Source of the DNA: Opitutia bacterium
GTDB lineage: Bacteria > Verrucomicrobiota > Verrucomicrobiia > Opitutales > Opitutaceae
NCBI GenBank assembly: GCA_947467625.1
Contig: CANIJN010000001.1
Location: 1 to 64,000, forward strand
Reading direction: 5' to 3'
Length of the DNA stretch: 64,000 bases
Position 1 is the stretch's first letter, and each line of letters starts with the position of its first letter. Positions 1 through 64,000 of the stretch are shown one piece after another. Under the pieces are notes generated by a model. The model did no database searches. It was not told where the DNA came from and was given only the letters and a program-made list of their open reading frames with translations. Both the position numbers and the translations under genes were made by a program.

Positions 1-866
1 CGACGCCGATCGATCTGGCCGATCCGGCGCGGCCCGGAGCGGTCAGGGAATCCACGCTGTGGGCGTACCGGGCCACCGACGGGCCCGTCTGGTTCGACTT
101 TCAGTTGCACAAGTCGCCGACCAGCCCGGCCAAGGTTTTGGAAAAATACCAAGGAATCCTCCAGACCGACGGGGCCGCCGGACTTGCCGACATCGGCCGG
201 TTGGACGGCCGCGTCCGGTATCTCGGATGCTATGCTCACGCGCGGCGCTACTTTGTAAAAGCCGTGGACGCCGGCGAACAAGCCGCCGCGCCCTACCTGC
301 GCACGATCAACCACCTGTTCCGTACCGAGCGCCTCGCCCGCCGGTTCAAGCTGAAGCCGGAAAACTTCCAGGATCTTCGCTCCCGCCGCAGCGTGCCTCT
401 GGCCGACAAACTCTTCGCCGACGCTCTCGCGGCTATCCCCAACGCCGAACCGAAGACTCGGTTTTGGCAGGCGCTCAACTACCTTCTCGGCCAGCGCAGT
501 TCGCTCCAGCGCTGCCTGAGCGAACCCGGCGCCCTGATCCACAATAACCCGGCCGAGAATTGCATTCGCCCTCTGAAACTCGGCGCCAAGAACTGGCAGG
601 CGATCGGCCACCCAAGCGCCGGTCCCCGTCTGGCCAACCTGTTCTCCCTCGTCGAAAACTGCAGGCAGGAGGGGATCGATCCCGAGGCCTACCTGATCGA
701 TATCATCACACGGCTGTCCGATCACCCGATGAAGGCCATCGCCGCCTTGCTCCCTCGCGCCTGGAAGGCCTCCCGCTCCGCTTTGACTGCCGCTGTCGCC
801 TGATTGCATCCGCACAGAGTACCGGAACTGGCGCGCTCTGTCTGCCTGTTAGAAATGTACGCTTAC
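1..866 (+). mobile_element. IS66-family insertion sequence, right part
   Basis: Transposase C-terminus followed by ...TGTACGCTTAC (859-866); its reverse complement GTAAGCGTACA begins with the GTAAGCG-type terminus typical of IS66 ends. Left end lies outside the window. Confidence 0.65.
3..803 (+). CDS. IS66 family transposase, C-terminal part (truncated by window edge)
   Basis: Open frame runs in from the left edge (TPIDLADPARPGAVRESTLWAYRATDGPVWFDFQ...) with IS66-like DDE segment GILQTDGAAGL...YLGCYAHARRYF and IHNNPAENCIRPLKLGAKNW; stop at 801-803. Confidence 0.9.
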   Translation, partial: TPIDLADPARPGAVRESTLWAYRATDGPVWFDFQLHKSPTSPAKVLEKYQGILQTDGAAGLADIGRLDGRVRYLGCYAHARRYFVKAVDAGEQAAAPYLRTINHLFRTERLARRFKLKPENFQDLRSRRSVPLADKLFADALAAIPNAEPKTRFWQALNYLLGQRSSLQRCLSEPGALIHNNPAENCIRPLKLGAKNWQAIGHPSAGPRLANLFSLVENCRQEGIDPEAYLIDIITRLSDHPMKAIAALLPRAWKASRSALTAAVA

Positions 867-1432
867 GTTGCAGCCCTTGCGCTGATCGGTGGCGCCCGTC
901 GCCACAAAATCTGGGCGCCGCTCCTATCGCAAACATGGCGCCAAGAGTTCGCGCACCAACCGCTCCACCCCCGCAGCGTCCAACGAGACCGCCCACTCGA
1001 TGCGCCTGCGGCCAACGCACCGCGATCGCAGAACGCGCCATGGTCCCGCCGGAAAAACCGTCGCCCACGATGCGCGCCCGCTCGATTGGCCCCGGCCCGG
1101 CGTGGTCCTACGCCCGCCGCCGGTAAATCCACGCCCACAGCGTGATCAGCTTGATTCTCCGCTCGTGCGCGAACACGGCCTACGTCTGTCCGCTTGCGCG
1201 ATATGCTTCGACCATTGGCTCCCGCTCACTGCGCGTTCGATGCCTTCCGCGCTTCCCCTTCACCTCTGATTCCCCGGCCTTGGATTCTTTCATCCGCTCA
1301 CTCTACCGATTTTCGAACCTCCCGTCGTCATGTCCCAGTTGAACGCTTACGATCGATCAGGGTTCCTCCGGAGCGATCAATCGCCATCTCCAACCACCCG
1401 AGCCCTCCCGCGCACTCGCCGAAAACCCAACC

Positions 1433-2659
1433 TTATGCCTTCAGATGCGCACAGAACCGAGCCAGCCGAGCGACCCCTTTCTGAATAATCTCATCGCTGG
1501 TCGCATAACTCAGGCGAAGATAACCCTCGGCACCAAATGCGCTGCCGGGCACGGCGGCGACTTTCTCGGTATCGAGCAGCCGATTGCAGAAATCGAGGTC
1601 CGAAAGACCGAAGCTCGAAATGTTGGGGAAGAGGTAGAAGGCACCTTCAGCCAATAGACACGAAACCCCAGGTATCTTATTGAGCTCCCCATGAAGGAGT
1701 CTGCGGCGGCGATCAAAAGCGCCGAGCATCACGGACAATGCAGCCTGCGTTTTCTCTTTTTCTTTCAGGGCGGCGAGCGCACCAAATTGAGCAAACGTCG
1801 TGACATTGGAGGACATTTGGCTCTGCAACTCGGACATGGCCTTGGCAATCGGGGCGGGCGCAAGCGTTGTGCCAATCCGCCAACCGGTCATCGCGTAGGT
1901 TTTTGAAAAACCAGCGACGGTGATCGTGCGCGCTTCAACGTCCTTGCTGAACGTCGCAATGCACGTCGGCTTGGCCCCGTCATAGACAAGATGCTCATAC
2001 ATTTCGTCCGAAAGAATGTAGAGGTTATGTTTCATCGCGACGGCCACGATGGCCTCCAGTTCTTGGCGTGAGTAGACGGCGCCGGTCGGATTCGAAGGAG
2101 AATTGAGTATGAGGAGCTTGGTGCGCGGAGTGATGGCAGCCTCCACCATCGCGGGCGTGAGGCGGAAACCGGTCCTGTCATCGGCGAGCACAAACTTCGG
2201 CGTGGCACCGGCAAGCTTCACCATCTCCGGATAGCTGACCCAGAACGGCGCGGGAATGATCACCTCATCGCCCGGCGAACAGGTCGCGAGCACCCCGAGA
2301 TAGCAGCTGTATTTACCGCCCGGTGATACAATCACCTGAGAGGGCGCGGCCTTCAGCCCGTATTCTGCCAGATAACGGTCGGCGATCGCCTGGCGAAGTG
2401 GCTCAATTCCGGGTGTCGGCGCGTATTTCGTTTTACCGCTCTTGAGCGCGGCAATGCAGGCCTCCTTAATGTGTTCGGGCGTATCGAAGTCGGGCTCGCC
2501 AGCGGCGAAACCGCACACGTCTTCACCGGCAGCTTGCAGTGCTTTCGCCTTCGCATCGACGGCCAGCGTCGGCGATGGCGATACGTTACGGGCCCAAGTG
2601 GAGAGTTGCGCGGGAGGATTACTCATAGACAAACGTGAAAACGAAAGAGTCGCGTTCAT
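1433..2659 (-). CDS. aspC: pyridoxal phosphate-dependent aspartate aminotransferase (class I/II); true start may be MSNPPAQ... about 11 codons downstream
   Basis: [53 protein letters not shown] motifs of subgroup I aminotransferases. Confidence 0.9.
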
Positions 2660-2697
2660 GGAAAAGCAAGCCCCAGTGACGCTCGCCGCTGTTTGAA

Positions 2698-2730
2698 CAA
2701 AAAAAAGCGGCAGTCAAAAGACTGCCGCGA
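2698..2730 (-). terminator. Rho-independent terminator
   Basis: Perfect 9-bp stem GCGGCAGTC-AAAA-GACTGCCGC at 2707-2728 with A-tract 2699-2706 on the left (U-tract on the minus strand), just downstream of the 2765..3100 gene. Confidence 0.85.
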
Positions 2731-2764
2731 AATGGAACCGGCGCACCAGCACCAGCTAATTCTG

Positions 2765-3100
2765 TTATTTGCCCGACTTCGCCGCCTTAGCAGCCTTAGC
2801 AGCCTTCACTGGCAGGCTCTCGAGCGCGTAGCGCATCAGCTCTCCCACACTTGCGTCCTTTTGACGCGAGAAACGCTTAAGCGTCGCGCGTTGCGCGGAC
2901 GTCACACGGACGGAAATTTGCTTATGCGGATCACGGACCGGAACACAGCGCTCGAAATCGAACGTGTCTAGGGCCAGTCGCACAACTTGACTCGAAGTCG
3001 TGAACGCATGACCAACGCGGCAGTTCTCAATCCTAGAGATGAGCGAAACCGGCAGGTCAAAGGTGAGCGGGGCGGAGGATTTGGGTGTTTTTTTTGCCAT
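2765..3100 (-). CDS. small hypothetical protein, possibly ribbon-helix-helix-like
   Basis: 111 aa ORF; SLISRIENCRVGHAFTTSSQVVRLALDTF; Lys/Ala-rich C-terminus (KAAKAAKAAKSGK); followed by a strong terminator. Confidence 0.6.
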   Translation of the reverse strand: MAKKTPKSSAPLTFDLPVSLISRIENCRVGHAFTTSSQVVRLALDTFDFERCVPVRDPHKQISVRVTSAQRATLKRFSRQKDASVGELMRYALESLPVKAAKAAKAAKSGK

Positions 3101-3232
3101 GGTTTGACGGCGTTGTTGACGCCTGAATCAGTCGAGCAAGGAACGTTCAGTCGCGGTCCGCAAACCAAAAGTTTTTTCGGCAAAAGGAATCCTCTTACCA
3201 CAATTTACGTACGACGACGACAGACCGGCCAG

Positions 3233-3895
3233 TCACTCGACGCCAACGCACCCGAGGACGAGTTTGTAAGCTTCCGCCGGAGTTGTCACGAGACGCCACG
3301 ACTTCGCGAGAATATCAGCCTCGATCTGACGAGTGTGACGGATCAACACCGTGTCCACCTGACAGGTAAAACCCCCTAAAACGTCCACGTCGGCATCACC
3401 CACGAAAAGCGCGTGCGCTGGGCTGACTGCGACTCGGCGGAGGATCTCGCGCAAGCCCTCTGCATCCGGCTTATGGGTCGACAAATCGTCGCCACAGACG
3501 ACCGTATCAAAATACCCAGTCAGACCGTGGCGTTCGAGAAGCCTGTCCGTCGTTTCCCGATCGCGTCCGGTCCAGATGGCGAGCGCGACGTCCCGGTGGC
3601 AGAGTTTTTCGAGCACCCCGTTCACCCCAGTAAACGGGACAATCATATGGTGGTTTTCGTCGTGAAACCGTTCCATCCGCGCCAAGGCCGCAGGCGTATC
3701 CCGCGGATCATTGAGCAAACCCGGCATGAATCGCTCCGGCGGGCCGCCCAGTCGGGCGAAGATTTCCATGGTCGGACGGCACGGCCCAAAGGGCTCGATC
3801 GCGTAGGTAATCGCCTGGAGCACGAGCGGCAGGCTGTCGACCAGCGTACCGTCTAGGTCGAATACGACGGCCTCGGTCGGAGCGGTGCGGCTCAT
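3233..3895 (-). CDS. HAD family hydrolase (phosphoglycolate phosphatase-like)
   Basis: VFDLDGTLVDSLPL motif I, TGRDRE motif II region, HKPDAEGL and FVGDADVDV motif IV. Confidence 0.85.
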   Translation of the reverse strand: MSRTAPTEAVVFDLDGTLVDSLPLVLQAITYAIEPFGPCRPTMEIFARLGGPPERFMPGLLNDPRDTPAALARMERFHDENHHMIVPFTGVNGVLEKLCHRDVALAIWTGRDRETTDRLLERHGLTGYFDTVVCGDDLSTHKPDAEGLREILRRVAVSPAHALFVGDADVDVLGGFTCQVDTVLIRHTRQIEADILAKSWRLVTTPAEAYKLVLGCVGVE

Positions 3896-4770
3896 GGGGC
3901 AATCCTCAGAATGCGCTCGGCGGCCGGGCGACTAATGTCGTCCAGCAGGCTCGCCGGTGCGAACGTCGCAGAGGGCAGTGCGAGGTTGAGCGCAGCCGCC
4001 GTCACCACGAGACGGGTCTTATCACGGGTGATTTCGTCACGCACTTCAAACGATTTGGGAATCCACTGCTCACCGACCTTCTTCAAATCGAGCAGTGAAA
4101 GCGTTTTCGTCACTCGCCCGTCCTTGCCGATGGTCTCGATCTGGGTGGGCGCATTATACTGGGTATCGAGATAAGCGCGCACGGCGCCGACCTCGGGATT
4201 TTTCGCCGCAAATGTCGCCGGCGGCCGAAAAATGAATACGTGCGCGGGCCGACCGCGCATGCGGGCGATTTTCTCCAACGTGACGCCGGGCCAATAGAGG
4301 AAGGGCATCTGCAAATCGAACGCCGTAAGATTCACCCCCGGCACCACGGGCTCAAACAGTTTGGCGACGTCCAATTCCGTGACCCCGTGATCGACGAGAC
4401 GCCACACTGCGGCCCGACCGCCATTTTGAAAGAGCAGCCGCTGTTCGAGTGCGTCGCTTCCCTTCAACGCAACGCGGGTGATACTCCCTTCAGTGTTACG
4501 GCTGCCCCACATCTTGCCTTGGAAGGATTTTTCCTCGCCGCGACGAGGCAAGGACCTCAACTCGAAATCAAGAAAATAGTCGCCGGTAATGCCGGTCTGG
4601 CGAAACTGCACTAAGATGCGCGCGACCTCCGCCGCGTCGGGCAACCCAACCTGCGCCAACTCGGGTGGGGCATTGCCCGGCCCCGCGGCGAAAACCGACG
4701 CTGACAAGGACCCTAAAATGAAAAACGCCCGCCAAATAATGGCGGGCGAAAATCTGTCATGGTTCGCCAT
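3892..4770 (-). CDS. outer membrane lipoprotein-sorting protein-like (LolA-like fold) protein
   Basis: Signal-like N-terminus; MWGSRNTEGSITRVALKG, LLDLKKVGEQWIPKSFEVRDEITRDKTRLVV; 4-bp overlap with the HAD gene. Confidence 0.6.
   Translation of the reverse strand: MANHDRFSPAIIWRAFFILGSLSASVFAAGPGNAPPELAQVGLPDAAEVARILVQFRQTGITGDYFLDFELRSLPRRGEEKSFQGKMWGSRNTEGSITRVALKGSDALEQRLLFQNGGRAAVWRLVDHGVTELDVAKLFEPVVPGVNLTAFDLQMPFLYWPGVTLEKIARMRGRPAHVFIFRPPATFAAKNPEVGAVRAYLDTQYNAPTQIETIGKDGRVTKTLSLLDLKKVGEQWIPKSFEVRDEITRDKTRLVVTAAALNLALPSATFAPASLLDDISRPAAERILRIAP
4721..4748 (-). terminator. candidate intrinsic terminator/attenuator after secG, inside the 5' coding part of the next gene
   Basis: CGCCCGCC-AAATAAT-GGCGGGCG perfect 8-bp stem (4726-4748) with A5 on the left (U-tract on minus strand). 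Confidence 0.55.
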
Positions 4771-4777
4771 GAACGCC

Positions 4778-5176
4778 TCAGGGCTTCTTGGGCGCTTCGG
4801 GAGCGGGCACAGCGGAGTCTGCCGGTGCGGCGGGGGCCGGAACCGTCAGAGGAACCGTCGTGGCGGCAGGCACCGGCGCGGCTGCGGGGACGGCGATCCT
4901 CGGCAACATACTGCCATCAGCCGCAGCGGCATGTTTATTCTCGTAGATGCGCCCAAGATAGAGCGCAAACGCCAAGACGAAAAACATCACGGCGGCGTAG
5001 ATTGTGGATTTACTCAACACGTTACCCGTTTCGGCACCGAAGGCCGCTTCGGCGGCACCGCCGCCAAGAGCTGCGCCCATGCCACCGTCTTTGGACTTCT
5101 GCGCCAAGACGACGAGCACGATAAATAGCGAAACGAGGATGAGGACGAAGGTAAGAATTCCGAGGACGATACTCAT
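4778..5176 (-). CDS. secG: preprotein translocase subunit SecG
   Basis: [53 protein letters not shown], typical SecG core, then an Ala/Pro-rich tail. Confidence 0.9.
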
Positions 5177-5248
5177 GTGAAAGGTGGAAAGGAGCAGACG
5201 CGGGCGCGGGTTGTCAATGGCACTCTCAGGACGTTTTTGTCTTCGGGC

Positions 5249-6175
5249 TCAGGCCTCCACGCCGAACTTCTCAAGGAGTCGCTGCAAGTCTTCGTTCCCC
5301 CGGTATTCGATCACGATGCGTCCCTTTTTCGGCGAGTGCAGCAGCGCCACCCGCGCCCCCAGGTGCGACGTCAGCTTCTTTTCGATGCCAGCAACGGTCG
5401 CAGCATCCTTCGGCGTCAAGCCACGCTTGGCAGGTTTCGTGGACGGACTTCCGTCGGAACCTTTGGCTGATTGCGCGAGTTTTTCCGTGCTGCGGACGCT
5501 CAAGCCTTCCTCAATGACACGACGGGCGATGAGGGCTCGGCGCACGGAATCCTCGACGCCCAGCAACACCTTCGCATGCCCGACACTGAGCAGGTTCTTG
5601 GCGACAAAACCCTGCAATTCCCCTTCGAGAGAAAGCAGCCGAAGCGAATTTGCCACGCTGGCGCGCCCCTTGCCCACGCGCTCGGCGGCGGTTTCCTGCG
5701 TGAGGTCAAAATCGCGAATCAGGCTGGCGTAGCCGTGCGCCTCTTCAATCGCGTTGAGCCCTTCTCGCTGTAAATTTTCGATCAAGCCGAGCGCTGCGGA
5801 CGAGGCGTTGCTCGCCTGCACGATTCGCGCGGGGATGGTTTTAATCTTGAGCTGCTGGAAGGCGCGCCAACGACGCTCGCCGGCGATCAATTGAAACTTT
5901 TCGCCGTGCTTGCGAACCACAATCGGCTGCAGGAGCCCCTCGGAGCGAATACTCTCAGCCAGTTCACCAAGCTGTTCCGCAGGAATGTCACGGCGAGCTT
6001 GATACGGGCTCGGTTCGATCAGGTGCACGGCTATCTCCGGATAGCCCGGAGCAACCGTCGCAGGGGCGGACGGCGGTGTCGTGGGTGACGGCGGAGCAAT
6101 GACAGCGGTGGGCTTGCCGGCGGCGATGAGGCCGCCCAGGCCGCGACCGAGGCGGGATTTGGGTGCTGCGGACAT
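5249..6175 (-). CDS. parB: ParB/RepB/Spo0J family partition protein
   Basis: YQARRDIPAEQLGELAESIRSEGLLQPIVVRK, AGERRWRAFQQLKIKTIPARI, IENLQREGLNAIEEAHGY. Confidence 0.92.
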   Translation of the reverse strand: MSAAPKSRLGRGLGGLIAAGKPTAVIAPPSPTTPPSAPATVAPGYPEIAVHLIEPSPYQARRDIPAEQLGELAESIRSEGLLQPIVVRKHGEKFQLIAGERRWRAFQQLKIKTIPARIVQASNASSAALGLIENLQREGLNAIEEAHGYASLIRDFDLTQETAAERVGKGRASVANSLRLLSLEGELQGFVAKNLLSVGHAKVLLGVEDSVRRALIARRVIEEGLSVRSTEKLAQSAKGSDGSPSTKPAKRGLTPKDAATVAGIEKKLTSHLGARVALLHSPKKGRIVIEYRGNEDLQRLLEKFGVEA

Positions 6176-6178
6176 AAA

Positions 6179-6841
6179 TTATTTGGCGGTGGGGATGATT
6201 AACGTCTGGCCGACCTTGATGAGCGAGGGATCGGAAATCTTATTGGCGCTGACAATATCTTGCTGCTTTGCGCCTGTCTTTTTGGCGATGAGGGCCAGGG
6301 TATCACCCTTTTGCACGAGGTAACTGCCACCGTCTTTCACGGACGCATCAGCAGGCGTGGCCGGGATCTGGTTCGGTCGCCCACCCTGAGATTTCGCCAA
6401 TGACTCGAGTGCCGCATTGGTCTGTCTGCCGAGTTTCTCGAGCTGGGTACGCACAATCAGGAGGGTCTCGTCCTGCGACGTACTCACCGCGGATTTGACC
6501 ATACGATTGAGGTCGGCGACGGCCTCGTTCAACTGCGCCAGCGTCGCATAAGCGCGAACGCCCTCTTTGGATTTGCGGCGGAGAGCCGAATTTTCCAACT
6601 CGAGTTGTTCTACCCGCAACGAGAGGTCGCCGACCCGTTGCACCAAGCCCCGCACATCTTCACGCAAATTGGCCACCTCCACTTGGGCAGCCGCGTTTTG
6701 CGCACAAGCGGTCAAGGCGAACGCGGCGCTGAAAAGCAAACGGGAAAACATGACGGCGCAGCTTGGAGAAACGTTTTCCAAAAACAAGTGAAGAGAGCTC
6801 ACCCCGAAAGCCGACCGTACCGATGCTGCCGGATTGACCAC
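6179..6841 (-). CDS. LysM peptidoglycan-binding domain protein (possible lipoprotein; a later ATG may be the true start)
   Basis: C-terminal LysM: SYLVQKGDTLALIAKKTGAKQQDIVSANKISDPSLIKVGQTLIIP; predicted coiled coil; FALTACAQ lipobox-like. Confidence 0.8.
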   Translation of the reverse strand: MVNPAASVRSAFGVSSLHLFLENVSPSCAVMFSRLLFSAAFALTACAQNAAAQVEVANLREDVRGLVQRVGDLSLRVEQLELENSALRRKSKEGVRAYATLAQLNEAVADLNRMVKSAVSTSQDETLLIVRTQLEKLGRQTNAALESLAKSQGGRPNQIPATPADASVKDGGSYLVQKGDTLALIAKKTGAKQQDIVSANKISDPSLIKVGQTLIIPTAK

Positions 6842-6995
6842 TGCGGTGGTCTAAAAATCAAGGTGCGTTGGTATGAGAACTCGCGGCCGCAGTGAGAGCC
6901 GCCGGCCAATCCGAGATGTTCGGTGATCCCTCTGTCGCCAGTATTCGAATTTAAATACATACGGAAGAGCAGTGGCCTCTCGCTCGCCGTCACGC

Positions 6996-8024
6996 TTAAC
7001 GCACGGCCCGCACCGGCGCGACGGCCGCGAATCGCGTCACGAGCTCGCGCATGGGCCGCGACCCCAACGTCGTTCCCATTGGAATGGAGCAACCGCGCAA
7101 AAATTCTGTCGCCGGGAGCATGCGCCCGCCAGCGCGCTGCAATCGACGCACGCGCAAAACCCCATGACCGGTCGCAATCAGCAGGCCCTCCACATCGCTA
7201 CCGATAACTTCACCTCCGGTCCGTGTGCCTGCGTTCAGATCCGCCACCTCAGCAAGGCCAAATTTCACCGATTGGCCGTCAATTTCAACCGTGGACGCCG
7301 GCCAGGGAAACAGCCCGTTGATGCGGGCAGCGAGCGCACTCGCTGGGGCGGTGAAGTCGAGCGCTCCGTCCTCTTTCCCTAGCTTCCGACAGTGCGTCAC
7401 CGCACCGTCGTCCTGGGTCGCAAACTCGAGTGTTCCTGCGGCCAGACGGGGCAGCGAGCGCGCCACCAGCGGTACGCACGCGAGGGCGAGTTTCGCTTCA
7501 ACGTCCAGCGCCGTGTCCAGCGGTGCGATGCTCACCCGCTCGGCGTCGGCCACGGGCCCCGCGTCGAGTTTGCGCACGATCCGCATGAGGCTGACGCCCG
7601 TTTCACGTTCGCCGCTCGCGATCGCCGACTGAATGGGAGAGGCCCCGCGATATTTCGGCAGTAGCGAGGTATGCAAATTCAACGTACCCAGCCGCGGAGT
7701 GCTGATGAACTCATCGCGCAGGATGTGGCCATACGCCATCACGAGGGCGACATCGGCGCCCAGAGCGGCCAGTTGCGCGCTCACCTCGTCGGTGAGCTTC
7801 TCCGGCTGGAAAACCGGCAACCCGCGGGCCAGCGCCCACGTCTTGATTTCGTTCGAAGTGATTTTTTGCCCTCGCCCCACGGGACGGTCAGGCTGCGTGA
7901 AAACAGCGATGAGGGTGGCGACGCCACTCCCCTCGCCCGCCAGCCATTCGAGCAGGGGCCGCGCGATGGGATCAGACCCCAGAAACACCAGCTTCAACCG
8001 GCTCACGTGAGCGTTCCCAGCCAC
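6996..8024 (-). CDS. fmt: methionyl-tRNA formyltransferase
   Basis: LVFLGSDPIARPLLEWL, FTQPDRPVGRGQKI, LNLHTSLLPKYRGASPIQ, GVSLMRI...LDAGPV. GTG start at 8024 or the GTG at 8006. Confidence 0.92.
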   Translation of the reverse strand: MAGNAHVSRLKLVFLGSDPIARPLLEWLAGEGSGVATLIAVFTQPDRPVGRGQKITSNEIKTWALARGLPVFQPEKLTDEVSAQLAALGADVALVMAYGHILRDEFISTPRLGTLNLHTSLLPKYRGASPIQSAIASGERETGVSLMRIVRKLDAGPVADAERVSIAPLDTALDVEAKLALACVPLVARSLPRLAAGTLEFATQDDGAVTHCRKLGKEDGALDFTAPASALAARINGLFPWPASTVEIDGQSVKFGLAEVADLNAGTRTGGEVIGSDVEGLLIATGHGVLRVRRLQRAGGRMLPATEFLRGCSIPMGTTLGSRPMRELVTRFAAVAPVRAVR

Positions 8025-8920
8025 GCGTTCACGGCCGGCGCGAGGGACGACGCAAACGACGCGTCTGTATCCGGCTTCGGCAGACCGTCGAAGACTCCCC
8101 AGTGTTCAACGTGCGTCGTGCTTTGGCCGGGTGCGAGTTTCACCAGCGGACTCAGCGTCTCAAACTCGATCATCTCCCCGTTGGTAAAAGTCTCGAACGC
8201 GCACCCGAAATCAGGATACACGGCTCCCGCGATCACCGGCGCGGATTTGACGAACGTCGTTCCTTCCAACCAGTAGGCCGACCAGCCGGGATAGTTAGTG
8301 ATGCCCAATTTCTGCGCGACTTTCGCCTTAGCCACATCGATGCCGACGAAGTCACGGTGTAAATCCCAGAGTGGCAGAGCGAGGTCCGTGTAACTCCACG
8401 GCACGAAGGAATACGTCGGCAGCAAATCTCCCGCGGCGTGATTCCCTTTCGGCAGCAAGGGCAACACCCCGTACCCACCGGCACGAAACATCGTGAGCGC
8501 CCACACCGCCGTCTCGACCGGCCACAATCCGTGATTGGTCAATGCATGCGTCACCTTCACGGTGCGCTCCCCCACGATCTCAATTTTCATCGCCTTCTGC
8601 ATCCCGGTCTTCGGCTCGACGGGCTGCGCGAGCGCGACTCCATTGCGCAGCGGCTTTACCGCCAACGGCTCATCGTCCGGCTGGTAGGTGCGAACAATGT
8701 CCTCCGGCGAATGCCAGAGGCGATGGCCACCACGGACGGCGAATCCGTGGGCGCGCGGCGCATCCGCCAGGAACTGAATAAAGAGATTCCCTGCCTTACC
8801 CTGCTTCGAACGGAATTCGACGACGCGCGGGCCGACGGACGTCGTGACGACGAGTTCTAGGTTCTTCGTGGCGAGCGCGATGGCCTCGCCGCCTTGGTAA
8901 TTAGTCTTCGAGTGTTTCAT
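8003..8920 (-). CDS. conserved hypothetical protein, DUF4380-like
   Basis: MKHSKTNYQGGEAIALATKNLELVVTTSVGPRVVEFRSK...GGHRLWHSPEDIVRTYQPDDEP; start inside the 3' end of der. Confidence 0.65.
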   Translation of the reverse strand: MKHSKTNYQGGEAIALATKNLELVVTTSVGPRVVEFRSKQGKAGNLFIQFLADAPRAHGFAVRGGHRLWHSPEDIVRTYQPDDEPLAVKPLRNGVALAQPVEPKTGMQKAMKIEIVGERTVKVTHALTNHGLWPVETAVWALTMFRAGGYGVLPLLPKGNHAAGDLLPTYSFVPWSYTDLALPLWDLHRDFVGIDVAKAKVAQKLGITNYPGWSAYWLEGTTFVKSAPVIAGAVYPDFGCAFETFTNGEMIEFETLSPLVKLAPGQSTTHVEHWGVFDGLPKPDTDASFASSLAPAVNAWLGTLT

Positions 8921-10412
8921 GCTTGGGTTCAGCTTCCGACCCTTCGCTGGCCTTCCATTTCGGAGTATGCGCGACATTTCTGGCGCGCTCCTGCGCTTCG
9001 CGGATAGCCGAGAACGACATCCCGGGGTCATGTTTTTCTTTGCCGACCAAATCGAAATAGATCGGGCAACCCGCGAGATCGAACTCCGCCACCAAACCGG
9101 CCTCGAGGTAACGACGATACTGCTCCGTCAGTTTCTCCTCCCGATTGCAAAATAACTTCATCCGAAACGGCCGCGTGCCGGTCTGCGTGACGTAGTAGAC
9201 GCGGAAGCGCTTGCCGCCGACGGCCGGCGGCGGGGTGCGCTCAGAGAGGAAGCCGATCACCTTGTTCAACTTCGCCGTCGAGATTTTCGTATCGAGCATC
9301 CGGTTCAGTTTCACCGCCGCATTGAGCATGCGGTCCACTTCGTAACCGCTGACCGCCGAGACGTAAATCAAGGGCGAGCCTGGCGTAAAATAGAGTTTCT
9401 CGAACAGCGCCTTCTCATACTTCTCACGATAGTCGCGCTCGCTCTTGTAGGGGTGAAAGCCGCCCTGCTTCTTGAAGGCCTCCTTGACCAAATCCCATTT
9501 GTTCACGACCACGACGATCGGTTTTTTCTCCTTGATGGCCTCACCCGCGATCGCCTTGTCCTGCTGCGTAACCCCGTCCATCGCGTCCAATACGAGGAAA
9601 ACCACATCGGTATTCTTGATCGCATCGAGAGAACGCAGGCGGGAAAAATATTCCACCGGCGACGCGAGCTTCGTGGCCGCCTTGATCCCAGCCGTATCGA
9701 TCAGGCGAAACGGATATTTTTTTCCGTCGCGGCCAGTGAACTCAAATCCTAACTCAACCGAGTCGCGCGTCGTACCGGGCACCGGACTGACAATCAGCCG
9801 GTCGCTCTGGAGGAGATTATTGCTGAGCGAGGATTTACCGACATTAGGACGGCCGATAAAGCACACGGTCAGTGCCTTCGCCGGATCACGCACACCCTCA
9901 CCTTCGGTTTCAATGGGCCCAAGACCATCGATGATTGCATCGCGCAATTCACCCTCGCCGCGCCCGTGCTCAGCGGAGACGCGGAGCGGTTCGCCCAGGC
10001 CCAGCCGGTAGGCTTCGGAGAGCTGAATCTTGTCGTCGTCGAAGTCGGCCTTGTTGATGACGAGTCGGACTTTTTTCTTACTCTTGCGCAGCATCGCGGC
10101 GATCTTCTCGTCGAGCGAAGAGAGGCCCGAGAGTCCATCGATCACGAAGAGGATGAGCGAAGCCGTCGCGATGGCGAAATCCACCTGGAGTTCCGAGGCG
10201 ACGGTCAGCGCCGCCGGGGTGTCGATGCCCTTGTAGCCGATGCCCCCCGTGTCGAGCAGCGTGTAATCGCCATCACGAATTTCGGCCGAGATGACATCCC
10301 TCGTCACTCCCGGTTGGTCGTGAACAATGGAAATGCGTCGTTTGGCGAGCCGGTTAAAGAGTCGGCTCTTGCCGACATTGGGTCGGCCGACGATGGCGAC
10401 AGTGCGTGACAT
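8901..10412 (-). CDS. der: ribosome biogenesis GTPase Der
   Basis: Two tandem GTPase domains: VGRPNVGKSRLFNRL ... DTGGIG ... NKAD and IGRPNVGKSSLSNNLL ... DTAGI ... NKWD; MSRTVAIVGR start at 10412. Confidence 0.95.
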   Translation of the reverse strand: MSRTVAIVGRPNVGKSRLFNRLAKRRISIVHDQPGVTRDVISAEIRDGDYTLLDTGGIGYKGIDTPAALTVASELQVDFAIATASLILFVIDGLSGLSSLDEKIAAMLRKSKKKVRLVINKADFDDDKIQLSEAYRLGLGEPLRVSAEHGRGEGELRDAIIDGLGPIETEGEGVRDPAKALTVCFIGRPNVGKSSLSNNLLQSDRLIVSPVPGTTRDSVELGFEFTGRDGKKYPFRLIDTAGIKAATKLASPVEYFSRLRSLDAIKNTDVVFLVLDAMDGVTQQDKAIAGEAIKEKKPIVVVVNKWDLVKEAFKKQGGFHPYKSERDYREKYEKALFEKLYFTPGSPLIYVSAVSGYEVDRMLNAAVKLNRMLDTKISTAKLNKVIGFLSERTPPPAVGGKRFRVYYVTQTGTRPFRMKLFCNREEKLTEQYRRYLEAGLVAEFDLAGCPIYFDLVGKEKHDPGMSFSAIREAQERARNVAHTPKWKASEGSEAEPKHETLED

Positions 10413-10422
10413 AGTATTTGAG

Positions 10423-10457
10423 AGTAGTGGGTGGCGGGTAGCGGGTAGCGAGTAGTA
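10423..10457. repeat. five tandem 7-bp units directly upstream of der
   Basis: AGTAGTG-GGTGGCG-GGTAGCG-GGTAGCG-AGTAGTA. Confidence 0.75.
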
Positions 10458-10533
10458 AAACGGGCGAAGGAAGCGGTTGCACGTCGGCGTGCACCTTTTT
10501 GTACGCGACCCGCCGCCTCCAACGGTTGCCGCG

Positions 10534-11721
10534 CTACTTCTTGACCGACTGCACGAACCGCTCGGCGCGGTCGCAAGCTTCGATGATTTGGTCGTAGGCG
10601 GTAGCGAAACACGCACGGACATGGCCGATGCCGTTTTCGCCAAAAGCGCTACCGGGAACGACGGCGACCTTTTGCGTCGTGAGCAAGCCAGTCGCGAATT
10701 CCTTCTCCGTCAGGCCGGTCGACGTGACGCTCGGGAACGCATAGAACGAGCCACGCGGTAAATGACAGGTGAGGCCGATTTCATTGAAGCGCCGGACGAT
10801 CAAGTCCCGGCGACGGTGATATTGTTCACGCATTTTGAGCACGCTATCCCAGCCGTGCTTGAGCGCCTCGAGCGCCGCTTCCTGCGCAATGATCGAGGCA
10901 CAGAGCATCGTATATTGGTGCACCTTCATCATCGCATCGATCAGGGCCGATGGGCCGCACGCGTAACCAATCCGCCAGCCCGTCATCGCAAAGGCCTTCG
11001 AAAAACCGTGCAGAAAAATCGTGCGTTCAGCCATGCCGGGAAGGCTCGCGATACTCGTATGCGTTCCCTCAAACGTGAGCTCGGAGTAAATCTCATCACT
11101 CATCACCAATAAGTCCTTCTCGCGGCAAAACGCGGCGATTTGCTCGAGTTGGATGCGATCACAGGTGCCACCCGTGGGGTTGCACGGGAGGTTCAGCATG
11201 AGAATCTTCGCACCCGGCTGCCATGCCGCGCGCAGGGCCTCGGCAGTGAGCGCGAAATTATCCTTCGCGTAGGTAGGCACCGCGATCGCCTCCCCGTGCA
11301 CCAGCGTGACGCTCGGCGAGTAGGACACGTAGCACGGCTGGTGAAACATCACTTTGTCGCCAGGGTTGCAAAACGCCCGCAGCGCCAAATCGAGTGCCTC
11401 GCTCACGCCCACCGTTACGATGATCTGATCATCGGGCCGATAACTGACTGAAAAGTGGTCCTCAACGTAGGTCGCAATCGCGCGACGCAGTTCGATCATG
11501 CCTAGATTCGACGTGTAGTAAGTCTTGCCGCGCTCGAGCGCAAAAATCGCGGATTCCCGGATGTGCCACGGCGTGACGAAGTCGGGCTCACCCACTCCGA
11601 GCGAGATGACGTCCTGGCCCTTCATCTTGGCGACAAGTTCGAAGAAATCGCGGATACCGCTCTTCGGCAGCGAGGCGACGTGGCCGGCCACCCAGCGTTT
11701 AGGGTCGTTGCAAGTGCTCAT
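10534..11721 (-). CDS. pyridoxal phosphate-dependent aminotransferase (class I/II)
   Basis: [61 protein letters not shown]. Confidence 0.9.
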   Translation of the reverse strand: MSTCNDPKRWVAGHVASLPKSGIRDFFELVAKMKGQDVISLGVGEPDFVTPWHIRESAIFALERGKTYYTSNLGMIELRRAIATYVEDHFSVSYRPDDQIIVTVGVSEALDLALRAFCNPGDKVMFHQPCYVSYSPSVTLVHGEAIAVPTYAKDNFALTAEALRAAWQPGAKILMLNLPCNPTGGTCDRIQLEQIAAFCREKDLLVMSDEIYSELTFEGTHTSIASLPGMAERTIFLHGFSKAFAMTGWRIGYACGPSALIDAMMKVHQYTMLCASIIAQEAALEALKHGWDSVLKMREQYHRRRDLIVRRFNEIGLTCHLPRGSFYAFPSVTSTGLTEKEFATGLLTTQKVAVVPGSAFGENGIGHVRACFATAYDQIIEACDRAERFVQSVKK

Positions 11722-11736
11722 CGTGGTTGGGCGCGT

Positions 11737-12225
11737 TTAGGGCGCGACGTTGAGCCGTGAGCTTTGAGCTTCGCCACCATCGAGCAGGAAGCCCTGCTCT
11801 TTGTAGCAACGCAGCATAAAGTGGGTAGAAGTCGCCTGCACGCCCTCGATCGTTGAGAGTTTTTCGGACACGAACGAACCCACTTTCTGGAGCGACTGCC
11901 CTTTCACAAAAACGAGCAAATCGTAGCCGCCGGACATCAGATAGCACGACTCGACCTCGTCAAACCGCGCGATGCGCTCGGCAAATCGGTTGAAGCCCCC
12001 CCCACGCTCTGGCGTCACCTTGACCTCGATCACTGCGCGCACGGCGCTGGCAGCGGCGGCCTCATGGGAAAGATCGAGCACTGGACGCCAGCCGAGGAAG
12101 ATTTTGTCCTTCTTCAACTGTTCCAGATGCTGATTAACCTCGGCTTCCGACAACCCCGCGACCTTCGCCATTTGGCTGGTCGTGAGGCTGGCGCCTTCGA
12201 TCAAAAGCTTGAGAACAGGGTTCAT
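11737..12225 (-). CDS. Lrp/AsnC family transcriptional regulator
   Basis: N-terminal HTH ([23 protein letters not shown]) and AsnC-type ligand domain ([44 protein letters not shown]). Confidence 0.85.
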
Positions 12226-12385
12226 AGAATTGGCGATTATCCCCGACGCAGGTCCGTTTGACGAGGACGAAAATAAACCAGCCCGTCACCGCGACGCCTT
12301 GGCGTGGCTTTATCCGACGATCCCGTGGCTGCTCCGTGCGCGCGAGATTGCTTCGCGCTGGGAATTCCTGCAAAGGTGGGGATCC

Positions 12386-13735
12386 ATGTTTGAATCTCTC
12401 ACGGAAAAACTCGGCACCGCCCTCCGCAATCTCCGCGGCGTCGGCAAACTCACGGAAGAAAATATGGCGGAGGCGCTCAAAGAAGTGCGTACCGCCCTCC
12501 TGTCCGCCGACGTGCATTTCAAAGTCGCGCGCGAGTTCGTCGAACGCGTCCAAACGCAGTGCGTCGGCCAAGAGGTCCTCAAGGGCGTCGCCCCGGGCCA
12601 ACAAATCGTCAAAATCATCCACGACGAGTTGGTCAAACTCCTCGGCGAAGGCTCGACGTCACTCTCCGGCGCCCGCCCGCTCAAGATCCTCATGGTCGGC
12701 CTCCACGGCTCCGGTAAAACCACCTCGGCCGCCAAGCTCGGAAAACTCCTCAAAAAACGCGGCTACCGCCCTCTCGTCGTCGGCTGCGACATCTATCGGC
12801 CAGCCGCCATCGACCAGCTCGAAATCCTCGCCAAGCAGGAAGAGCTCGGCTTTTACTCCGACCGCACTTCGAAGGACGTCCCGGCCATCGGCGTGGCCGC
12901 GTTGGCTGCGGCGCAGACCACGACGGCTGACTGCATTATTTTCGACACCGCCGGTCGACTCCAGATCGATCTCGAACTGATCGAAGAAGTGAAGCGCCTC
13001 CACGCCCGCGTGCAGCCCGACGAGGTCCTCCTCGTCGTCGACGGCGCACTCGGCCAAGAAGCCGTCAATGTTGCCAAAGCGTTTCACGACGCCCTCTCCC
13101 TCACCGGCCTCATCCTCACCAAAATGGATGGCGACGCCCGCGGTGGCGCCGCGCTCTCGATCAAGTCGATCGCCAACGTCCCGATCAAATTTATCGGCAC
13201 CGGCGAAAAAACCGCCGACTTCGATACGTTTTACCCCGATCGTCTCGCCTCCCGTATTTTGGGTATGGGCGACGTCGTGTCGCTGGTGGAAAAGGCGCAA
13301 GAGACCATTGATGTTAAAGAAGCCGAGAAAATGGCGGAGACGCTCCGCAAGGGCGATTTCAACCTCGAGGACTTCCTCGCCCAGATGCAGCAGGTGAAAA
13401 AAATGGGCTCGATGCAGAGCATCATGGGCATGATGCCAGGCATGAGCGGCATGCAGCTACCTGAGGGCGCCGATAAACAAATGGCCCGCACCGAGGCCAT
13501 CATCAAATCGATGACGAAGCAGGAGCGGCGCAAGCCCGAGATCCTCAACGGCAACCGTCGCAAGCGCATCGCCGACGGCTCGGGAGTAAAGATCGTCGAG
13601 GTCAACCAGCTCTTGAAACAGTTTCAACAGATGCAGCAAATGATGAAAATGATGAAGGGCGGCGGCAGCGGAATGAAGAAAATGATGCGCCAGATGGAAG
13701 CGATGAAGGGCAAGGGCGGCTTCCCTGGGATGTAA
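12386..13735 (+). CDS. ffh: signal recognition particle protein Ffh
   Basis: [72 protein letters not shown], methionine-rich M domain. Confidence 0.96.
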
Positions 13736-13820
13736 TCGCGCGTCCACGGTTCGATCTGATCAACGGCGATGCTTTCACCAGCTAACCACGCTCGCGATCC
13801 GCTCGCAACACGCCCTAAAT

Positions 13821-16160
13821 TTGCTGCTGACGCCCCGCGTCAAACCTGAGCCTTTCTTCGACGTGTCGCCTCCCATTTACGCCACTCGGCGTTTTTCCCT
13901 CCTCACCGCATTCGCCGTCATGCTCGGCTTGGTCGCGGCGGAGGTGTGCGTGGCCGCACTGATCGACCAAGCCTATTCGCTCGGCACCCTCACCGGCTTC
14001 TATGAGTGGGCGGGCGACGATCCCATCATCGAGGCAGCCTTCGTCATCGCCGCCAAGCTCCTCGCCTTCGGCCTTGTCACCGCTTTGGCACTACGTCGCG
14101 CCCACGAATCCTGGCGCAGCTTGGGTCACGTCGGATTCTCTCCGCTCATCCTCGCCATCGCGTTTCTCCCCATCATTGCAGGCACGACAATTTTCCTATC
14201 AGAAATCGACAATCTCCTGCGCGCCTACCTGCCCGCCAACCTATTCAATAGCTGGGATTTTGCACCCGATTTGGAGCGTCTCATGTCCGCCCCGTGGGTC
14301 GGACCCACCCTCGCCGTCATCATCGCCCCGATTACCGAAGAGGTCATTTTCCGCGGTCTGATTCTCCGAGGTTTTCTTGGTCGCTGGAAACCACGCACCG
14401 CCATCATTGCCTCAGCCGCACTCTTTGCGCTGATGCACTTTAATCCCGCGCAGACGCCCGTCGCCCTCGGGCTCGGCCTCCTACTCGGCTGGATCTATGT
14501 CCGCACTCGGTCGCTCGGTCTCTGTATGCTCGGCCACGCGGTCAATAACTCGGCCAGTTACCCGCTGAGTGTCTTCCCTTTCCAGATCCAAGGCTTTAAC
14601 GCCGAAGCCGACCTCGCTTCTCAAGCCGCCATTTTTCATCCGTGGTGGTTCGACGTCACCGGCGTCGGCCTCTTCCTCGGCGGCCTTTGGTTGATTCACC
14701 GCTTCGCCCCAGCCGCTGAAACATGGCACGTTTCACCGGTCCTCGTTCCACCGCTGCTGGGTCAAGCTCCGTCCGCACATCACAATTGTCTCCCGCCCCT
14801 CTTGGCCAACACTTCGTCCCCCATGTCCGCCGAACTCGTCGCCCTCGTTACCTCCCTCGCCCAACGCGCCCGCGCCGCGTCGCTCGTGTTGGCCAACGCC
14901 CCGACGCCCTCGAAAAACTCCGCCCTCGCGCAGCTCGCCGATCTTATCGACGCCTCGCACGATTCCCTCCTCGTCGCCAACGCCCTCGATCTCGCCTCGC
15001 CCGAAGCCGCCACACTCACGCCTGCCTCGCGCGACCGCCTCACACTCAACGCCGCCCGCCTCGCCCACCTCGCGCAATCCGTCCGCGAAGTCATCGCGCT
15101 TCCCGATCCCGTCGGTGCCGTCCTCGACGATACCACGCGTCCCAACGGTCTCCGTATCCGCAAGGTCCGCGTCCCCATCGGCGTTATCGGCATCATCTAC
15201 GAATCGCGCCCCAACGTCACCGTCGACTGCGCTATCCTCTGCCTAAAAAGCGGTAACGCTGCGATCCTCCGCGGCGGGAAAGAGTGTTTTCACACCAATA
15301 CCGCCCTCGCCACACTCATCCAGCAAGCGCTCGCCACCGCGGGCCTCCCCGCCGACGCGGTGCAACTCGTCCCCACCACCGAACGCGCCGCGCTCACCGC
15401 GCTCCTAAAACTGGATACGCTCATCCATTGTATCATCCCGCGCGGGGGCGAGGGCCTCATCCGCTTCGTCGCGCAAAACTCCACCATCCCCGTCATCAAG
15501 CACTACAAGGGCGTGTGTTTTGTCTACGCCGATGCCGCCGCCGACCTCACGATGGCCGAGACGATTACGCTCAACGCGAAAGTCACGCGGCCCAGCGCCT
15601 GCAATTCGGCCGAACAACTCCTCGTCCATCGCAGCATCGCCGAAAAATTCCTCCCGTCCGTCGCCCGCGCCCTCCGCGCCAAAAACGTCGAACTCCGTTG
15701 CGACCCCGCGAGCGCCGCCATTCTCGCCGCCGCGCCCCTGAACCCAATCTCCGAGACGCCATTTCCCAGCCCCGAGACCCGCCACCCTTCGCCCTCCGTC
15801 ATCCCCTTCGTCCCGGCAACAGAAGCGGACTACTCCACCGAGTTTCTCGACTACGTCATCGCCATCCGCGTTGTCGATTCCCTCGAGCAGGCCATCGCCA
15901 TCATCAACCGCGATAGCTCCAGCCACAGCGACGCGATCGTGTCCGCCGACGAACCCATCGCCCGCCGCTTCCTCGCGGAAGTCGACAGCGCCACCGTCTT
16001 CTGGAACGCGTCCACCCGCTTCAATGATGGCTTCGAATTCGGTTTCGGCGCCGAGATCGGCATCAGCACCGACCGTCTCCACGCTCGCGGCCCCATGGGT
16101 CTTCCCGAGCTCTGCTCTTATAAATACCTGATCGAGGGCTCCGGCCAAGTCCGCAGCTAA
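13821..16160 (+). CDS. proA: single ORF: N-terminal CPBP-family intramembrane metalloprotease and C-terminal glutamate-5-semialdehyde dehydrogenase (ProA); ProA could start internally at ATG 14823
   Basis: N-terminus PITEEVIFRGLILRG, ALMHFNPAQ, LGHAVNNS (CPBP motifs); C-terminus IGVIGIIYESRPNVTVDCAILCLKSGNAAILRGGKE, RPSACNSAEQLLVH, FGFGAEIGISTDRLHARGPMGLPELCSYKY (ProA). No stop codon between them. Confidence 0.85.
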   Translation: MLLTPRVKPEPFFDVSPPIYATRRFSLLTAFAVMLGLVAAEVCVAALIDQAYSLGTLTGFYEWAGDDPIIEAAFVIAAKLLAFGLVTALALRRAHESWRSLGHVGFSPLILAIAFLPIIAGTTIFLSEIDNLLRAYLPANLFNSWDFAPDLERLMSAPWVGPTLAVIIAPITEEVIFRGLILRGFLGRWKPRTAIIASAALFALMHFNPAQTPVALGLGLLLGWIYVRTRSLGLCMLGHAVNNSASYPLSVFPFQIQGFNAEADLASQAAIFHPWWFDVTGVGLFLGGLWLIHRFAPAAETWHVSPVLVPPLLGQAPSAHHNCLPPLLANTSSPMSAELVALVTSLAQRARAASLVLANAPTPSKNSALAQLADLIDASHDSLLVANALDLASPEAATLTPASRDRLTLNAARLAHLAQSVREVIALPDPVGAVLDDTTRPNGLRIRKVRVPIGVIGIIYESRPNVTVDCAILCLKSGNAAILRGGKECFHTNTALATLIQQALATAGLPADAVQLVPTTERAALTALLKLDTLIHCIIPRGGEGLIRFVAQNSTIPVIKHYKGVCFVYADAAADLTMAETITLNAKVTRPSACNSAEQLLVHRSIAEKFLPSVARALRAKNVELRCDPASAAILAAAPLNPISETPFPSPETRHPSPSVIPFVPATEADYSTEFLDYVIAIRVVDSLEQAIAIINRDSSSHSDAIVSADEPIARRFLAEVDSATVFWNASTRFNDGFEFGFGAEIGISTDRLHARGPMGLPELCSYKYLIEGSGQVRS

Positions 16161-16233
16161 CCCTAGATTGCGGGCGTCTCGCCCACCTTTCGCAACCCTT
16201 GACGCTCCGTAATTTCCTCCCGAATTACCACTC

Positions 16234-16476
16234 ATGGTTGTCAAAACCGCGAAGCTTCCAACCGCGCTCGACGCCCGTATCCGTCACGCCGCCCCCGCCG
16301 CGAAACGCCGCTATTCCTCGCTCGTGCGCGACGCCATCGTACACGGACTAGAAAAACCCGAAGCCATCGATGTGCACCGTGTGCTCGCCGGATTCCTCGG
16401 TGCCCACGACGGTCCGGTGGACCTTTCGACGACTAAAAAACTATGTTGTGCCATCGTCCCCAAACGTGCTCGTTGA
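16234..16476 (+). CDS. short ribbon-helix-helix/CopG-like antitoxin, apparently altered at the C-terminus
   Basis: VVKTAKLPTALDARIRHAAPAAKRRYSSLVRDAIVHGLEKP resembles RHH antitoxins; no intact toxin downstream. Confidence 0.5.
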   Translation: MVVKTAKLPTALDARIRHAAPAAKRRYSSLVRDAIVHGLEKPEAIDVHRVLAGFLGAHDGPVDLSTTKKLCCAIVPKRAR

Positions 16477-16629
16477 AACGAGTATTCGCGGCGCTCTCTG
16501 CGCGCGCCGCGCTGCCCGCATCGGGATCGCCCCTGCAAAATTCTCGCACCCACCCTTCGCTGTCTTCGAGAAACCTGCCTGGGCCTAATCGTTCTGGTTC
16601 CTCGTAAACGTTCCCGCTTTCTTCTTCCG

Positions 16630-18729
16630 ATGACATCTCTCCTTCTCCCCCTCGTCCGCCGTCTGCCCCGCTTCGCCTTCCTCGCTCTCCTCAGCTCAGC
16701 CGGGTTCCTCCGCGCCGCCGAGCCCGCGCCTGCCACTAAACTCCGCCCCATCACCCCCGAAGACTTGTGGTCCGTCCGCCGCGCCGGCGCCCTTGAACTC
16801 TCCCCCGACAGCTCGCGCCTCGTCTTCACTGTCCAGGACTACGACCTTGCGAAGAATTCCTCTGCCACCCACCTCTGGCTCCTCGATACCTCGCCTGGCG
16901 CCGTCGCCCGTCAGCTCACCACCGCCGACAGCACCGACTCTTCGCCCAAATGGTCCCCCGACGGCACCCGCCTCGCCTTCACCGCCAAACGCGGCTCAGA
17001 CGAATCCCCCTCCCTCTACGTTCTCCGCACCGACGGCGGCGAACCTGAAAAAATCCTCGAGCTCCCACTCCCGATTTCCTCTCCTCGTTGGCTCCCTGAC
17101 GGGAAACGAATTCTCTTCGCTACGCGCACACTCCCGCAATGTGGCACCGACTTCGAGGCCCTGCGCAAAGAGCTGAAGAAACAAAAAGATTCCAAAGTTT
17201 CAGCCAAGGTCACCGAAAACCGCGTCTACCGCTACTTCGACTCGTGGCAGACTGACGGCCAAGCCTCGCGCCTTATGGTCGTCGATCTCGCCACCAAAAA
17301 AATCACCGACCTCACCCCGCGCCAAAATCGCCGGTTCCTCTTCAACAACGAAGCCCAGTTCGACCTCTCACCCGACGGCAAACGCCTCGTCCTCTCCGCC
17401 GGCACCACCCCCGCTCCCTTCACCGAAAACGAAAATCCCGACATTTATCTTCTCAACGTCGATGACCCGACTGCACCGTGGAAAAATCTCACCGCTGATA
17501 ACCCCGAAGGACCGGACACCAGCCCAATCTTCGCCCCCGACGGCCAGTCCGTCCTCTTCGGTCGCCGCGCCGGCACGAATACGTTCTCGGTCTTCACCCG
17601 CCTGACGCGCCATCACTTCGCCGCCGCCCGCACAGAAACCCTCTCCCTCGGGGGCGCCGATCTCTCGCCGCAGGACTGGAAATTTTCCGCCGACGGAAAA
17701 ATCATTTTCTTCCTCGCTGAAGACCGTGGTTTCACGCGCGCCTACCGCCTCGCCAGCGAAAGCATCGCCGCCAAGCCCGTCCAAGTGTTTGGACTCGGCA
17801 CGAGTGGATCCCTCACCGTCGGTGAAAAGGCTCTCTACGTTCTCAATCAAACCTTCTCCCGCCCCGACGAAGTCTTCGCCATCGACCTTGCCACCGGTAA
17901 TTCCGCCCAGCGCACCCACCTCAACACAGCCCTCCTCACCGGGCTCGAACTCGGTCGTATTGAGCCCTACGCGTTCCCCGGCGCCGGCGGCGACGTGGTA
18001 TCCGGTTGGCTCATCTATCCGCCGGCCTTCGACGCCAAGAAAAAATATCCTCTCCTCCAACTCATGCACGGCGGCCCCCACACGATGATTGGCGACGCGT
18101 GGTCTGCCCGCTGGAACGCCCACGTCTTCACCGCCCCCGGCTACATAGCCACGTGGGTCAACCGTCACGGCTCGACTGGTTACGGCGAAAAATTTGTCGG
18201 CTCCATCGATGCTGCGTGGGGCGACAAACCCTTCACCGATGTGATGCTCGCCACGGATCACCTCCTCAAGAAACACCCCTTCCTCGACGCCACGCGCACC
18301 GCTGCGCTGGGCGCCAGTTACGGCGGCTACCTCGCCTCCTGGGTCGCCGGCCACACCGACCGCTTCAAGGCTATCGTCTGCCACGCCGGGGTCACCGACT
18401 TCGACACCCAATACGCCGCTGACTCGGCCGTTTACTGGCTCGACCACTCCGCCGGCGGCACGCCGTGGAAAAAAACTCCGGCCTACGACGCGCAGAACCC
18501 CATGACCCACGCTGCGAACTTCAAGACCCCGACGCTCGTGATCCACGGCGAACTCGACTACCGCGTCCCCGTAGCGCAAGGCCTTCAATTTTACGCCGCG
18601 CTTCAAGGTCAGGGCGTCCCCAGTCGCCTCGTATATTTCCCCGACGAAAACCACTGGATTCTTAAACCCCAAAATTCCGTCTTCTGGTATGCGGAAGTCC
18701 ACGGCTGGCTGAAGCGGTGGGTACAGTAA
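16630..18729 (+). CDS. S9 family peptidase / prolyl oligopeptidase family serine peptidase
   Basis: WD40-like beta-propeller repeats (SPDSSRLVFT, SPDGTRLAFTAKRG); catalytic GASYGGYLASW nucleophile motif, HGELDYRVP and DENHWI. Confidence 0.92.
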   Translation: MTSLLLPLVRRLPRFAFLALLSSAGFLRAAEPAPATKLRPITPEDLWSVRRAGALELSPDSSRLVFTVQDYDLAKNSSATHLWLLDTSPGAVARQLTTADSTDSSPKWSPDGTRLAFTAKRGSDESPSLYVLRTDGGEPEKILELPLPISSPRWLPDGKRILFATRTLPQCGTDFEALRKELKKQKDSKVSAKVTENRVYRYFDSWQTDGQASRLMVVDLATKKITDLTPRQNRRFLFNNEAQFDLSPDGKRLVLSAGTTPAPFTENENPDIYLLNVDDPTAPWKNLTADNPEGPDTSPIFAPDGQSVLFGRRAGTNTFSVFTRLTRHHFAAARTETLSLGGADLSPQDWKFSADGKIIFFLAEDRGFTRAYRLASESIAAKPVQVFGLGTSGSLTVGEKALYVLNQTFSRPDEVFAIDLATGNSAQRTHLNTALLTGLELGRIEPYAFPGAGGDVVSGWLIYPPAFDAKKKYPLLQLMHGGPHTMIGDAWSARWNAHVFTAPGYIATWVNRHGSTGYGEKFVGSIDAAWGDKPFTDVMLATDHLLKKHPFLDATRTAALGASYGGYLASWVAGHTDRFKAIVCHAGVTDFDTQYAADSAVYWLDHSAGGTPWKKTPAYDAQNPMTHAANFKTPTLVIHGELDYRVPVAQGLQFYAALQGQGVPSRLVYFPDENHWILKPQNSVFWYAEVHGWLKRWVQ

Positions 18730-18803
18730 AAAGATGATCAGAACAGGCACTTGGCCTTAGCCGTGGTCTTGGCGAGACCGGAGGATCACGAAATCCTACC
18801 AAC

Positions 18804-18840
18804 AAAAAACCCCTTTCTCGCTGTGAGATAAGGGGTTTTA
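18804..18840 (-). terminator. terminator downstream of tRNA-Arg(ACG) (probably bidirectional)
   Basis: AAAACCCCTTTCTC-GCTGT-GAGATAAGGGGTTTT inverted repeat with flanking A/T tracts. Confidence 0.75.
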
Positions 18841-18842
18841 GC

Positions 18843-18919
18843 TGGTGCGGCCATAGGGAGTCGAACCCCAAACCTCCAGATTCGTAGTCTGGCGCTCTAT
18901 CCAGTTGAGCTATGGCCGC
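18843..18919 (-). tRNA. tRNA-Arg (anticodon ACG), CCA encoded
   Basis: Reverse complement GCGGCCATAGCTCAACTGGATAGAGCGCCAGACTACGAATCTGGAGGTTTGGGGTTCGACTCCCTATGGCCGCACCA; 7-bp acceptor stem; anticodon loop CTACGAA. Confidence 0.96.
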
Positions 18920-19047
18920 GTAGCAGAGCGCGGAAAGAAGCAAACTTTCGTCTCCTAGTGCAAGCGATAATTTCACTGCGCTACTCGGGAGTTCTTGACG
19001 GCGGCGCACCTGACCGAAAACCAGCCACCGCATTCACCGTCTTCAAC

Positions 19048-20421
19048 TCACTTGCCGATACCGTGGACCCGAAATCCCAGTTCACGCAATTTCTCCAAAT
19101 CGAGAATATTACGCCCATCGAAAATAAAGGCCGGCTTGTTCATCGCCGCGAAGATCTTCGCGTAATCGAGGCACTTGAATTCATCCCATTCGGTGAGCAC
19201 CGCGACTGCATGAGCACCCTCGGCGGCCGCGTAAGCGCTGGACGCCACGGTCAACCGGGAATCGGCACCAGCCATTGCCTCGCCCGCCCCGACGATCACG
19301 TCCCGCTTGATTTCATCCGCCGGCACTTTCGGGTCAAAAACCACGACCCGCGCCTGCTCCGCAAGCAAGTCGCGGCACACGGCGATTGCCGCCGATTCGC
19401 GAGTGTCATTCGTGTCTTTTTTGAAAGCGAAACCTAGCACGGCAATTTTCTTATCGGCGACCGAATTGAAGAGCGACCGCACGATCTTCCCTCCGAAGCG
19501 ATGCTTCTGCCAATCGTTTATCTTCACGACACTCTCCCAATAAGACGCCACTTCGGGTAGAGCGAAACTTTCGCACAAGTAGACCAGATTCAAAATGTCC
19601 TTCTGAAAGCACGAGCCGCCGAAGCCCACCGATGCCTTGAGAAACTTCGGCCCGATGCGCGAGTCCTTGCCAATGGCATTCGCGACCTCGTCCACGTCTG
19701 CCCCTGTAGCCTCACATAATGCCGAGATCGAATTGATCGACGAGATGCGCTGGGCGAGGAACGCATTTGCAACGAGCTTGGAGAGTTCACTCGACCACAG
19801 GTTGGTCGTGATGATCCGGTCCCGCGGAACCCAGTGGGCGTAGACATCCACCAGCGTTTTCACCGCCGCCTCGCCGCCGGGTGTTCGCTCGCCACCGATC
19901 AGCACACGGTCCGGCATCTGCAAATCCGCGATCGCCGTGCCTTCGGCGAGAAACTCCGGGTTCGACAAGACCTCAAACGTGAAGCCACGGGAATTCGCCG
20001 CCAGAATGTCTTTAATCGTTTCGGCGGTCTTCACTGGAATCGTGGATTTCTCGACGATGATCTTGGGTCCGTTGGCCTGTTCGGCGATCGTCCGCGCGAC
20101 CGACTCGATAAACCGAAGGTCCGCCGCGCGACCCGCCCCGACGCCGTAGGTCTTCGTCGGCGTGTTCACAGCCACAAAAATAATATCCGCAGCCCGAATA
20201 GCCTCGTGGACCTCGGTCGTAAAATGAAGGTTCCTGCCGCGTGTCTTCCGGACGACCTCATCGAGGCCGGGCTCGTAAATAGGCAGCGTGTCCGAATTCC
20301 ACGCGGCGATACGGGCGGGATTCATATCGACCACCCGCACTTCAATTTCCGGTGCCTTGAGGGCGATCATCGCCATCGTCGGACCGCCCACGTAACCAGC
20401 GCCAATACAACAAATTTTCAT
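19048..20421 (-). CDS. ugd: UDP-glucose 6-dehydrogenase
   Basis: [79 protein letters not shown]. Confidence 0.94.
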
Positions 20422-20470
20422 ACGAATAAATAAGACACCTTTGGGCACGCCCACCGTGAAACCAAGGCAG

Positions 20471-20503
20471 AAAAAAGGGCCGGCCCTCGCCGGCCCAAAA
20501 AAA
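20471..20503 (-). terminator. Rho-independent terminator after ftsH
   Basis: GGGCCGGC-CCTC-GCCGGCCC perfect 8-bp stem (20477-20496) with A6 on the left (U-tract on minus strand). Confidence 0.85.
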
Positions 20504-20539
20504 CCAAACTCTTTGAATCGATTCACTCCCCCCTAAATA

Positions 20540-22561
20540 TCAGGCAGGATGTGGCGTCGGTGTTGGATGACCGCCGATATCTCCGGAACTGGCCGCCTTA
20601 TCCACGACCTTTTTTTCCGTCGTCGTTTCCTGCAGTTTTGGCGGCAACGGCATGGAGATGGGCGAACGAATCTCGCCGTGCTCAAGGATTTCCAGCACAT
20701 GGCGTCCCTCGATCGTTTCGTGCTCGAGGAGAGCCTCTGCGATCTTGTCGAGCGCCGGACGATGCGAAAGGATAATTTCCTTCGAGCGCCGATACTGCTC
20801 GTCCACGATCCGCGACACTTCTGCGTCGATTTTCCGTGCCGTTTCTTCTGAGTAGGGTTGGCTGCGCGTAATTTCACGGCCGAGGAAAACGGTATCATTA
20901 CTCTCGCCAAATGCGATCATGCCCAAGGGGCTCATGCCCCAGTCACACACCATGTGGCGGGCAATCTTGGTCACCATCAAGATGTCACCCGAGGCACCAT
21001 TGGAAATGTCATTCAAGACGACTTCCTCGGCGATGCGGCCGCCACAGCCCGTCGCTATGCGGATTTCGAGTTTTTTCTTCTCTTGGGTCAGCACATCTTT
21101 TTTGGGAATAAACATGGTGCTCCCGAGACTGCGCCCCCGCGGGATAATCGTGACCTTGTGAACCGGCATATGGCCGTCGTCCAACACCGCTTGCACCAAC
21201 GCGTGCCCAGCTTCGTGGTAAGCCGTGAGCTTCTTTTCGTCATCATCCATCAACCGGCGCCGCTCCCGTCCGAATTGTACTTTTTCACGGGCGTCCTCGA
21301 CGTCGATCATCTCAACCTTTTTCTTACCACGACGCGCGGCCAGCAGGGCCGATTCGTTCAGGAGGTTGGCCAATTCCGCACCCGAAAGTCCCGGCGTACC
21401 CCGAGCGATCACGGCCAACTCCACTGTGTCTGCAAGACTGATACGCTTCGCATGCACTCGCAGGATCTGCTCGCGACCATTAAGATCAGGCAGGTCGACG
21501 TAGATCTGACGATCAAAGCGTCCCGGCCGCAGCAGAGCACTGTCGAGCACGTCAGGCCGGTTGGTCGCGGCAATAATAATCACGCCTTCATTGGTGTCGA
21601 ATCCGTCCATCTCGACGAGGAGTGAGTTCAACGTCTGCTCACGTTCGTCATTGCCTCCCCCGACCCCGGCTCCGCGTTGACGCCCCACGGCATCAATTTC
21701 GTCGATGAAAATCAGGCATGGCGCACTCTTACGGCCCTGTTCGAACATGTCGCGAACCCGGCTCGCGCCCACACCTACAAACATCTCCACAAAATCCGAT
21801 CCGGAGATACTGAAAAATGGCACGTCGGCCTCACCGGCGACAGCCTTGGCCAACAGGGTCTTACCCGTGCCGGGTGGGCCGACCATCAGAATTCCCTTGG
21901 GAATCTTCCCACCCATTTTGGTAAACTTCTTGGGATCTTTTAGAAACTCCACGACCTCGGAGACCTCTTCCTTGGCCTCATCGCAACCGGCGACCTCGGC
22001 AAACGTGATCTTGTCACGGTCCCGCGTAAGCAATTTGGCGCGACTCTTGCCAAAACTCATGGCACCGCGACCCGCCTGCTTGAGCTGCCTCACAAATAGA
22101 AAGTACAGCAGTCCGATGATGATCAAAAACGGGATCACTTGAGCGACGATCGAGGCCAGGACCGTCGTGGTGGGCTGCTCACTGAACAGCTTCGATTTTT
22201 GCAACCGCTCCATGCTCGAGTCGGTTACCCGTCCCGCCGCGCGAAACGGCTTGAATGCGCTGTTCACATCTTTGCGGCTCTCGCCCGTGATCATGTGCCA
22301 ATCACGTCCACCGCTCGGGTCGGGACGGATCACGGCTGCCTTTCGAGGATCCTCGTTGTAGATGTTTTTCTCCTCTGCCCGCTCGACCACGTCTTGAATG
22401 GTCAACGTTTCCGGGGCGGTATTGAGGTTCGGTGACCACATCAACAACCCCACCACGGCACCGACCAACACCAGCCAGAAGATGAGCATCTTCGGCTGAA
22501 AGCGATCCGGTGGGACATTTTTGAGGGCGCGACGGGACTTTTTATTTTCAGGTTCGGACAT
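20540..22561 (-). CDS. ftsH: ATP-dependent zinc metalloprotease FtsH
   Basis: [71 protein letters not shown] zinc site. Confidence 0.96.
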
Positions 22562-22609
22562 TTCCTTGAGTGGAGTGAGGTCGGAACGTGGATGTTCCCT
22601 GTTGAGAAG

Positions 22610-23647
22610 TCAATTGGCACGCCGTCGGAAACTACGGGGCTTTGTGCCGATGGATTCGAATCTAAGAATCTTTCCGCGAATCACCGCGAAACCCTCGCGG
22701 CCGAGACTGTGACGCGTGTCATTGCCCCGCTCCACCGCCGCCAACAACGACTCGAATCCTTGGCGGGAAAGGGCCCCTGCTTTAGGCTGGATGAGCAGCC
22801 AACGATGGAGAGCACGCCGCACCAGTGCCCGTGGCTTACCGACGAGCTTGCTCAATCCGAGAGCCCTGTCCGCCCGCAAGATCCGCAATCCCGTGAGCCA
22901 GCTCTCCAAGGCCACATCGTCCTCCTCCAAGAGCTCCCTGGCATGCGCCGCCCCGCCCAGGGCGTCCCGGTTGGCCGCGGCGGCCCATGCCGGCAGCACA
23001 TCCCGGCGTACTCGGTTACGAAAAAAATTTGCTCGCGCGTTGCTCGCATCCTCTCGCCACGGAGTCTTCCCTGCCTGCAACGCCGCCACGATTTCGGACT
23101 TCTTCAGCGTGAGTAACGGACGCAGATGCACGCGACCGCGCGTCATTGCATGCACCGGCCGAGGCGCGGCCAGCCCCGCCGTACCGCTCCCGCGCGCCAG
23201 TCTCATCAGCATCGTCTCTGCGATATCGTCCTGCTGGTGGCCCAACCAAAGCGCCCGGCCCGCACCATCCAAAAACGCCATCCGGGCGGCCCGCGCCTCC
23301 GCTTCACTCGCATCCGGCTGCGCCTCCGTCCACGCTCCGACTACACACTCCACTCCCAGCGCCGCGCAAACGTCTCGGCAAAAACCCTCATCCGCCCGGG
23401 AATACCGCCCGCGCAGCCGGTGGTTGAAGTGCAGCGCGCGCAAACGCGCCCGACGCTCGGGCCAATGGGCCCACAGCAATAACAACAATGCCAGCGAGTC
23501 CGCCCCACCGGAAAAGGCCACCGCCCATACCGCCCGGAGAGACGACTGCTCGGCCCATACCAAAACGCCGGGGTGCAGCCGCGCCCGCGGAAAAACCACC
23601 GCCAGCTCCGCCGCGCGTTCCCGCCAATAGCTCGCGCGACGTTTCAT
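22610..23647 (-). CDS. tilS: tRNA(Ile)-lysidine synthetase TilS
   Basis: PP-loop AFSGGADSLALLLLL; LHFNHRLRGRYSRADEGFCRDVCAALG; LWLGHQQDDIAETMLMRLARGSGTAGL. Confidence 0.92.
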   Translation of the reverse strand: MKRRASYWRERAAELAVVFPRARLHPGVLVWAEQSSLRAVWAVAFSGGADSLALLLLLWAHWPERRARLRALHFNHRLRGRYSRADEGFCRDVCAALGVECVVGAWTEAQPDASEAEARAARMAFLDGAGRALWLGHQQDDIAETMLMRLARGSGTAGLAAPRPVHAMTRGRVHLRPLLTLKKSEIVAALQAGKTPWREDASNARANFFRNRVRRDVLPAWAAAANRDALGGAAHARELLEEDDVALESWLTGLRILRADRALGLSKLVGKPRALVRRALHRWLLIQPKAGALSRQGFESLLAAVERGNDTRHSLGREGFAVIRGKILRFESIGTKPRSFRRRAN

Positions 23648-23695
23648 CGTTCTCTCGGTCCGGAGCGGCTAGGGCTTAGCCAAGCCAACGCTACC

Positions 23696-24967
23696 TCAGG
23701 TAAAGCTCAAATACTCCTTGCCGAAATACGGCACCAAGGGAGCGGGGACTTTCACGCGACCGTCAGCTTGAAGATTATTTTCCAAAAGTGCCGCGAGCAC
23801 GCGGGGCACCGCGAGGCCCGAACCGTTGATCGTGTGCACCAGTTCTGGTTTCCCACTTTCTTTCGAACGAAAACGAATCTGCGCTCGGCGCGCTTGAAAC
23901 GCCTCAAAGTTTGAGCAACTCGACACTTCCAGCCAACGCTTCTGCCCGGCCGACCAGACTTCGAGATCGTATTTTTTCGACTGAGAAAAGCCCAGATCCC
24001 CGCCGCACATCAGCAAGACCCGATACGGGAGGCCGAGTTTTTGCAGCAACCGCTCCGCGTCCAAGCGGAGTTTATCGAGTTCGTCGTAGCTCGTGCTCGG
24101 ATGCACCCATTTCAGAAGCTCCACTTTGTCGAACTGATGCAGTCGGTTGAGCCCGCGAACATCCTTGCCGTAGCTCCCCGCCTCGCGGCGAAAGCAGGGC
24201 GTGTAGGCGCAGCGATAGATCGGTAGCGCGCTCTCTTCGACGATTTCATCGCGAAAGAAATTCGTCAACGGCACCTCCGCGGTCGGCACCGCATAAAGAT
24301 GATCCGGCGTGGTCTCATACATCTGCCCTTCTTTGTCCGGCAGTTGTCCCGTCGCCGTCGCACTCGCCGCATTCACAAAAATCGGCGGATTCACCTCGGT
24401 GTAACCGGCCTTCACATCTTCATCCAAAAAGAAGTGCAGCAGCGCGCGCACGATACGCGCACCGTCGCCGATATAAAACGGAAAGCCTGCCCCCGTCACC
24501 TTCGCCCCTCGCGCAAAATCGAAGAGCTTTTCGAAGCCCGGGATCTCCCAGTGCGGCAACGCACTCGCCGACACCGCGGTCACGTCGCCATTCGTCGCGT
24601 AAACCACATTCTCCTCCGGCGTGCGCCCCGCCGGCACGCTAGCGTGGGGAAGATTAGGGATCGAGAGCATCGCCTGTTTGAATTTCTCCTCGGTCTCCTT
24701 GAGCACCGCCTCGCGATCTTTCACCTCCGCCGACACCGCCTTCATCTCGGTGACTTTACCGATAAACTCCGGCGACCCCTTCGGCAGCGCCGCCATCGCC
24801 GTATTGGCGCTCTTTTGCTTCGCCCGCAACGCCTCCACATCGTGCAACTGCGCACGCCACGCCGCATCGATCACGAGCACGGCATCGAGGTCGACCTCGA
24901 GGTGTTTCTTAGCAATTGCCGCGCGCACTACGTCGGGCGTTTCACGAATCAGTTTGGGATCAAGCAT
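23696..24967 (-). CDS. serS: seryl-tRNA synthetase
   Basis: MLDPKLIRETPDVVRAAIAKKH, TAEVPLTNFFRDEIV, CFRREAGSYGKDVRGLNRLHQFDKVELLKW, EVSSCSNFEAFQARRAQIRFR. Confidence 0.96.
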   Translation of the reverse strand: MLDPKLIRETPDVVRAAIAKKHLEVDLDAVLVIDAAWRAQLHDVEALRAKQKSANTAMAALPKGSPEFIGKVTEMKAVSAEVKDREAVLKETEEKFKQAMLSIPNLPHASVPAGRTPEENVVYATNGDVTAVSASALPHWEIPGFEKLFDFARGAKVTGAGFPFYIGDGARIVRALLHFFLDEDVKAGYTEVNPPIFVNAASATATGQLPDKEGQMYETTPDHLYAVPTAEVPLTNFFRDEIVEESALPIYRCAYTPCFRREAGSYGKDVRGLNRLHQFDKVELLKWVHPSTSYDELDKLRLDAERLLQKLGLPYRVLLMCGGDLGFSQSKKYDLEVWSAGQKRWLEVSSCSNFEAFQARRAQIRFRSKESGKPELVHTINGSGLAVPRVLAALLENNLQADGRVKVPAPLVPYFGKEYLSFT

Positions 24968-25008
24968 GGAAAAAATTAAATGAATTAACCGCCAATGGAC
25001 CAGTCCGC

Positions 25009-25965
25009 TTATTTGAATCGGGCCCGGGCTTTGACGAATCGCGCGTAAACATCCTTCGCCGTCAAAAGCTTCAAATCCCCGACGGGAGCCTGCACCACCA
25101 CATGCGTGGGCGCAGTCAGCGGATACGGTCCAAACAACCGCGGATCCGTCGGCCCGAAAACTCCCACCACGCGCACACCTAACGCCGCCGCCAAGTGCAT
25201 CGGTCCGCTGTCGTTGGAAATCACCCAGTCCGCCCGCTTAATCAACGCCGGCAGTGACACGAGACTGGTGTTGCCCGTCAGGTTAACGAATTGCTCCGCC
25301 GTATACGCTCCGCGGTCATGCACGTAATTGCTCCCGGCCCAGACGACCTTTCGGGTCTTGTCTTCGCGGAGAATCATTTCGGTGAGCTGTTTGAACCCAC
25401 TCCAACATTTTTCAGCCCGCCGACTGTCGGGAAACATCACGATGGGCTTGGACCCGCCGCGCCCAGCCGCGAAACGTAAATTCAGGCTGTCCACTTCGCG
25501 GAACTTTAACGTTCCCCTCAGCTCCGGTTTCGCTCCCAGCACGGGACAAAATTGCAGGAGAATATCGATGGCGTGGCTCCGTTTTCCGTCTGGAGGCAAC
25601 GCGACTTGCTCATCGTAAAACATCCCCGAGCACTCGCGAGCATCGCCGCGGCCCACTTTTTTCGTGGCGAAGGCGCGCGACGTCATCAGCCCCGTGCGTA
25701 GTAGACCCTGCATATCAAACACGAAATCGAATTTAGTTTTCCGAATCTCCTTCGTCAGCTTCAGAAAACCCTTCGCCCCACCCGCACGCTCAAAAACATA
25801 AACCTGATCAACCGCCTCACAGGCGCGCACGATCGGGGCGAACATCTCTCGCACCACCCACGAAATACGCAGACCCGCACATTGCGCCTTGAGCGAGGTC
25901 GCTACCTGCAAAGCATGCACGATGTCGCCGAGCGACGAGGGCTTGATGATGAGAATTTCGGTCAT
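25009..25965 (-). CDS. glycosyltransferase family 9 (heptosyltransferase-like)
   Basis: MTEILIIKPSSLGDIVHALQVATSLKAQ, DMQGLLRTGLMTSRAF, NDSGPMHLAAALGVRVVGVFGPTDPRLFGPY. Confidence 0.92.
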   Translation of the reverse strand: MTEILIIKPSSLGDIVHALQVATSLKAQCAGLRISWVVREMFAPIVRACEAVDQVYVFERAGGAKGFLKLTKEIRKTKFDFVFDMQGLLRTGLMTSRAFATKKVGRGDARECSGMFYDEQVALPPDGKRSHAIDILLQFCPVLGAKPELRGTLKFREVDSLNLRFAAGRGGSKPIVMFPDSRRAEKCWSGFKQLTEMILREDKTRKVVWAGSNYVHDRGAYTAEQFVNLTGNTSLVSLPALIKRADWVISNDSGPMHLAAALGVRVVGVFGPTDPRLFGPYPLTAPTHVVVQAPVGDLKLLTAKDVYARFVKARARFK

Positions 25966-26322
25966 GGATACTTCGGAGGCTAGGGCAGAATCTGCATTTA
26001 ACCGCGCGAACATTACGTTTCATGGTTTTTCCCGGCGGAAATCAAACGCCAAATCCCGGTCGATCGTTCGCGTGCTGCTTTTTTCACTGAAACTCCTCGG
26101 CTGGCTCCTCGCCCACACGCCCGAACCGCGCTCGCTCGTCACCCCCTCACCTCGGCCTCAGCCGCTGGCGCGAACAGCTCCTCTCCGCCCACGACAAGCT
26201 CTGCTCTTTCTGGCTTTGGCCCACGACCGCTCGGCCTACTCCGCAGAGTGCAAAAACTACACCGAACCCTACGACGGCTCCCGTCGATCCCGACGCTCGC
26301 GTCCAACACCCGCAGTCACCGC

Positions 26323-27765
26323 CTACAGATTCTTCACCTTAAAACTGCGGAACTCCACGGGATCGCTGTGCCCCGCGAAGCCGATGTGGCCTTTCGTGTG
26401 GTCCAGCCCTTTCGGCGGGGTCTTGATCTGACTGCGGTCAAAGGTCGAAATATCCACGTCGAGAATCTTGGTGCCATTGAGTGTGACCTTAATCTTCTGC
26501 CCCTGCACTTCGATCTCCTCGAAATTCCATTCGCCCACCGGGCGGAGATATCCGTGCTTCGCCCCAACACAGTGGTACAGGGAACCGTGATACTGCGTGG
26601 GCTCGAGGCCTTTCTTTCCGGCGGCGGCTTGCTTCGCGTTGTAGCCGTCGCTGTCGATCACTTGGATTTCCAGACCATCTTTCGAGGAATGTCCGCCGAG
26701 CGGCGTGCGGAGCGCGATGCCGTTGTTGCCGGCCGCGGGCAACCGGAACTCGACGCGGATAATGCCGTTTTCAAATTCATCCTTGGTCAAGAGGTCCCCG
26801 CCCTTGCCGGGCTTGCAGACGATCGCGCCGTTTTTTACTTCGTAGCTATCGACGGAACCCATCCACCCGCTCAAATCTTTGCCGTTCACCTTCTCCACAA
26901 ATCCCGCGTCCGCTCCGCGGCTGGCGAGGTCTCGGTTGGCCTCGTCGGCACCAATTTCGCGAATGAAGACATTGCGCCAACGGATTTCGCTGCCGTGGGT
27001 CTGGAGCTGAATTGGGCCCTTCGGAAACGCCGGATCGCGCATGAAACCGTTCGCCAGTTTTTGCGCTGGCTTGGCATCTTTGGCCGCGCCCGGCGCCGCG
27101 TAGGCGAGATAGCCAGCCTTTTGGTTCGCAAAGAAATTCTCCAACACCGCGTTATCCACGACCTTCTCCCCGTTGAAGATGACGGTGACGCGTTCGCCAA
27201 TCATCCGGATGTGAAACCGATTCCACTCGCCAAACGGCCGGTCCATTTTTTTCGAAGGGTCTTTGCCGGCGCTACCTTTGCTGTTGTTCCACAGTCCTCC
27301 GGAGCCCTTGTCCTGACCAAGCCCGCGCGCATCGCCCTTCGTCGTGTCCCAAATCTGCACCTGCGGGATCCCACGCAAATAGATACCGCTGTCACCGTCG
27401 GGCAGCGCTTTGTAATCCACCATCAACTCAAAGTCGCCGTAGTCTTTATCGCTAGTGAGATACAGGCCCTTGCCGTCGTTGATCAGTTCACCTTTGGCCA
27501 CGCTCCAGTGGGCGTTAACATGTTCCGGTCCCGCCTTCCCCACCGGGAGGCCACCCTCGATGGACTTGCGTTTGTAGTCGGCGAGTTGCGCCGGCGTCAT
27601 CGCCCAAAGCTCCGTGGGATTCTTGGTGCCCCAGCCATACCAGCCAGCTAGGTCCTTGCCGTTGAAGAGTGCGGAGAAACCTTTTGGCGGCGTATTCTCC
27701 GCTGCAGGAGCGACCGTTGCGAGGGCGAACAGAAATAGCAGAGTGCGAACGAGGGGGTGTTTCAT
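26323..27765 (-). CDS. DUF1080 (3-keto-disaccharide hydrolase-type) protein with two tandem domains
   Basis: Signal peptide then FSALFNGKDLAGWYGWG...; second copy EKVNGKDLSGWMGSVDSYEVKNGAIVCKPGKGGDLLTKDEFENGIIRVEFRLPAAGNNGIALR...; YNDRIHIRMIGERVTVIFNGEKVVDN-type segments. Confidence 0.88.
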   Translation of the reverse strand: MKHPLVRTLLFLFALATVAPAAENTPPKGFSALFNGKDLAGWYGWGTKNPTELWAMTPAQLADYKRKSIEGGLPVGKAGPEHVNAHWSVAKGELINDGKGLYLTSDKDYGDFELMVDYKALPDGDSGIYLRGIPQVQIWDTTKGDARGLGQDKGSGGLWNNSKGSAGKDPSKKMDRPFGEWNRFHIRMIGERVTVIFNGEKVVDNAVLENFFANQKAGYLAYAAPGAAKDAKPAQKLANGFMRDPAFPKGPIQLQTHGSEIRWRNVFIREIGADEANRDLASRGADAGFVEKVNGKDLSGWMGSVDSYEVKNGAIVCKPGKGGDLLTKDEFENGIIRVEFRLPAAGNNGIALRTPLGGHSSKDGLEIQVIDSDGYNAKQAAAGKKGLEPTQYHGSLYHCVGAKHGYLRPVGEWNFEEIEVQGQKIKVTLNGTKILDVDISTFDRSQIKTPPKGLDHTKGHIGFAGHSDPVEFRSFKVKNL

Positions 27766-27849
27766 GGATAGGGAAGATAACCGGTTATTTTTTCTCGGAG
27801 CGGAAAGAGGGCGAAATGATTTTGGCTCTGGCAATCAGAGACCGCGGGC

Positions 27850-28779
27850 TCAGTGCATTTCCACCTGACAGGAGCCGAGGCCGCCGCGGAAGAAATTGAA
27901 CTGCACGTTGGGGTGATCGGCGAGTAGCGACATCGGCACGGCGCTGTCGGTGTAACGTTTTGAAATCATCAGGGTGGTGAGGCGTTGCCCAAATGGACTG
28001 TCATGGGCACCCGCCTGCCAGATCGAAACTTTTTCCGCCTGCCAGGTCTCGGCCGGACCGACCGTGAGTGCGCGGGTGGGCACCAGCGCAATGTTACCGC
28101 CGCCGGAGGTGCGGGCGTTTTGCGCGAGCGTGACGGGGTGGAGATCGACGACCCGCGTGCCGAGCTGGCGATACTCCGCAGGCGACGGTGGCGCATCGCG
28201 ATAGGCACCGGTGCGCCGGACGGGGTCGTTGAAGGCCCAGTGCTTGGTGTCCCCCTGCCCGCCTTGCATCACCGCACACCGCACGCCCCGCCAGCTCTCG
28301 ATATAACGCACGAGGTCGGCCTTCGGGAAATGCAGCTGGTCGTCAGGCATCGCGAGCTCCGGGCGGATGCGATTGAAACACAATTTTCGGTCCGCACGCT
28401 CGAAAGACAACGGATGCGTGATCGGCGCTTCTTTGCCGTCGAGAAACCATTCGTCCATGCCCCAGAAATGGGCGGATTTCAGCGAGAGCCCGAGTTCGTT
28501 CACGATCCGCGCAACGAGCGGGAGCTGTTCCGTGGGTCCGATCGGGCCGCAAATGCCGACTGGATTATCGGCCGTCGATTGCCGCCAGGCCGTGATGTAT
28601 TCGAGCGCTTCGGCGAGATAGAAATCTTCCAGCGTATCATAGAAAACGATCTTGAATCCGTCCCGGGAAAGTCCCGCCATCGCCGCCGGTGTAAGGCGGG
28701 CAGCTTCTTCGATCAGCGCGTCGTCGAGCGTGGTGTAGTCCCACCAATCAGGGGCAATAGTACTGAGTTTTCGGGGCAT
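27850..28779 (-). CDS. glucosamine-6-phosphate deaminase/isomerase-like protein
   Basis: NagB-like: [63 protein letters not shown]. Confidence 0.8.
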
Positions 28780-28818
28780 GGGTGTGAGGGTGTTCTGTGA
28801 AAAAATGGGAGGTATGAA

Positions 28819-29802
28819 CTATTCTTGAAACTTGATTTCACGCGTGGAGCGCTCCTGTCCGGTGCGCTGCGTGAGCGGACCGTAAAGTTCCGGCCGGCGG
28901 GCGCGAATCCAAAGACGGCCGGTCGCGTGCTCCAGCAGGCTCGCGTCCAAGTCTGCCACCACCATCGCATCGGCGGCGGCGGACGTCTCCGCGAGGATCC
29001 GACCATACGGGTCGAGAATCATCGCATTGCCGGTGCGGACTTCATCGTCGTCGATCCCGACGCCGTTGCTGAAAATGAGAAACAGGCCGTTGTCGTGCGC
29101 GCGGCTCGGCAACCAACGCAGGAGCCAACCCCGCCCCTTGTCGCCCAGAAACTCTCGTTGAATCGCCGCCGGATCGCGGTGGCGATCAACCCACACGTGG
29201 CGCTCGATCAAACCCATCAGATGGGGATTTCGGCTGCGCACGGCACCGGTTTGGTGGGGCGCAATGAGGATCTCCGCACCCCGCAAGGCGGTCAGGCGGA
29301 CATTTTCACCGATGTTGCAGTCGTAACAAATCAGCACGCCCACGCGGAACCCGTCCGGCAAATCGAACACCGTGAACTCGCTACCACTGCCCATCGCGGC
29401 GTGCTCGAAGGCGTGCAGCTTGCGATGCCGATGCACCGTGCCGTCGGGCAGCGCCACGACGTAGCTGTTGTAAAACGTTCCGTCTGCGTCCGCTTCAAAC
29501 CACCCCGCTCCAACAGAGAGTCCGTGCCGCCGGGCCAGCGCGATCAAACGTTGCGTGCTCGGCCCGGAGGGAATCGGTTCCGCCAGCGCAGCGAGTTGCT
29601 CCACGGTGAGATTGCGCACGAACCAATAACCGCTGACGCAACCCTCGGGGAAAATCACGAGTCGCACCCCTTGAGCCGCCGCCTCCGCCGTGAACGCCTC
29701 AATCTTCAGGAAATTCGCCGCTGGGTCGCCCGGCGCACTTTCAAACTGCACGGAGGCGACTCGGAGTTGACGGGGTGAGGATGACATGGCGGCAGATAAC
29801 AA
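28819..29802 (-). CDS. carbon-nitrogen hydrolase (nitrilase superfamily)
   Basis: Glu-Lys-Cys triad context: VIFPEGCVSGYW, HRHRKLHAFEHAAM, VGVLICYDCNIGENVRLTALRGAEILIAPHQ. Confidence 0.87.
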   Translation of the reverse strand: MLSAAMSSSPRQLRVASVQFESAPGDPAANFLKIEAFTAEAAAQGVRLVIFPEGCVSGYWFVRNLTVEQLAALAEPIPSGPSTQRLIALARRHGLSVGAGWFEADADGTFYNSYVVALPDGTVHRHRKLHAFEHAAMGSGSEFTVFDLPDGFRVGVLICYDCNIGENVRLTALRGAEILIAPHQTGAVRSRNPHLMGLIERHVWVDRHRDPAAIQREFLGDKGRGWLLRWLPSRAHDNGLFLIFSNGVGIDDDEVRTGNAMILDPYGRILAETSAAADAMVVADLDASLLEHATGRLWIRARRPELYGPLTQRTGQERSTREIKFQE

Positions 29803-29816
29803 CGAGCGTTGAAAAA

Positions 29817-30617
29817 CTACCCTCGAGCAAGACTGCGCTCGTAGGCGACATTGATCAGATATTTTTTTCCGAGCGCGTCACCCAGCGGATCCGCGCCTTC
29901 CGCGCAAAATCCCAGGTGCGAGTGCCGGCGCCAACCCTCGGCGTGTGCAAAGCGGCGCGATAAGCGGCCGACTTTTCGCGAGGTCGCCTCCATCTCACGC
30001 AGATAAGAGTTCATGCCCTGCGTGGATTGCAGCCAACGATGCTGGCTTTCATGGCAGGCGAGCGCGGCGAGTTTCGTCGGCTGCACCGAAGTTGTATCCA
30101 CATACGCACCGGCCGTGACGCGCCGCCTCAGGGGGTCGATGAGACCATGCGGCATAGCGTGGTAGACCGTGCAGGCACCGCCCCACGCAGCGCGCCGCGG
30201 GCGGGAAACGAAATTCGGAATGCCCCGCGCGAAAGCTGCCGTCACCGCGAGCCGCGACACATTCGTGTGATCCTCCATGTAATCCTGCGGCGAGTGGGTC
30301 AGAACAATCGTCGGCTGCACCGCGCGCATCACCGCCGTCAGCGCTCGCAATAACGGCACGGAATAAACCACCTCCAGATCGTCCGCGTGGCTCTCGTGAT
30401 ACTGCGCCCCGAGCAGCGCCGCTGCCCGCCGTGCCTCGTTGCGTCGTATCCGGCGCAGCGCTGCCGCGCCGTGCACGAGACTCCCGCCGGAGCCGCTCGA
30501 CACGTTGAGATAATGCGTCGCGTAGCCGGCCTCGCGCAGCAAGCAGAGCGTCCCGGCCATCACAAATTCGATGTCGTCCGGATGGGCCGCGATCGCGATA
30601 GCGACGGGCTTCGTCAT
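29817..30617 (-). CDS. PIG-L family deacetylase
   Basis: AIAAHPDDIEFVMAGTLCLL metal-binding motif; VLTHSPQDYMEDHTNVSRL. Confidence 0.92.
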   Translation of the reverse strand: MTKPVAIAIAAHPDDIEFVMAGTLCLLREAGYATHYLNVSSGSGGSLVHGAAALRRIRRNEARRAAALLGAQYHESHADDLEVVYSVPLLRALTAVMRAVQPTIVLTHSPQDYMEDHTNVSRLAVTAAFARGIPNFVSRPRRAAWGGACTVYHAMPHGLIDPLRRRVTAGAYVDTTSVQPTKLAALACHESQHRWLQSTQGMNSYLREMEATSRKVGRLSRRFAHAEGWRRHSHLGFCAEGADPLGDALGKKYLINVAYERSLARG

Positions 30618-31648
30618 TGCAGCTCGGAGAGTTTGACCGTGCGGTTTTCCCGCGCGGAGAGATCGGCGGCGAGGACGGCGAAATGCGACTTCATCGCTTC
30701 AGTGAGCGACGTCAGCGCCATCTCTTCACTGCGGTCCATGGCGTCGAAAAACGTCTGGAATTGCGCCTGATAGGGGTGATCCGACACGTCGCCGGAATCC
30801 AACATCTTCATCGAAAGTTCGCTCCACTTGCTCTTGTCCACGGCGAGGCGCGTCGAGTGAAATTTATTGTCGAGCAGGCTGCCCTCGCTGCCGACGAGGT
30901 GCGTGTGTAGATAGTAGGGCTGGAGGCAGTCGATCACCGACGCGACTTTTCCCAGCGAGCCGTTGGCAAAGCGCAACACGCTCACACTCGTCGTCGGATA
31001 CTGGTATTGCGCGAACACCGCATTCGCCGAACCCGTCGTGTGGCTCGTGACGCTCTCTACGTCGGCACCCATGCATAACAGCAGCGCGTCGAGCGCGTGG
31101 CAGCCCGCGGAGAGCAGACTGCTGCCCCCCAGCTCTTTTGAAGTATTCCAGCGAAACTGCCCATACCACGGACCGATGCCGTGGTAATAATCGACTTCGC
31201 CGTAATGCAATTTACCCAACAGCCCGCTATCGATGACCGCCTTCGTCGCGACCAGTTGACTCGAATAGCGGCATTCGAAACACACGCACGTTTTCACCCC
31301 CGCAGCCTTCACGGCCGCGCGGACCCGGTGGGCGTCAGCCAGCGACAACGCGATCGGCTTTTCGATGATGAGGTGCTTGCCCGCTTTGGCCGCCGCGACG
31401 ATCTGATCGGCGTGTTGATTCGGGTAACTGCACACGGAGACCACCTGCAGACTCGGATCTGCCAACATGGCATCCAGATCGGTGTAACAGGTAATCTTGC
31501 CGCCGTGCTGCGCGCTGAGGGCCGCCGCGTCCTGCGGTCGTGAAGAATAGATCGCGGTGACTTGCGCGAGCGAGGTCGCGTTGATGGCGGCGATGTGCGC
31601 ACCACTCACCCAGCCGTAACCGATGATACCGACGTTATATTTTTTCAT
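30614..31648 (-). CDS. Gfo/Idh/MocA family oxidoreductase
   Basis: GIIGYGWVSGAHIAAIN Rossmann motif; HLIIEKPIALSLADAHR; 4-bp overlap with the PIG-L gene. Confidence 0.92.
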   Translation of the reverse strand: MKKYNVGIIGYGWVSGAHIAAINATSLAQVTAIYSSRPQDAAALSAQHGGKITCYTDLDAMLADPSLQVVSVCSYPNQHADQIVAAAKAGKHLIIEKPIALSLADAHRVRAAVKAAGVKTCVCFECRYSSQLVATKAVIDSGLLGKLHYGEVDYYHGIGPWYGQFRWNTSKELGGSSLLSAGCHALDALLLCMGADVESVTSHTTGSANAVFAQYQYPTTSVSVLRFANGSLGKVASVIDCLQPYYLHTHLVGSEGSLLDNKFHSTRLAVDKSKWSELSMKMLDSGDVSDHPYQAQFQTFFDAMDRSEEMALTSLTEAMKSHFAVLAADLSARENRTVKLSELQ

Positions 31649-31660
31649 AGGGTAAAGGGA

Positions 31661-32677
31661 TCAACCGAAGGACCCGCCATTGAATCCGAGCTGCTCGGCG
31701 AGTCGTCGACACTCTTCAAGCGGACGCAGACTGGTGGAGCAACGTGGATCGTAAAGCGAGGCAGCAGCCGCCGACACTCCGAGGCGTAAACTCTCGGCCA
31801 CCGGCCAGTCCTCATGCACACCGAAGAGCACGCCCGCCGCAAACGCATCGCCGGCCCCGGCGGCGCCACGGATATCTGCTGCCGGCACGCGCAGGCTCGG
31901 CTGCCACACTTCCGCCTCCCGGCTCGCCGCGAAGGCGCCCTCTTCAAAGTGAATAAACACCCACTCGCGAACCCCCGCCTCCAGCAACGCCCGGGCCGCC
32001 GCGCGGACCGCGTGCGGATCGAGCCGTTGCGCATTGCGCAAAATCACGCCGGTGATTTTTTCGGCCTCGAAGTCATTCGCAAAAAAATAATCGACGTGGG
32101 GCAGCGACGGTGCAGCCACCGCTCGAAAACGTCCGCTGTGGTCGCTCACGCAGTCCGCCGATGTCCGCAGTCCCGAGGCACGCGCACGCCGCAACACCTC
32201 CGCCGCTCCCGTCTGCCCATCGGCGGACAGCGCATCGAGCCGGTCGAGCAGCAACAGATAACCGAGGTGGAAAATCTTGGCCGTCACCCCCGCAAACTCA
32301 AAGTGCTCCGGCCCGAGCAACGCGTTGGCGCCCCGTTGGTGAAAAAATGTCCGGCGGCCCGTGGTTCGCACCGTCATGACATCGGTATAACTGGTCGCGA
32401 CCGTCGGCGTGCGCTGGAGTCGCGCGACGTCGATGCGGTGGGCCGCGCAATCAGCCAAAATCGCATCGCCGGTCTTGTCGTCTCCCACCAGACCGATTCC
32501 GGTCAGCGGAAACGGAGCGCCGAGCAGCGCGAGGTCCTTGAGTACGTTATACGCCGAGCCGCCGTTGCCGGACGATTCGGCGAGAATCGAGGCCAACGCA
32601 TCCTGCGCCGGCCACGCATCGATGATCTTCAGGTGATCTACGATCCAGTTGCCACCCGCGATGATTCCGGAGCGCAT
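31661..32677 (-). CDS. PfkB family carbohydrate kinase
   Basis: GGSAYNVLKDLALLGAPFPLTGIGLVGDDKTG, C-terminal RGAAGAGDAFAAGVLFG signature. Confidence 0.92.
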   Translation of the reverse strand: MRSGIIAGGNWIVDHLKIIDAWPAQDALASILAESSGNGGSAYNVLKDLALLGAPFPLTGIGLVGDDKTGDAILADCAAHRIDVARLQRTPTVATSYTDVMTVRTTGRRTFFHQRGANALLGPEHFEFAGVTAKIFHLGYLLLLDRLDALSADGQTGAAEVLRRARASGLRTSADCVSDHSGRFRAVAAPSLPHVDYFFANDFEAEKITGVILRNAQRLDPHAVRAAARALLEAGVREWVFIHFEEGAFAASREAEVWQPSLRVPAADIRGAAGAGDAFAAGVLFGVHEDWPVAESLRLGVSAAAASLYDPRCSTSLRPLEECRRLAEQLGFNGGSFG

Positions 32678-32686
32678 CGCGAGGAT

Positions 32687-33838
32687 TTATGCGGGGACGA
32701 CGACGCTCTGGTTGCGCTGCGACTCGAGCGCGGCGCTCCACCATTCGTGACTGGCGACGGCTTCGTCGGGGGTGGCGCAGCCAAACGCATCGCCCAATTT
32801 TCCAGCGCGCTCAGCCAGGAACGCGGCCCACATCTGCTGCATGAGATCGGGAAATCCCGGTTCAAAAATACCCCCGGTGATCGTCTTAAAGGGCATGGCG
32901 AAGCCAAGGTCCGTCTTCTCCCACCACTGCTCTTTATCGCGCCGGTAGGACCAAAATGTCTTGGGCTCCTTCGTCGAGTAACGCGCCCCGCGGTCCGTCC
33001 CCAAAATCTCGATATACCACGTGTTCGTCTCGGTGGGGGCCAGGCGCTTCATCTCAAGTGTCATCGGCACCCGGTCCTCGCCCAGCATCACCGTCGTGTG
33101 CAGCGCCGCGTTGTCCCACGTGTCGCATGCGGTCTGGCCCCCGCGCCCATCCGGCCGCTGGGTGTAGATTTTCTGGAGCTGCGCATAAACCGTCGCGGGC
33201 CGCCAACCCAGACGCAGTGGGAGATGCGCGACGTGCAGTCCGAGATCCCCCATTACGCCCACCTCGCCGCAGAAACGGTTCTGGCGTTTCCAATTCGCCG
33301 GCTTCGTGGGATCGAGGTCGCTCGAATGGAGAAAGCCCGCCCGGATCTCCAGAATCCGTCCAAACGCGCCCGCCGCAGCGAGCCGATGGAGGCGTTGCGC
33401 TCCGGGCAGAAAGGGAAACTCGGAGGACACCCGCACGAACCGACCGAGTTTCACCGCTTCATCCCGAATCCGTCGCGCCGCCGCCAGATCGACGCCAAAG
33501 GGTTTTTCCGCCAGCAGGTCTTTGCCAGCGCGGAGCACGTCGAGGTAAATCGTTTCATGCAAATGGTGCGGCACGGCGACGTACACCACATCGACGTCCG
33601 CCCGCGCGAGCAGTTCGCGGTGATCCGCCGTGAGGCAGCGTACGGTCGGGACCTGACGAAACCATCCGAGCACCTCGGGTTGGACATCGCACACGGCGAC
33701 CAACTCCGCCTTCACTGGAAAATCCACCAAGGCAAACCACCGCGCAAACGCCGAGGCGGCTTCGCGCCCCATGAGGCCGCCGCCGATGATGCCGATGCGA
33801 ACCGGCGCAGGGTGATGAGAGGGAGTTTCCATGTTCAC
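32687..33838 (-). CDS. Gfo/Idh/MocA family oxidoreductase
   Basis: RIGIIGGGLMGREAASAFARW; LLAEKPFGVDLAAARRI. Confidence 0.92.
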   Translation of the reverse strand: MNMETPSHHPAPVRIGIIGGGLMGREAASAFARWFALVDFPVKAELVAVCDVQPEVLGWFRQVPTVRCLTADHRELLARADVDVVYVAVPHHLHETIYLDVLRAGKDLLAEKPFGVDLAAARRIRDEAVKLGRFVRVSSEFPFLPGAQRLHRLAAAGAFGRILEIRAGFLHSSDLDPTKPANWKRQNRFCGEVGVMGDLGLHVAHLPLRLGWRPATVYAQLQKIYTQRPDGRGGQTACDTWDNAALHTTVMLGEDRVPMTLEMKRLAPTETNTWYIEILGTDRGARYSTKEPKTFWSYRRDKEQWWEKTDLGFAMPFKTITGGIFEPGFPDLMQQMWAAFLAERAGKLGDAFGCATPDEAVASHEWWSAALESQRNQSVVVPA

Positions 33839-33843
33839 TCGTT

Positions 33844-34680
33844 TCAGGACGTTTTCAAAAATGACAGCGCCGTATCGACACTCGCGCCGTCGTGCACGAC
33901 GGCCATCAGCGCGCGGGTGATGCCGGCGGGATTGGGGTGTTGGATGATATTGCGTCCGTAGACGATACCAGCGGCGCCCTGAGCGATCAGCGCCACCGTC
34001 CGCGCAAGCAGTTCTTTTTCGGGGGCTTTGCCACCGCCGCGCACCAGCACCGGAATGCCACCGGCGGTTTCAATGATCTTATGATAAATCGAAACATCGT
34101 CGGTGGGATCGGCCTTGATAATGTCCGCGCCCAACTCGACCGCCTGCCTCACGAGCGGGATGATTTTTTCCGGATCGCCGTCGACCATGTAGCCCCCCGC
34201 GCGCGCATTGGGCTGAAACACCAGCGGCTCGATCATGAGGGGCATACCGTAGTGGTCGCACTGCGGTTTTAAGTGCAGGATATTGCGAATACACTGGTCG
34301 CCCACTTCAGGCTGATCGGGAATGCGAAACAGGTTCACCACGATGCAGGCCGCATCGAGCCGCACCGCCTGGAGCACGGGCTCCTCGATCAATCGCGAGT
34401 AAAGTGCTCGCGGTAGCTCAGCCCCGTAGACGTTAGCCACATCACTGCGCAGCACGAGGGCCGGCTTGGGCCGGAGCGGGAGTTTTTGGAGGTGCGGCGC
34501 TTGTCCAACGGTCAGCTGAATCGCGTCCGGTCCCGCGGCCACGAGCGTCGCGATCGTGCGCGGCATGTTTTCGATGCCGGCGAGAAACGTTCGTTCGTTA
34601 AAAAAACCGTGGTCGAGGGCGACATCGAAACAGCGGCCCGACCCGGGATTGAAGAGGCGATGGTAGCGTGCGATTTTCAT
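33844..34680 (-). CDS. class I aldolase, DeoC/FbaB/LacD-type TIM barrel
   Basis: VALDHGFF, LELGADIIKADPTDD-like GADIIKADPTDD (candidate Schiff-base Lys), GGIPVLVRGGGKAPEKELL, AAGIVYGRNIIQHPNP. Confidence 0.85.
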   Translation of the reverse strand: MKIARYHRLFNPGSGRCFDVALDHGFFNERTFLAGIENMPRTIATLVAAGPDAIQLTVGQAPHLQKLPLRPKPALVLRSDVANVYGAELPRALYSRLIEEPVLQAVRLDAACIVVNLFRIPDQPEVGDQCIRNILHLKPQCDHYGMPLMIEPLVFQPNARAGGYMVDGDPEKIIPLVRQAVELGADIIKADPTDDVSIYHKIIETAGGIPVLVRGGGKAPEKELLARTVALIAQGAAGIVYGRNIIQHPNPAGITRALMAVVHDGASVDTALSFLKTS

Positions 34681-35219
34681 GAGGGATCAGGCGGAAAATA
34701 TTCTCGGAAAGGCGGCGGCAGACAACGTGGCGACGTTCTCAGCATCCGGGATGCGACCGTATTCGCCGAACAGGCGGAGGATAACGCGATGGGATTCGAC
34801 GATCAACATGGGGCATGGGTAACGTTGGAAAGCACGGGAGCGTCTGGCAACCTTGATGAGAAACGCCCGGCAATCGTTCGCCCTCCGTCTGCTTTTTGAA
34901 AAGCGTCAATGGGCGAAGGCCCCGCTCATGTTTTCATCTATGCCGCTCGGATCGTAATGAGCACACAAACGGACACCCACTCCGCTTAAAATCCACCGCC
35001 TTCGGGCTCGTGCCCGCTCGCACCTGCTTCGCCACAAACGCTCCCCCCTTTTCCGCCAGCATCCCGTCGGGCCGCGCCCACGCGTGCGCATTCTGCTCCC
35101 AGCCCCCGACTTGCCAGCGAGACCGGTTTCAATAATCCGTACCTCTCGATGATTAGGCCCATCCAAACGATCGTCCGCACCGCGTAACGGTTCCCCACTG
35201 CGCGACTGAGGACCCTGAC

Positions 35220-35504
35220 ATGGAATCCCAACAAGACTTCCTCTTTGCCGACGGTCCCACCCCCGAGCTCCACCTCCCCGACCCGCGCTCCAATCTCTAC
35301 GCGGATGTCGCCGCGCTCTGGCAAATCCCCGTCGGTCAACTCATCCGCGTCGAACTGACTGGCCACCAATTCTCCGAACTCCGCGGACGTCTCGAACTCG
35401 CCCGCGCCCCCGACCTGCCTCTCGATCGCCGCGAATGCCTCGCCCTCCGCATCGGTACGATCGAACTCACCAGCCGACAGATCACCGCCTGGTCCCTCGT
35501 ATGA
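35220..35504 (+). CDS. small hypothetical protein
   Basis: 94 aa ORF, compositionally normal: DFLFADGPTPELHLPDPRSNLYADVAALWQIPVGQLIRVELTGHQFSELRGRLELARAP. Confidence 0.6.
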   Translation: MESQQDFLFADGPTPELHLPDPRSNLYADVAALWQIPVGQLIRVELTGHQFSELRGRLELARAPDLPLDRRECLALRIGTIELTSRQITAWSLV

Positions 35505-35965
35505 ACGCCGCCCGTACGAAGGAACGAGAAAAAAATCCAGCTCCGCTGCCGCCTCCCCGCTAACGCCCTCGCGCTCGAGTGACTCGTCAAAAACATCCCA
35601 ACCGCAGCGAGCCGTGGAAAGCCCCGGTCGAAGACTGAGTGCGCCGCCTCCGCAAAGAAAAATACAGCCACCGCCGCGCCTGCGCGCCACCGCACGCCGG
35701 CCCGAGATCGCCTCGTCTCCGCCTGATCCTCGCCCCCCCCTCCTGAGCGAAATCGATGCCGCTCGCGAGTCGCTGTTCGCCAGTTTGCCCAACGGCGAAC
35801 TGGACGCCGACGACGCCCGCCTCCTGCGCCGCGCGACTGCTCCCGACGTTCCGCCGACCTGTTTTCCTTCAAGTGCGTGAGCGCCCCTTTCTCTCCATAT
35901 TTCCGCATCCGTGCTCGACCAACCGCAACTTCCCCGCACGCTGAGCCTTCGCACCGCGAAAACTT

Positions 35966-36039
35966 GGACTCGTAGCTCAGCTGGATAGAGCGATTGGCTT
36001 CGAACCAATAGGTCGGGGGTTCGAGTCCCTCCGAGTCTA
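35966..36039 (+). tRNA. tRNA-Arg (anticodon TCG)
   Basis: GGACTCGTAGCTCAGCTGGATAGAGCGATTGGCTTCGAACCAATAGGTCGGGGGTTCGAGTCCCTCCGAGTCTA; anticodon loop CTTCGAA; CCA not encoded. Confidence 0.96.
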
Positions 36040-36205
36040 CGTTTTCACCTATGAGAAGTTAAAAATAAGCGGGCCGAAACGCGCCGAAAAGGCCCCGACT
36101 GCAAACAAAACCGACCACAAGGGCATGAAACACACAACACGTGCGCGCTTGTTCTCGGTTTCAACGTTGCGCCCGAATAATCGCGTCCGCCAAGCTACCT
36201 CGCCG

Positions 36206-36415
36206 GCCTCGCGCACGCCACTCGAGCGAAATGTTGTCCAGATCCCCCTGAACGTTGGCGAGGTTCGCGTTCACGACCTCGCGGATTTCAACGTCCGCAA
36301 TGTTTTCGAGAGCGGCCGCCTCCAGCGAGTGGCGGTCAACACCGATGGTGGCGCCTGGGCCTTTCGCATTATCGACCCGCGCCAGTTCATTTTGACCGCG
36401 ACGTTCTCGCTCTGA
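36206..36415 (+). pseudogene. TonB-dependent receptor C-terminal fragment
   Basis: ...NVGEVRVHDLADFNVRNVFESGRLQRVAVNTDGGAWAFRIIDPRQFILTATFSL* matches the typical last beta-strands of Opitutaceae TonB receptors (ending ..RIIDPRx[WF]xLTxTFxF). Confidence 0.65.
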
Positions 36416-36433
36416 GTTCCCGCCGCCTCTTCC

Positions 36434-36475
36434 GCGGTAGGAGCCCGCTTGCGGGCGATTCTCCTCGGCTACCGC
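36434..36475. repeat. REP-like palindromic element
   Basis: GCGGTAGGAGCCCGCTTGCGGGCGATTCTCCTCGGCTACCGC: outer 7-bp arms plus inner CCCGC-TT-GCGGG; GTAGGAGC..GCTTGC..GCGAT layout resembles Pseudomonas-type REPs. Confidence 0.6.
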
Positions 36476-39036
36476 CACTCGTGCCGCGGATACCTTCGCG
36501 ACAGCTCCGCCTTCACTTTCGGATACTGCTCGCTCCAGAAATTCGTCAGATCATCGGTCACTTGGATCGGCCGGTGATTCGGCGCCAGCACCTCGAACTT
36601 CACCGTCACGCGTCCGTGGCCGATCGTAAATTTCCCCTCGATGCCATACAGTTCTTGGATCCGCGCGCTCATGATCGGCGGGCCATCCTTCGCATAGGTG
36701 AGCCGCGCCTTTCGCCCGTTCCCCATCACGAGTTTCTCGGGTAAATAATCATCGAGCACCGCAAACTGCTCTGCCGTCAGCCAATCCTTCAGCACGGGCA
36801 TCACGGGCTTGTCCTTGATGTCGCGGTAGCCGAGTTCGCCGTAGCAAATCTGCTCGATGAGGGTCGCGCGGTCCGCCTCCGTGATCGGATTCACCTCCAT
36901 TTCAGGAAACCACTCCGCCAGTCGGTTCACGCGCAGAATCCACTGCTCCACTGTTTCGTCCCACGCCTCAAGTTTCAGCCGTCCCGCCAACACTTCTTTC
37001 GTCAGCAACGCCGCCGCCTCGTTCAACGGCGCGTCATCGCTGCTGACCTTCGCCTCCAGCACGAGATCGCGAAACCGCCGCTCGCGCCGCGCGACCACCC
37101 GCTTGATCGTCGCGTCGTAGCTCACGCCTTTCACCTCACGATAATCGTCCGGGAAAATCTCCTGCAACCACGCTTCCTCCACCGCGGTAGCCAGCGTGAG
37201 CAACGTGTTCACCTCGCCGTCGCCGCGCCCAATCTCGCTAATCTCAGCCGCGACGAGCAGCTTCGCCTGCTGGATCACGCTCTCCCGCGCGAGCACGCCC
37301 CGCCGATTGTGCACGAGCTCGCAACGCAACGTCCCCGCGTCGAGCCGTCGAGCCAGCTGGTCGGAAAATCCCGCCAACACGCACTTCCGCACACCCGCGC
37401 CATCGATCTTCCGTTCGCTCACATCGAGCCCTTCTTTCGCCGCGATCTCCAAAAACTGTTCGAACAACGGCCCCACCTGCCGAGCCCCCTGCGCGTGAAT
37501 GCCGAGCCGGCGGCACGCCTCGATCCCGTAGTTCGCTTGGTCTGCATAACGCCACGCCCGCATCATCAGGAAAAAATCGCTCTCGTACTCTTCGCCCAGC
37601 GCATCCTCGCGCGCCTGCTCGACGTCGCGGGCCACTCCTCGGATCAAAAAATTCCGCCCCTGCGTCAGTGCCGCCATCAAGGCCACCGTCCGTACGCAGC
37701 CGCGCTCTTCCGCCGCGAGCAACATGCGCGCATAGCGCGGATGCACCGGGAAGCGCAGCATCTTCCGCCCGACCGCCGTGATCGTTTTCCGCTCTCCGGC
37801 CAACGCGCCCAAGTCCACCAGCAGATTCTCTGCCCGCACGAGCCCCACCGCATCCGGTTTCTCCAGCCACGGGAAATTCATCACATCGTCAATCCCGCTC
37901 GCCTTGAGCGTCAGCACGACCTCCGACAAATCCAACCGCTTCACCTCTGGCAGCTCCTGCGGCGCGCGGTTCGCATGTTCCCGCTCAGCCCACAGCCGCA
38001 CACACACACCCGGCGCGGTACGCCCCGCGCGGCCCGCGCGCTGGTCTGCGCTCGCCACCGAAATTTTCTCGATCATCAACGTGTTGATTCCACGGTGCGG
38101 ATCGAACCGCGCCACGCGCGCCAACCCGCAGTCGATTACCGTCGTCACTCCGTCGATCGTCAGCGATGTCTCCGCCACATTCGTTGAAACAATGATCTTC
38201 CGCGTGGCATACTTCTGCACCGCGCGATCCTGTTGCTCCGGCGGCAACTCCCCGTGCAGCGGATAGCACACAAAATCCCGCAGTCCGCGCGCACCTTGGA
38301 TCGCCTGCACCGTGCGGTTGATCTCATGCGCCCCGGGCATAAACACCAGCATGTCGCCGCCCGCCGACACATCCGCCACCCGCTCGCACTCCGCCGCCGC
38401 CACATCCCACATCGCGTCGTTCTCAAAATTCACCGCCTTCGGCAGATACTCGATCCGCACCGGAAAACTCCGCCCCTGCGACACCAACACGTCCGACGGG
38501 GCCAGATAGTTTTTCAGAATCCCCGCATCCAACGTCGCCGACATCACGATGATTTTGAGGTCGGGCCGCGTCGATTGCTGGATCTGGACCGCGCGCGCCA
38601 GCGAGATATCGCCGTAAAGATGCCGCTCGTGAAACTCATCGAACACGATCGCGCTGATTCCGCGCAGCGTCGCGTCAAACGACATTTGCCGCAGCAGAAT
38701 CCCCTCGGTCACGAAACGAATCCGCGTCCGCTCACTCACCCGCGATTCCAGCCGTATCTGATAACCCACGACTTCACCGAGATTCGTGCCAACCTCCTCC
38801 GCCACGCGCTTCGCCAACATCCGCGCCGCGAGCCGTCGCGGCTGCAACACCACGACTTCGCCCTTCACGGCCCGGCCACCGAGCGCGTCGAGCACTCCGT
38901 GCCGCAGCAACATCTGCGGAATCTGCGTCGACTTCCCCGACCCCGTCGGCGCCTGCACAATCAGCCGACCCTGCGTGCGCAACGAGGCGACAACCGCGGA
39001 CTCAAGTTCGTAGATGGGCAACGCACGTGGATTCAT
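36469..39036 (-). CDS. hrpB: ATP-dependent RNA helicase, HrpB/DEAH-box type
   Basis: QAPTGSGKSTQIPQMLL, FDEFHERHLYGD, MSATLDAGIL, STNVAETSLTIDGVTTVIDCG, QRAGRAGRTAPGVCVRLW; start MNPRALPIYELE at 39036. Confidence 0.9.
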   Translation of the reverse strand: MNPRALPIYELESAVVASLRTQGRLIVQAPTGSGKSTQIPQMLLRHGVLDALGGRAVKGEVVVLQPRRLAARMLAKRVAEEVGTNLGEVVGYQIRLESRVSERTRIRFVTEGILLRQMSFDATLRGISAIVFDEFHERHLYGDISLARAVQIQQSTRPDLKIIVMSATLDAGILKNYLAPSDVLVSQGRSFPVRIEYLPKAVNFENDAMWDVAAAECERVADVSAGGDMLVFMPGAHEINRTVQAIQGARGLRDFVCYPLHGELPPEQQDRAVQKYATRKIIVSTNVAETSLTIDGVTTVIDCGLARVARFDPHRGINTLMIEKISVASADQRAGRAGRTAPGVCVRLWAEREHANRAPQELPEVKRLDLSEVVLTLKASGIDDVMNFPWLEKPDAVGLVRAENLLVDLGALAGERKTITAVGRKMLRFPVHPRYARMLLAAEERGCVRTVALMAALTQGRNFLIRGVARDVEQAREDALGEEYESDFFLMMRAWRYADQANYGIEACRRLGIHAQGARQVGPLFEQFLEIAAKEGLDVSERKIDGAGVRKCVLAGFSDQLARRLDAGTLRCELVHNRRGVLARESVIQQAKLLVAAEISEIGRGDGEVNTLLTLATAVEEAWLQEIFPDDYREVKGVSYDATIKRVVARRERRFRDLVLEAKVSSDDAPLNEAAALLTKEVLAGRLKLEAWDETVEQWILRVNRLAEWFPEMEVNPITEADRATLIEQICYGELGYRDIKDKPVMPVLKDWLTAEQFAVLDDYLPEKLVMGNGRKARLTYAKDGPPIMSARIQELYGIEGKFTIGHGRVTVKFEVLAPNHRPIQVTDDLTNFWSEQYPKVKAELSRRYPRHEWR

Positions 39037-39207
39037 CCAAAGCGCGCTACCGTGCCCCCACCCCCGCCGAGGGCAACGCTTTCCCGCCACCCGTGCTTGC
39101 ACCGCAAGCTCACCTTCGCTGGCCACGACCGGTTCCCCTCGCGCGGGCGCGCGCGATTTTCATCCAGACGTTGCGCGCTCGGATATTTTCCTCCGCACTC
39201 ATTAGCC

Positions 39208-40023
39208 ATGCCCGCGCCCATCCAGGCCTTCGCGACCAGCCTCGAGCTCGCCCTCGTGGCCAGTGGCGTCGTGCTGCTGTGGCGACACGTTTTCTCCCCC
39301 ACCGCCCGCGCGCAGACCCGCACGCCGCTTCTGGCCGATTGGGACATCTCGCTGAGCGACTTCTTTCTTTTCCTCTGGATTGTCATTTGCGGCGGGCTTG
39401 TCCTCCCCGTCGTTGCGCAACAGACCGCTCGCGCCTTCGATCTCTCTGCACAGACCAAACTCATCCTCGTCAACGCCGGGTTCCAGGGGGGCATGCTCGC
39501 CGGCGTCGGGATCTACGTGCTGCGCTTCAATCGCAGCCGCCCCCGCCCGGCCTTCGCCTTCACCGCCTCGTTGCTTCCTGGCCTCGCGACGTTTCTCATC
39601 TCCTTACCGCTAGTCGTCGTCGTCGGGCTTCTGTGGACGGGCCTACTGAAACTATGTGGTCTTCCCGTCGAGCCCCAGGACGCCGTCGCGTTTTTCAAAA
39701 AACCGCAGTCCCCCGCACTGCTCGCGACCATGATCGCGCTTGCGGCGCTCGTCGCACCCTTGACGGAGGAGCTGGTTTTCCGGGCCGGGATCTTTCGCTA
39801 CACCCGTACACGGTTGCCGCGCTGGGCAGCCCTCCTCTTCCCCTCCGTATTCTTCGGTGCCCTCCACGCGCACCTCCCGAGCTTTGCTCCGCTCGTAGCA
39901 CTGGGCATCGTTTTCTCCCTCGCCTACGAACGCACGGGTCTCATCGGCACCCCCATCGTGGCCCACGCGCTGTTTAACTCCTACAGCGTTCTGCGCATCT
40001 TCATCGATCCGACCGCCCCCTGA
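39208..40023 (+). CDS. CPBP family intramembrane metalloprotease
   Basis: APLTEELVFRAGIFRYTR, FFGALHAHLPSFAPLVALGIVFSLAYERTGLIGTPIVAHALFNS; multi-TM; the longer ORF upstream of ATG 39208 is antisense to hrpB. Confidence 0.88.
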   Translation: MPAPIQAFATSLELALVASGVVLLWRHVFSPTARAQTRTPLLADWDISLSDFFLFLWIVICGGLVLPVVAQQTARAFDLSAQTKLILVNAGFQGGMLAGVGIYVLRFNRSRPRPAFAFTASLLPGLATFLISLPLVVVVGLLWTGLLKLCGLPVEPQDAVAFFKKPQSPALLATMIALAALVAPLTEELVFRAGIFRYTRTRLPRWAALLFPSVFFGALHAHLPSFAPLVALGIVFSLAYERTGLIGTPIVAHALFNSYSVLRIFIDPTAP

Positions 40024-40026
40024 GCC

Positions 40027-41019
40027 ATGCATCCGTTTGCGATCAAATCCGCCGACTCCGTCTCCGCCCTCGGTGAAGAGAAACTTCTCTCCGCCATACG
40101 TCACTGGCTCGGCTCGGCCTCACCGCGCGCACCCTTCGGGATGGGTGACGATTGCGCCGTACTCCCCGCCTCACGTCTCCGCCAACTCATTACGGTCGAC
40201 CCCGTCATCTACCCGCGCCACTTCAACGACGCCGTTCCCCCGCGCGATGTCGGCGCCAAACTCCTCAAACGCAACCTCAGCGATCTCGCTGCCATGGGCG
40301 GACGCCCCACCGCCGCCGTCCTCGCGCTCACCCTCGACGCCCGCACGAGCCTTGCTTGGCTCGAAGAATTCTACCGCGGCCTCGCCGCTTGCGCTCGTCA
40401 CTACCGCGTACCCATCGTCGGCGGCGACATCGCACAGGCCGACGGCACCCTCGCCGCCAGCCTCACCCTCCTCGGCGCAGCCGCTGGCCCCCGTGTCGTC
40501 ACGCGCACCGGCGCGCGCGTCGGCGATGCGATCTACGTCACCGGCGAACTCGGTGCCAGTCTGCCTACCCGCCATCACGTGACGTTTAAGCCCCGTCTCG
40601 CGGAGGGCGCGTGGCTCGCACGCCACTCTGCCGTCCGCGCGATGATGGATCTCAGCGACGGCCTCGCGAAAGATCTCCGCGCCCTTACGCCTCCCCGCAC
40701 CGCGCCATCTCTCGAGGCCACCGCCCTGCCGCTCCGCCGCGGAGCCGACGTCCGCGGTGCCCTCACCGACGGCGAGGACTACGAACTGGTCTTCGCTCTC
40801 GCCGCCCGCACCGACCGCGAGAAATTCGCTCACGCTTGGCAGCGCACCTTTCCCCGCGTCCGTCTGTCGTGCATTGGGAAATTCGTGACCGTCTCCGCGC
40901 TGCCCACGTCGGCCGTCAACCTCGCGAACTACCGGGGTTACGAGCACCTCCGAACTGAAATTAAAGCAACGGGGCGCCCGCTAATGGCGCGGAGCACACT
41001 TCCCCCACCTCCCGTCTGA
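40027..41019 (+). CDS. thiL: thiamine-monophosphate kinase
   Basis: GMGDDCAVL, VGAKLLKRNLSDLAAMGGRPTAAVLAL, VGGDIAQADG, MMDLSDGLAKDL, GEDYELVFAL. Confidence 0.93.
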   Translation: MHPFAIKSADSVSALGEEKLLSAIRHWLGSASPRAPFGMGDDCAVLPASRLRQLITVDPVIYPRHFNDAVPPRDVGAKLLKRNLSDLAAMGGRPTAAVLALTLDARTSLAWLEEFYRGLAACARHYRVPIVGGDIAQADGTLAASLTLLGAAAGPRVVTRTGARVGDAIYVTGELGASLPTRHHVTFKPRLAEGAWLARHSAVRAMMDLSDGLAKDLRALTPPRTAPSLEATALPLRRGADVRGALTDGEDYELVFALAARTDREKFAHAWQRTFPRVRLSCIGKFVTVSALPTSAVNLANYRGYEHLRTEIKATGRPLMARSTLPPPPV

Positions 41020-41058
41020 ACTCCGCGCTCTCCGCGTCACCCGCGTCTCAAAAATCCG

Positions 41059-41514
41059 ATGTCGTCCATTTTCGCCCAACTCAGCGCCGGTGTGATCACG
41101 TCCTCCGCCAAGGAGACGCAGGCCCTCGCCAGGGAGTTCGCCGCGGCACTCCCACCCGACGCGACGCTCGCGCTGCACGGTGACTTGGGCGTCGGCAAGA
41201 CCACATTTGTCCAGGGTCTCGCTCGCGGTTTCGGCATCGTCGAGCACGTCACGAGCCCCACGTTCACGATCTTCACCCTTCATCGCGGAACGCGCACCCT
41301 GGTTCACCTCGACGCCTACCGCCTCGACCATGCCGCCCAACTCGACTCGCTCATGCTCGAAGATTTTCTCACCCCACCTTACTGCCTTGCAGTCGAGTGG
41401 CCCGAGAACATCGCGGCATGGCTCCCGCCGACAACCCTCCACCTGGACCTTGGGATCGCCGCTGACGAGCGGCACACGTTACGCCTGCGTGAGACCCCGT
41501 TGCGCTCACGATGA
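41059..41514 (+). CDS. tsaE: tRNA threonylcarbamoyladenosine biosynthesis protein TsaE
   Basis: LHGDLGVGKTTFVQGLARGFG, VTSPTFTIFTLHRGTRTLVHLDAYRLD, LAVEWPENI. Confidence 0.93.
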   Translation: MSSIFAQLSAGVITSSAKETQALAREFAAALPPDATLALHGDLGVGKTTFVQGLARGFGIVEHVTSPTFTIFTLHRGTRTLVHLDAYRLDHAAQLDSLMLEDFLTPPYCLAVEWPENIAAWLPPTTLHLDLGIAADERHTLRLRETPLRSR

Positions 41515-41532
41515 GCCCAATGATGGCCTTTT

Positions 41533-41590
41533 GTCGGAGCCTGCTTGCGGGCGATTCACGATGCAAAAATCGCCTGCCAGAGGCTCCTTA
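41533..41590. repeat. REPIN-like element (two REP-like sequences in inverted orientation)
   Basis: GGAGCCTGCTTGCGGGCGATT (41536-41556) and inverted AATCGCCTGCCAGAGGCTCC (41569-41587; reverse complement GGAGCCTCTGGCAGGCGATT). Confidence 0.65.
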
Positions 41591-41942
41591 CCCCAAGCCG
41601 GTTAAGCCCATCTCAAAAGCAACATGGATTGAGGTCGGAGCCGTCTCCAACGTCAGCGCCACGGTGCCACCTCCTCCCGCTAACGATCGTGACTTTTGCC
41701 TGCCGCACGTTGCCACCACAGGCTGTTGCGCGACGATTGCGATTCAGCGCCAAAGCGGTAGCTGCGAGAGCGGATGGGGTGCTCGCACCCGAGAACGGCA
41801 CGCCCCTTGCCGAAAAAACCGAAATGTGCGATGCCGGAAAACGTCGACCTCGAGTGACATCGTCACCTCAGCGCGTCGATTTCAACGCGCTGAGTTGGAA
41901 GGTAGGCTCCTCAAAAGCGCGCCAATTTTAGCGCGCGCACGC

Positions 41943-43922
41943 TCACGCTGAAGGCTCGATCGGCTTGGGAGCTTCCGCAACCGGAGCGACCGCCACGGGA
42001 ACGTCCGCCCCAACCGATGCAGCCACCGGCGCTTCAGCCACGGGCTCAGTTTCGACGACCGCCGCACGCACGGGCGCAGGCTCGGGCGCGGAAACAGGCA
42101 CCTCTGGGAAGTTCTCCGGATCATGCTCCTCGACCTCGACTTCCTTCTTCCGGGCCTCAACCACCGGCGGCGGCGCAAAGAGCCGTCCGTCGATAAATTC
42201 CGTCACGTACCCTTCACGCACCAGCCACATCAGATCGCCTTGCAGGCGGGCGAGCTTGGCACGCTCCTCGATGGTCAGCGTCGACTCAACCGGGGTTGCG
42301 ACCGGGATCGCCTCCGGGGAGGCCGCTCCTTCAGCGGCGGCGGACGTTGCCACCGGCGTGACGTCATTCGCTTTGACCGGAACCGTGATGCCGAGAAACT
42401 TCGTAGCCAGCTCGCTTGCGCGAATCATCGCATGACCCTCGATGAACGAAATGAGCGCTCCGATGCTGTCGGCGAAGGTCTGGCCGGGCACCCGGAACTT
42501 GCGCTTGACCGCGCAAACGTAGGAAACGCCCTTCGAGCCCTTTTTAAAGATCGTGAAATGCTCACGGCGCAAGCGACCGCGCAGCGCATTGGCAGTGTCG
42601 AGCGGGAACTTCCGTTGGCGCTCGAGCGCGCCTTCGACGGCACGACGGATTTCTCCCGGCGGCATCGTCTCGGCAATTTTCCCGTGGAAACGAGCGGTCT
42701 CAGTGGTACGCACGACTTTGTCGCGGGCCTCAGTCAGCAAGAAAACGCGTGCATCCTCGAGCGAATCGAAGCTCGGCACGGCCGGTGCGGCTTCAGTAAC
42801 TGGAGCCGTCGCCGAATCTGCCACGGCTACGCCGTCAGCCGCGGGTGCAGCCTCCGCAGCGTGCACGGAAACCGACGCCGGTTTCGCGGCAGCACCGGAA
42901 AGTTTCCACGTGTAACGGGTGGTTTTCTTCATCTTCTCGAGCCACTGATTCACGACCTCGGGGTCGCGGATGGTCTCGATGCGCCCGCGGAATGCCTCGA
43001 ACGACATGCCCGCTACTTTCGCGGCATGGTGCTGCTGGACGATCTGCGCGTAACGGTGATAGTTCGGCGGCCCGAGCAGCTCACCCGTGATGGTGCACTT
43101 GTTAATGACCTGATAGTTCCCCTTCGGTGGATCGACCTCGACCTCTGCCTTTTCAAAAAATTTATCAAGGTGATTGGCTAACACATGAGCCACGGCCGCA
43201 GCGTCGCTCTCAAAGGGCAAGGCGTCGGGCACGGAGATATGAAACGCGGCCTTGGCCGATTTCGCCGACTCGTCCGCCGCCGGGGCAGTCAATTCAGCGG
43301 TGGGCCGACGGCTCACGACGACCACAAATCGGTCGGTCTTCGCCACGACGGTGCGCGCAATTTCAAAAAGCTCGATCGTGCGGCACGTCTTCCGAATGGT
43401 CTGCACGAGCGTGTTAAAGCTCGTGTCCTCGGGGTAGAACGTCGCACTGAAAAACGGGCTCTCGTAGGGGCCATATTGAACGCGCTCCTGCGGTTCGCCA
43501 CGGCCACCACCGTAGCGCTGACCACCGCCACGGTAGTCACCACCACCGCCACCTCCACCACCACGGTAGTCACCACCGCCGCCACCCTCGCGGCGAGGGC
43601 CGCCGCCGCCGGAATACTCGCGGCGCTCGGGCGCGCCACCACTTGGGGCGGACGGAGCGCTGGGCGCTCCTTCACCAGGACCACCGGGACCGGCCGGTTT
43701 GCGAAAGGCGCGGCGATCGCGGTTCATGGGCGCGCCACCACTCGGCCCATCGCGCCGGTCGTCACGACGCGGGCGGTCAGCGCCCGGATCGCGTTCGCGA
43801 CGATCAGAGGGGGACGCTTTTTCTTGCGTCCATTGCGTGCCGAAACTGAACCCCTGAAGTTGGTTCAGATCGAGTTTGTTGAAATCCGCGGGCGGATTTT
43901 CTTTGGGGGCGTTGTCGTCCAT
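41943..43922 (-). CDS. large hypothetical protein with RGG-box N-terminal disordered region and conserved-looking globular core
   Basis: 659 aa; RRDDRRDGPSGG...GGGGPRREGGGGGDYRGGGGGGGGDYRGGGQRYGGGRGEP followed by folded segments (e.g. PPKGNYQVINKCTITGELLGPPNYHRYAQIVQQHH, GDLMWLVREGYVTEFIDGRLFAPPP) and an Ala/Pro/Val-rich tail. Confidence 0.8.
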   Translation of the reverse strand: MDDNAPKENPPADFNKLDLNQLQGFSFGTQWTQEKASPSDRRERDPGADRPRRDDRRDGPSGGAPMNRDRRAFRKPAGPGGPGEGAPSAPSAPSGGAPERREYSGGGGPRREGGGGGDYRGGGGGGGGDYRGGGQRYGGGRGEPQERVQYGPYESPFFSATFYPEDTSFNTLVQTIRKTCRTIELFEIARTVVAKTDRFVVVVSRRPTAELTAPAADESAKSAKAAFHISVPDALPFESDAAAVAHVLANHLDKFFEKAEVEVDPPKGNYQVINKCTITGELLGPPNYHRYAQIVQQHHAAKVAGMSFEAFRGRIETIRDPEVVNQWLEKMKKTTRYTWKLSGAAAKPASVSVHAAEAAPAADGVAVADSATAPVTEAAPAVPSFDSLEDARVFLLTEARDKVVRTTETARFHGKIAETMPPGEIRRAVEGALERQRKFPLDTANALRGRLRREHFTIFKKGSKGVSYVCAVKRKFRVPGQTFADSIGALISFIEGHAMIRASELATKFLGITVPVKANDVTPVATSAAAEGAASPEAIPVATPVESTLTIEERAKLARLQGDLMWLVREGYVTEFIDGRLFAPPPVVEARKKEVEVEEHDPENFPEVPVSAPEPAPVRAAVVETEPVAEAPVAASVGADVPVAVAPVAEAPKPIEPSA

Positions 43923-44196
43923 GTAGTCCGAAAATCCCGCCGAAGCGGGACGTGTGTTAGTAGCTAATTGGTGCGTGACCGTTCGTAATCAAAACGCGAT
44001 GTCCGCAGCTCCCCTGAGGGGTGGCAAGCAGTTTTCCGACGGAGCCACGACGATTAACGATATCGTCGAACCCCGCAGGGCCGCCAATAATGATCGGTTT
44101 CCTTTCCTCGCTGAGCGGTTGTGCCCTTGATTTTGCCGCCGGGTCTTTCAATACAATCTGCGTGACCACTCCCCATTTCCCGTCTGCACACCACTC

Positions 44197-45234
44197 ATGA
44201 AAGCCCTCCTTCTCACTGCTCCGAGTACGCTCGCCATCGTCGATTTTCCCACGCCAGCCATTGCTGGCGACGAAGTTCTGGTGCGTATCCACGCCTGCGG
44301 TATCTGCGGCAGCGACTTTCACGGGTGGGATGGCTCTTCTGGTCGACGCCAAGCGCCGCTGATCATGGGCCATGAGGCCTCGGGAGAAATCGTCGCCACC
44401 GGTCCCCGCGTTGAAAAGTGGCACGCCGGCGATCGCGTGACGTTCGACTCCACGATTTACTGCGGCGTCTGCCACTTCTGCTGCCAAGGCCAGATTAACC
44501 TGTGCGAAAATCGCCGCGTCGTGGGCGTCTCGCCCAATGAGTATAAACAACACGGCGCCTTCGCCGAATTTGTCGCCGTGCCCTCGCGAATTCTCTACCG
44601 ACTGCCCGAAACGTTACCCTTCGATCAAGCCGCGATGATCGAGCCGGTCTCCATCGCCGTGCACGCCGTACAACGCATCAAAATCACCGCCACGGATACC
44701 GTCGTGGTGGTCGGCAGCGGGATGATCGGATTGCTTGTTATTCAGGCTCTGCGATGGGCGGGAGCGAAACGCATCGTCGCAGTGGACCTCGCCGAGAATC
44801 GCCTCACGCTCGCCCGCCAGCTCGGCGCGACGCACACGTTCAATCCGTCGACCAGCGACGTGGCCGCCGAGGTGGCCCGACTCACCGAGGGACTCGGAGC
44901 TGATGCCGCTTTCGAAGTCGTGGGCCTTACCCCGACCGTCAATCTCGCAATTGGCGTTCTCAAACGGAGCGGTTCCTGCGTACTCGTCGGCAACCTCTCG
45001 CCGAAAACGCAGGACTTTCCCCTTCAGGCTGTGGTCACGAAAGAACTCACCGTGACGGGCACGTGCTCCAGTGCCGGCGAATATCCCTTGTGCCTCGATC
45101 TGATCGCGCGCGGCGTGATCGACGTAAAGCCCATGATCGAAACCGTTGCGCCGCTCGAAGACGGCGCCGCGTGGTTCGAAAAACTGAGCGCCAAGGACGG
45201 CGGCAAATACATGAAGGTCATTTTGCAACCCTGA
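44197..45234 (+). CDS. zinc-binding alcohol dehydrogenase (MDR family, sorbitol/galactitol dehydrogenase-like)
   Basis: RIHACGICGSDFHGWDG, GHEASGEIVATGP, CGVCHFCCQGQINLCENR, VVVVGSGMIGLLVIQALRWAGAKRIVAVD. Confidence 0.92.
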   Translation: MKALLLTAPSTLAIVDFPTPAIAGDEVLVRIHACGICGSDFHGWDGSSGRRQAPLIMGHEASGEIVATGPRVEKWHAGDRVTFDSTIYCGVCHFCCQGQINLCENRRVVGVSPNEYKQHGAFAEFVAVPSRILYRLPETLPFDQAAMIEPVSIAVHAVQRIKITATDTVVVVGSGMIGLLVIQALRWAGAKRIVAVDLAENRLTLARQLGATHTFNPSTSDVAAEVARLTEGLGADAAFEVVGLTPTVNLAIGVLKRSGSCVLVGNLSPKTQDFPLQAVVTKELTVTGTCSSAGEYPLCLDLIARGVIDVKPMIETVAPLEDGAAWFEKLSAKDGGKYMKVILQP

Positions 45235-46422
45235 GCGCGACCTCCGCCCGCTCGCGACCGATGTTCCCCGCTCGCTGCTGCCCCCATCGCGATTTTTCAG
45301 AGGAAAATAGTCCGGGCTGACATCCTCTCTTCGGATATTCTTTGCCCCCGAGTCTTTGGCGGACGTATCCCATGCGCTACTACGACGTGAGGACAACACC
45401 TCGGGCTACCGCTCGCAGACGACGCGCAAATCTACGCGTGGCGGTAAGCTCACCCAGTGAAAATCCCCCCGCCACGCAGGTGAGCGAGTGCTCACTGCTC
45501 GCGCTGTTCGTCGCCCAGAAGGCCCTTGAGCATTACCGGGGAACGCCGATCCGCGACCCACTCACGAACACCTTCGAAAAACTCTCCGCTGGGTTTCGAC
45601 TCAGGCGAGTTTTTCCCACGCGGGCAGCGATGCGGTGCTGAGCTCCAGGGAGATCGAGTTCACCGCTCGGCAACCGCAGAGCACAACGGCAGCGGCGCGC
45701 CGGATGCAGCCAGACCACCTCGCGATCCAGAAACAAACCACGTATCCCATGGTCCACTATGCTCATCGTGAAGCCCTGAGGACCTTTCCGGTAATACGTA
45801 TCCGTAATCTAAACATTTCAGATCGGCAGTTTACGAAGCCCTGCGAGTTTTCGCCGGAAACGTCTCAAGCGAAATCCTGCGGGGCCTTGGTCGGAACCGG
45901 CGAGCGCCCGATGATATAACACCCGATGATCGTCCACGTCACGTCCACCGCGGCGGCGCAGATCCGCGAGCGATTTTGGCACGCGACAACGCGAGCCCGC
46001 GAGTTGCCCGGTGGTCGGCTGGCCCTGCGCTTGCATCTCAATAGCCTCGCTGAAACTCGACGCTGGGGCATGGGCCGAGCCTCTCAGCGGATCCGATCCA
46101 CGTGAAAATCCCGTTTTCTTCCAGCCCGCTTCAGCAGCCCCAACCAGCGCGGTGGGCGTGTCGGGCCGGGCGGCGCAAAACGGTTTCACCAGCGGAATGC
46201 ACTTCAGGCGTGCGTCGGAGGCACGCCGACCGTTTCCCATGGTTCCGAGATGAGCCGGAAGCCCGGGATGCACTTCATGAGGTGCCGCTCCATTTTTGCG
46301 TTCGCCACGATGGCAGAGACTGTTTCCTTCACCTTCCATTGTCCGCCCCCGCCCCGTCGCGATAGATCCTCACCGGTCCACCGCGTCCCAATTTCCCCTC
46401 GTTTGCCTTACCCGATTTTTCC

Positions 46423-49400
46423 ATGACCCATCACCGGCGTTTCTCCTTCTGTTTGCGATCGGCCGTGGCCGTTGGCTTTGTTCTTAGGCTGGCCTCGGCT
46501 ACGTTTGCCGCCGAGGCGCCGCGTCCGCCCTCCTCCGACGCGGTGCAGCTCTCGCCGTTCCTCGTCTCTACCGAGGGCGACGAGGGCTATCGCGCGGCGA
46601 ATACGCTCTCTGGCACGCGCATGAACGCGTCGCTCTTTCACACGCCTGCCGCGATTTCCGTCCTCACGCGCGAATTTCTCGACGACATCGGCGCGGAGAA
46701 CGTCGCCGACATGCTGAAGTTCGCCACGAGTTCCGACAACGACCGCACCGACTCCGGCAACCTCGCGCAGGCGTGGGACGTGCGCGCCACCATCCGTGGC
46801 TTCACCGAGTCCGTCATCACGCGCGACTATCTGCCCAACATGGTCCAGGGCCGCGGCATCCTCGCCAACGACCGCTTCAACGTCGATCGGGCCGACGTCA
46901 GCCGCGGCCCCAACTCCATCCTCTACGGCGCGAGCCGGCCGGGCGGTGCGTTCAACCTCAACTCCAAGCGCGCCGTGCTCAACGGCCGCCAGAAGTCCGC
47001 CCAATTCCTCGTCGGCCGCTTCGCGAAAAAACGCAGTGAGGCCGACTTCGCGTTTCCGCTCATCAAGGACAAGCTCGCCCTCCGCACCAACGCCATGTGG
47101 GAGGATCGCGGCGGCTGGTTCGAGTTTGAGAAGCTCAAGGCCAAGGGCGTCGCAGTCGCGACGACGTGGCAGCCGTACAAGACCACACAGGTGCGTGCCG
47201 GCGTGGAGCGCATGGTGCGGGAGCAAGTGACGCCGGGCAATTTTCCGCACTCTGACTTCGGCTATTCGCGTTGGGTGTTGAACGGTGCGCCGCGCGCCCC
47301 CGATCCACTCCAGCCCGCCACCAATCCCGCGCCCTCGCTGCTGCGCGTCATCAACACGCTGCAGGCCGTCTATGCCCCGCAGATCCGCGCGCAGCCGTTT
47401 CGCCTGTCCACGACCGGCGCCGACCTGCGCCCCGATCTCGCAGGCACGCAGGCCCCGGGATTTTTCGAGACGATCAGCGCCGGCGCCGCACCCTCCGGCG
47501 GCACGATCGACGATCCGTTTTGGGGACAGGCGTTCCCCGCCAACGCGTACCTGCCCGGGCCCGGCCGCAGCACGAACAACGACTACACGCTTGCGTCCGT
47601 CTTCATCGATCAGCGCGTCGGCCCCGTGAACATCGAGCTCGGCTATGCGCGTACGAACTATTTCCGCGGGTTCACGCAGGCCAATGCCAACGCCGTCGGC
47701 GATCCCAATCCCGTGCTGCCCGGCGCCTACTTCGCCGACGGCGACTCGGTCATCGCCGCCGGTCGCCTGCCCGGTACGCTGCTGCCCGACATCGCGCGCA
47801 CGAACGCCTTCGTCGGCCTGCCCTACGTGCAGGGGCAGGCGCAACGCCAGCTCTTCGATCAGCGCTCCGAGACGTGGCGCGCCACCGTCGGCTACGAACT
47901 CGATCTCTCGCGTCGCCGCGCGTGGCTCGGGCGCCACAGCCTCGCCGCAGCGTGGCAGAAGGAGCGCAGCTATTTCGGCAACGGCGTCATCGCCGAATAC
48001 AACCTCGCGCCCGGTAACACGCAGCCCATCGACTCGGCGACCAACATCATTTTCCGCCGCACCTACCTCGAATTTAACCGGCCCGGCGGCGTCCGCGGCG
48101 GCCTCGATCCGTGGGCCAACCCAATCCCTGAGTCGCCCGGCATGAAAGCCGGGTTTGCCTTCAACACCCTCTACCCGTGGGTCGCGCAGCGAAACACGAG
48201 CGGCATGCTTGCGTTGCAGAGTCGCTGGGCCGGGGACCGCGTCGTGCTCACGGGCGGGTACCGTCGCGACCGCGCCGAGGTGATGGACGCCAATGCCGGC
48301 GGCGTGCGCGTGCCCAATTCCACCAACGCGTGGCTCGTGCGTCCCTACCGGTTCGAGGGCGCCACGCTCACCACCAACACCGGCGCGACGAAGACCCTCG
48401 GCGTCGTCGTCACCGCGCTGCCGTGGCTGGGCCTGTCCTACAACCAGTCGCAGAGCGTGTTTCCGCAAGGCGCCTTCAAGGACATCTTCGCCCAGGTCCT
48501 GCCGCCGATCGAGGGCGACGGCCAAGACTACGGCGTACGCCTGATGGTCCTCGGCGGCCGCCTCTCGGCCAACCTAAACGTCTATCGCGCCGACGGCGTC
48601 AACCAGTTCCAGCCCGCGCTCAACGCGCCTAAAAACAACATCTCCACCGCCGCGAACGCCGTGCTCACGACGCTGCGCGCCCGCGGCCAGCCGCTTCCCG
48701 CTGCCGTCACCGCCGCGGGCATCACGCTCCTCGGCACCGAATCGCAATCGCGCGACTCATCCGACCTCGCGGGTCGCGGCACGGAGATCGAAATCACCGG
48801 CCGCCTCGCACCCGGCTGGAGTATCACGCTCAACGCCGCGCGCAATCAGCTCAAGCAGGCCAACATCCTCTCCGACTCGATGGCCTTCCTCGGCAGCGTG
48901 AAATCCGCATGGGAACGCAGCACCGCGCGCGTGGACGACACGCCCGCGGTCGTCGCGACGTTTGTGCGTTCCCGCGACGGCACGCCGCAGCGCGACTTCG
49001 TCACCAACCCGGCGACCTTCGCCGACGTTTACGCCTATAGCCTCTCCGTCGCCGATCCGTTTTTGCGCGGCACGGGTAAGACGCCCTTCGCACACGTCGA
49101 GCCCACCTTCAACGCCTTCACGAGTTATCGCTTCGCCAACGACGCCCCGCGTCTCGCCCGTGGCGCGCGCGCCGGCCTCGGGGCAAATTACCGCGGCCCC
49201 GCCGTGATCGGCTACGACGCGGCCAACGGCGACGCCGTCATCCCCGGTCACAGCGCCATCACGTGGAGCGGGATGCTCGGCAAACGTTTCGCCCTGCGCC
49301 GCGGGCAGTCGCTCGACCTCCAGCTCAACGTCGAAAACATCTTCGGTCAGGAAGACCGTCTCCCGTATTCCGCCACCGCCCCCGGCGTCATTGTCCGCTA

Positions 49401-49455
49401 CCTGCTGCCCCGGGTGCGGCACTCGTGGTCGTTGCGCGCGACGTACGGGTTCTAA
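46423..49455 (+). CDS. TonB-dependent receptor plug domain protein / outer membrane receptor
   Basis: Signal peptide, LSPFLVSTEGDEGYRAANTLSGTRMNASLFHTPAAISVLTREFLDDIGAENVADML (plug), ISRGPNSILYGASRPGGAFNL-type plug end, terminal aromatic ...LRATYGF*. Confidence 0.93.
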   Translation: MTHHRRFSFCLRSAVAVGFVLRLASATFAAEAPRPPSSDAVQLSPFLVSTEGDEGYRAANTLSGTRMNASLFHTPAAISVLTREFLDDIGAENVADMLKFATSSDNDRTDSGNLAQAWDVRATIRGFTESVITRDYLPNMVQGRGILANDRFNVDRADVSRGPNSILYGASRPGGAFNLNSKRAVLNGRQKSAQFLVGRFAKKRSEADFAFPLIKDKLALRTNAMWEDRGGWFEFEKLKAKGVAVATTWQPYKTTQVRAGVERMVREQVTPGNFPHSDFGYSRWVLNGAPRAPDPLQPATNPAPSLLRVINTLQAVYAPQIRAQPFRLSTTGADLRPDLAGTQAPGFFETISAGAAPSGGTIDDPFWGQAFPANAYLPGPGRSTNNDYTLASVFIDQRVGPVNIELGYARTNYFRGFTQANANAVGDPNPVLPGAYFADGDSVIAAGRLPGTLLPDIARTNAFVGLPYVQGQAQRQLFDQRSETWRATVGYELDLSRRRAWLGRHSLAAAWQKERSYFGNGVIAEYNLAPGNTQPIDSATNIIFRRTYLEFNRPGGVRGGLDPWANPIPESPGMKAGFAFNTLYPWVAQRNTSGMLALQSRWAGDRVVLTGGYRRDRAEVMDANAGGVRVPNSTNAWLVRPYRFEGATLTTNTGATKTLGVVVTALPWLGLSYNQSQSVFPQGAFKDIFAQVLPPIEGDGQDYGVRLMVLGGRLSANLNVYRADGVNQFQPALNAPKNNISTAANAVLTTLRARGQPLPAAVTAAGITLLGTESQSRDSSDLAGRGTEIEITGRLAPGWSITLNAARNQLKQANILSDSMAFLGSVKSAWERSTARVDDTPAVVATFVRSRDGTPQRDFVTNPATFADVYAYSLSVADPFLRGTGKTPFAHVEPTFNAFTSYRFANDAPRLARGARAGLGANYRGPAVIGYDAANGDAVIPGHSAITWSGMLGKRFALRRGQSLDLQLNVENIFGQEDRLPYSATAPGVIVRYLLPRVRHSWSLRATYGF

Positions 49456-49779
49456 AAACTCCGCCCGGATCCAATCCCATGGATTCCTTTCAGCGAGACT
49501 CGCGAAGACCGCGCGTTGAACTCACCCGCGATCTCGCCGAAGCGCCGGAGTCTCCTTCTTTTCCACTCGTCGCGGCGGTCGATTTAGAGCCAACCTCATG
49601 GGGTGGTGTTCGCGCTTGAGCCTCAGCGCCCATTGGCGTCGGGCCGGTTCGCTGGCCACTCCGCCCACCTTATGCCCACACTGAAAAAGCTTCCCTCCGG
49701 GGCGCTCGATGGAATTGGGAAAATAAAAAGCCAAATTTCGCCAAGTGTTACCGTGAGGTGCGGACTCGGTACACTCGGG

Positions 49780-49956
49780 TACTTGCAGGGAGCGACGCTC
49801 GGACTCAGTGAGGCTGAGACGGTGGTCGTGAGCCCCTTGGAGGTTACGACGAACAAGAACGTCGGCCACCTTGCCAATGACACCCTCGCGGCCAGTCGCC
49901 TGCGGACGAACTTAGCGGACGTGCCCAATGCCATCAGGATATTTACCCGGAGTTAA
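49780..49956 (+). pseudogene. TonB-dependent receptor N-terminal (plug start) fragment
   Basis: LSEAETVVVSPLEVTTNKNVGHLANDTLAASRLRTNLADVPNAIRIFTRS* matches the plug start of Opitutaceae TonB receptors and then stops. Confidence 0.7.
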
Positions 49957-49978
49957 AATCAGCCGCCGAACTAATCTC

Positions 49979-51508
49979 ATGCCCAACCGCCCCCACGAAT
50001 CCGCTTCACCACTCACGCGCCGCGCTCTGCTAAAAAATACGGCGAAAGCCGGCTTCGCCAGCGCGCTCGCACCGTTGACCGCCCGGGCTGCGCGCGTCGC
50101 CGGCGCCCCACGCGGCGTGATCGCCGAAGAAAACCGCCGGCCCGGCACCACCGACTGGCAGCTGACGTTTGTCCGTTCCGATAAGTTCCGCTCCGCCGTG
50201 ATCGAGGGTTACTGCTCGCACACGAGTGTCCGGCCCGGCGGTAGCATCGAGGTTTTTCTGAGCGCACAGCCTGCGACCGATGTCACTATCGACCTGTATC
50301 GTATGGGGTACTACGGCGGAAAAGGCGGCCGGCACGTGGCGCGCCTCGGGCCGTTTCCCGTGACGCCGCAGCCGACCCCGCCGGTGGGCGAGCATCGTCT
50401 GCGCGAGTGCCAGTGGGCGCGCAACACGACGATTACGATTCCAGCGGATTGGGTGAGCGGAGTCTATCTGGGCAAGCTCTCGTGCAACGGGCACCGTTAC
50501 CAAAGCTATATTATTTTTGTCGTCCGGGACGACCGGCCGGCAGACGTATTATTTCAAACCAGCGACACCACCTGGCAGGCCTACAATAAATGGCCCGACA
50601 CCTATTCGCTCTACGACTCGGACGCGCCCGTGCGTCCGTGGAATGCGACGACGTGGGTCAGCTACGACCGTCCCTACGGCTGGTATCCGCAAGTCGTGAG
50701 CAACGCGCTCTCGCAGGGATCGGGCGAGTTTCTCCTCTGGGAATTCCCGCTCTGCTTCTGGCTCGAGCAACAGGGCTACGACGTCACCTACTCGTCGAAC
50801 ATCGATACGCATGTGGACGGCGGTGGGCTCGATCGCGTGAAGTGTTTTCTCTCCGTCGCGCACGACGAGTATTGGAGCCTCGAGATGTACAACCGCGTGC
50901 ACGCTGCGATTCAAAAAGGACTCAACGCGGCGTTCCTCTGCGGTAATAGCGTTTTTGGCGTCGTGCCGTTGGAGAAAAAAAATCACGCAGGCCGCCCGCA
51001 TCGCATCCTTTATCGGCAGGGTCTTTTCGGCGGCGCGCGCGCAGCATATGGAAACGAGCGTTGGGAGCAGCACGGTCCCGACGAAGGGGTTCTCATGGGC
51101 GCGCGCACGATGCAGCCCGCCAACGGTTCCGCTAGCTGGATCGTGACCAACGCTACGCACTGGATCTTCGCGGGCACCGGCATGAAGAACGGCGACCTTA
51201 TCCCCGGCCTCGTCGGCTGGGAGCACCACGGCAATCCCGCGAAAATCCCCGGCCTCGAAGTAATCGCCGCCGGCGAAGCGTTGAAGGCGAGCGGCGATCA
51301 CTCCCCCTACGCCGCGACCGTGTATCCTGGTCCGAAAGACAACTGGGTCTTCAACGCTGCGACGATCTTTTGGTCGATGGGCTTGGCGCAGCCGCCCGGT
51401 TTTGTCCCGCCTTACTCTCACCTTGGCCGGCCGCACGGCGTCGATGAGCGCGTACAGCGAATCACCGCAAATTTTCTAAAAAAATGCCGGATCAGTCCGG
51501 CAGAGTAA
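49979..51508 (+). CDS. N,N-dimethylformamidase beta subunit-like protein, Tat-type signal
   Basis: SPLTRRALLKNTAKAG N-terminus; VTIDLYRMGYYGGKGGRHVARLG, SGVYLGKLS..., VLFQTSDTTWQAYNKW...SLY, FPLCFWLEQQGYDVTYSSNIDTH, SVAHDEYWSLEM. Confidence 0.8.
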   Translation: MPNRPHESASPLTRRALLKNTAKAGFASALAPLTARAARVAGAPRGVIAEENRRPGTTDWQLTFVRSDKFRSAVIEGYCSHTSVRPGGSIEVFLSAQPATDVTIDLYRMGYYGGKGGRHVARLGPFPVTPQPTPPVGEHRLRECQWARNTTITIPADWVSGVYLGKLSCNGHRYQSYIIFVVRDDRPADVLFQTSDTTWQAYNKWPDTYSLYDSDAPVRPWNATTWVSYDRPYGWYPQVVSNALSQGSGEFLLWEFPLCFWLEQQGYDVTYSSNIDTHVDGGGLDRVKCFLSVAHDEYWSLEMYNRVHAAIQKGLNAAFLCGNSVFGVVPLEKKNHAGRPHRILYRQGLFGGARAAYGNERWEQHGPDEGVLMGARTMQPANGSASWIVTNATHWIFAGTGMKNGDLIPGLVGWEHHGNPAKIPGLEVIAAGEALKASGDHSPYAATVYPGPKDNWVFNAATIFWSMGLAQPPGFVPPYSHLGRPHGVDERVQRITANFLKKCRISPAE

Positions 51509-51838
51509 AATCGGCGGAGGCTGCGACTGCCAAAATCAGGACTGCCACCAACGTCTGGTTTCTTTGGGACGTTGATCGACCGTCCGCTTCCGGACGGGCA
51601 AAACGCCAGCAACCGAGAAGTTTCCCAGTCGAATGGATCCAAGGTAAAGCATGATCTATTCGACCTAGTATTACTCTGCTATTTTCCTCTGAAAAAACGT
51701 CTCTTAAAAGTGTCACGTAATACGTGAAAATCTATATGGAAATCCGGTTTTTTTTGGCAATGAACTTAACAGAGTAATAATAGGCGAGATTCCAATCGGA
51801 GCACCGTTGATCCATGCGACCGGGGACTTTTTTTCGGC

Positions 51839-53218
51839 TCAGTCTTTGGCCGCGGCATCGCGGTCCGCTTGGGAGGCCTCGGCGAGTTTTGCGCGCAACC
51901 CAGCAACTCTCTTGGGCAGTGCTGCGGCGAGGTTCCTAGATTCGTACGGATCGTGCGCGAGATCGTAGAGTTCGATTTCCCCGGACCCAGCCCCTGACTT
52001 GGTCCTCCCGCCGCCGCTGGAAACGATCAGTTTCCAATCGCCGTCGCGTAACGCCCTTGCCCGAAAACTCGGAGCGGCGGTGTAAACCGTGCGAGGCTTC
52101 GTCGGCTCGGCACCAGTAAGCTGCGGCCAGATATTTATTCCGTCCCACTGCAAATTCTTCTCCGGCACGAAGCCGGCGAGCGCGCAAAATGTCGGCATCC
52201 AATCACTGATGTGCGCGACGCCATCGAACGTGCCTTGCGGCAACTTACCTGGCCATGAAATGAGCGTCGGAACGCGGATGCCGCCTTCGTAGACCTCGCC
52301 CTTCTGGCCGCGCAGGGGGCGGTTGTTCGCCGTGAGTTTGCCACTGGGACAGTTGTCATCGGGATACGTCCGATCGTTGTTCTCAACGGTGCTGCCGCCG
52401 TTGTCGCTTGTAAACACGACAATGGTGTCTCCACGCCGGCCCGTCTTTTCTAGCCCGGCGAAAATGCGCCCCACCGCGTCGTCGAGGTGCATGACCGAAG
52501 CCCCGTAGTGTCGCGCCACGTCGCCCTGCACGGCAGCCGGCACGCGCGCGACCCACTCCGCCGGTTCCTTGAGCGGCAGATGCACCGCCGTGAAAGGGAG
52601 GTAGAGAAAAAACGGGGCTGCGCCGCGCGCCTCAATCCACCGGATGGCTTCGGCGGCGATGAGGTCGGTGACGTGCCCCGTCTCCTCCACGAACGTTTCA
52701 TTGCGATGCCAGGTGCGGCTGAACTCACCCTGCTTGTAACGATGATTCCACGGGCTCACCCCGCCAGCGAGCGAACCGTAGCTATGATCAAAGCCAAAGT
52801 GGTTGGGCCCCTGTTCCGGCCGCGAGCCGAGATGCCACTTGCCCATCAGCGCCGTATCGTAACCCACCGACTTGAGCGCCCCCGCGAGGGTGACAGTGTC
52901 CCACCGATACGCGCGCTCGTTCTGCGGAGTGGTCACCCCGAAGCGCGTCGCATAGCGGCCACTCAACAGCGCCGCGCGAGTCGGACTGCAAACGGGATAG
53001 ACGTAATGCTGCGTCAACTCCATCCCGGAAGCGGCTAGCCGGTCGAGGTTCGGCGTCGGCACGTTGCCTCGATGAAACGCCACGTCCGCCCAGCCGAGAT
53101 CGTCAGCCATAATGAAAACAATGTTCGGCCGGACTGGCGACGACGCGACCGAGAGCCCGGCCCACGGACTCAGCAGCAGAGCGACGACGGTAGCGAGAAT
53201 GCGAGCGGGTATCTTCAT
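51839..53218 (-). CDS. sulfatase (arylsulfatase A family)
   Basis: RPNIVFIMADDLGWADVAFH, CSPTRAALLSGRYATRFG (formylglycine C-S-P-T-R), GKWHLGSRPEQGPNHFGFD, TSDNGGSTVENN. Confidence 0.93.
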   Translation of the reverse strand: MKIPARILATVVALLLSPWAGLSVASSPVRPNIVFIMADDLGWADVAFHRGNVPTPNLDRLAASGMELTQHYVYPVCSPTRAALLSGRYATRFGVTTPQNERAYRWDTVTLAGALKSVGYDTALMGKWHLGSRPEQGPNHFGFDHSYGSLAGGVSPWNHRYKQGEFSRTWHRNETFVEETGHVTDLIAAEAIRWIEARGAAPFFLYLPFTAVHLPLKEPAEWVARVPAAVQGDVARHYGASVMHLDDAVGRIFAGLEKTGRRGDTIVVFTSDNGGSTVENNDRTYPDDNCPSGKLTANNRPLRGQKGEVYEGGIRVPTLISWPGKLPQGTFDGVAHISDWMPTFCALAGFVPEKNLQWDGINIWPQLTGAEPTKPRTVYTAAPSFRARALRDGDWKLIVSSGGGRTKSGAGSGEIELYDLAHDPYESRNLAAALPKRVAGLRAKLAEASQADRDAAAKD

Positions 53219-53543
53219 GGAGGGAGTGATGATCATCGTCGGCTGAGCCGGCTGATTATGCATTGTGTGGGGTTTAACTGGAAATGAAGTGAGTGGTTTA
53301 AGCGGCATCGACGTCCCGCCCATGGGTTCGGAAACGCCCGGTCAAGATGCCCCCGCTCGTCTGCGGGCGCTACGCCCGAGCCACGCTCACTCCGACCGTA
53401 CTGACTTCACTTTCAGTTACACCCCTTTTCGTGCGCGAGGCAGCGTCGGTGATCGGCCACCACAACTGAGGAATTGAAAGAGAGCCGGAAAGCGCCGACG
53501 CTCCGGAGTACTCCCCGGTCTTTCTCGATATCTATTTCACCCC

Positions 53544-55277
53544 ATGCGTCCCAAATTAATCCTCGGTTTGTTTTGTGCCTTCTTCACTCTGGGCCGCACG
53601 CAGGAACCGGCGCCCGACGCGGTTTTTTTCGGCGGTCACGTCCTCACGGTCGACGCCGCGTTCACGGTGCGGGAAGCGTTCGCAGTGCGCGGCGGGAAAA
53701 TTATGGCGGTCGGAAGCTCGCGCGAGATCCGCGCGCTCGCTCGGGAGGGCTTCACAGCGGTGCGCGATCTCGGCGGACGTACCGTACTGCCGGGGCTCAT
53801 TGACTCACACGTGCACCCGCCAGCAGCGGCGGTGTTCGAGTTCGATCACGAGATTCCCAACATGGAAACGATTCGCGAGGTATTGGACTACATCGCAGCC
53901 CGGGTGCGCGTGGTACCGGCAGGCGGGTGGATCTCGCTGCAACAGGTGTTCATCACGCGGTTGCAGGAAGCGCGCTTCCCAACGCGGGCCGAACTCGATG
54001 CGGTGGCTCCCCACCACGCGGTGAATTTCCGCACCGGGCCGGACAATATGCTCAACACGCTGGCGTTGAAAAAATGCGCGTTCGACCGCACGTGGACGGT
54101 GCAGGACGGCGGACCCGGTTATCTCGAAAAAGACGCCGCGGGCGATCCCACCGGCCTCGTCCGCGGGCTGGCGCGGTATATTAAAATGTCCGATACGGGG
54201 CGCGTGCCGACCGCGGCGCAAAGCCGCGAGCGGTTGCAGGCGCTGTTCCACGACTACAACCAGACGGGCTTCACTGCGGTGTGTGACCGCGGGGCGACGC
54301 CGGAATCGATCAAGCGTTACGAGGAATTGCGGGCGGACGGTGCCTTGACGCTCCGCGTGGCGATGTCGCAGACCTTTCCCACGGTGGGTTCGATGGCCTC
54401 CATCCTCGCCGCCATCGACGGCATCGCAACGAGCCCGCTGCGAGCACCCGACGCGTGGCTGCGGCTCATCGGCACCAAGATCTGGCTCGATGGCGGCATG
54501 CTCACGGGCAGCGCCTACCTGCATCAACCGTGGGGCCGGAACGAAAATTACGGTATCCGCGACGACACTTACCGCGGCGTACTCAACGTCGCGCCCGAAC
54601 GGCTGCTCGCGATGGTTCGGCGGGTGGCGCAACACGGACTGCAATTTACCGCGCACGCGGTCGGTGATGCGGCGGGCGATGTCTTGCTCGATGCCTACGA
54701 CACGGTGAACCACGAGAAACCGATCCGTGAACTGCGCATGGGCATCACCCACTCGAATTTCATGACACGCGAAAGCATCGCGCGCTCGGCCCGGCTCGGC
54801 GTGGTGCTCGACGTCCAACCGATCTGGTTACATCTCGACACCCGCACGCTCGTGCAACAGTTCGGCTACGACCGGCTGCGCTGGTTTCAGCCGCTGAAAA
54901 GCATTCTGGAAGCGGGCGGCATGACCGGAGGAGGCTCGGACCACATGCTCAAGATCGGCGATCAACGGGCGATCAACCCCTATAATCCCTTCCTCGCCAT
55001 GTGGACGACGATCTCGCGGCGGGCGAAGTGGTATGAAGGCCAATTGCACCCCGAGGAAGCGCTCACCCGGCGGCAGGCGATCGAGTTCTACACGCGCAAC
55101 AACGCCCACCTGTTGTTTTGGGAAAAAGAACTCGGCTCCCTCGAGCCGGGCAAACGCGCGGACTTCATCGTGATTGACCGCGACCTGCTCGCGTGCCCGC
55201 TCGACGACTGGAAAGAGACGCGCGTGCTGGAAACGTGGGTCGAGGGTCGCGCGGTATTTCGGCGAAACGTTCCGTAA
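53544..55277 (+). CDS. amidohydrolase family protein (amidohydrolase 3 / YtcJ-like)
   Basis: VLPGLIDSHVHPP, IWLDGGMLTGSAYLHQPWG, FTAHAVGDAAGDVLLDAYD, GGGSDHMLKIGDQRAINPYNP, LEPGKRADFIVIDRDLL. Confidence 0.92.
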   Translation: MRPKLILGLFCAFFTLGRTQEPAPDAVFFGGHVLTVDAAFTVREAFAVRGGKIMAVGSSREIRALAREGFTAVRDLGGRTVLPGLIDSHVHPPAAAVFEFDHEIPNMETIREVLDYIAARVRVVPAGGWISLQQVFITRLQEARFPTRAELDAVAPHHAVNFRTGPDNMLNTLALKKCAFDRTWTVQDGGPGYLEKDAAGDPTGLVRGLARYIKMSDTGRVPTAAQSRERLQALFHDYNQTGFTAVCDRGATPESIKRYEELRADGALTLRVAMSQTFPTVGSMASILAAIDGIATSPLRAPDAWLRLIGTKIWLDGGMLTGSAYLHQPWGRNENYGIRDDTYRGVLNVAPERLLAMVRRVAQHGLQFTAHAVGDAAGDVLLDAYDTVNHEKPIRELRMGITHSNFMTRESIARSARLGVVLDVQPIWLHLDTRTLVQQFGYDRLRWFQPLKSILEAGGMTGGGSDHMLKIGDQRAINPYNPFLAMWTTISRRAKWYEGQLHPEEALTRRQAIEFYTRNNAHLLFWEKELGSLEPGKRADFIVIDRDLLACPLDDWKETRVLETWVEGRAVFRRNVP

Positions 55278-55396
55278 GCACGGGGGCGGCGATCTTTTTT
55301 TGGGCTCATCATGGACCCTCATCGCAACATCGTGCCTGCCCCTATTTTCTTTCCTGTAGAAACCGGCCTTGGGGTCACGAACGCGGAATCGGCGGG

Positions 55397-55864
55397 TTAC
55401 GAAGCGACGCGGGTGAATTGACGAATCGCTTCGTAGGTCGCAATCCCGGCGGCGGTGCTGAGGTTGAGCGATCGCAACGCAGGATTCGCATGGGGTATCG
55501 TGACTCGCTGGCCCGCGCCAAGCTCGTCGTGCAACCAGTCGGGAGCACCCGCGCTCTCGTTTCCAAAGACCAATCCGTCATCGTCCGCGTAGCGCACATT
55601 CCAAAAACTTTGCTGCGTTTTTGTCGTGAAAAGCCAGAGCCGCTTCGGCGCCTGGGGACTGGCGCGAAATGCCGCCCAATCGGCATGCTCATGGACATCG
55701 AGCGATTTCCAATAATCCATCCCGGCGCGACGCAGATTACGGTCGTTGATCACAAAGCCGAGGGGGTGAATCAGGTGGAGCCGCGAACACGTCAGAGCAC
55801 ACATCCGGCCGATGTTACCGGTATTGGGCGCGATCTCGGGCTGAAAGAGCACGACATGAATCAT
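55397..55864 (-). CDS. trmL: tRNA (cytidine(34)-2'-O)-methyltransferase TrmL
   Basis: MIHVVLFQPEIAPNTGNIGRMCALTCSRLHLIHPLGF, RRAGMDYW, LVFGNESAGAPDWL, RSLNLSTAAGIATYEA (SPOUT knot). Confidence 0.93.
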   Translation of the reverse strand: MIHVVLFQPEIAPNTGNIGRMCALTCSRLHLIHPLGFVINDRNLRRAGMDYWKSLDVHEHADWAAFRASPQAPKRLWLFTTKTQQSFWNVRYADDDGLVFGNESAGAPDWLHDELGAGQRVTIPHANPALRSLNLSTAAGIATYEAIRQFTRVAS

Positions 55865-55924
55865 TCGCTAATCGTCGCTGGCCGCCTGCGCGAATCAAGC
55901 GCGCTCACGGATTGACGTTCAGTT

Positions 55925-56398
55925 TCAGCGACGGGCCTTGAGCTCTTTGTTGAGCTCCATCATTTCGGCCCGCGTCTTGAGGTCGTCACGCTTATCGAAA
56001 TTTTTCTTTCCGGTGCACAAGGCCACCTCGACCTTCACGAGCGCCTCCTTGAAATACATCCGCAACGGCACCAGTGCCCGCCCACCCGCCTCCAGCGCAT
56101 GCTGGATCTTGTCGATGTGCCGGCGATGCAGCAGCAGTTTCCGGATACGCTTGGAGTCGTGGTTAAAAATATTACCCCACGCATATTGCTCGATATGCGC
56201 GCCATGCATCCAAATTTCCCCCTTCTCCACCCGACCAAACGCGTCGCTGATCTGCGCCTTGCCCGCGCGCACCGACTTCACCTCGGTGCCCCGGAGCTGG
56301 ATGCCGGCCTCGAACCGTTCGTCCACAAAATAGTCACGCAACGCCTTCGAGTTGCGGATTTCGGTATGACGCGGACCGTCTTTCTTCTTCGCTGCCAT
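55925..56398 (-). CDS. smpB: SsrA-binding protein SmpB
   Basis: TEIRNSKALRDYFVDERFEAGIQLRGTEVKSVRAGKAQISDAFG, KRIRKLLLHRRHIDKI, ALCTGKKNFDKRDDLK. Confidence 0.95.
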   Translation of the reverse strand: MAAKKKDGPRHTEIRNSKALRDYFVDERFEAGIQLRGTEVKSVRAGKAQISDAFGRVEKGEIWMHGAHIEQYAWGNIFNHDSKRIRKLLLHRRHIDKIQHALEAGGRALVPLRMYFKEALVKVEVALCTGKKNFDKRDDLKTRAEMMELNKELKARR

Positions 56399-56434
56399 GG
56401 TTCAGGTGGAATTGGGATCGGAAAATTTCAGCAC

Positions 56435-56468
56435 AAAAAAAGGCGGCCTCGACAATCATCGAGCCGCC
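56435..56468 (-). terminator. Rho-independent terminator after rpoZ
   Basis: GGCGG(C)CTCGA-CAATCA-TCGAGCCGCC stem with A-tract on the left (U-tract on minus strand). Confidence 0.75.
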
Positions 56469-56492
56469 CAAAGCTGCAATCGCTCCGCGATC

Positions 56493-56687
56493 TCAGGCCA
56501 ATTCGTAGCTGATCTTACCTTCGATCACCTCACGGAGCGCAGTGTCCTCGGGGGTGAGCTGCTCGAGCGACTCGACGAGTGGTCGATTGCCCCGCTTGAG
56601 CTGCTTCACGCGACGGGAAACCACGTTGATCAGGATGTTGGGATCAGGAATAGCCTTGAGGGCATCTGTGATATAATTGTCTCTCAT
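56493..56687 (-). CDS. rpoZ: DNA-directed RNA polymerase subunit omega
   Basis: MRDNYITDALKAIPDPNILINVVSRRVKQLKRGNRPLVE...LREVIEGKISYEL. Confidence 0.85.
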   Translation of the reverse strand: MRDNYITDALKAIPDPNILINVVSRRVKQLKRGNRPLVESLEQLTPEDTALREVIEGKISYELA

Positions 56688-56810
56688 GATTAACGGATGG
56701 ATGATTTGAAAAACCACGAGGACACCGCCCGCTCCGCCACCCGTCAAGGGCGAATTCCCGCCTCCAAATTCCCGCTTGCGCCCGCCCGTCGCGCGCCGAA
56801 AACCTCCGCG

Positions 56811-57152
56811 ATGTTCATCGCTTGGACTTCTGTTGCCAGGCGGGCCGAGGCCGAACGCCTAGCGAGGGATGCCGTCGCCCGCGGTTTGGCCGCCTGCGTC
56901 CAAATTGAGGGCCCCATCGTCTCACACTACTCATGGCAGGGCCGGGCCGAGCGGGCCGAAGAATTCCGACTCTGTTTCAAGTGCTGCCTCGGCCAACTCG
57001 CCGCGCTCGAAACGCAGGTCCTCGCCGACCACCCTAACGATACGCCCGAATGGCTGGTCGTGCGGGCCGAACATGTGGGAGAAAAATACTTGTCATGGGC
57101 GCAGGCGAACGCCACGTTCCCACCCTTTCATTCGTCTCAACCACCACTTTAA
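56811..57152 (+). CDS. cutA: divalent-cation tolerance protein CutA
   Basis: AEAERLARDAVARGLAACVQIEGPIVSHYSWQGRAERAEEFRLCFKC...LADHPNDTPEWLVV. Confidence 0.9.
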   Translation: MFIAWTSVARRAEAERLARDAVARGLAACVQIEGPIVSHYSWQGRAERAEEFRLCFKCCLGQLAALETQVLADHPNDTPEWLVVRAEHVGEKYLSWAQANATFPPFHSSQPPL

Positions 57153-57157
57153 CTACC

Positions 57158-57313
57158 ATGTCCCAGCACAAAAGCCTCCAAGGCGCCTCCGGTCTCGTCG
57201 TCAAACGCAATGTTTTGAAGCGCTTTGAGCGCGTTGATATCCTGAAAAAACGTGGCCAATGGAAAGCCGGCGACCGCGTGCAGGGACTCCGCAAGACCAA
57301 GCCGGACGTCTAA
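57158..57313 (+). CDS. small basic protein (Verrucomicrobia/Chlamydiae-type)
   Basis: MSQHKSLQGASGLVVKRNVLKRFERVDILKKRGQWKAGDRVQGLRKTKPDV; strong terminator directly downstream. Confidence 0.85.
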   Translation: MSQHKSLQGASGLVVKRNVLKRFERVDILKKRGQWKAGDRVQGLRKTKPDV

Positions 57314-57334
57314 TTCGCCCCCTGTTTTTTTCTT

Positions 57335-57366
57335 GGCAGGCAGTTTTCCGCTGCCTGCCTTTTTTG
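57335..57366 (+). terminator. Rho-independent terminator
   Basis: GGCAGGCAG-TTTTCCG-CTGCCTGCC-TTTTTT. Confidence 0.92.
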
Positions 57367-57398
57367 TACCCTGATCCCGCGCCGCTCCGTTCCGCCCC

Positions 57399-58058
57399 AT
57401 GATCGACCTGACTAAGACACTCATCGATTTCATTGTGCATATTGATGCTCACTTAGTGGAGATCACGCGCAACTACGGCCTGTGGACCTACGCCGTCCTT
57501 TTCTTGATCATCTTTGCGGAAACGGGGCTCGTCGTGACGCCTTTCTTACCCGGAGATTCGCTCCTTTTTGCCACCGGAACCCTCTGTGCCCGCGCCGACT
57601 CCGGACTCAATGTCCATCTGATGGCGCTGCTCCTGTTCGTCGCCGCGGTGATCGGTGACACGCTCAATTACTGGATCGGCGGGAAGCTGGGTCCGCCTGT
57701 CTTTAAACGCGAAGATTCGTTTTTCTTCCGCAAAAAAAACTTGGAGCGGGCCCATGTTTTTTTTGAAAAATATGGCGGCCGGGCAATTATCCTCGCGCGG
57801 TTCGTTCCCATCGTGCGCACCTTTGTGCCTTTCGTGGCAGGAGTCGGGCGGATGCGCTACCGCCAGTTTCTCGCCTATAATATCATGGGGGGCTTCGTCT
57901 GGATTTATTCCCTTTCCTACGCGGGTTATGCTTTCGGCAACCACCCGATGGTCCAGAAAAACTTCAAGCTCGTCATCCTTGGCATCATTATCCTGTCCGT
58001 GCTCCCTGTGGTCATCGAAGGCTGGCGCGCTTGGCGGGAAAATAAAAAGTCTGCCTGA
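57399..58058 (+). CDS. DedA family membrane protein
   Basis: FAETGLVVTPFLPGDSLLFATG, GDTLNYWIGGKLG, RAIILARFVPIVRTFVPFVAGVGRMRYRQFLAYNIMGGFVW. Confidence 0.93.
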   Translation: MIDLTKTLIDFIVHIDAHLVEITRNYGLWTYAVLFLIIFAETGLVVTPFLPGDSLLFATGTLCARADSGLNVHLMALLLFVAAVIGDTLNYWIGGKLGPPVFKREDSFFFRKKNLERAHVFFEKYGGRAIILARFVPIVRTFVPFVAGVGRMRYRQFLAYNIMGGFVWIYSLSYAGYAFGNHPMVQKNFKLVILGIIILSVLPVVIEGWRAWRENKKSA

Positions 58059-58082
58059 GGCGCACCGCAGCTTTGTGCCACC

Positions 58083-58109
58083 CGTAAAGTCTTTCGGAAA
58101 GTCTTTACG
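58083..58109. repeat. hairpin downstream of dedA-like gene
   Basis: CGTAAAG-T-CTTT-CGG-AAAG-T-CTTTACG: 7-bp outer and 4-bp inner stem. Confidence 0.7.
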
Positions 58110-58152
58110 CTCGACAGATCGCAGCGGCAGCGCGAATTTTTTAAGAGCAAAC

Positions 58153-58227
58153 GCGAGTGTAGCACAATGGATAGTGTAGTAGCCTCCGAAGCTATTGATC
58201 CCGGTTCGACTCCGGGCACTCGCACCA
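58153..58227 (+). tRNA. tRNA-Arg (anticodon CCG), CCA encoded
   Basis: GCGAGTGTAGCACAATGGATAGTGTAGTAGCCTCCGAAGCTATTGATCCCGGTTCGACTCCGGGCACTCGCACCA; anticodon loop CTCCGAA. Confidence 0.95.
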
Positions 58228-58278
58228 GCTTTTCTCAGAGTTAAAACCTGGAAAAAAGAACGGACGGGAACTCGGAGA

Positions 58279-58410
58279 ACGTTTACGAACGTAGCAAAAT
58301 TTCGTTACCCGGGGAACTAGCGTTCAGCTAGTCCGGCAACAAGTTGCCGACCGCTCGGATCGGCCATGACCGCAAGGTCGCCGTTGGTTACCTCAGTGAC
58401 GAGCGTCACT
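58279..58410. repeat. array of consecutive short hairpins with unrelated stem sequences
   Basis: AACGTT-TACG-AACGT (58279-58292), ACTAGC-GTTCA-GCTAGT (58316-58332), GGCAA-CAAG-TTGCC (58335-58348), GACC-GCAA-GGTC (58368-58379), AGTGAC-GAGC-GTCACT (58395-58410). Confidence 0.7.
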
Positions 58411-59422
58411 TCAGTCCAAACAACTGCTGCAGGACCGTTTCGAGATCCTTGCCGACGATCAAGCTGCCCCGTCGATTCACCGCCAGCGACCGACTGCGCT
58501 GCCGTTTCTCCAATTCGACGTTCACTTCAGTCAAACGCGGTTGCTCATACGGCAAGGCGACTACGTCCGTCGCATTGAGCGGCGTCCACGCAAACGGAAC
58601 CCCGGTCCAATTAAACTGAATCTCCCAGCCGGCCACCGGCCCCATCGGCAATGCCTTGGTTACGAGCGAGGGATAGCGCAGGACAAAGTCCGGCGTCCGT
58701 CTGGTCGCGATCCGCACCCGCACGGCGGTCTCCATATTGGAAAAATAATCCTGCACGCTGTTGATCTTCCGCGTGCGCCACTGATTAAAAAAGTCGAGTG
58801 GATCGATGCCCATGAGGTTCATCCCATTCCAGACGCCGTGTTCATTGTGGCTGCCGAACTTCTTTCGCTGATACCACGCCTGAAAATCGTTCGTTACCAT
58901 GACGCCGATTTCGAAATGAACATGCGACCGACTGACTGGGATCGGAGTCGCCCCGGAACTGTGCCCCATCGTGCCGAGCGGCTGACTGCGATTAATCCGG
59001 CCACCGACGCTCAAACCCGGAGCAATCCGCGCGAGGTGCGCGTAGAGCGTGTAGACCGCCGGCGACACATCCGGGTGCTCCAAGATGACGTAGCGGCCAT
59101 AGTTGCTCCCGCCCGGATTCGCACTGATATGGCGGACGACCCCCGCCATCACGGCCATGACCTGGTCAACGGGTTCACCGCGGCGGTCCCGGACGAGGGC
59201 GCTGATATCGAGTCCCTCGTGAAATTGCACTCCACCGTTGCGCACCCCCCCAAACGTCCCCGACACCGGATCACCCGAACCGGCATGCTGCACAAAGTCC
59301 CCGATGGATTTTCCTTCAGACCACGCCGGGTTGGGAGTCGGCCACGTGAGGTCAAGGCGCTCGGCTGCGGACGCCGCCGCACCGATCGCAACCACGGCAA
59401 CCATCACAAAATTTGTCTTCAT
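58406..59422 (-). CDS. M23 family metallopeptidase
   Basis: VQFHEGLDISALVRDRRGEP, YVILEHPDVSPAVYTLYAHL, QPLGTMGHSSGATPIPVSRSHVHFEIGV. Confidence 0.9.
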   Translation of the reverse strand: MKTNFVMVAVVAIGAAASAAERLDLTWPTPNPAWSEGKSIGDFVQHAGSGDPVSGTFGGVRNGGVQFHEGLDISALVRDRRGEPVDQVMAVMAGVVRHISANPGGSNYGRYVILEHPDVSPAVYTLYAHLARIAPGLSVGGRINRSQPLGTMGHSSGATPIPVSRSHVHFEIGVMVTNDFQAWYQRKKFGSHNEHGVWNGMNLMGIDPLDFFNQWRTRKINSVQDYFSNMETAVRVRIATRRTPDFVLRYPSLVTKALPMGPVAGWEIQFNWTGVPFAWTPLNATDVVALPYEQPRLTEVNVELEKRQRSRSLAVNRRGSLIVGKDLETVLQQLFGLK

Positions 59423-59904
59423 TATTTGCGCGCCGCCGCTCGCTGCAGAGCGACGGAGGTTTTCTTGATATTTTCTACGAGGTCGGGCAGGGCCGCGTCC
59501 GCCATTTCAACGAAAACGAACACCCGGCCTTCGGCCAGCGGCCCTTCCATCCGGCGCGCGCCCACGGCGACATCGTTCAGGAAGAGCACCAGACGCCGGC
59601 CTTGGTTCGAGCCGCTGATTCGGTAGAGATCCCGTGCCGCCGCCGGGGTGAGCTGAAACATCAGGCATTTACCTAGCTCCACCTGCATCAACTCGACGTT
59701 CACAATGTCACCCTCGGTGAGCACAGGCTTGGGCCCGATCATTACGCGCACTCCACTCTGCGGTAGGGTGGCGCTCACGGTACGCGCCGCGGCTTCCTCG
59801 AGGAAAAACCGCGCCACGGTCGGCGTGTAGTCCACCGAGGTGGGTGACTGACAGCCCGCGAGCGTAAGCAGAAGGCCAAGTAAACGGATGGTCGCTTTGA
59901 TCAT
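59422..59904 (-). CDS. putative lipoprotein, function unknown
   Basis: MIKATIRLLGLLLTLAGCQSPTSVDYTPTVARFFLEEAAARTVSATLPQSGVRVMIGPKP; lipobox LTLAGC. Confidence 0.75.
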   Translation of the reverse strand: MIKATIRLLGLLLTLAGCQSPTSVDYTPTVARFFLEEAAARTVSATLPQSGVRVMIGPKPVLTEGDIVNVELMQVELGKCLMFQLTPAAARDLYRISGSNQGRRLVLFLNDVAVGARRMEGPLAEGRVFVFVEMADAALPDLVENIKKTSVALQRAAARK

Positions 59905-59908
59905 GGTG

Positions 59909-60169
59909 TTAATTGCCCATCCAGAGACTCCCCGTCCCATCGTCTTTGATCCGCTGTCTTTCCGGAAAATTATCGCCATCCGGAGCCAAGGAGCCGTCGA
60001 GGGGACCGTGTAAATAAGGCAGCCGTGAGCCCAGCGCCACATCGGCGGTCCGGATGCGAGCGACGTCTCCAAAGTCATGACAAAAATCGGAATTGAAAAA
60101 TTTCCGACCGAGGCCCAACCCACTGGCCATCGCCGGAGAACATCGGCCGAGCATCGCATCCGTTTTCAT
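59909..60169 (-). CDS. small hypothetical protein, translationally coupled to hemW-like gene
   Basis: 86 aa ORF whose ATG overlaps the hemW-like stop codon (ATGA) and whose stop precedes the lipoprotein ATG by about 5 bp. Confidence 0.5.
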   Translation of the reverse strand: MKTDAMLGRCSPAMASGLGLGRKFFNSDFCHDFGDVARIRTADVALGSRLPYLHGPLDGSLAPDGDNFPERQRIKDDGTGSLWMGN

Positions 60170-61356
60170 GCGACGGACTCCTCGCTCTCAAACGCAGCCA
60201 TCAGCTCCGCCCCAACCGCGTCAGCGAGTAATCGGCCGCGATCCGTTAAGCGGACGATCGCATCCGCCCGAGTAGCCAATTGTTCCTCGACCAATCTGCG
60301 CAGCAAGGCATCGACCGCCGCCCACGGAGCATCCGGGCATCGCTCCCGCCAGTGAGCAACATCCACTCCGGCGTTCATCCGCAGTCCAAAAATCAACGCG
60401 TCTTCGGTCATCAGGGCCGGCGTCAGCGCGACCCGGTCTTCCGTCACCCGGTTACCGTGGGCGACGTGCGTCTGCCATTTCTCCAAATCAGCGATATTCC
60501 CCCCACGCCAACCACCGTGTTGTGACGCGGCGGATGGGCCTAGGCCCACCCACTCGTGCATGTGCCATGTATTCAAGTTATGAATGCAGGCTTGCCCCGG
60601 GCGGGCGAAGTTGGAAACCTCATACTGCGCATAACCCGCCGCCCCGAGTTGCGCCCACGTCTGCTCGTAGAGTCGGATTTCATGATCCGGATCCAATTTC
60701 ACCCGCCCTTGAGACAGCTTAACCCATAACTTGGTGTCCTCCTCAAAGGTGAGACAATAGGTCGAGAGATGATCGGGTGCCCGCGAAACCGCCTCGCGCA
60801 CATCCGCCGCCCACTCCACGGCTGTCTGCCCGGGCAAAGCAAACATAAGATCCAAGTTCACACTGGGAAACCCCGCCGCGCGCACGCGGTCATAAGCTCG
60901 ATCGATCTGTTGGACGGAATGCTGCCGTCCGAGCGCATCAAGGAGCGCCGGCTGAAAACTCTGGACGCCCATCGACACGCGGGTCACCCCGATTGCCCGC
61001 AGGACCGTCAGTCGCTCTTCGGTAACCGAACCCGGGGCGAGCTCGACCGTCCACTCTAGCGGAGTGCCACCGCACCGCGCCCGGACGATCGCACCAAGCT
61101 TCTCCAAGTCTCGCGCCGCCAGCAGACCTGGTGTGCCGCCGCCCCAGAACACGGTCGTGACGGGACGCTTCCAAGCAACCAGCGAAGCCTCCGTTGCGAC
61201 GCAATCTAAGTAACGCTCGATGCTCCCAGCGGTCGGTTGCGTTTGGTAAAATGCACAGAAATCACACGTCGAGGCACAGAACGGCACGTGCACGTAAAAT
61301 CCCAGCGGGGCGTGCGCTGAGGAAGCTTTGGCTTGCGCTGGGACGAGGCCGCTCAT
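60166..61356 (-). CDS. hemW: radical SAM family heme chaperone HemW (coproporphyrinogen III oxidase-like)
   Basis: FYVHVPFCASTCDFCAFYQT (CxxxCxxC), FWGGGTPGLL, GVTRVSMGVQSFQPALLDALGRQHS. Confidence 0.92.
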   Translation of the reverse strand: MSGLVPAQAKASSAHAPLGFYVHVPFCASTCDFCAFYQTQPTAGSIERYLDCVATEASLVAWKRPVTTVFWGGGTPGLLAARDLEKLGAIVRARCGGTPLEWTVELAPGSVTEERLTVLRAIGVTRVSMGVQSFQPALLDALGRQHSVQQIDRAYDRVRAAGFPSVNLDLMFALPGQTAVEWAADVREAVSRAPDHLSTYCLTFEEDTKLWVKLSQGRVKLDPDHEIRLYEQTWAQLGAAGYAQYEVSNFARPGQACIHNLNTWHMHEWVGLGPSAASQHGGWRGGNIADLEKWQTHVAHGNRVTEDRVALTPALMTEDALIFGLRMNAGVDVAHWRERCPDAPWAAVDALLRRLVEEQLATRADAIVRLTDRGRLLADAVGAELMAAFESEESVA

Positions 61357-61402
61357 TAGTAACGCGTTTTAATTCGCCAAGATTTTTTCACTCTAGGACC
61401 CA

Positions 61403-62326
61403 ATGCACACCAACCGAATTTCTCCCGCGAGAAAAATCCTCGCCTGGCTCGCCGCCCTCGCCGTTTTCGCGCTCCTTTCAGGCTGCGACACGGTCACGCT
61501 GACGAACCTGACGCCTGGATCGATGCCGGAGAATCCGTCACAAATCTACACGTTCACTCTGCGGGTGACGCCGCGGACGAATACTGTCCCCCTCACCTCG
61601 ATCGCGCCTCACGTCATCGTCGACGGCAAGAGTTTCGACATGAAGAGAAGCCCGATTGGCGAAGGTATTTTTGAATTCGAATATCAAGTCCCCTCAGGGC
61701 GTGACGCGCTGGCCTACTATTTTCTCGTTAATTACCTCGTCGAGGGAAACAACCTACAGACCCCGCTCGAAGTCTACACCGACCTCACGCGCACGCAGAT
61801 CGTCCGTCGCTACGTCCTCTCGCTGGAAGTTAACCGTGGCCCTGTCGGTTCACGCGTCAGTGTGTTGGGTCGGGGCTTCACCCCCCAAGATACGGTCAAC
61901 TTCAATGGCTCGCCAGCCCGCACAGTGTGCGAATCCCCGAACGCCCTCAGCTTTTTCGTCCCGCCGCTGGAGAGCGGACGCAATTATCAAATCACACTCA
62001 ATAGTGCCGCCGGCAATTCGCCGATCGGCTCCTTCCGCATCGATGCGAGCAGTATTTCGGTTACGCCGTCTTCGCTCACGCTGCGGACGGGGTCCAAGCA
62101 AACCCTGACCTTTAGTATTCCGAACGCCGCACCACCCGGTGGCACCTTGCTCGATATCGCGACCAACGTACCGGACAGCATCATCATGCCTGAAGTGATT
62201 GTGGCCCAGGGCCAGACCAGCGTCACGGTGACCGTCGAAGGTGGAAAGCCAGGGAATGGCAGTCTGTTTCTCAAGGGCTTTGGTTCGAGCGAGGTTAATG
62301 TGGCGGTGAGCGTCTCCGCGAGATAA
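61403..62326 (+). CDS. IPT/TIG-like domain putative lipoprotein
   Basis: Lipobox ALLSGCDTV; EVNRGPVGSRVSVLGRGFTPQDTVNFNGSPARTVCESPNALSFFVPP resembles IPT/TIG folds. Confidence 0.75.
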   Translation: MHTNRISPARKILAWLAALAVFALLSGCDTVTLTNLTPGSMPENPSQIYTFTLRVTPRTNTVPLTSIAPHVIVDGKSFDMKRSPIGEGIFEFEYQVPSGRDALAYYFLVNYLVEGNNLQTPLEVYTDLTRTQIVRRYVLSLEVNRGPVGSRVSVLGRGFTPQDTVNFNGSPARTVCESPNALSFFVPPLESGRNYQITLNSAAGNSPIGSFRIDASSISVTPSSLTLRTGSKQTLTFSIPNAAPPGGTLLDIATNVPDSIIMPEVIVAQGQTSVTVTVEGGKPGNGSLFLKGFGSSEVNVAVSVSAR

Positions 62327-62354
62327 GACCCGCCATCATCGCACTCCTTTCCGT

Positions 62355-62388
62355 AGGGCAGGTCGCAAGACCTGTCCTATTTTTTTTG
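62355..62388 (+). terminator. Rho-independent terminator with GCAA tetraloop
   Basis: AGGGCAGGTC-GCAA-GACCTGTCCT-ATTTTTTTT. Confidence 0.85.
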
Positions 62389-63297
62389 CCCAAATTGCAA
62401 CGTCAGCGTCACCGGCCGATGATCGCTGGCCGTGCGCACACCGTCGCCGTCAAAAATTTTCGCCACGCCGCCCTCTACCGCCGATCGCAGGCCCGGCGAG
62501 ACGAACACATAGTCAACTCTCGTATAGGTATCATCGCGACGAAACGCGTGGGTCCACGTCTCGCCTCGCGAATCCGCTGCCGGCAACAGGCCGGTGATCA
62601 CCGTCTTGCCTCGCACATGGAGCCTTTCGAGCGGCTTACTTGCCTTGCTGTCATTGCAGTCACCGAGAATTATAAAACGAGCCTTCGCCGGCACCGGAAA
62701 ACGCTTGAGCACCCTGTCCCGCACGGCCGTAGCCTCCCCGGTGCGCCGGATGGTCGAGAGAGCATCGTCGGGACGATCCGTAAAGCGACTTTTCAAGTGT
62801 AACGCAAAAATCGTCACGTCCCCCTCCACCGTGGCGATCGTCACTTCCAAGAGGCCTCGCTTAACGATCTCCTTCGCGCCGAAGTAGGCAAACTCAAGGT
62901 CGGAATGCGTGGTCACCGCCTTGAGCGGAAGGCGAGAGAGCAGCGCCACATGGCGATCCGCGTCGGCCGCCTCCGCGAGCGCCACATAGGGGTAGTCGAG
63001 CCCCTCGGCCTTCAGGTCTCGCTGCAGTTCGTCCAGATAAGCACGCGGCCCCATTTCTTGGAGCACAAGCACGTCGGCATTGAGTGCGCGCATCACGGTC
63101 CGGAGCGCGCGTTTTTCTGACTCCGGCTTCGGATAATCTTTGCGATAGCCCGCCTCCGTCATCCGGTTGGTCGAGACGTAATTCTCAATGTTGTACGTGG
63201 CCATCGTCAGCGCCTCAGCCTGCAGCCGGACCCCGACAAAAAACCCGCTCAGCAGCCATCCGACCAAACAAAGGCGCGTGATCCCCCTTGGCTTCAT
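62377..63297 (-). CDS. endonuclease/exonuclease/phosphatase family protein
   Basis: MATYNIENYVS, DVLVLQEMGPRAYLDEL, FIILGDCNDSKASKP, ASDHRPVTLTL. Confidence 0.88.
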   Translation of the reverse strand: MKPRGITRLCLVGWLLSGFFVGVRLQAEALTMATYNIENYVSTNRMTEAGYRKDYPKPESEKRALRTVMRALNADVLVLQEMGPRAYLDELQRDLKAEGLDYPYVALAEAADADRHVALLSRLPLKAVTTHSDLEFAYFGAKEIVKRGLLEVTIATVEGDVTIFALHLKSRFTDRPDDALSTIRRTGEATAVRDRVLKRFPVPAKARFIILGDCNDSKASKPLERLHVRGKTVITGLLPAADSRGETWTHAFRRDDTYTRVDYVFVSPGLRSAVEGGVAKIFDGDGVRTASDHRPVTLTLQFGQKK

Positions 63298-63318
63298 GAG
63301 CGACCGCGAAGCGGCGGG

Positions 63319-64000
63319 TCAGAGCTTGGCCAGCGCGCCTTCGCGTTCGACCAGCGTGGGGTGAGAGTAGTGAAACGCGCTGAACCACGGATGCGGCGTC
63401 AGGTTGCTCAAATTTTTCTGCGCCAGTTTGCGCAACGCACCGACCATCGCCGCCGGCCCGCCCACGGCTTGGCTGGCGAACGCATCCGCCTCATACTCGT
63501 GCTGGCGCGAAAGCGCATTCATGAGTGGCGAAAACCAAAATGTTACGAGGCCGCTCAAGAGTCCAAAGAGGAGAAACGAAGGAGCGAGCTCACCCTCTGG
63601 AAATCCGAACGAGCGGTTAAACCACGAACTCCTCGCGAGCCACGCGATGACTCCGAAGCCGCCGAACATCATGGCCGCCGACATCGCGATCATCTTCGGA
63701 ATGTGTCCGCGGCGATAATGCCCGATCTCATGCGCCAAGACGGCTTCAAGTTCTTCCGCCGTCAGCTGCGCGATGAGCGTGTCGAAGAGAACGATCCGCC
63801 GAAACCGGCCGAAACCAGTGAAGTAGGCGTTGGAATGGCCCGAGCGCTTCGATCCGTCGATGACCTCAATCGTCGAAGCCCGAAATCCCGTGCGATCTCC
63901 GAGCGCCAAGAGCCGCCCGCGCAACGCGCCCTCCGGCAGCGGAGTGAGCTTGTTAAACAGCGGCAAGATCACCTTCGGATACAACACGAGCATCAGCAGC
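63319..64000 (-). CDS. M48 family metallopeptidase (Ste24/CAAX protease-like), N-terminus outside the window
   Basis: [20 protein letters not shown] (HExxH), [32 protein letters not shown]; frame open to the right edge. Confidence 0.9.

Follow-up and report, generated by a model that had tools for sequence, protein, structure and literature searches.

Charged disordered regions with short conserved motifs have been linked to condensation in bacteria, and in Bacteroides thetaiotaomicron Rho (BtRho) such a region (IDR) drives RNA-dependent condensation (PMC13269538). The 659-aa protein described here, encoded in a 64,000-nucleotide stretch of Opitutaceae DNA that we refer to as the window, resembles BtRho and the RNase E bodies in that a folded core is joined to a conserved charged IDR with short motifs. 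It differs from BtRho in its unrelated core and in its Arg-rich, Lys-poor arm, whereas the BtRho IDR subdomain is rich in Lys and Glu (PMC13269538). A second point of reference is the PVC signature protein CT421.2 family, a small protein common to the PVC phyla, which is likewise conserved, confined to a clade (Verrucomicrobia and relatives) and of unknown function (PMC3444138); the family of the 659-aa protein, examined within Verrucomicrobiota, is by comparison multidomain and roughly 390-880 aa in size.

The FUS and hnRNP proteins, with their RGG/RG boxes, also carry an Arg/Gly-rich disordered region beside a core of nucleic-acid-binding type, but here only 2 RGG and 3 RG are present, set among mixed-charge segments such as RDRR and PRRDG, the repeats are not conserved, and no RRM domain was found in the 659-aa protein. 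With C2H2 zinc fingers the core shares a beta-beta-alpha topology, the pattern C-x2-C-x12-H-x4-H in 25 of 54 distant members and, in one lineage (f21), three tandem units, although S and D replace the Cys in the lineage of the window and a large undescribed core surrounds the units. The MukE and ScpB kite proteins have two consecutive winged helices and are the top-ranked structural neighbours of the C-terminal half, yet the match is non-significant, the arrangement differs (RMSD ~14 A) and there is no match in sequence. The component folds are known; their combination and the family as a whole are undescribed in the libraries and literature searched.

Results

Gene and family distribution

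An intact reading frame of 659 codons with an ATG start covers exactly the interval listed in Table 1, whereas the plus strand across it is broken by stops. The initial annotation had placed a real gene at the correct coordinates but had left out its strand. In the genome to which the window belongs (5.59 Mb, 96% complete) there is one intact copy, and a sensitive profile (E up to 10) detected no paralog there. The neighbours in the window, which encode an HrpB-type helicase, a CPBP protease, an AIRS-domain (ThiL-like) protein, TsaE, a zinc-type dehydrogenase and a TonB receptor, converge with or diverge from the gene, and no conserved co-directional neighbour was found across 106 loci, so that the gene is probably transcribed alone. 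For lack of such a partner a function based on an operon was rejected, and the neighbours give no functional hint. In Opitutaceae the ThiL-like neighbour is frequently close by, though encoded on the strand opposite to the gene.

Table 1. Features of the gene, its product and its upstream region (positions in the window)
Feature	Residues	Position	Strand	Basis
Gene of the 659-aa protein, single copy, no operon	1-659	41943..43922	-	ORF, genome search, neighbours
Conserved N-terminal short motif FNKLDLNQLQGFSFGTQW	14-31	43830..43883	-	Alignment of orthologs
Arg/Gly/Asp-rich, Lys-poor disordered arm	33-148	43479..43826	-	Composition, family-wide charge
RDRRxFrrPAG motif within arm, conserved in Opitutaceae	68-78	43689..43721	-	Alignment
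33-bp tandem duplication yielding both DYRGGG units		43521..43586	-	Sequence repeat
Ordered first core block	149-345	42888..43478	-	AF2, conservation
Beta-beta-alpha unit 1, putative former C2H2 zinc finger	228-251	43170..43241	-	AF2, alignment
Beta-beta-alpha unit 2, hallmark CxxTGxLLGPPNYH	272-302	43017..43109	-	AF2, alignment
Disordered Ala/Pro linker, inserted in finger unit 3	346-380	42783..42887	-	Low pLDDT
Putative finger 3 remnant (full C2H2 in f21 lineage)	382-400	42723..42779	-	Alignment
Predicted winged helix 1, basic segment RQRKFPLDTANALRGRLRREHFTIFKKGSKG	404-475	42498..42713	-	AF2, alignment, structure search
Predicted winged helix 2, disordered loop ~521-553	485-585	42168..42470	-	AF2, structure search
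Acidic Ala/Pro/Glu/Val tail	607-659	41946..42104	-	Family composition
Leader hairpin GTCCCGC-TTCG-GCGGGAT + TTTC, 11 nt before ATG		43934..43951	-	Ortholog upstream alignment
Promoter-like boxes CTTGCC and GGACATC, upstream of hairpin		43998..44028	-	Alignment, ortholog pattern count

Orthologs with matching start, core and length were identified in 37 of 38 relatives. At wider range the gene was found in 109 of the 141 genomes of the class and, using a broader profile, in 269 of 370 good-quality Verrucomicrobiota genomes, essentially at one copy each. The protein family spans about three quarters of sampled Verrucomicrobiota as a single-copy gene; conservation across the phylum, which the initial annotation had named as a point to check, is borne out, and its attribution of the protein to 'this lineage' was too narrow. 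A contig scan with single-sequence patterns, which reach close relatives only, returned close matches labelled Opitutaceae or Verrucomicrobiota. In a tree of 86 members the sequences are largely grouped by taxonomic family, as expected for vertical inheritance. Families f25, f30 and most of f60 consistently lack the gene, several complete genomes among them, indicating that the protein is not universally essential; the gene may have been cleanly lost there or have diverged strongly, and one f60 genome (G186) does give a weak match (E 1e-4).

Neither the window protein nor the family profiles matched Pfam, NCBIfam or PDB sequence families, and literature searches found no description of the family. 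Identity with DUF1045 or DUF5334 was rejected, the matches being far below the cut-off, as was a viral origin, given no BFVD match and no confirmed relative in viral contigs; plasmids gave no match either.

N-terminal motif, arm and tail

Across the phylum a near-invariant LDLxQL..FxFGTxW precedes the disordered arm. In Opitutaceae its conserved form (residues 14-31) is FNKlDLxQLQxFSFGTxW, and in distant members it reads, for example, LDLNFVPTWARKPP, with the Trp retained; this residue, W31 in the window protein, is kept in 163 of 171 members. The arm that follows is of mixed charge throughout the family (Arg ~22%, Lys ~2.5%), and its net charge is positive in all 169 members measured, while the C-terminal tails are net negative in 96% of the family; the Ala/Pro/Val-rich tail reported in the initial annotation is indeed present. 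Within the same proteins, R/(R+K) amounts to 0.90 in the arm vs 0.57 in the core (Wilcoxon P ~2e-29). This gap is present in every GC class, down to <45% GC, which rules out GC bias as the source of the Arg excess and suggests that selection favours Arg in the arm.

The repeats initially described at the N-terminus (GGGDYRGGGGGGGGDYRGGGQRYGGGRG) are present as well, and had been taken to resemble the RGG/RG boxes of FUS and hnRNPs. However, residues 1-150 hold no more than 2 RGG and 3 RG; the RGG count does not exceed what shuffles of this region yield (mean 1.27, P = 0.37; with the composition of the whole protein, P = 0.054), and across orthologs it is mostly 0-3. Arg and Gly, on the other hand, make up 19-20% and 14-23% of the N-terminal region in all identity bands of orthologs. 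Hence an Arg/Gly-rich disordered segment stands as conserved, whereas the RGG/RG repeats are few, variable and at composition level, for which reason the likeness to FUS and hnRNPs is weak and a FUS-like RGG box was rejected as a conserved feature. What the orthologs have in common is a region of mixed charge enriched in Arg (RDRR, PRRDG), and not an RGG box.

Predicted fold of the core

An AlphaFold2 (AF2) model of residues 149-607, built on an alignment of 137 cores, reached a mean pLDDT of 88.5 and a pTM of 0.79. It predicts order from ~150 to ~335 and from ~380 to ~515, an end resembling a winged helix at ~550-585, and two disordered stretches interrupting the core, in agreement with the two structured blocks and winged-helix-like end segment proposed from the sequence beforehand. 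In the 137-core alignment, invariant or near-invariant residues include G268, C276, G280, P285, P286, N287, H289, W327, P440, F459, K460 and G571 (full-length numbering).

Within the first part of the core, AF2 predicts beta-beta-alpha secondary structure at residues 227-250 and 273-302, the arrangement of a C2H2 zinc finger. The ligand pattern of such a finger (C-x2-4-C-x12-H-x3-5-H) is absent from the window protein, which has S230, D233, H246 and H251 at these places, so that in this lineage finger 1 is unlikely to bind through zinc in the canonical way. An example of the first unit from distant members is CLECKRVFRQRANAEAHLLHDH, and the strict form of the pattern occurs in 25 of 54 such members, compared with 0.01 expected in shuffles; all 25 motifs occupy the alignment columns of the four window residues. 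Close members have lost the Cys and retained both His (105 and 103 of 117), and in many distant members the first position is C while the second is D, which represents an intermediate state. At the column of residue 233, Asp stands in place of the second Cys in 24 of 54 distant members, frequently next to an intact first Cys; this may be an alternative metal site. Of the hallmark residues of the second unit, C276 is found in 169 of 171 members and H289 in all 171.

In the f21 lineage there are three fingers, and the otherwise universal PPNYH loop belongs to the second. L161, L184, L185, L186 and L187 of this lineage carry three intact C2H2 motifs and sit on a long branch; L161 is a short open frame of 387 aa that lacks the Arg-rich arm. 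These three-finger members may preserve the ancestral state, or they may be an offshoot that evolves quickly. Profile searches independently touch C2H2 chains and models at the site of unit 1 below significance, and every match of the family to Pfam zf-C2H2 is below its cut-off. On the 86-member tree, which was midpoint-rooted for drawing only and has a long f21 branch, the state of the zinc motif changes at least six times. Taken together, the computations on these sequences indicate that the core is descended from C2H2 zinc fingers and that the Cys were lost in the lineage of the window; as the tree is only midpoint-rooted, it is by inference that we have this loss start from a multi-finger ancestor.

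The C-terminal half is likely to consist of two winged helices, as a fold class. Following an initial helix, residues 424-470 are predicted to run helix-helix-strand-strand (276-290, 293-305, 309-313 and 318-322 in model numbering), which is the winged-helix pattern of helices followed by a two-stranded wing, and a second copy is predicted at ~485-585. Foldseek searches of the PDB with the whole core and with the C-terminal half gave no significant match, but the lists are largely made up of winged-helix proteins (MukE, ScpB, MarR, IclR, cullin WHB and FtsK gamma), which makes the fold class likely. Membership of any named winged-helix family is unsupported, no Foldseek match being significant. 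For the kite family in particular, the best match of the C-terminal half, MukE, has an E of 0.053, a TM of ~0.24 and a two-domain RMSD of ~14 A, and there is no PDB sequence match and no kleisin or SMC neighbour.

A hairpin in front of the start codon

In the upstream alignment of Opitutaceae orthologs a hairpin mostly precedes the start codon by 10-15 nt. Of 79 orthologs, 70 have a stem of 5 or more pairs within the last 60 nt before the ATG, and a stricter definition retains 57 of 79 vs 83 of 1037 other called genes, or 45 of 79 vs 10 of 1037 if a T-rich stretch has to follow, the start positions of the 1037 comparison genes being rough. Pairing holds in 95% of the cells of 60 aligned sequences, compared with ~50% or less in slid controls, and in 4 of the 6 pairs both partners have changed. 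In the genus of the window the stem has the reverse orientation (CCCGC...GCGGG, compared with GCGGG...CCCGC in other Opitutaceae) with its position unchanged, as would be consistent with selection on structure. A covariance model returned the leader of this gene as top match in 5 of 9 genomes (E 2e-5 or better) and only weak matches elsewhere; it misses the flipped hairpin of the window itself and the hairpins of three other genomes. These matches and the counts under the stricter definition mark the hairpin as specific to this gene and rule out a structure common to genes at large. Beyond Opitutaceae it was for the most part not observed, and no known RNA family was found for the leader, which gave a sub-threshold rsmX match and otherwise only tRNAs.

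Boxes of the form CTTGCC and GGACACT occur in 49 of 79 orthologs (0.2% in shuffles), at a median of 71 nt before the ATG. Because they lie upstream of the hairpin, the latter is probably within the 5' leader of the mRNA, where it could be an attenuator or a translation-initiation element; the T-run is not universal. A similar CTTGC box is found upstream of a tRNA gene at 18846-18919 on the minus strand, so the box may be a housekeeping -35 element of the lineage.

Discussion

We propose, with a probability of roughly 0.5, that the 659-aa protein has a housekeeping role in Verrucomicrobiota, is encoded by a single-copy gene and binds nucleic acid, with RNA a likelier target than DNA. Nucleic-acid binding, already suggested in the initial annotation, would fit the C2H2-derived units, the predicted tandem winged helices, the basic segment of the first of them and the always-positive Arg-rich arm; it is the specific comparison with FUS and hnRNPs that loses ground. 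That annotation had also stated that its reading would fail if the core belonged to a known non-nucleic-acid-binding family or if orthologs lacked the Gly/Arg segment: sequence and structure searches of the core gave no match to such a family, and the segment is present in orthologs. The preference for RNA draws on two indirect pointers, the arm with its Arg and the hairpin of the leader, and it counts against nucleic-acid binding as such that a winged helix can serve protein contact only. From the computed fold organisation, conservation, finger descent, arm, acidic tail and hairpin we infer a mechanism of four steps. The folded core, with its beta-beta-alpha units and two winged helices, would make the specific contact with nucleic acid; the arm would add non-specific, multivalent contact with RNA and could support clustering; the Trp-containing motif at the N-terminus would dock a partner; and the hairpin before the start codon would control the synthesis of the protein itself, possibly by being bound by it. 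Self-regulation through the leader is thus possibly part of the system.

C2H2 fingers and winged helices are commonly DNA-binding, and both folds are predicted here. The protein might mainly be a DNA-binding chromosome organiser or a transcription factor, its winged helices reading or bridging DNA and its arm adding non-specific affinity, which we regard as a minority possibility. The basic segment of winged helix 1 and the best, though non-significant, structural neighbours, namely the SMC-complex proteins MukE and ScpB and winged-helix regulators that bind DNA, speak for such a role, but the alignment with MukE does not reproduce its arrangement (RMSD ~14 A, TM ~0.24), no kleisin or SMC gene adjoins, and a single-copy gene outside operons is unlike most local regulators. 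Arg-rich extensions are found in many ribosomal proteins, and together with the housekeeping-like distribution and a conserved hairpin in the mRNA leader, such as autoregulated genes for ribosomal proteins have, this would also suit a ribosome- or translation-associated factor whose core binds rRNA or the ribosome and whose arm contacts rRNA. We think this improbable, as the gene is missing from some complete genomes of the phylum and the window has no ribosomal gene neighbours. Least probable is an enzyme, for instance a nuclease built on a beta-beta-alpha unit with the invariant GPPNxH loop: although C276, N287, H289 and G268 are nearly invariant phylum-wide, more so than a purely structural core might need, no nuclease or enzyme family was matched, and in the f21 lineage the positions of these residues are those of finger 2, which points to structure or metal as their role.

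A different kind of alternative concerns the repeats alone and is otherwise compatible with nucleic-acid binding, namely that the RGG-like units arose neutrally when simple repeats expanded in a gene rich in GC, and serve no function by themselves. We give this even odds. The 33-bp tandem duplication and an RGG number that is within the expectation from composition and varies between 0 and 3 across orthologs point in this direction, but the explanation accounts for the DYRGGG units only, and not for an Arg-rich, Lys-poor make-up in all members at all GC levels or for the conserved short motifs of the arm.

Returning to the proposed nucleic-acid-binding protein, the formation of condensates is possible by analogy, and the precedent of BtRho, with its charged IDR and short motifs, makes the idea a reasonable one. 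A more far-reaching version would be an ancient, phylum-defining organiser of ribonucleoprotein, in which zinc sites were lost repeatedly with the fold kept, the arm condenses with RNA and the protein limits or sets its own synthesis by binding the hairpin at the start codon; we consider this doubtful.

We believe that a single-copy protein which roughly three in four sampled genomes of its phylum encode, with no family entry or description in the sources searched, deserves attention, also for its make-up of C2H2-derived fingers, tandem winged helices and an Arg-rich mixed-charge arm, which is unusual for bacteria. The leader hairpin makes autoregulation straightforward to test. Furthermore, the stepwise change of zinc ligands with the fold retained would provide a natural series for studying how metal-dependent folds become metal-free.
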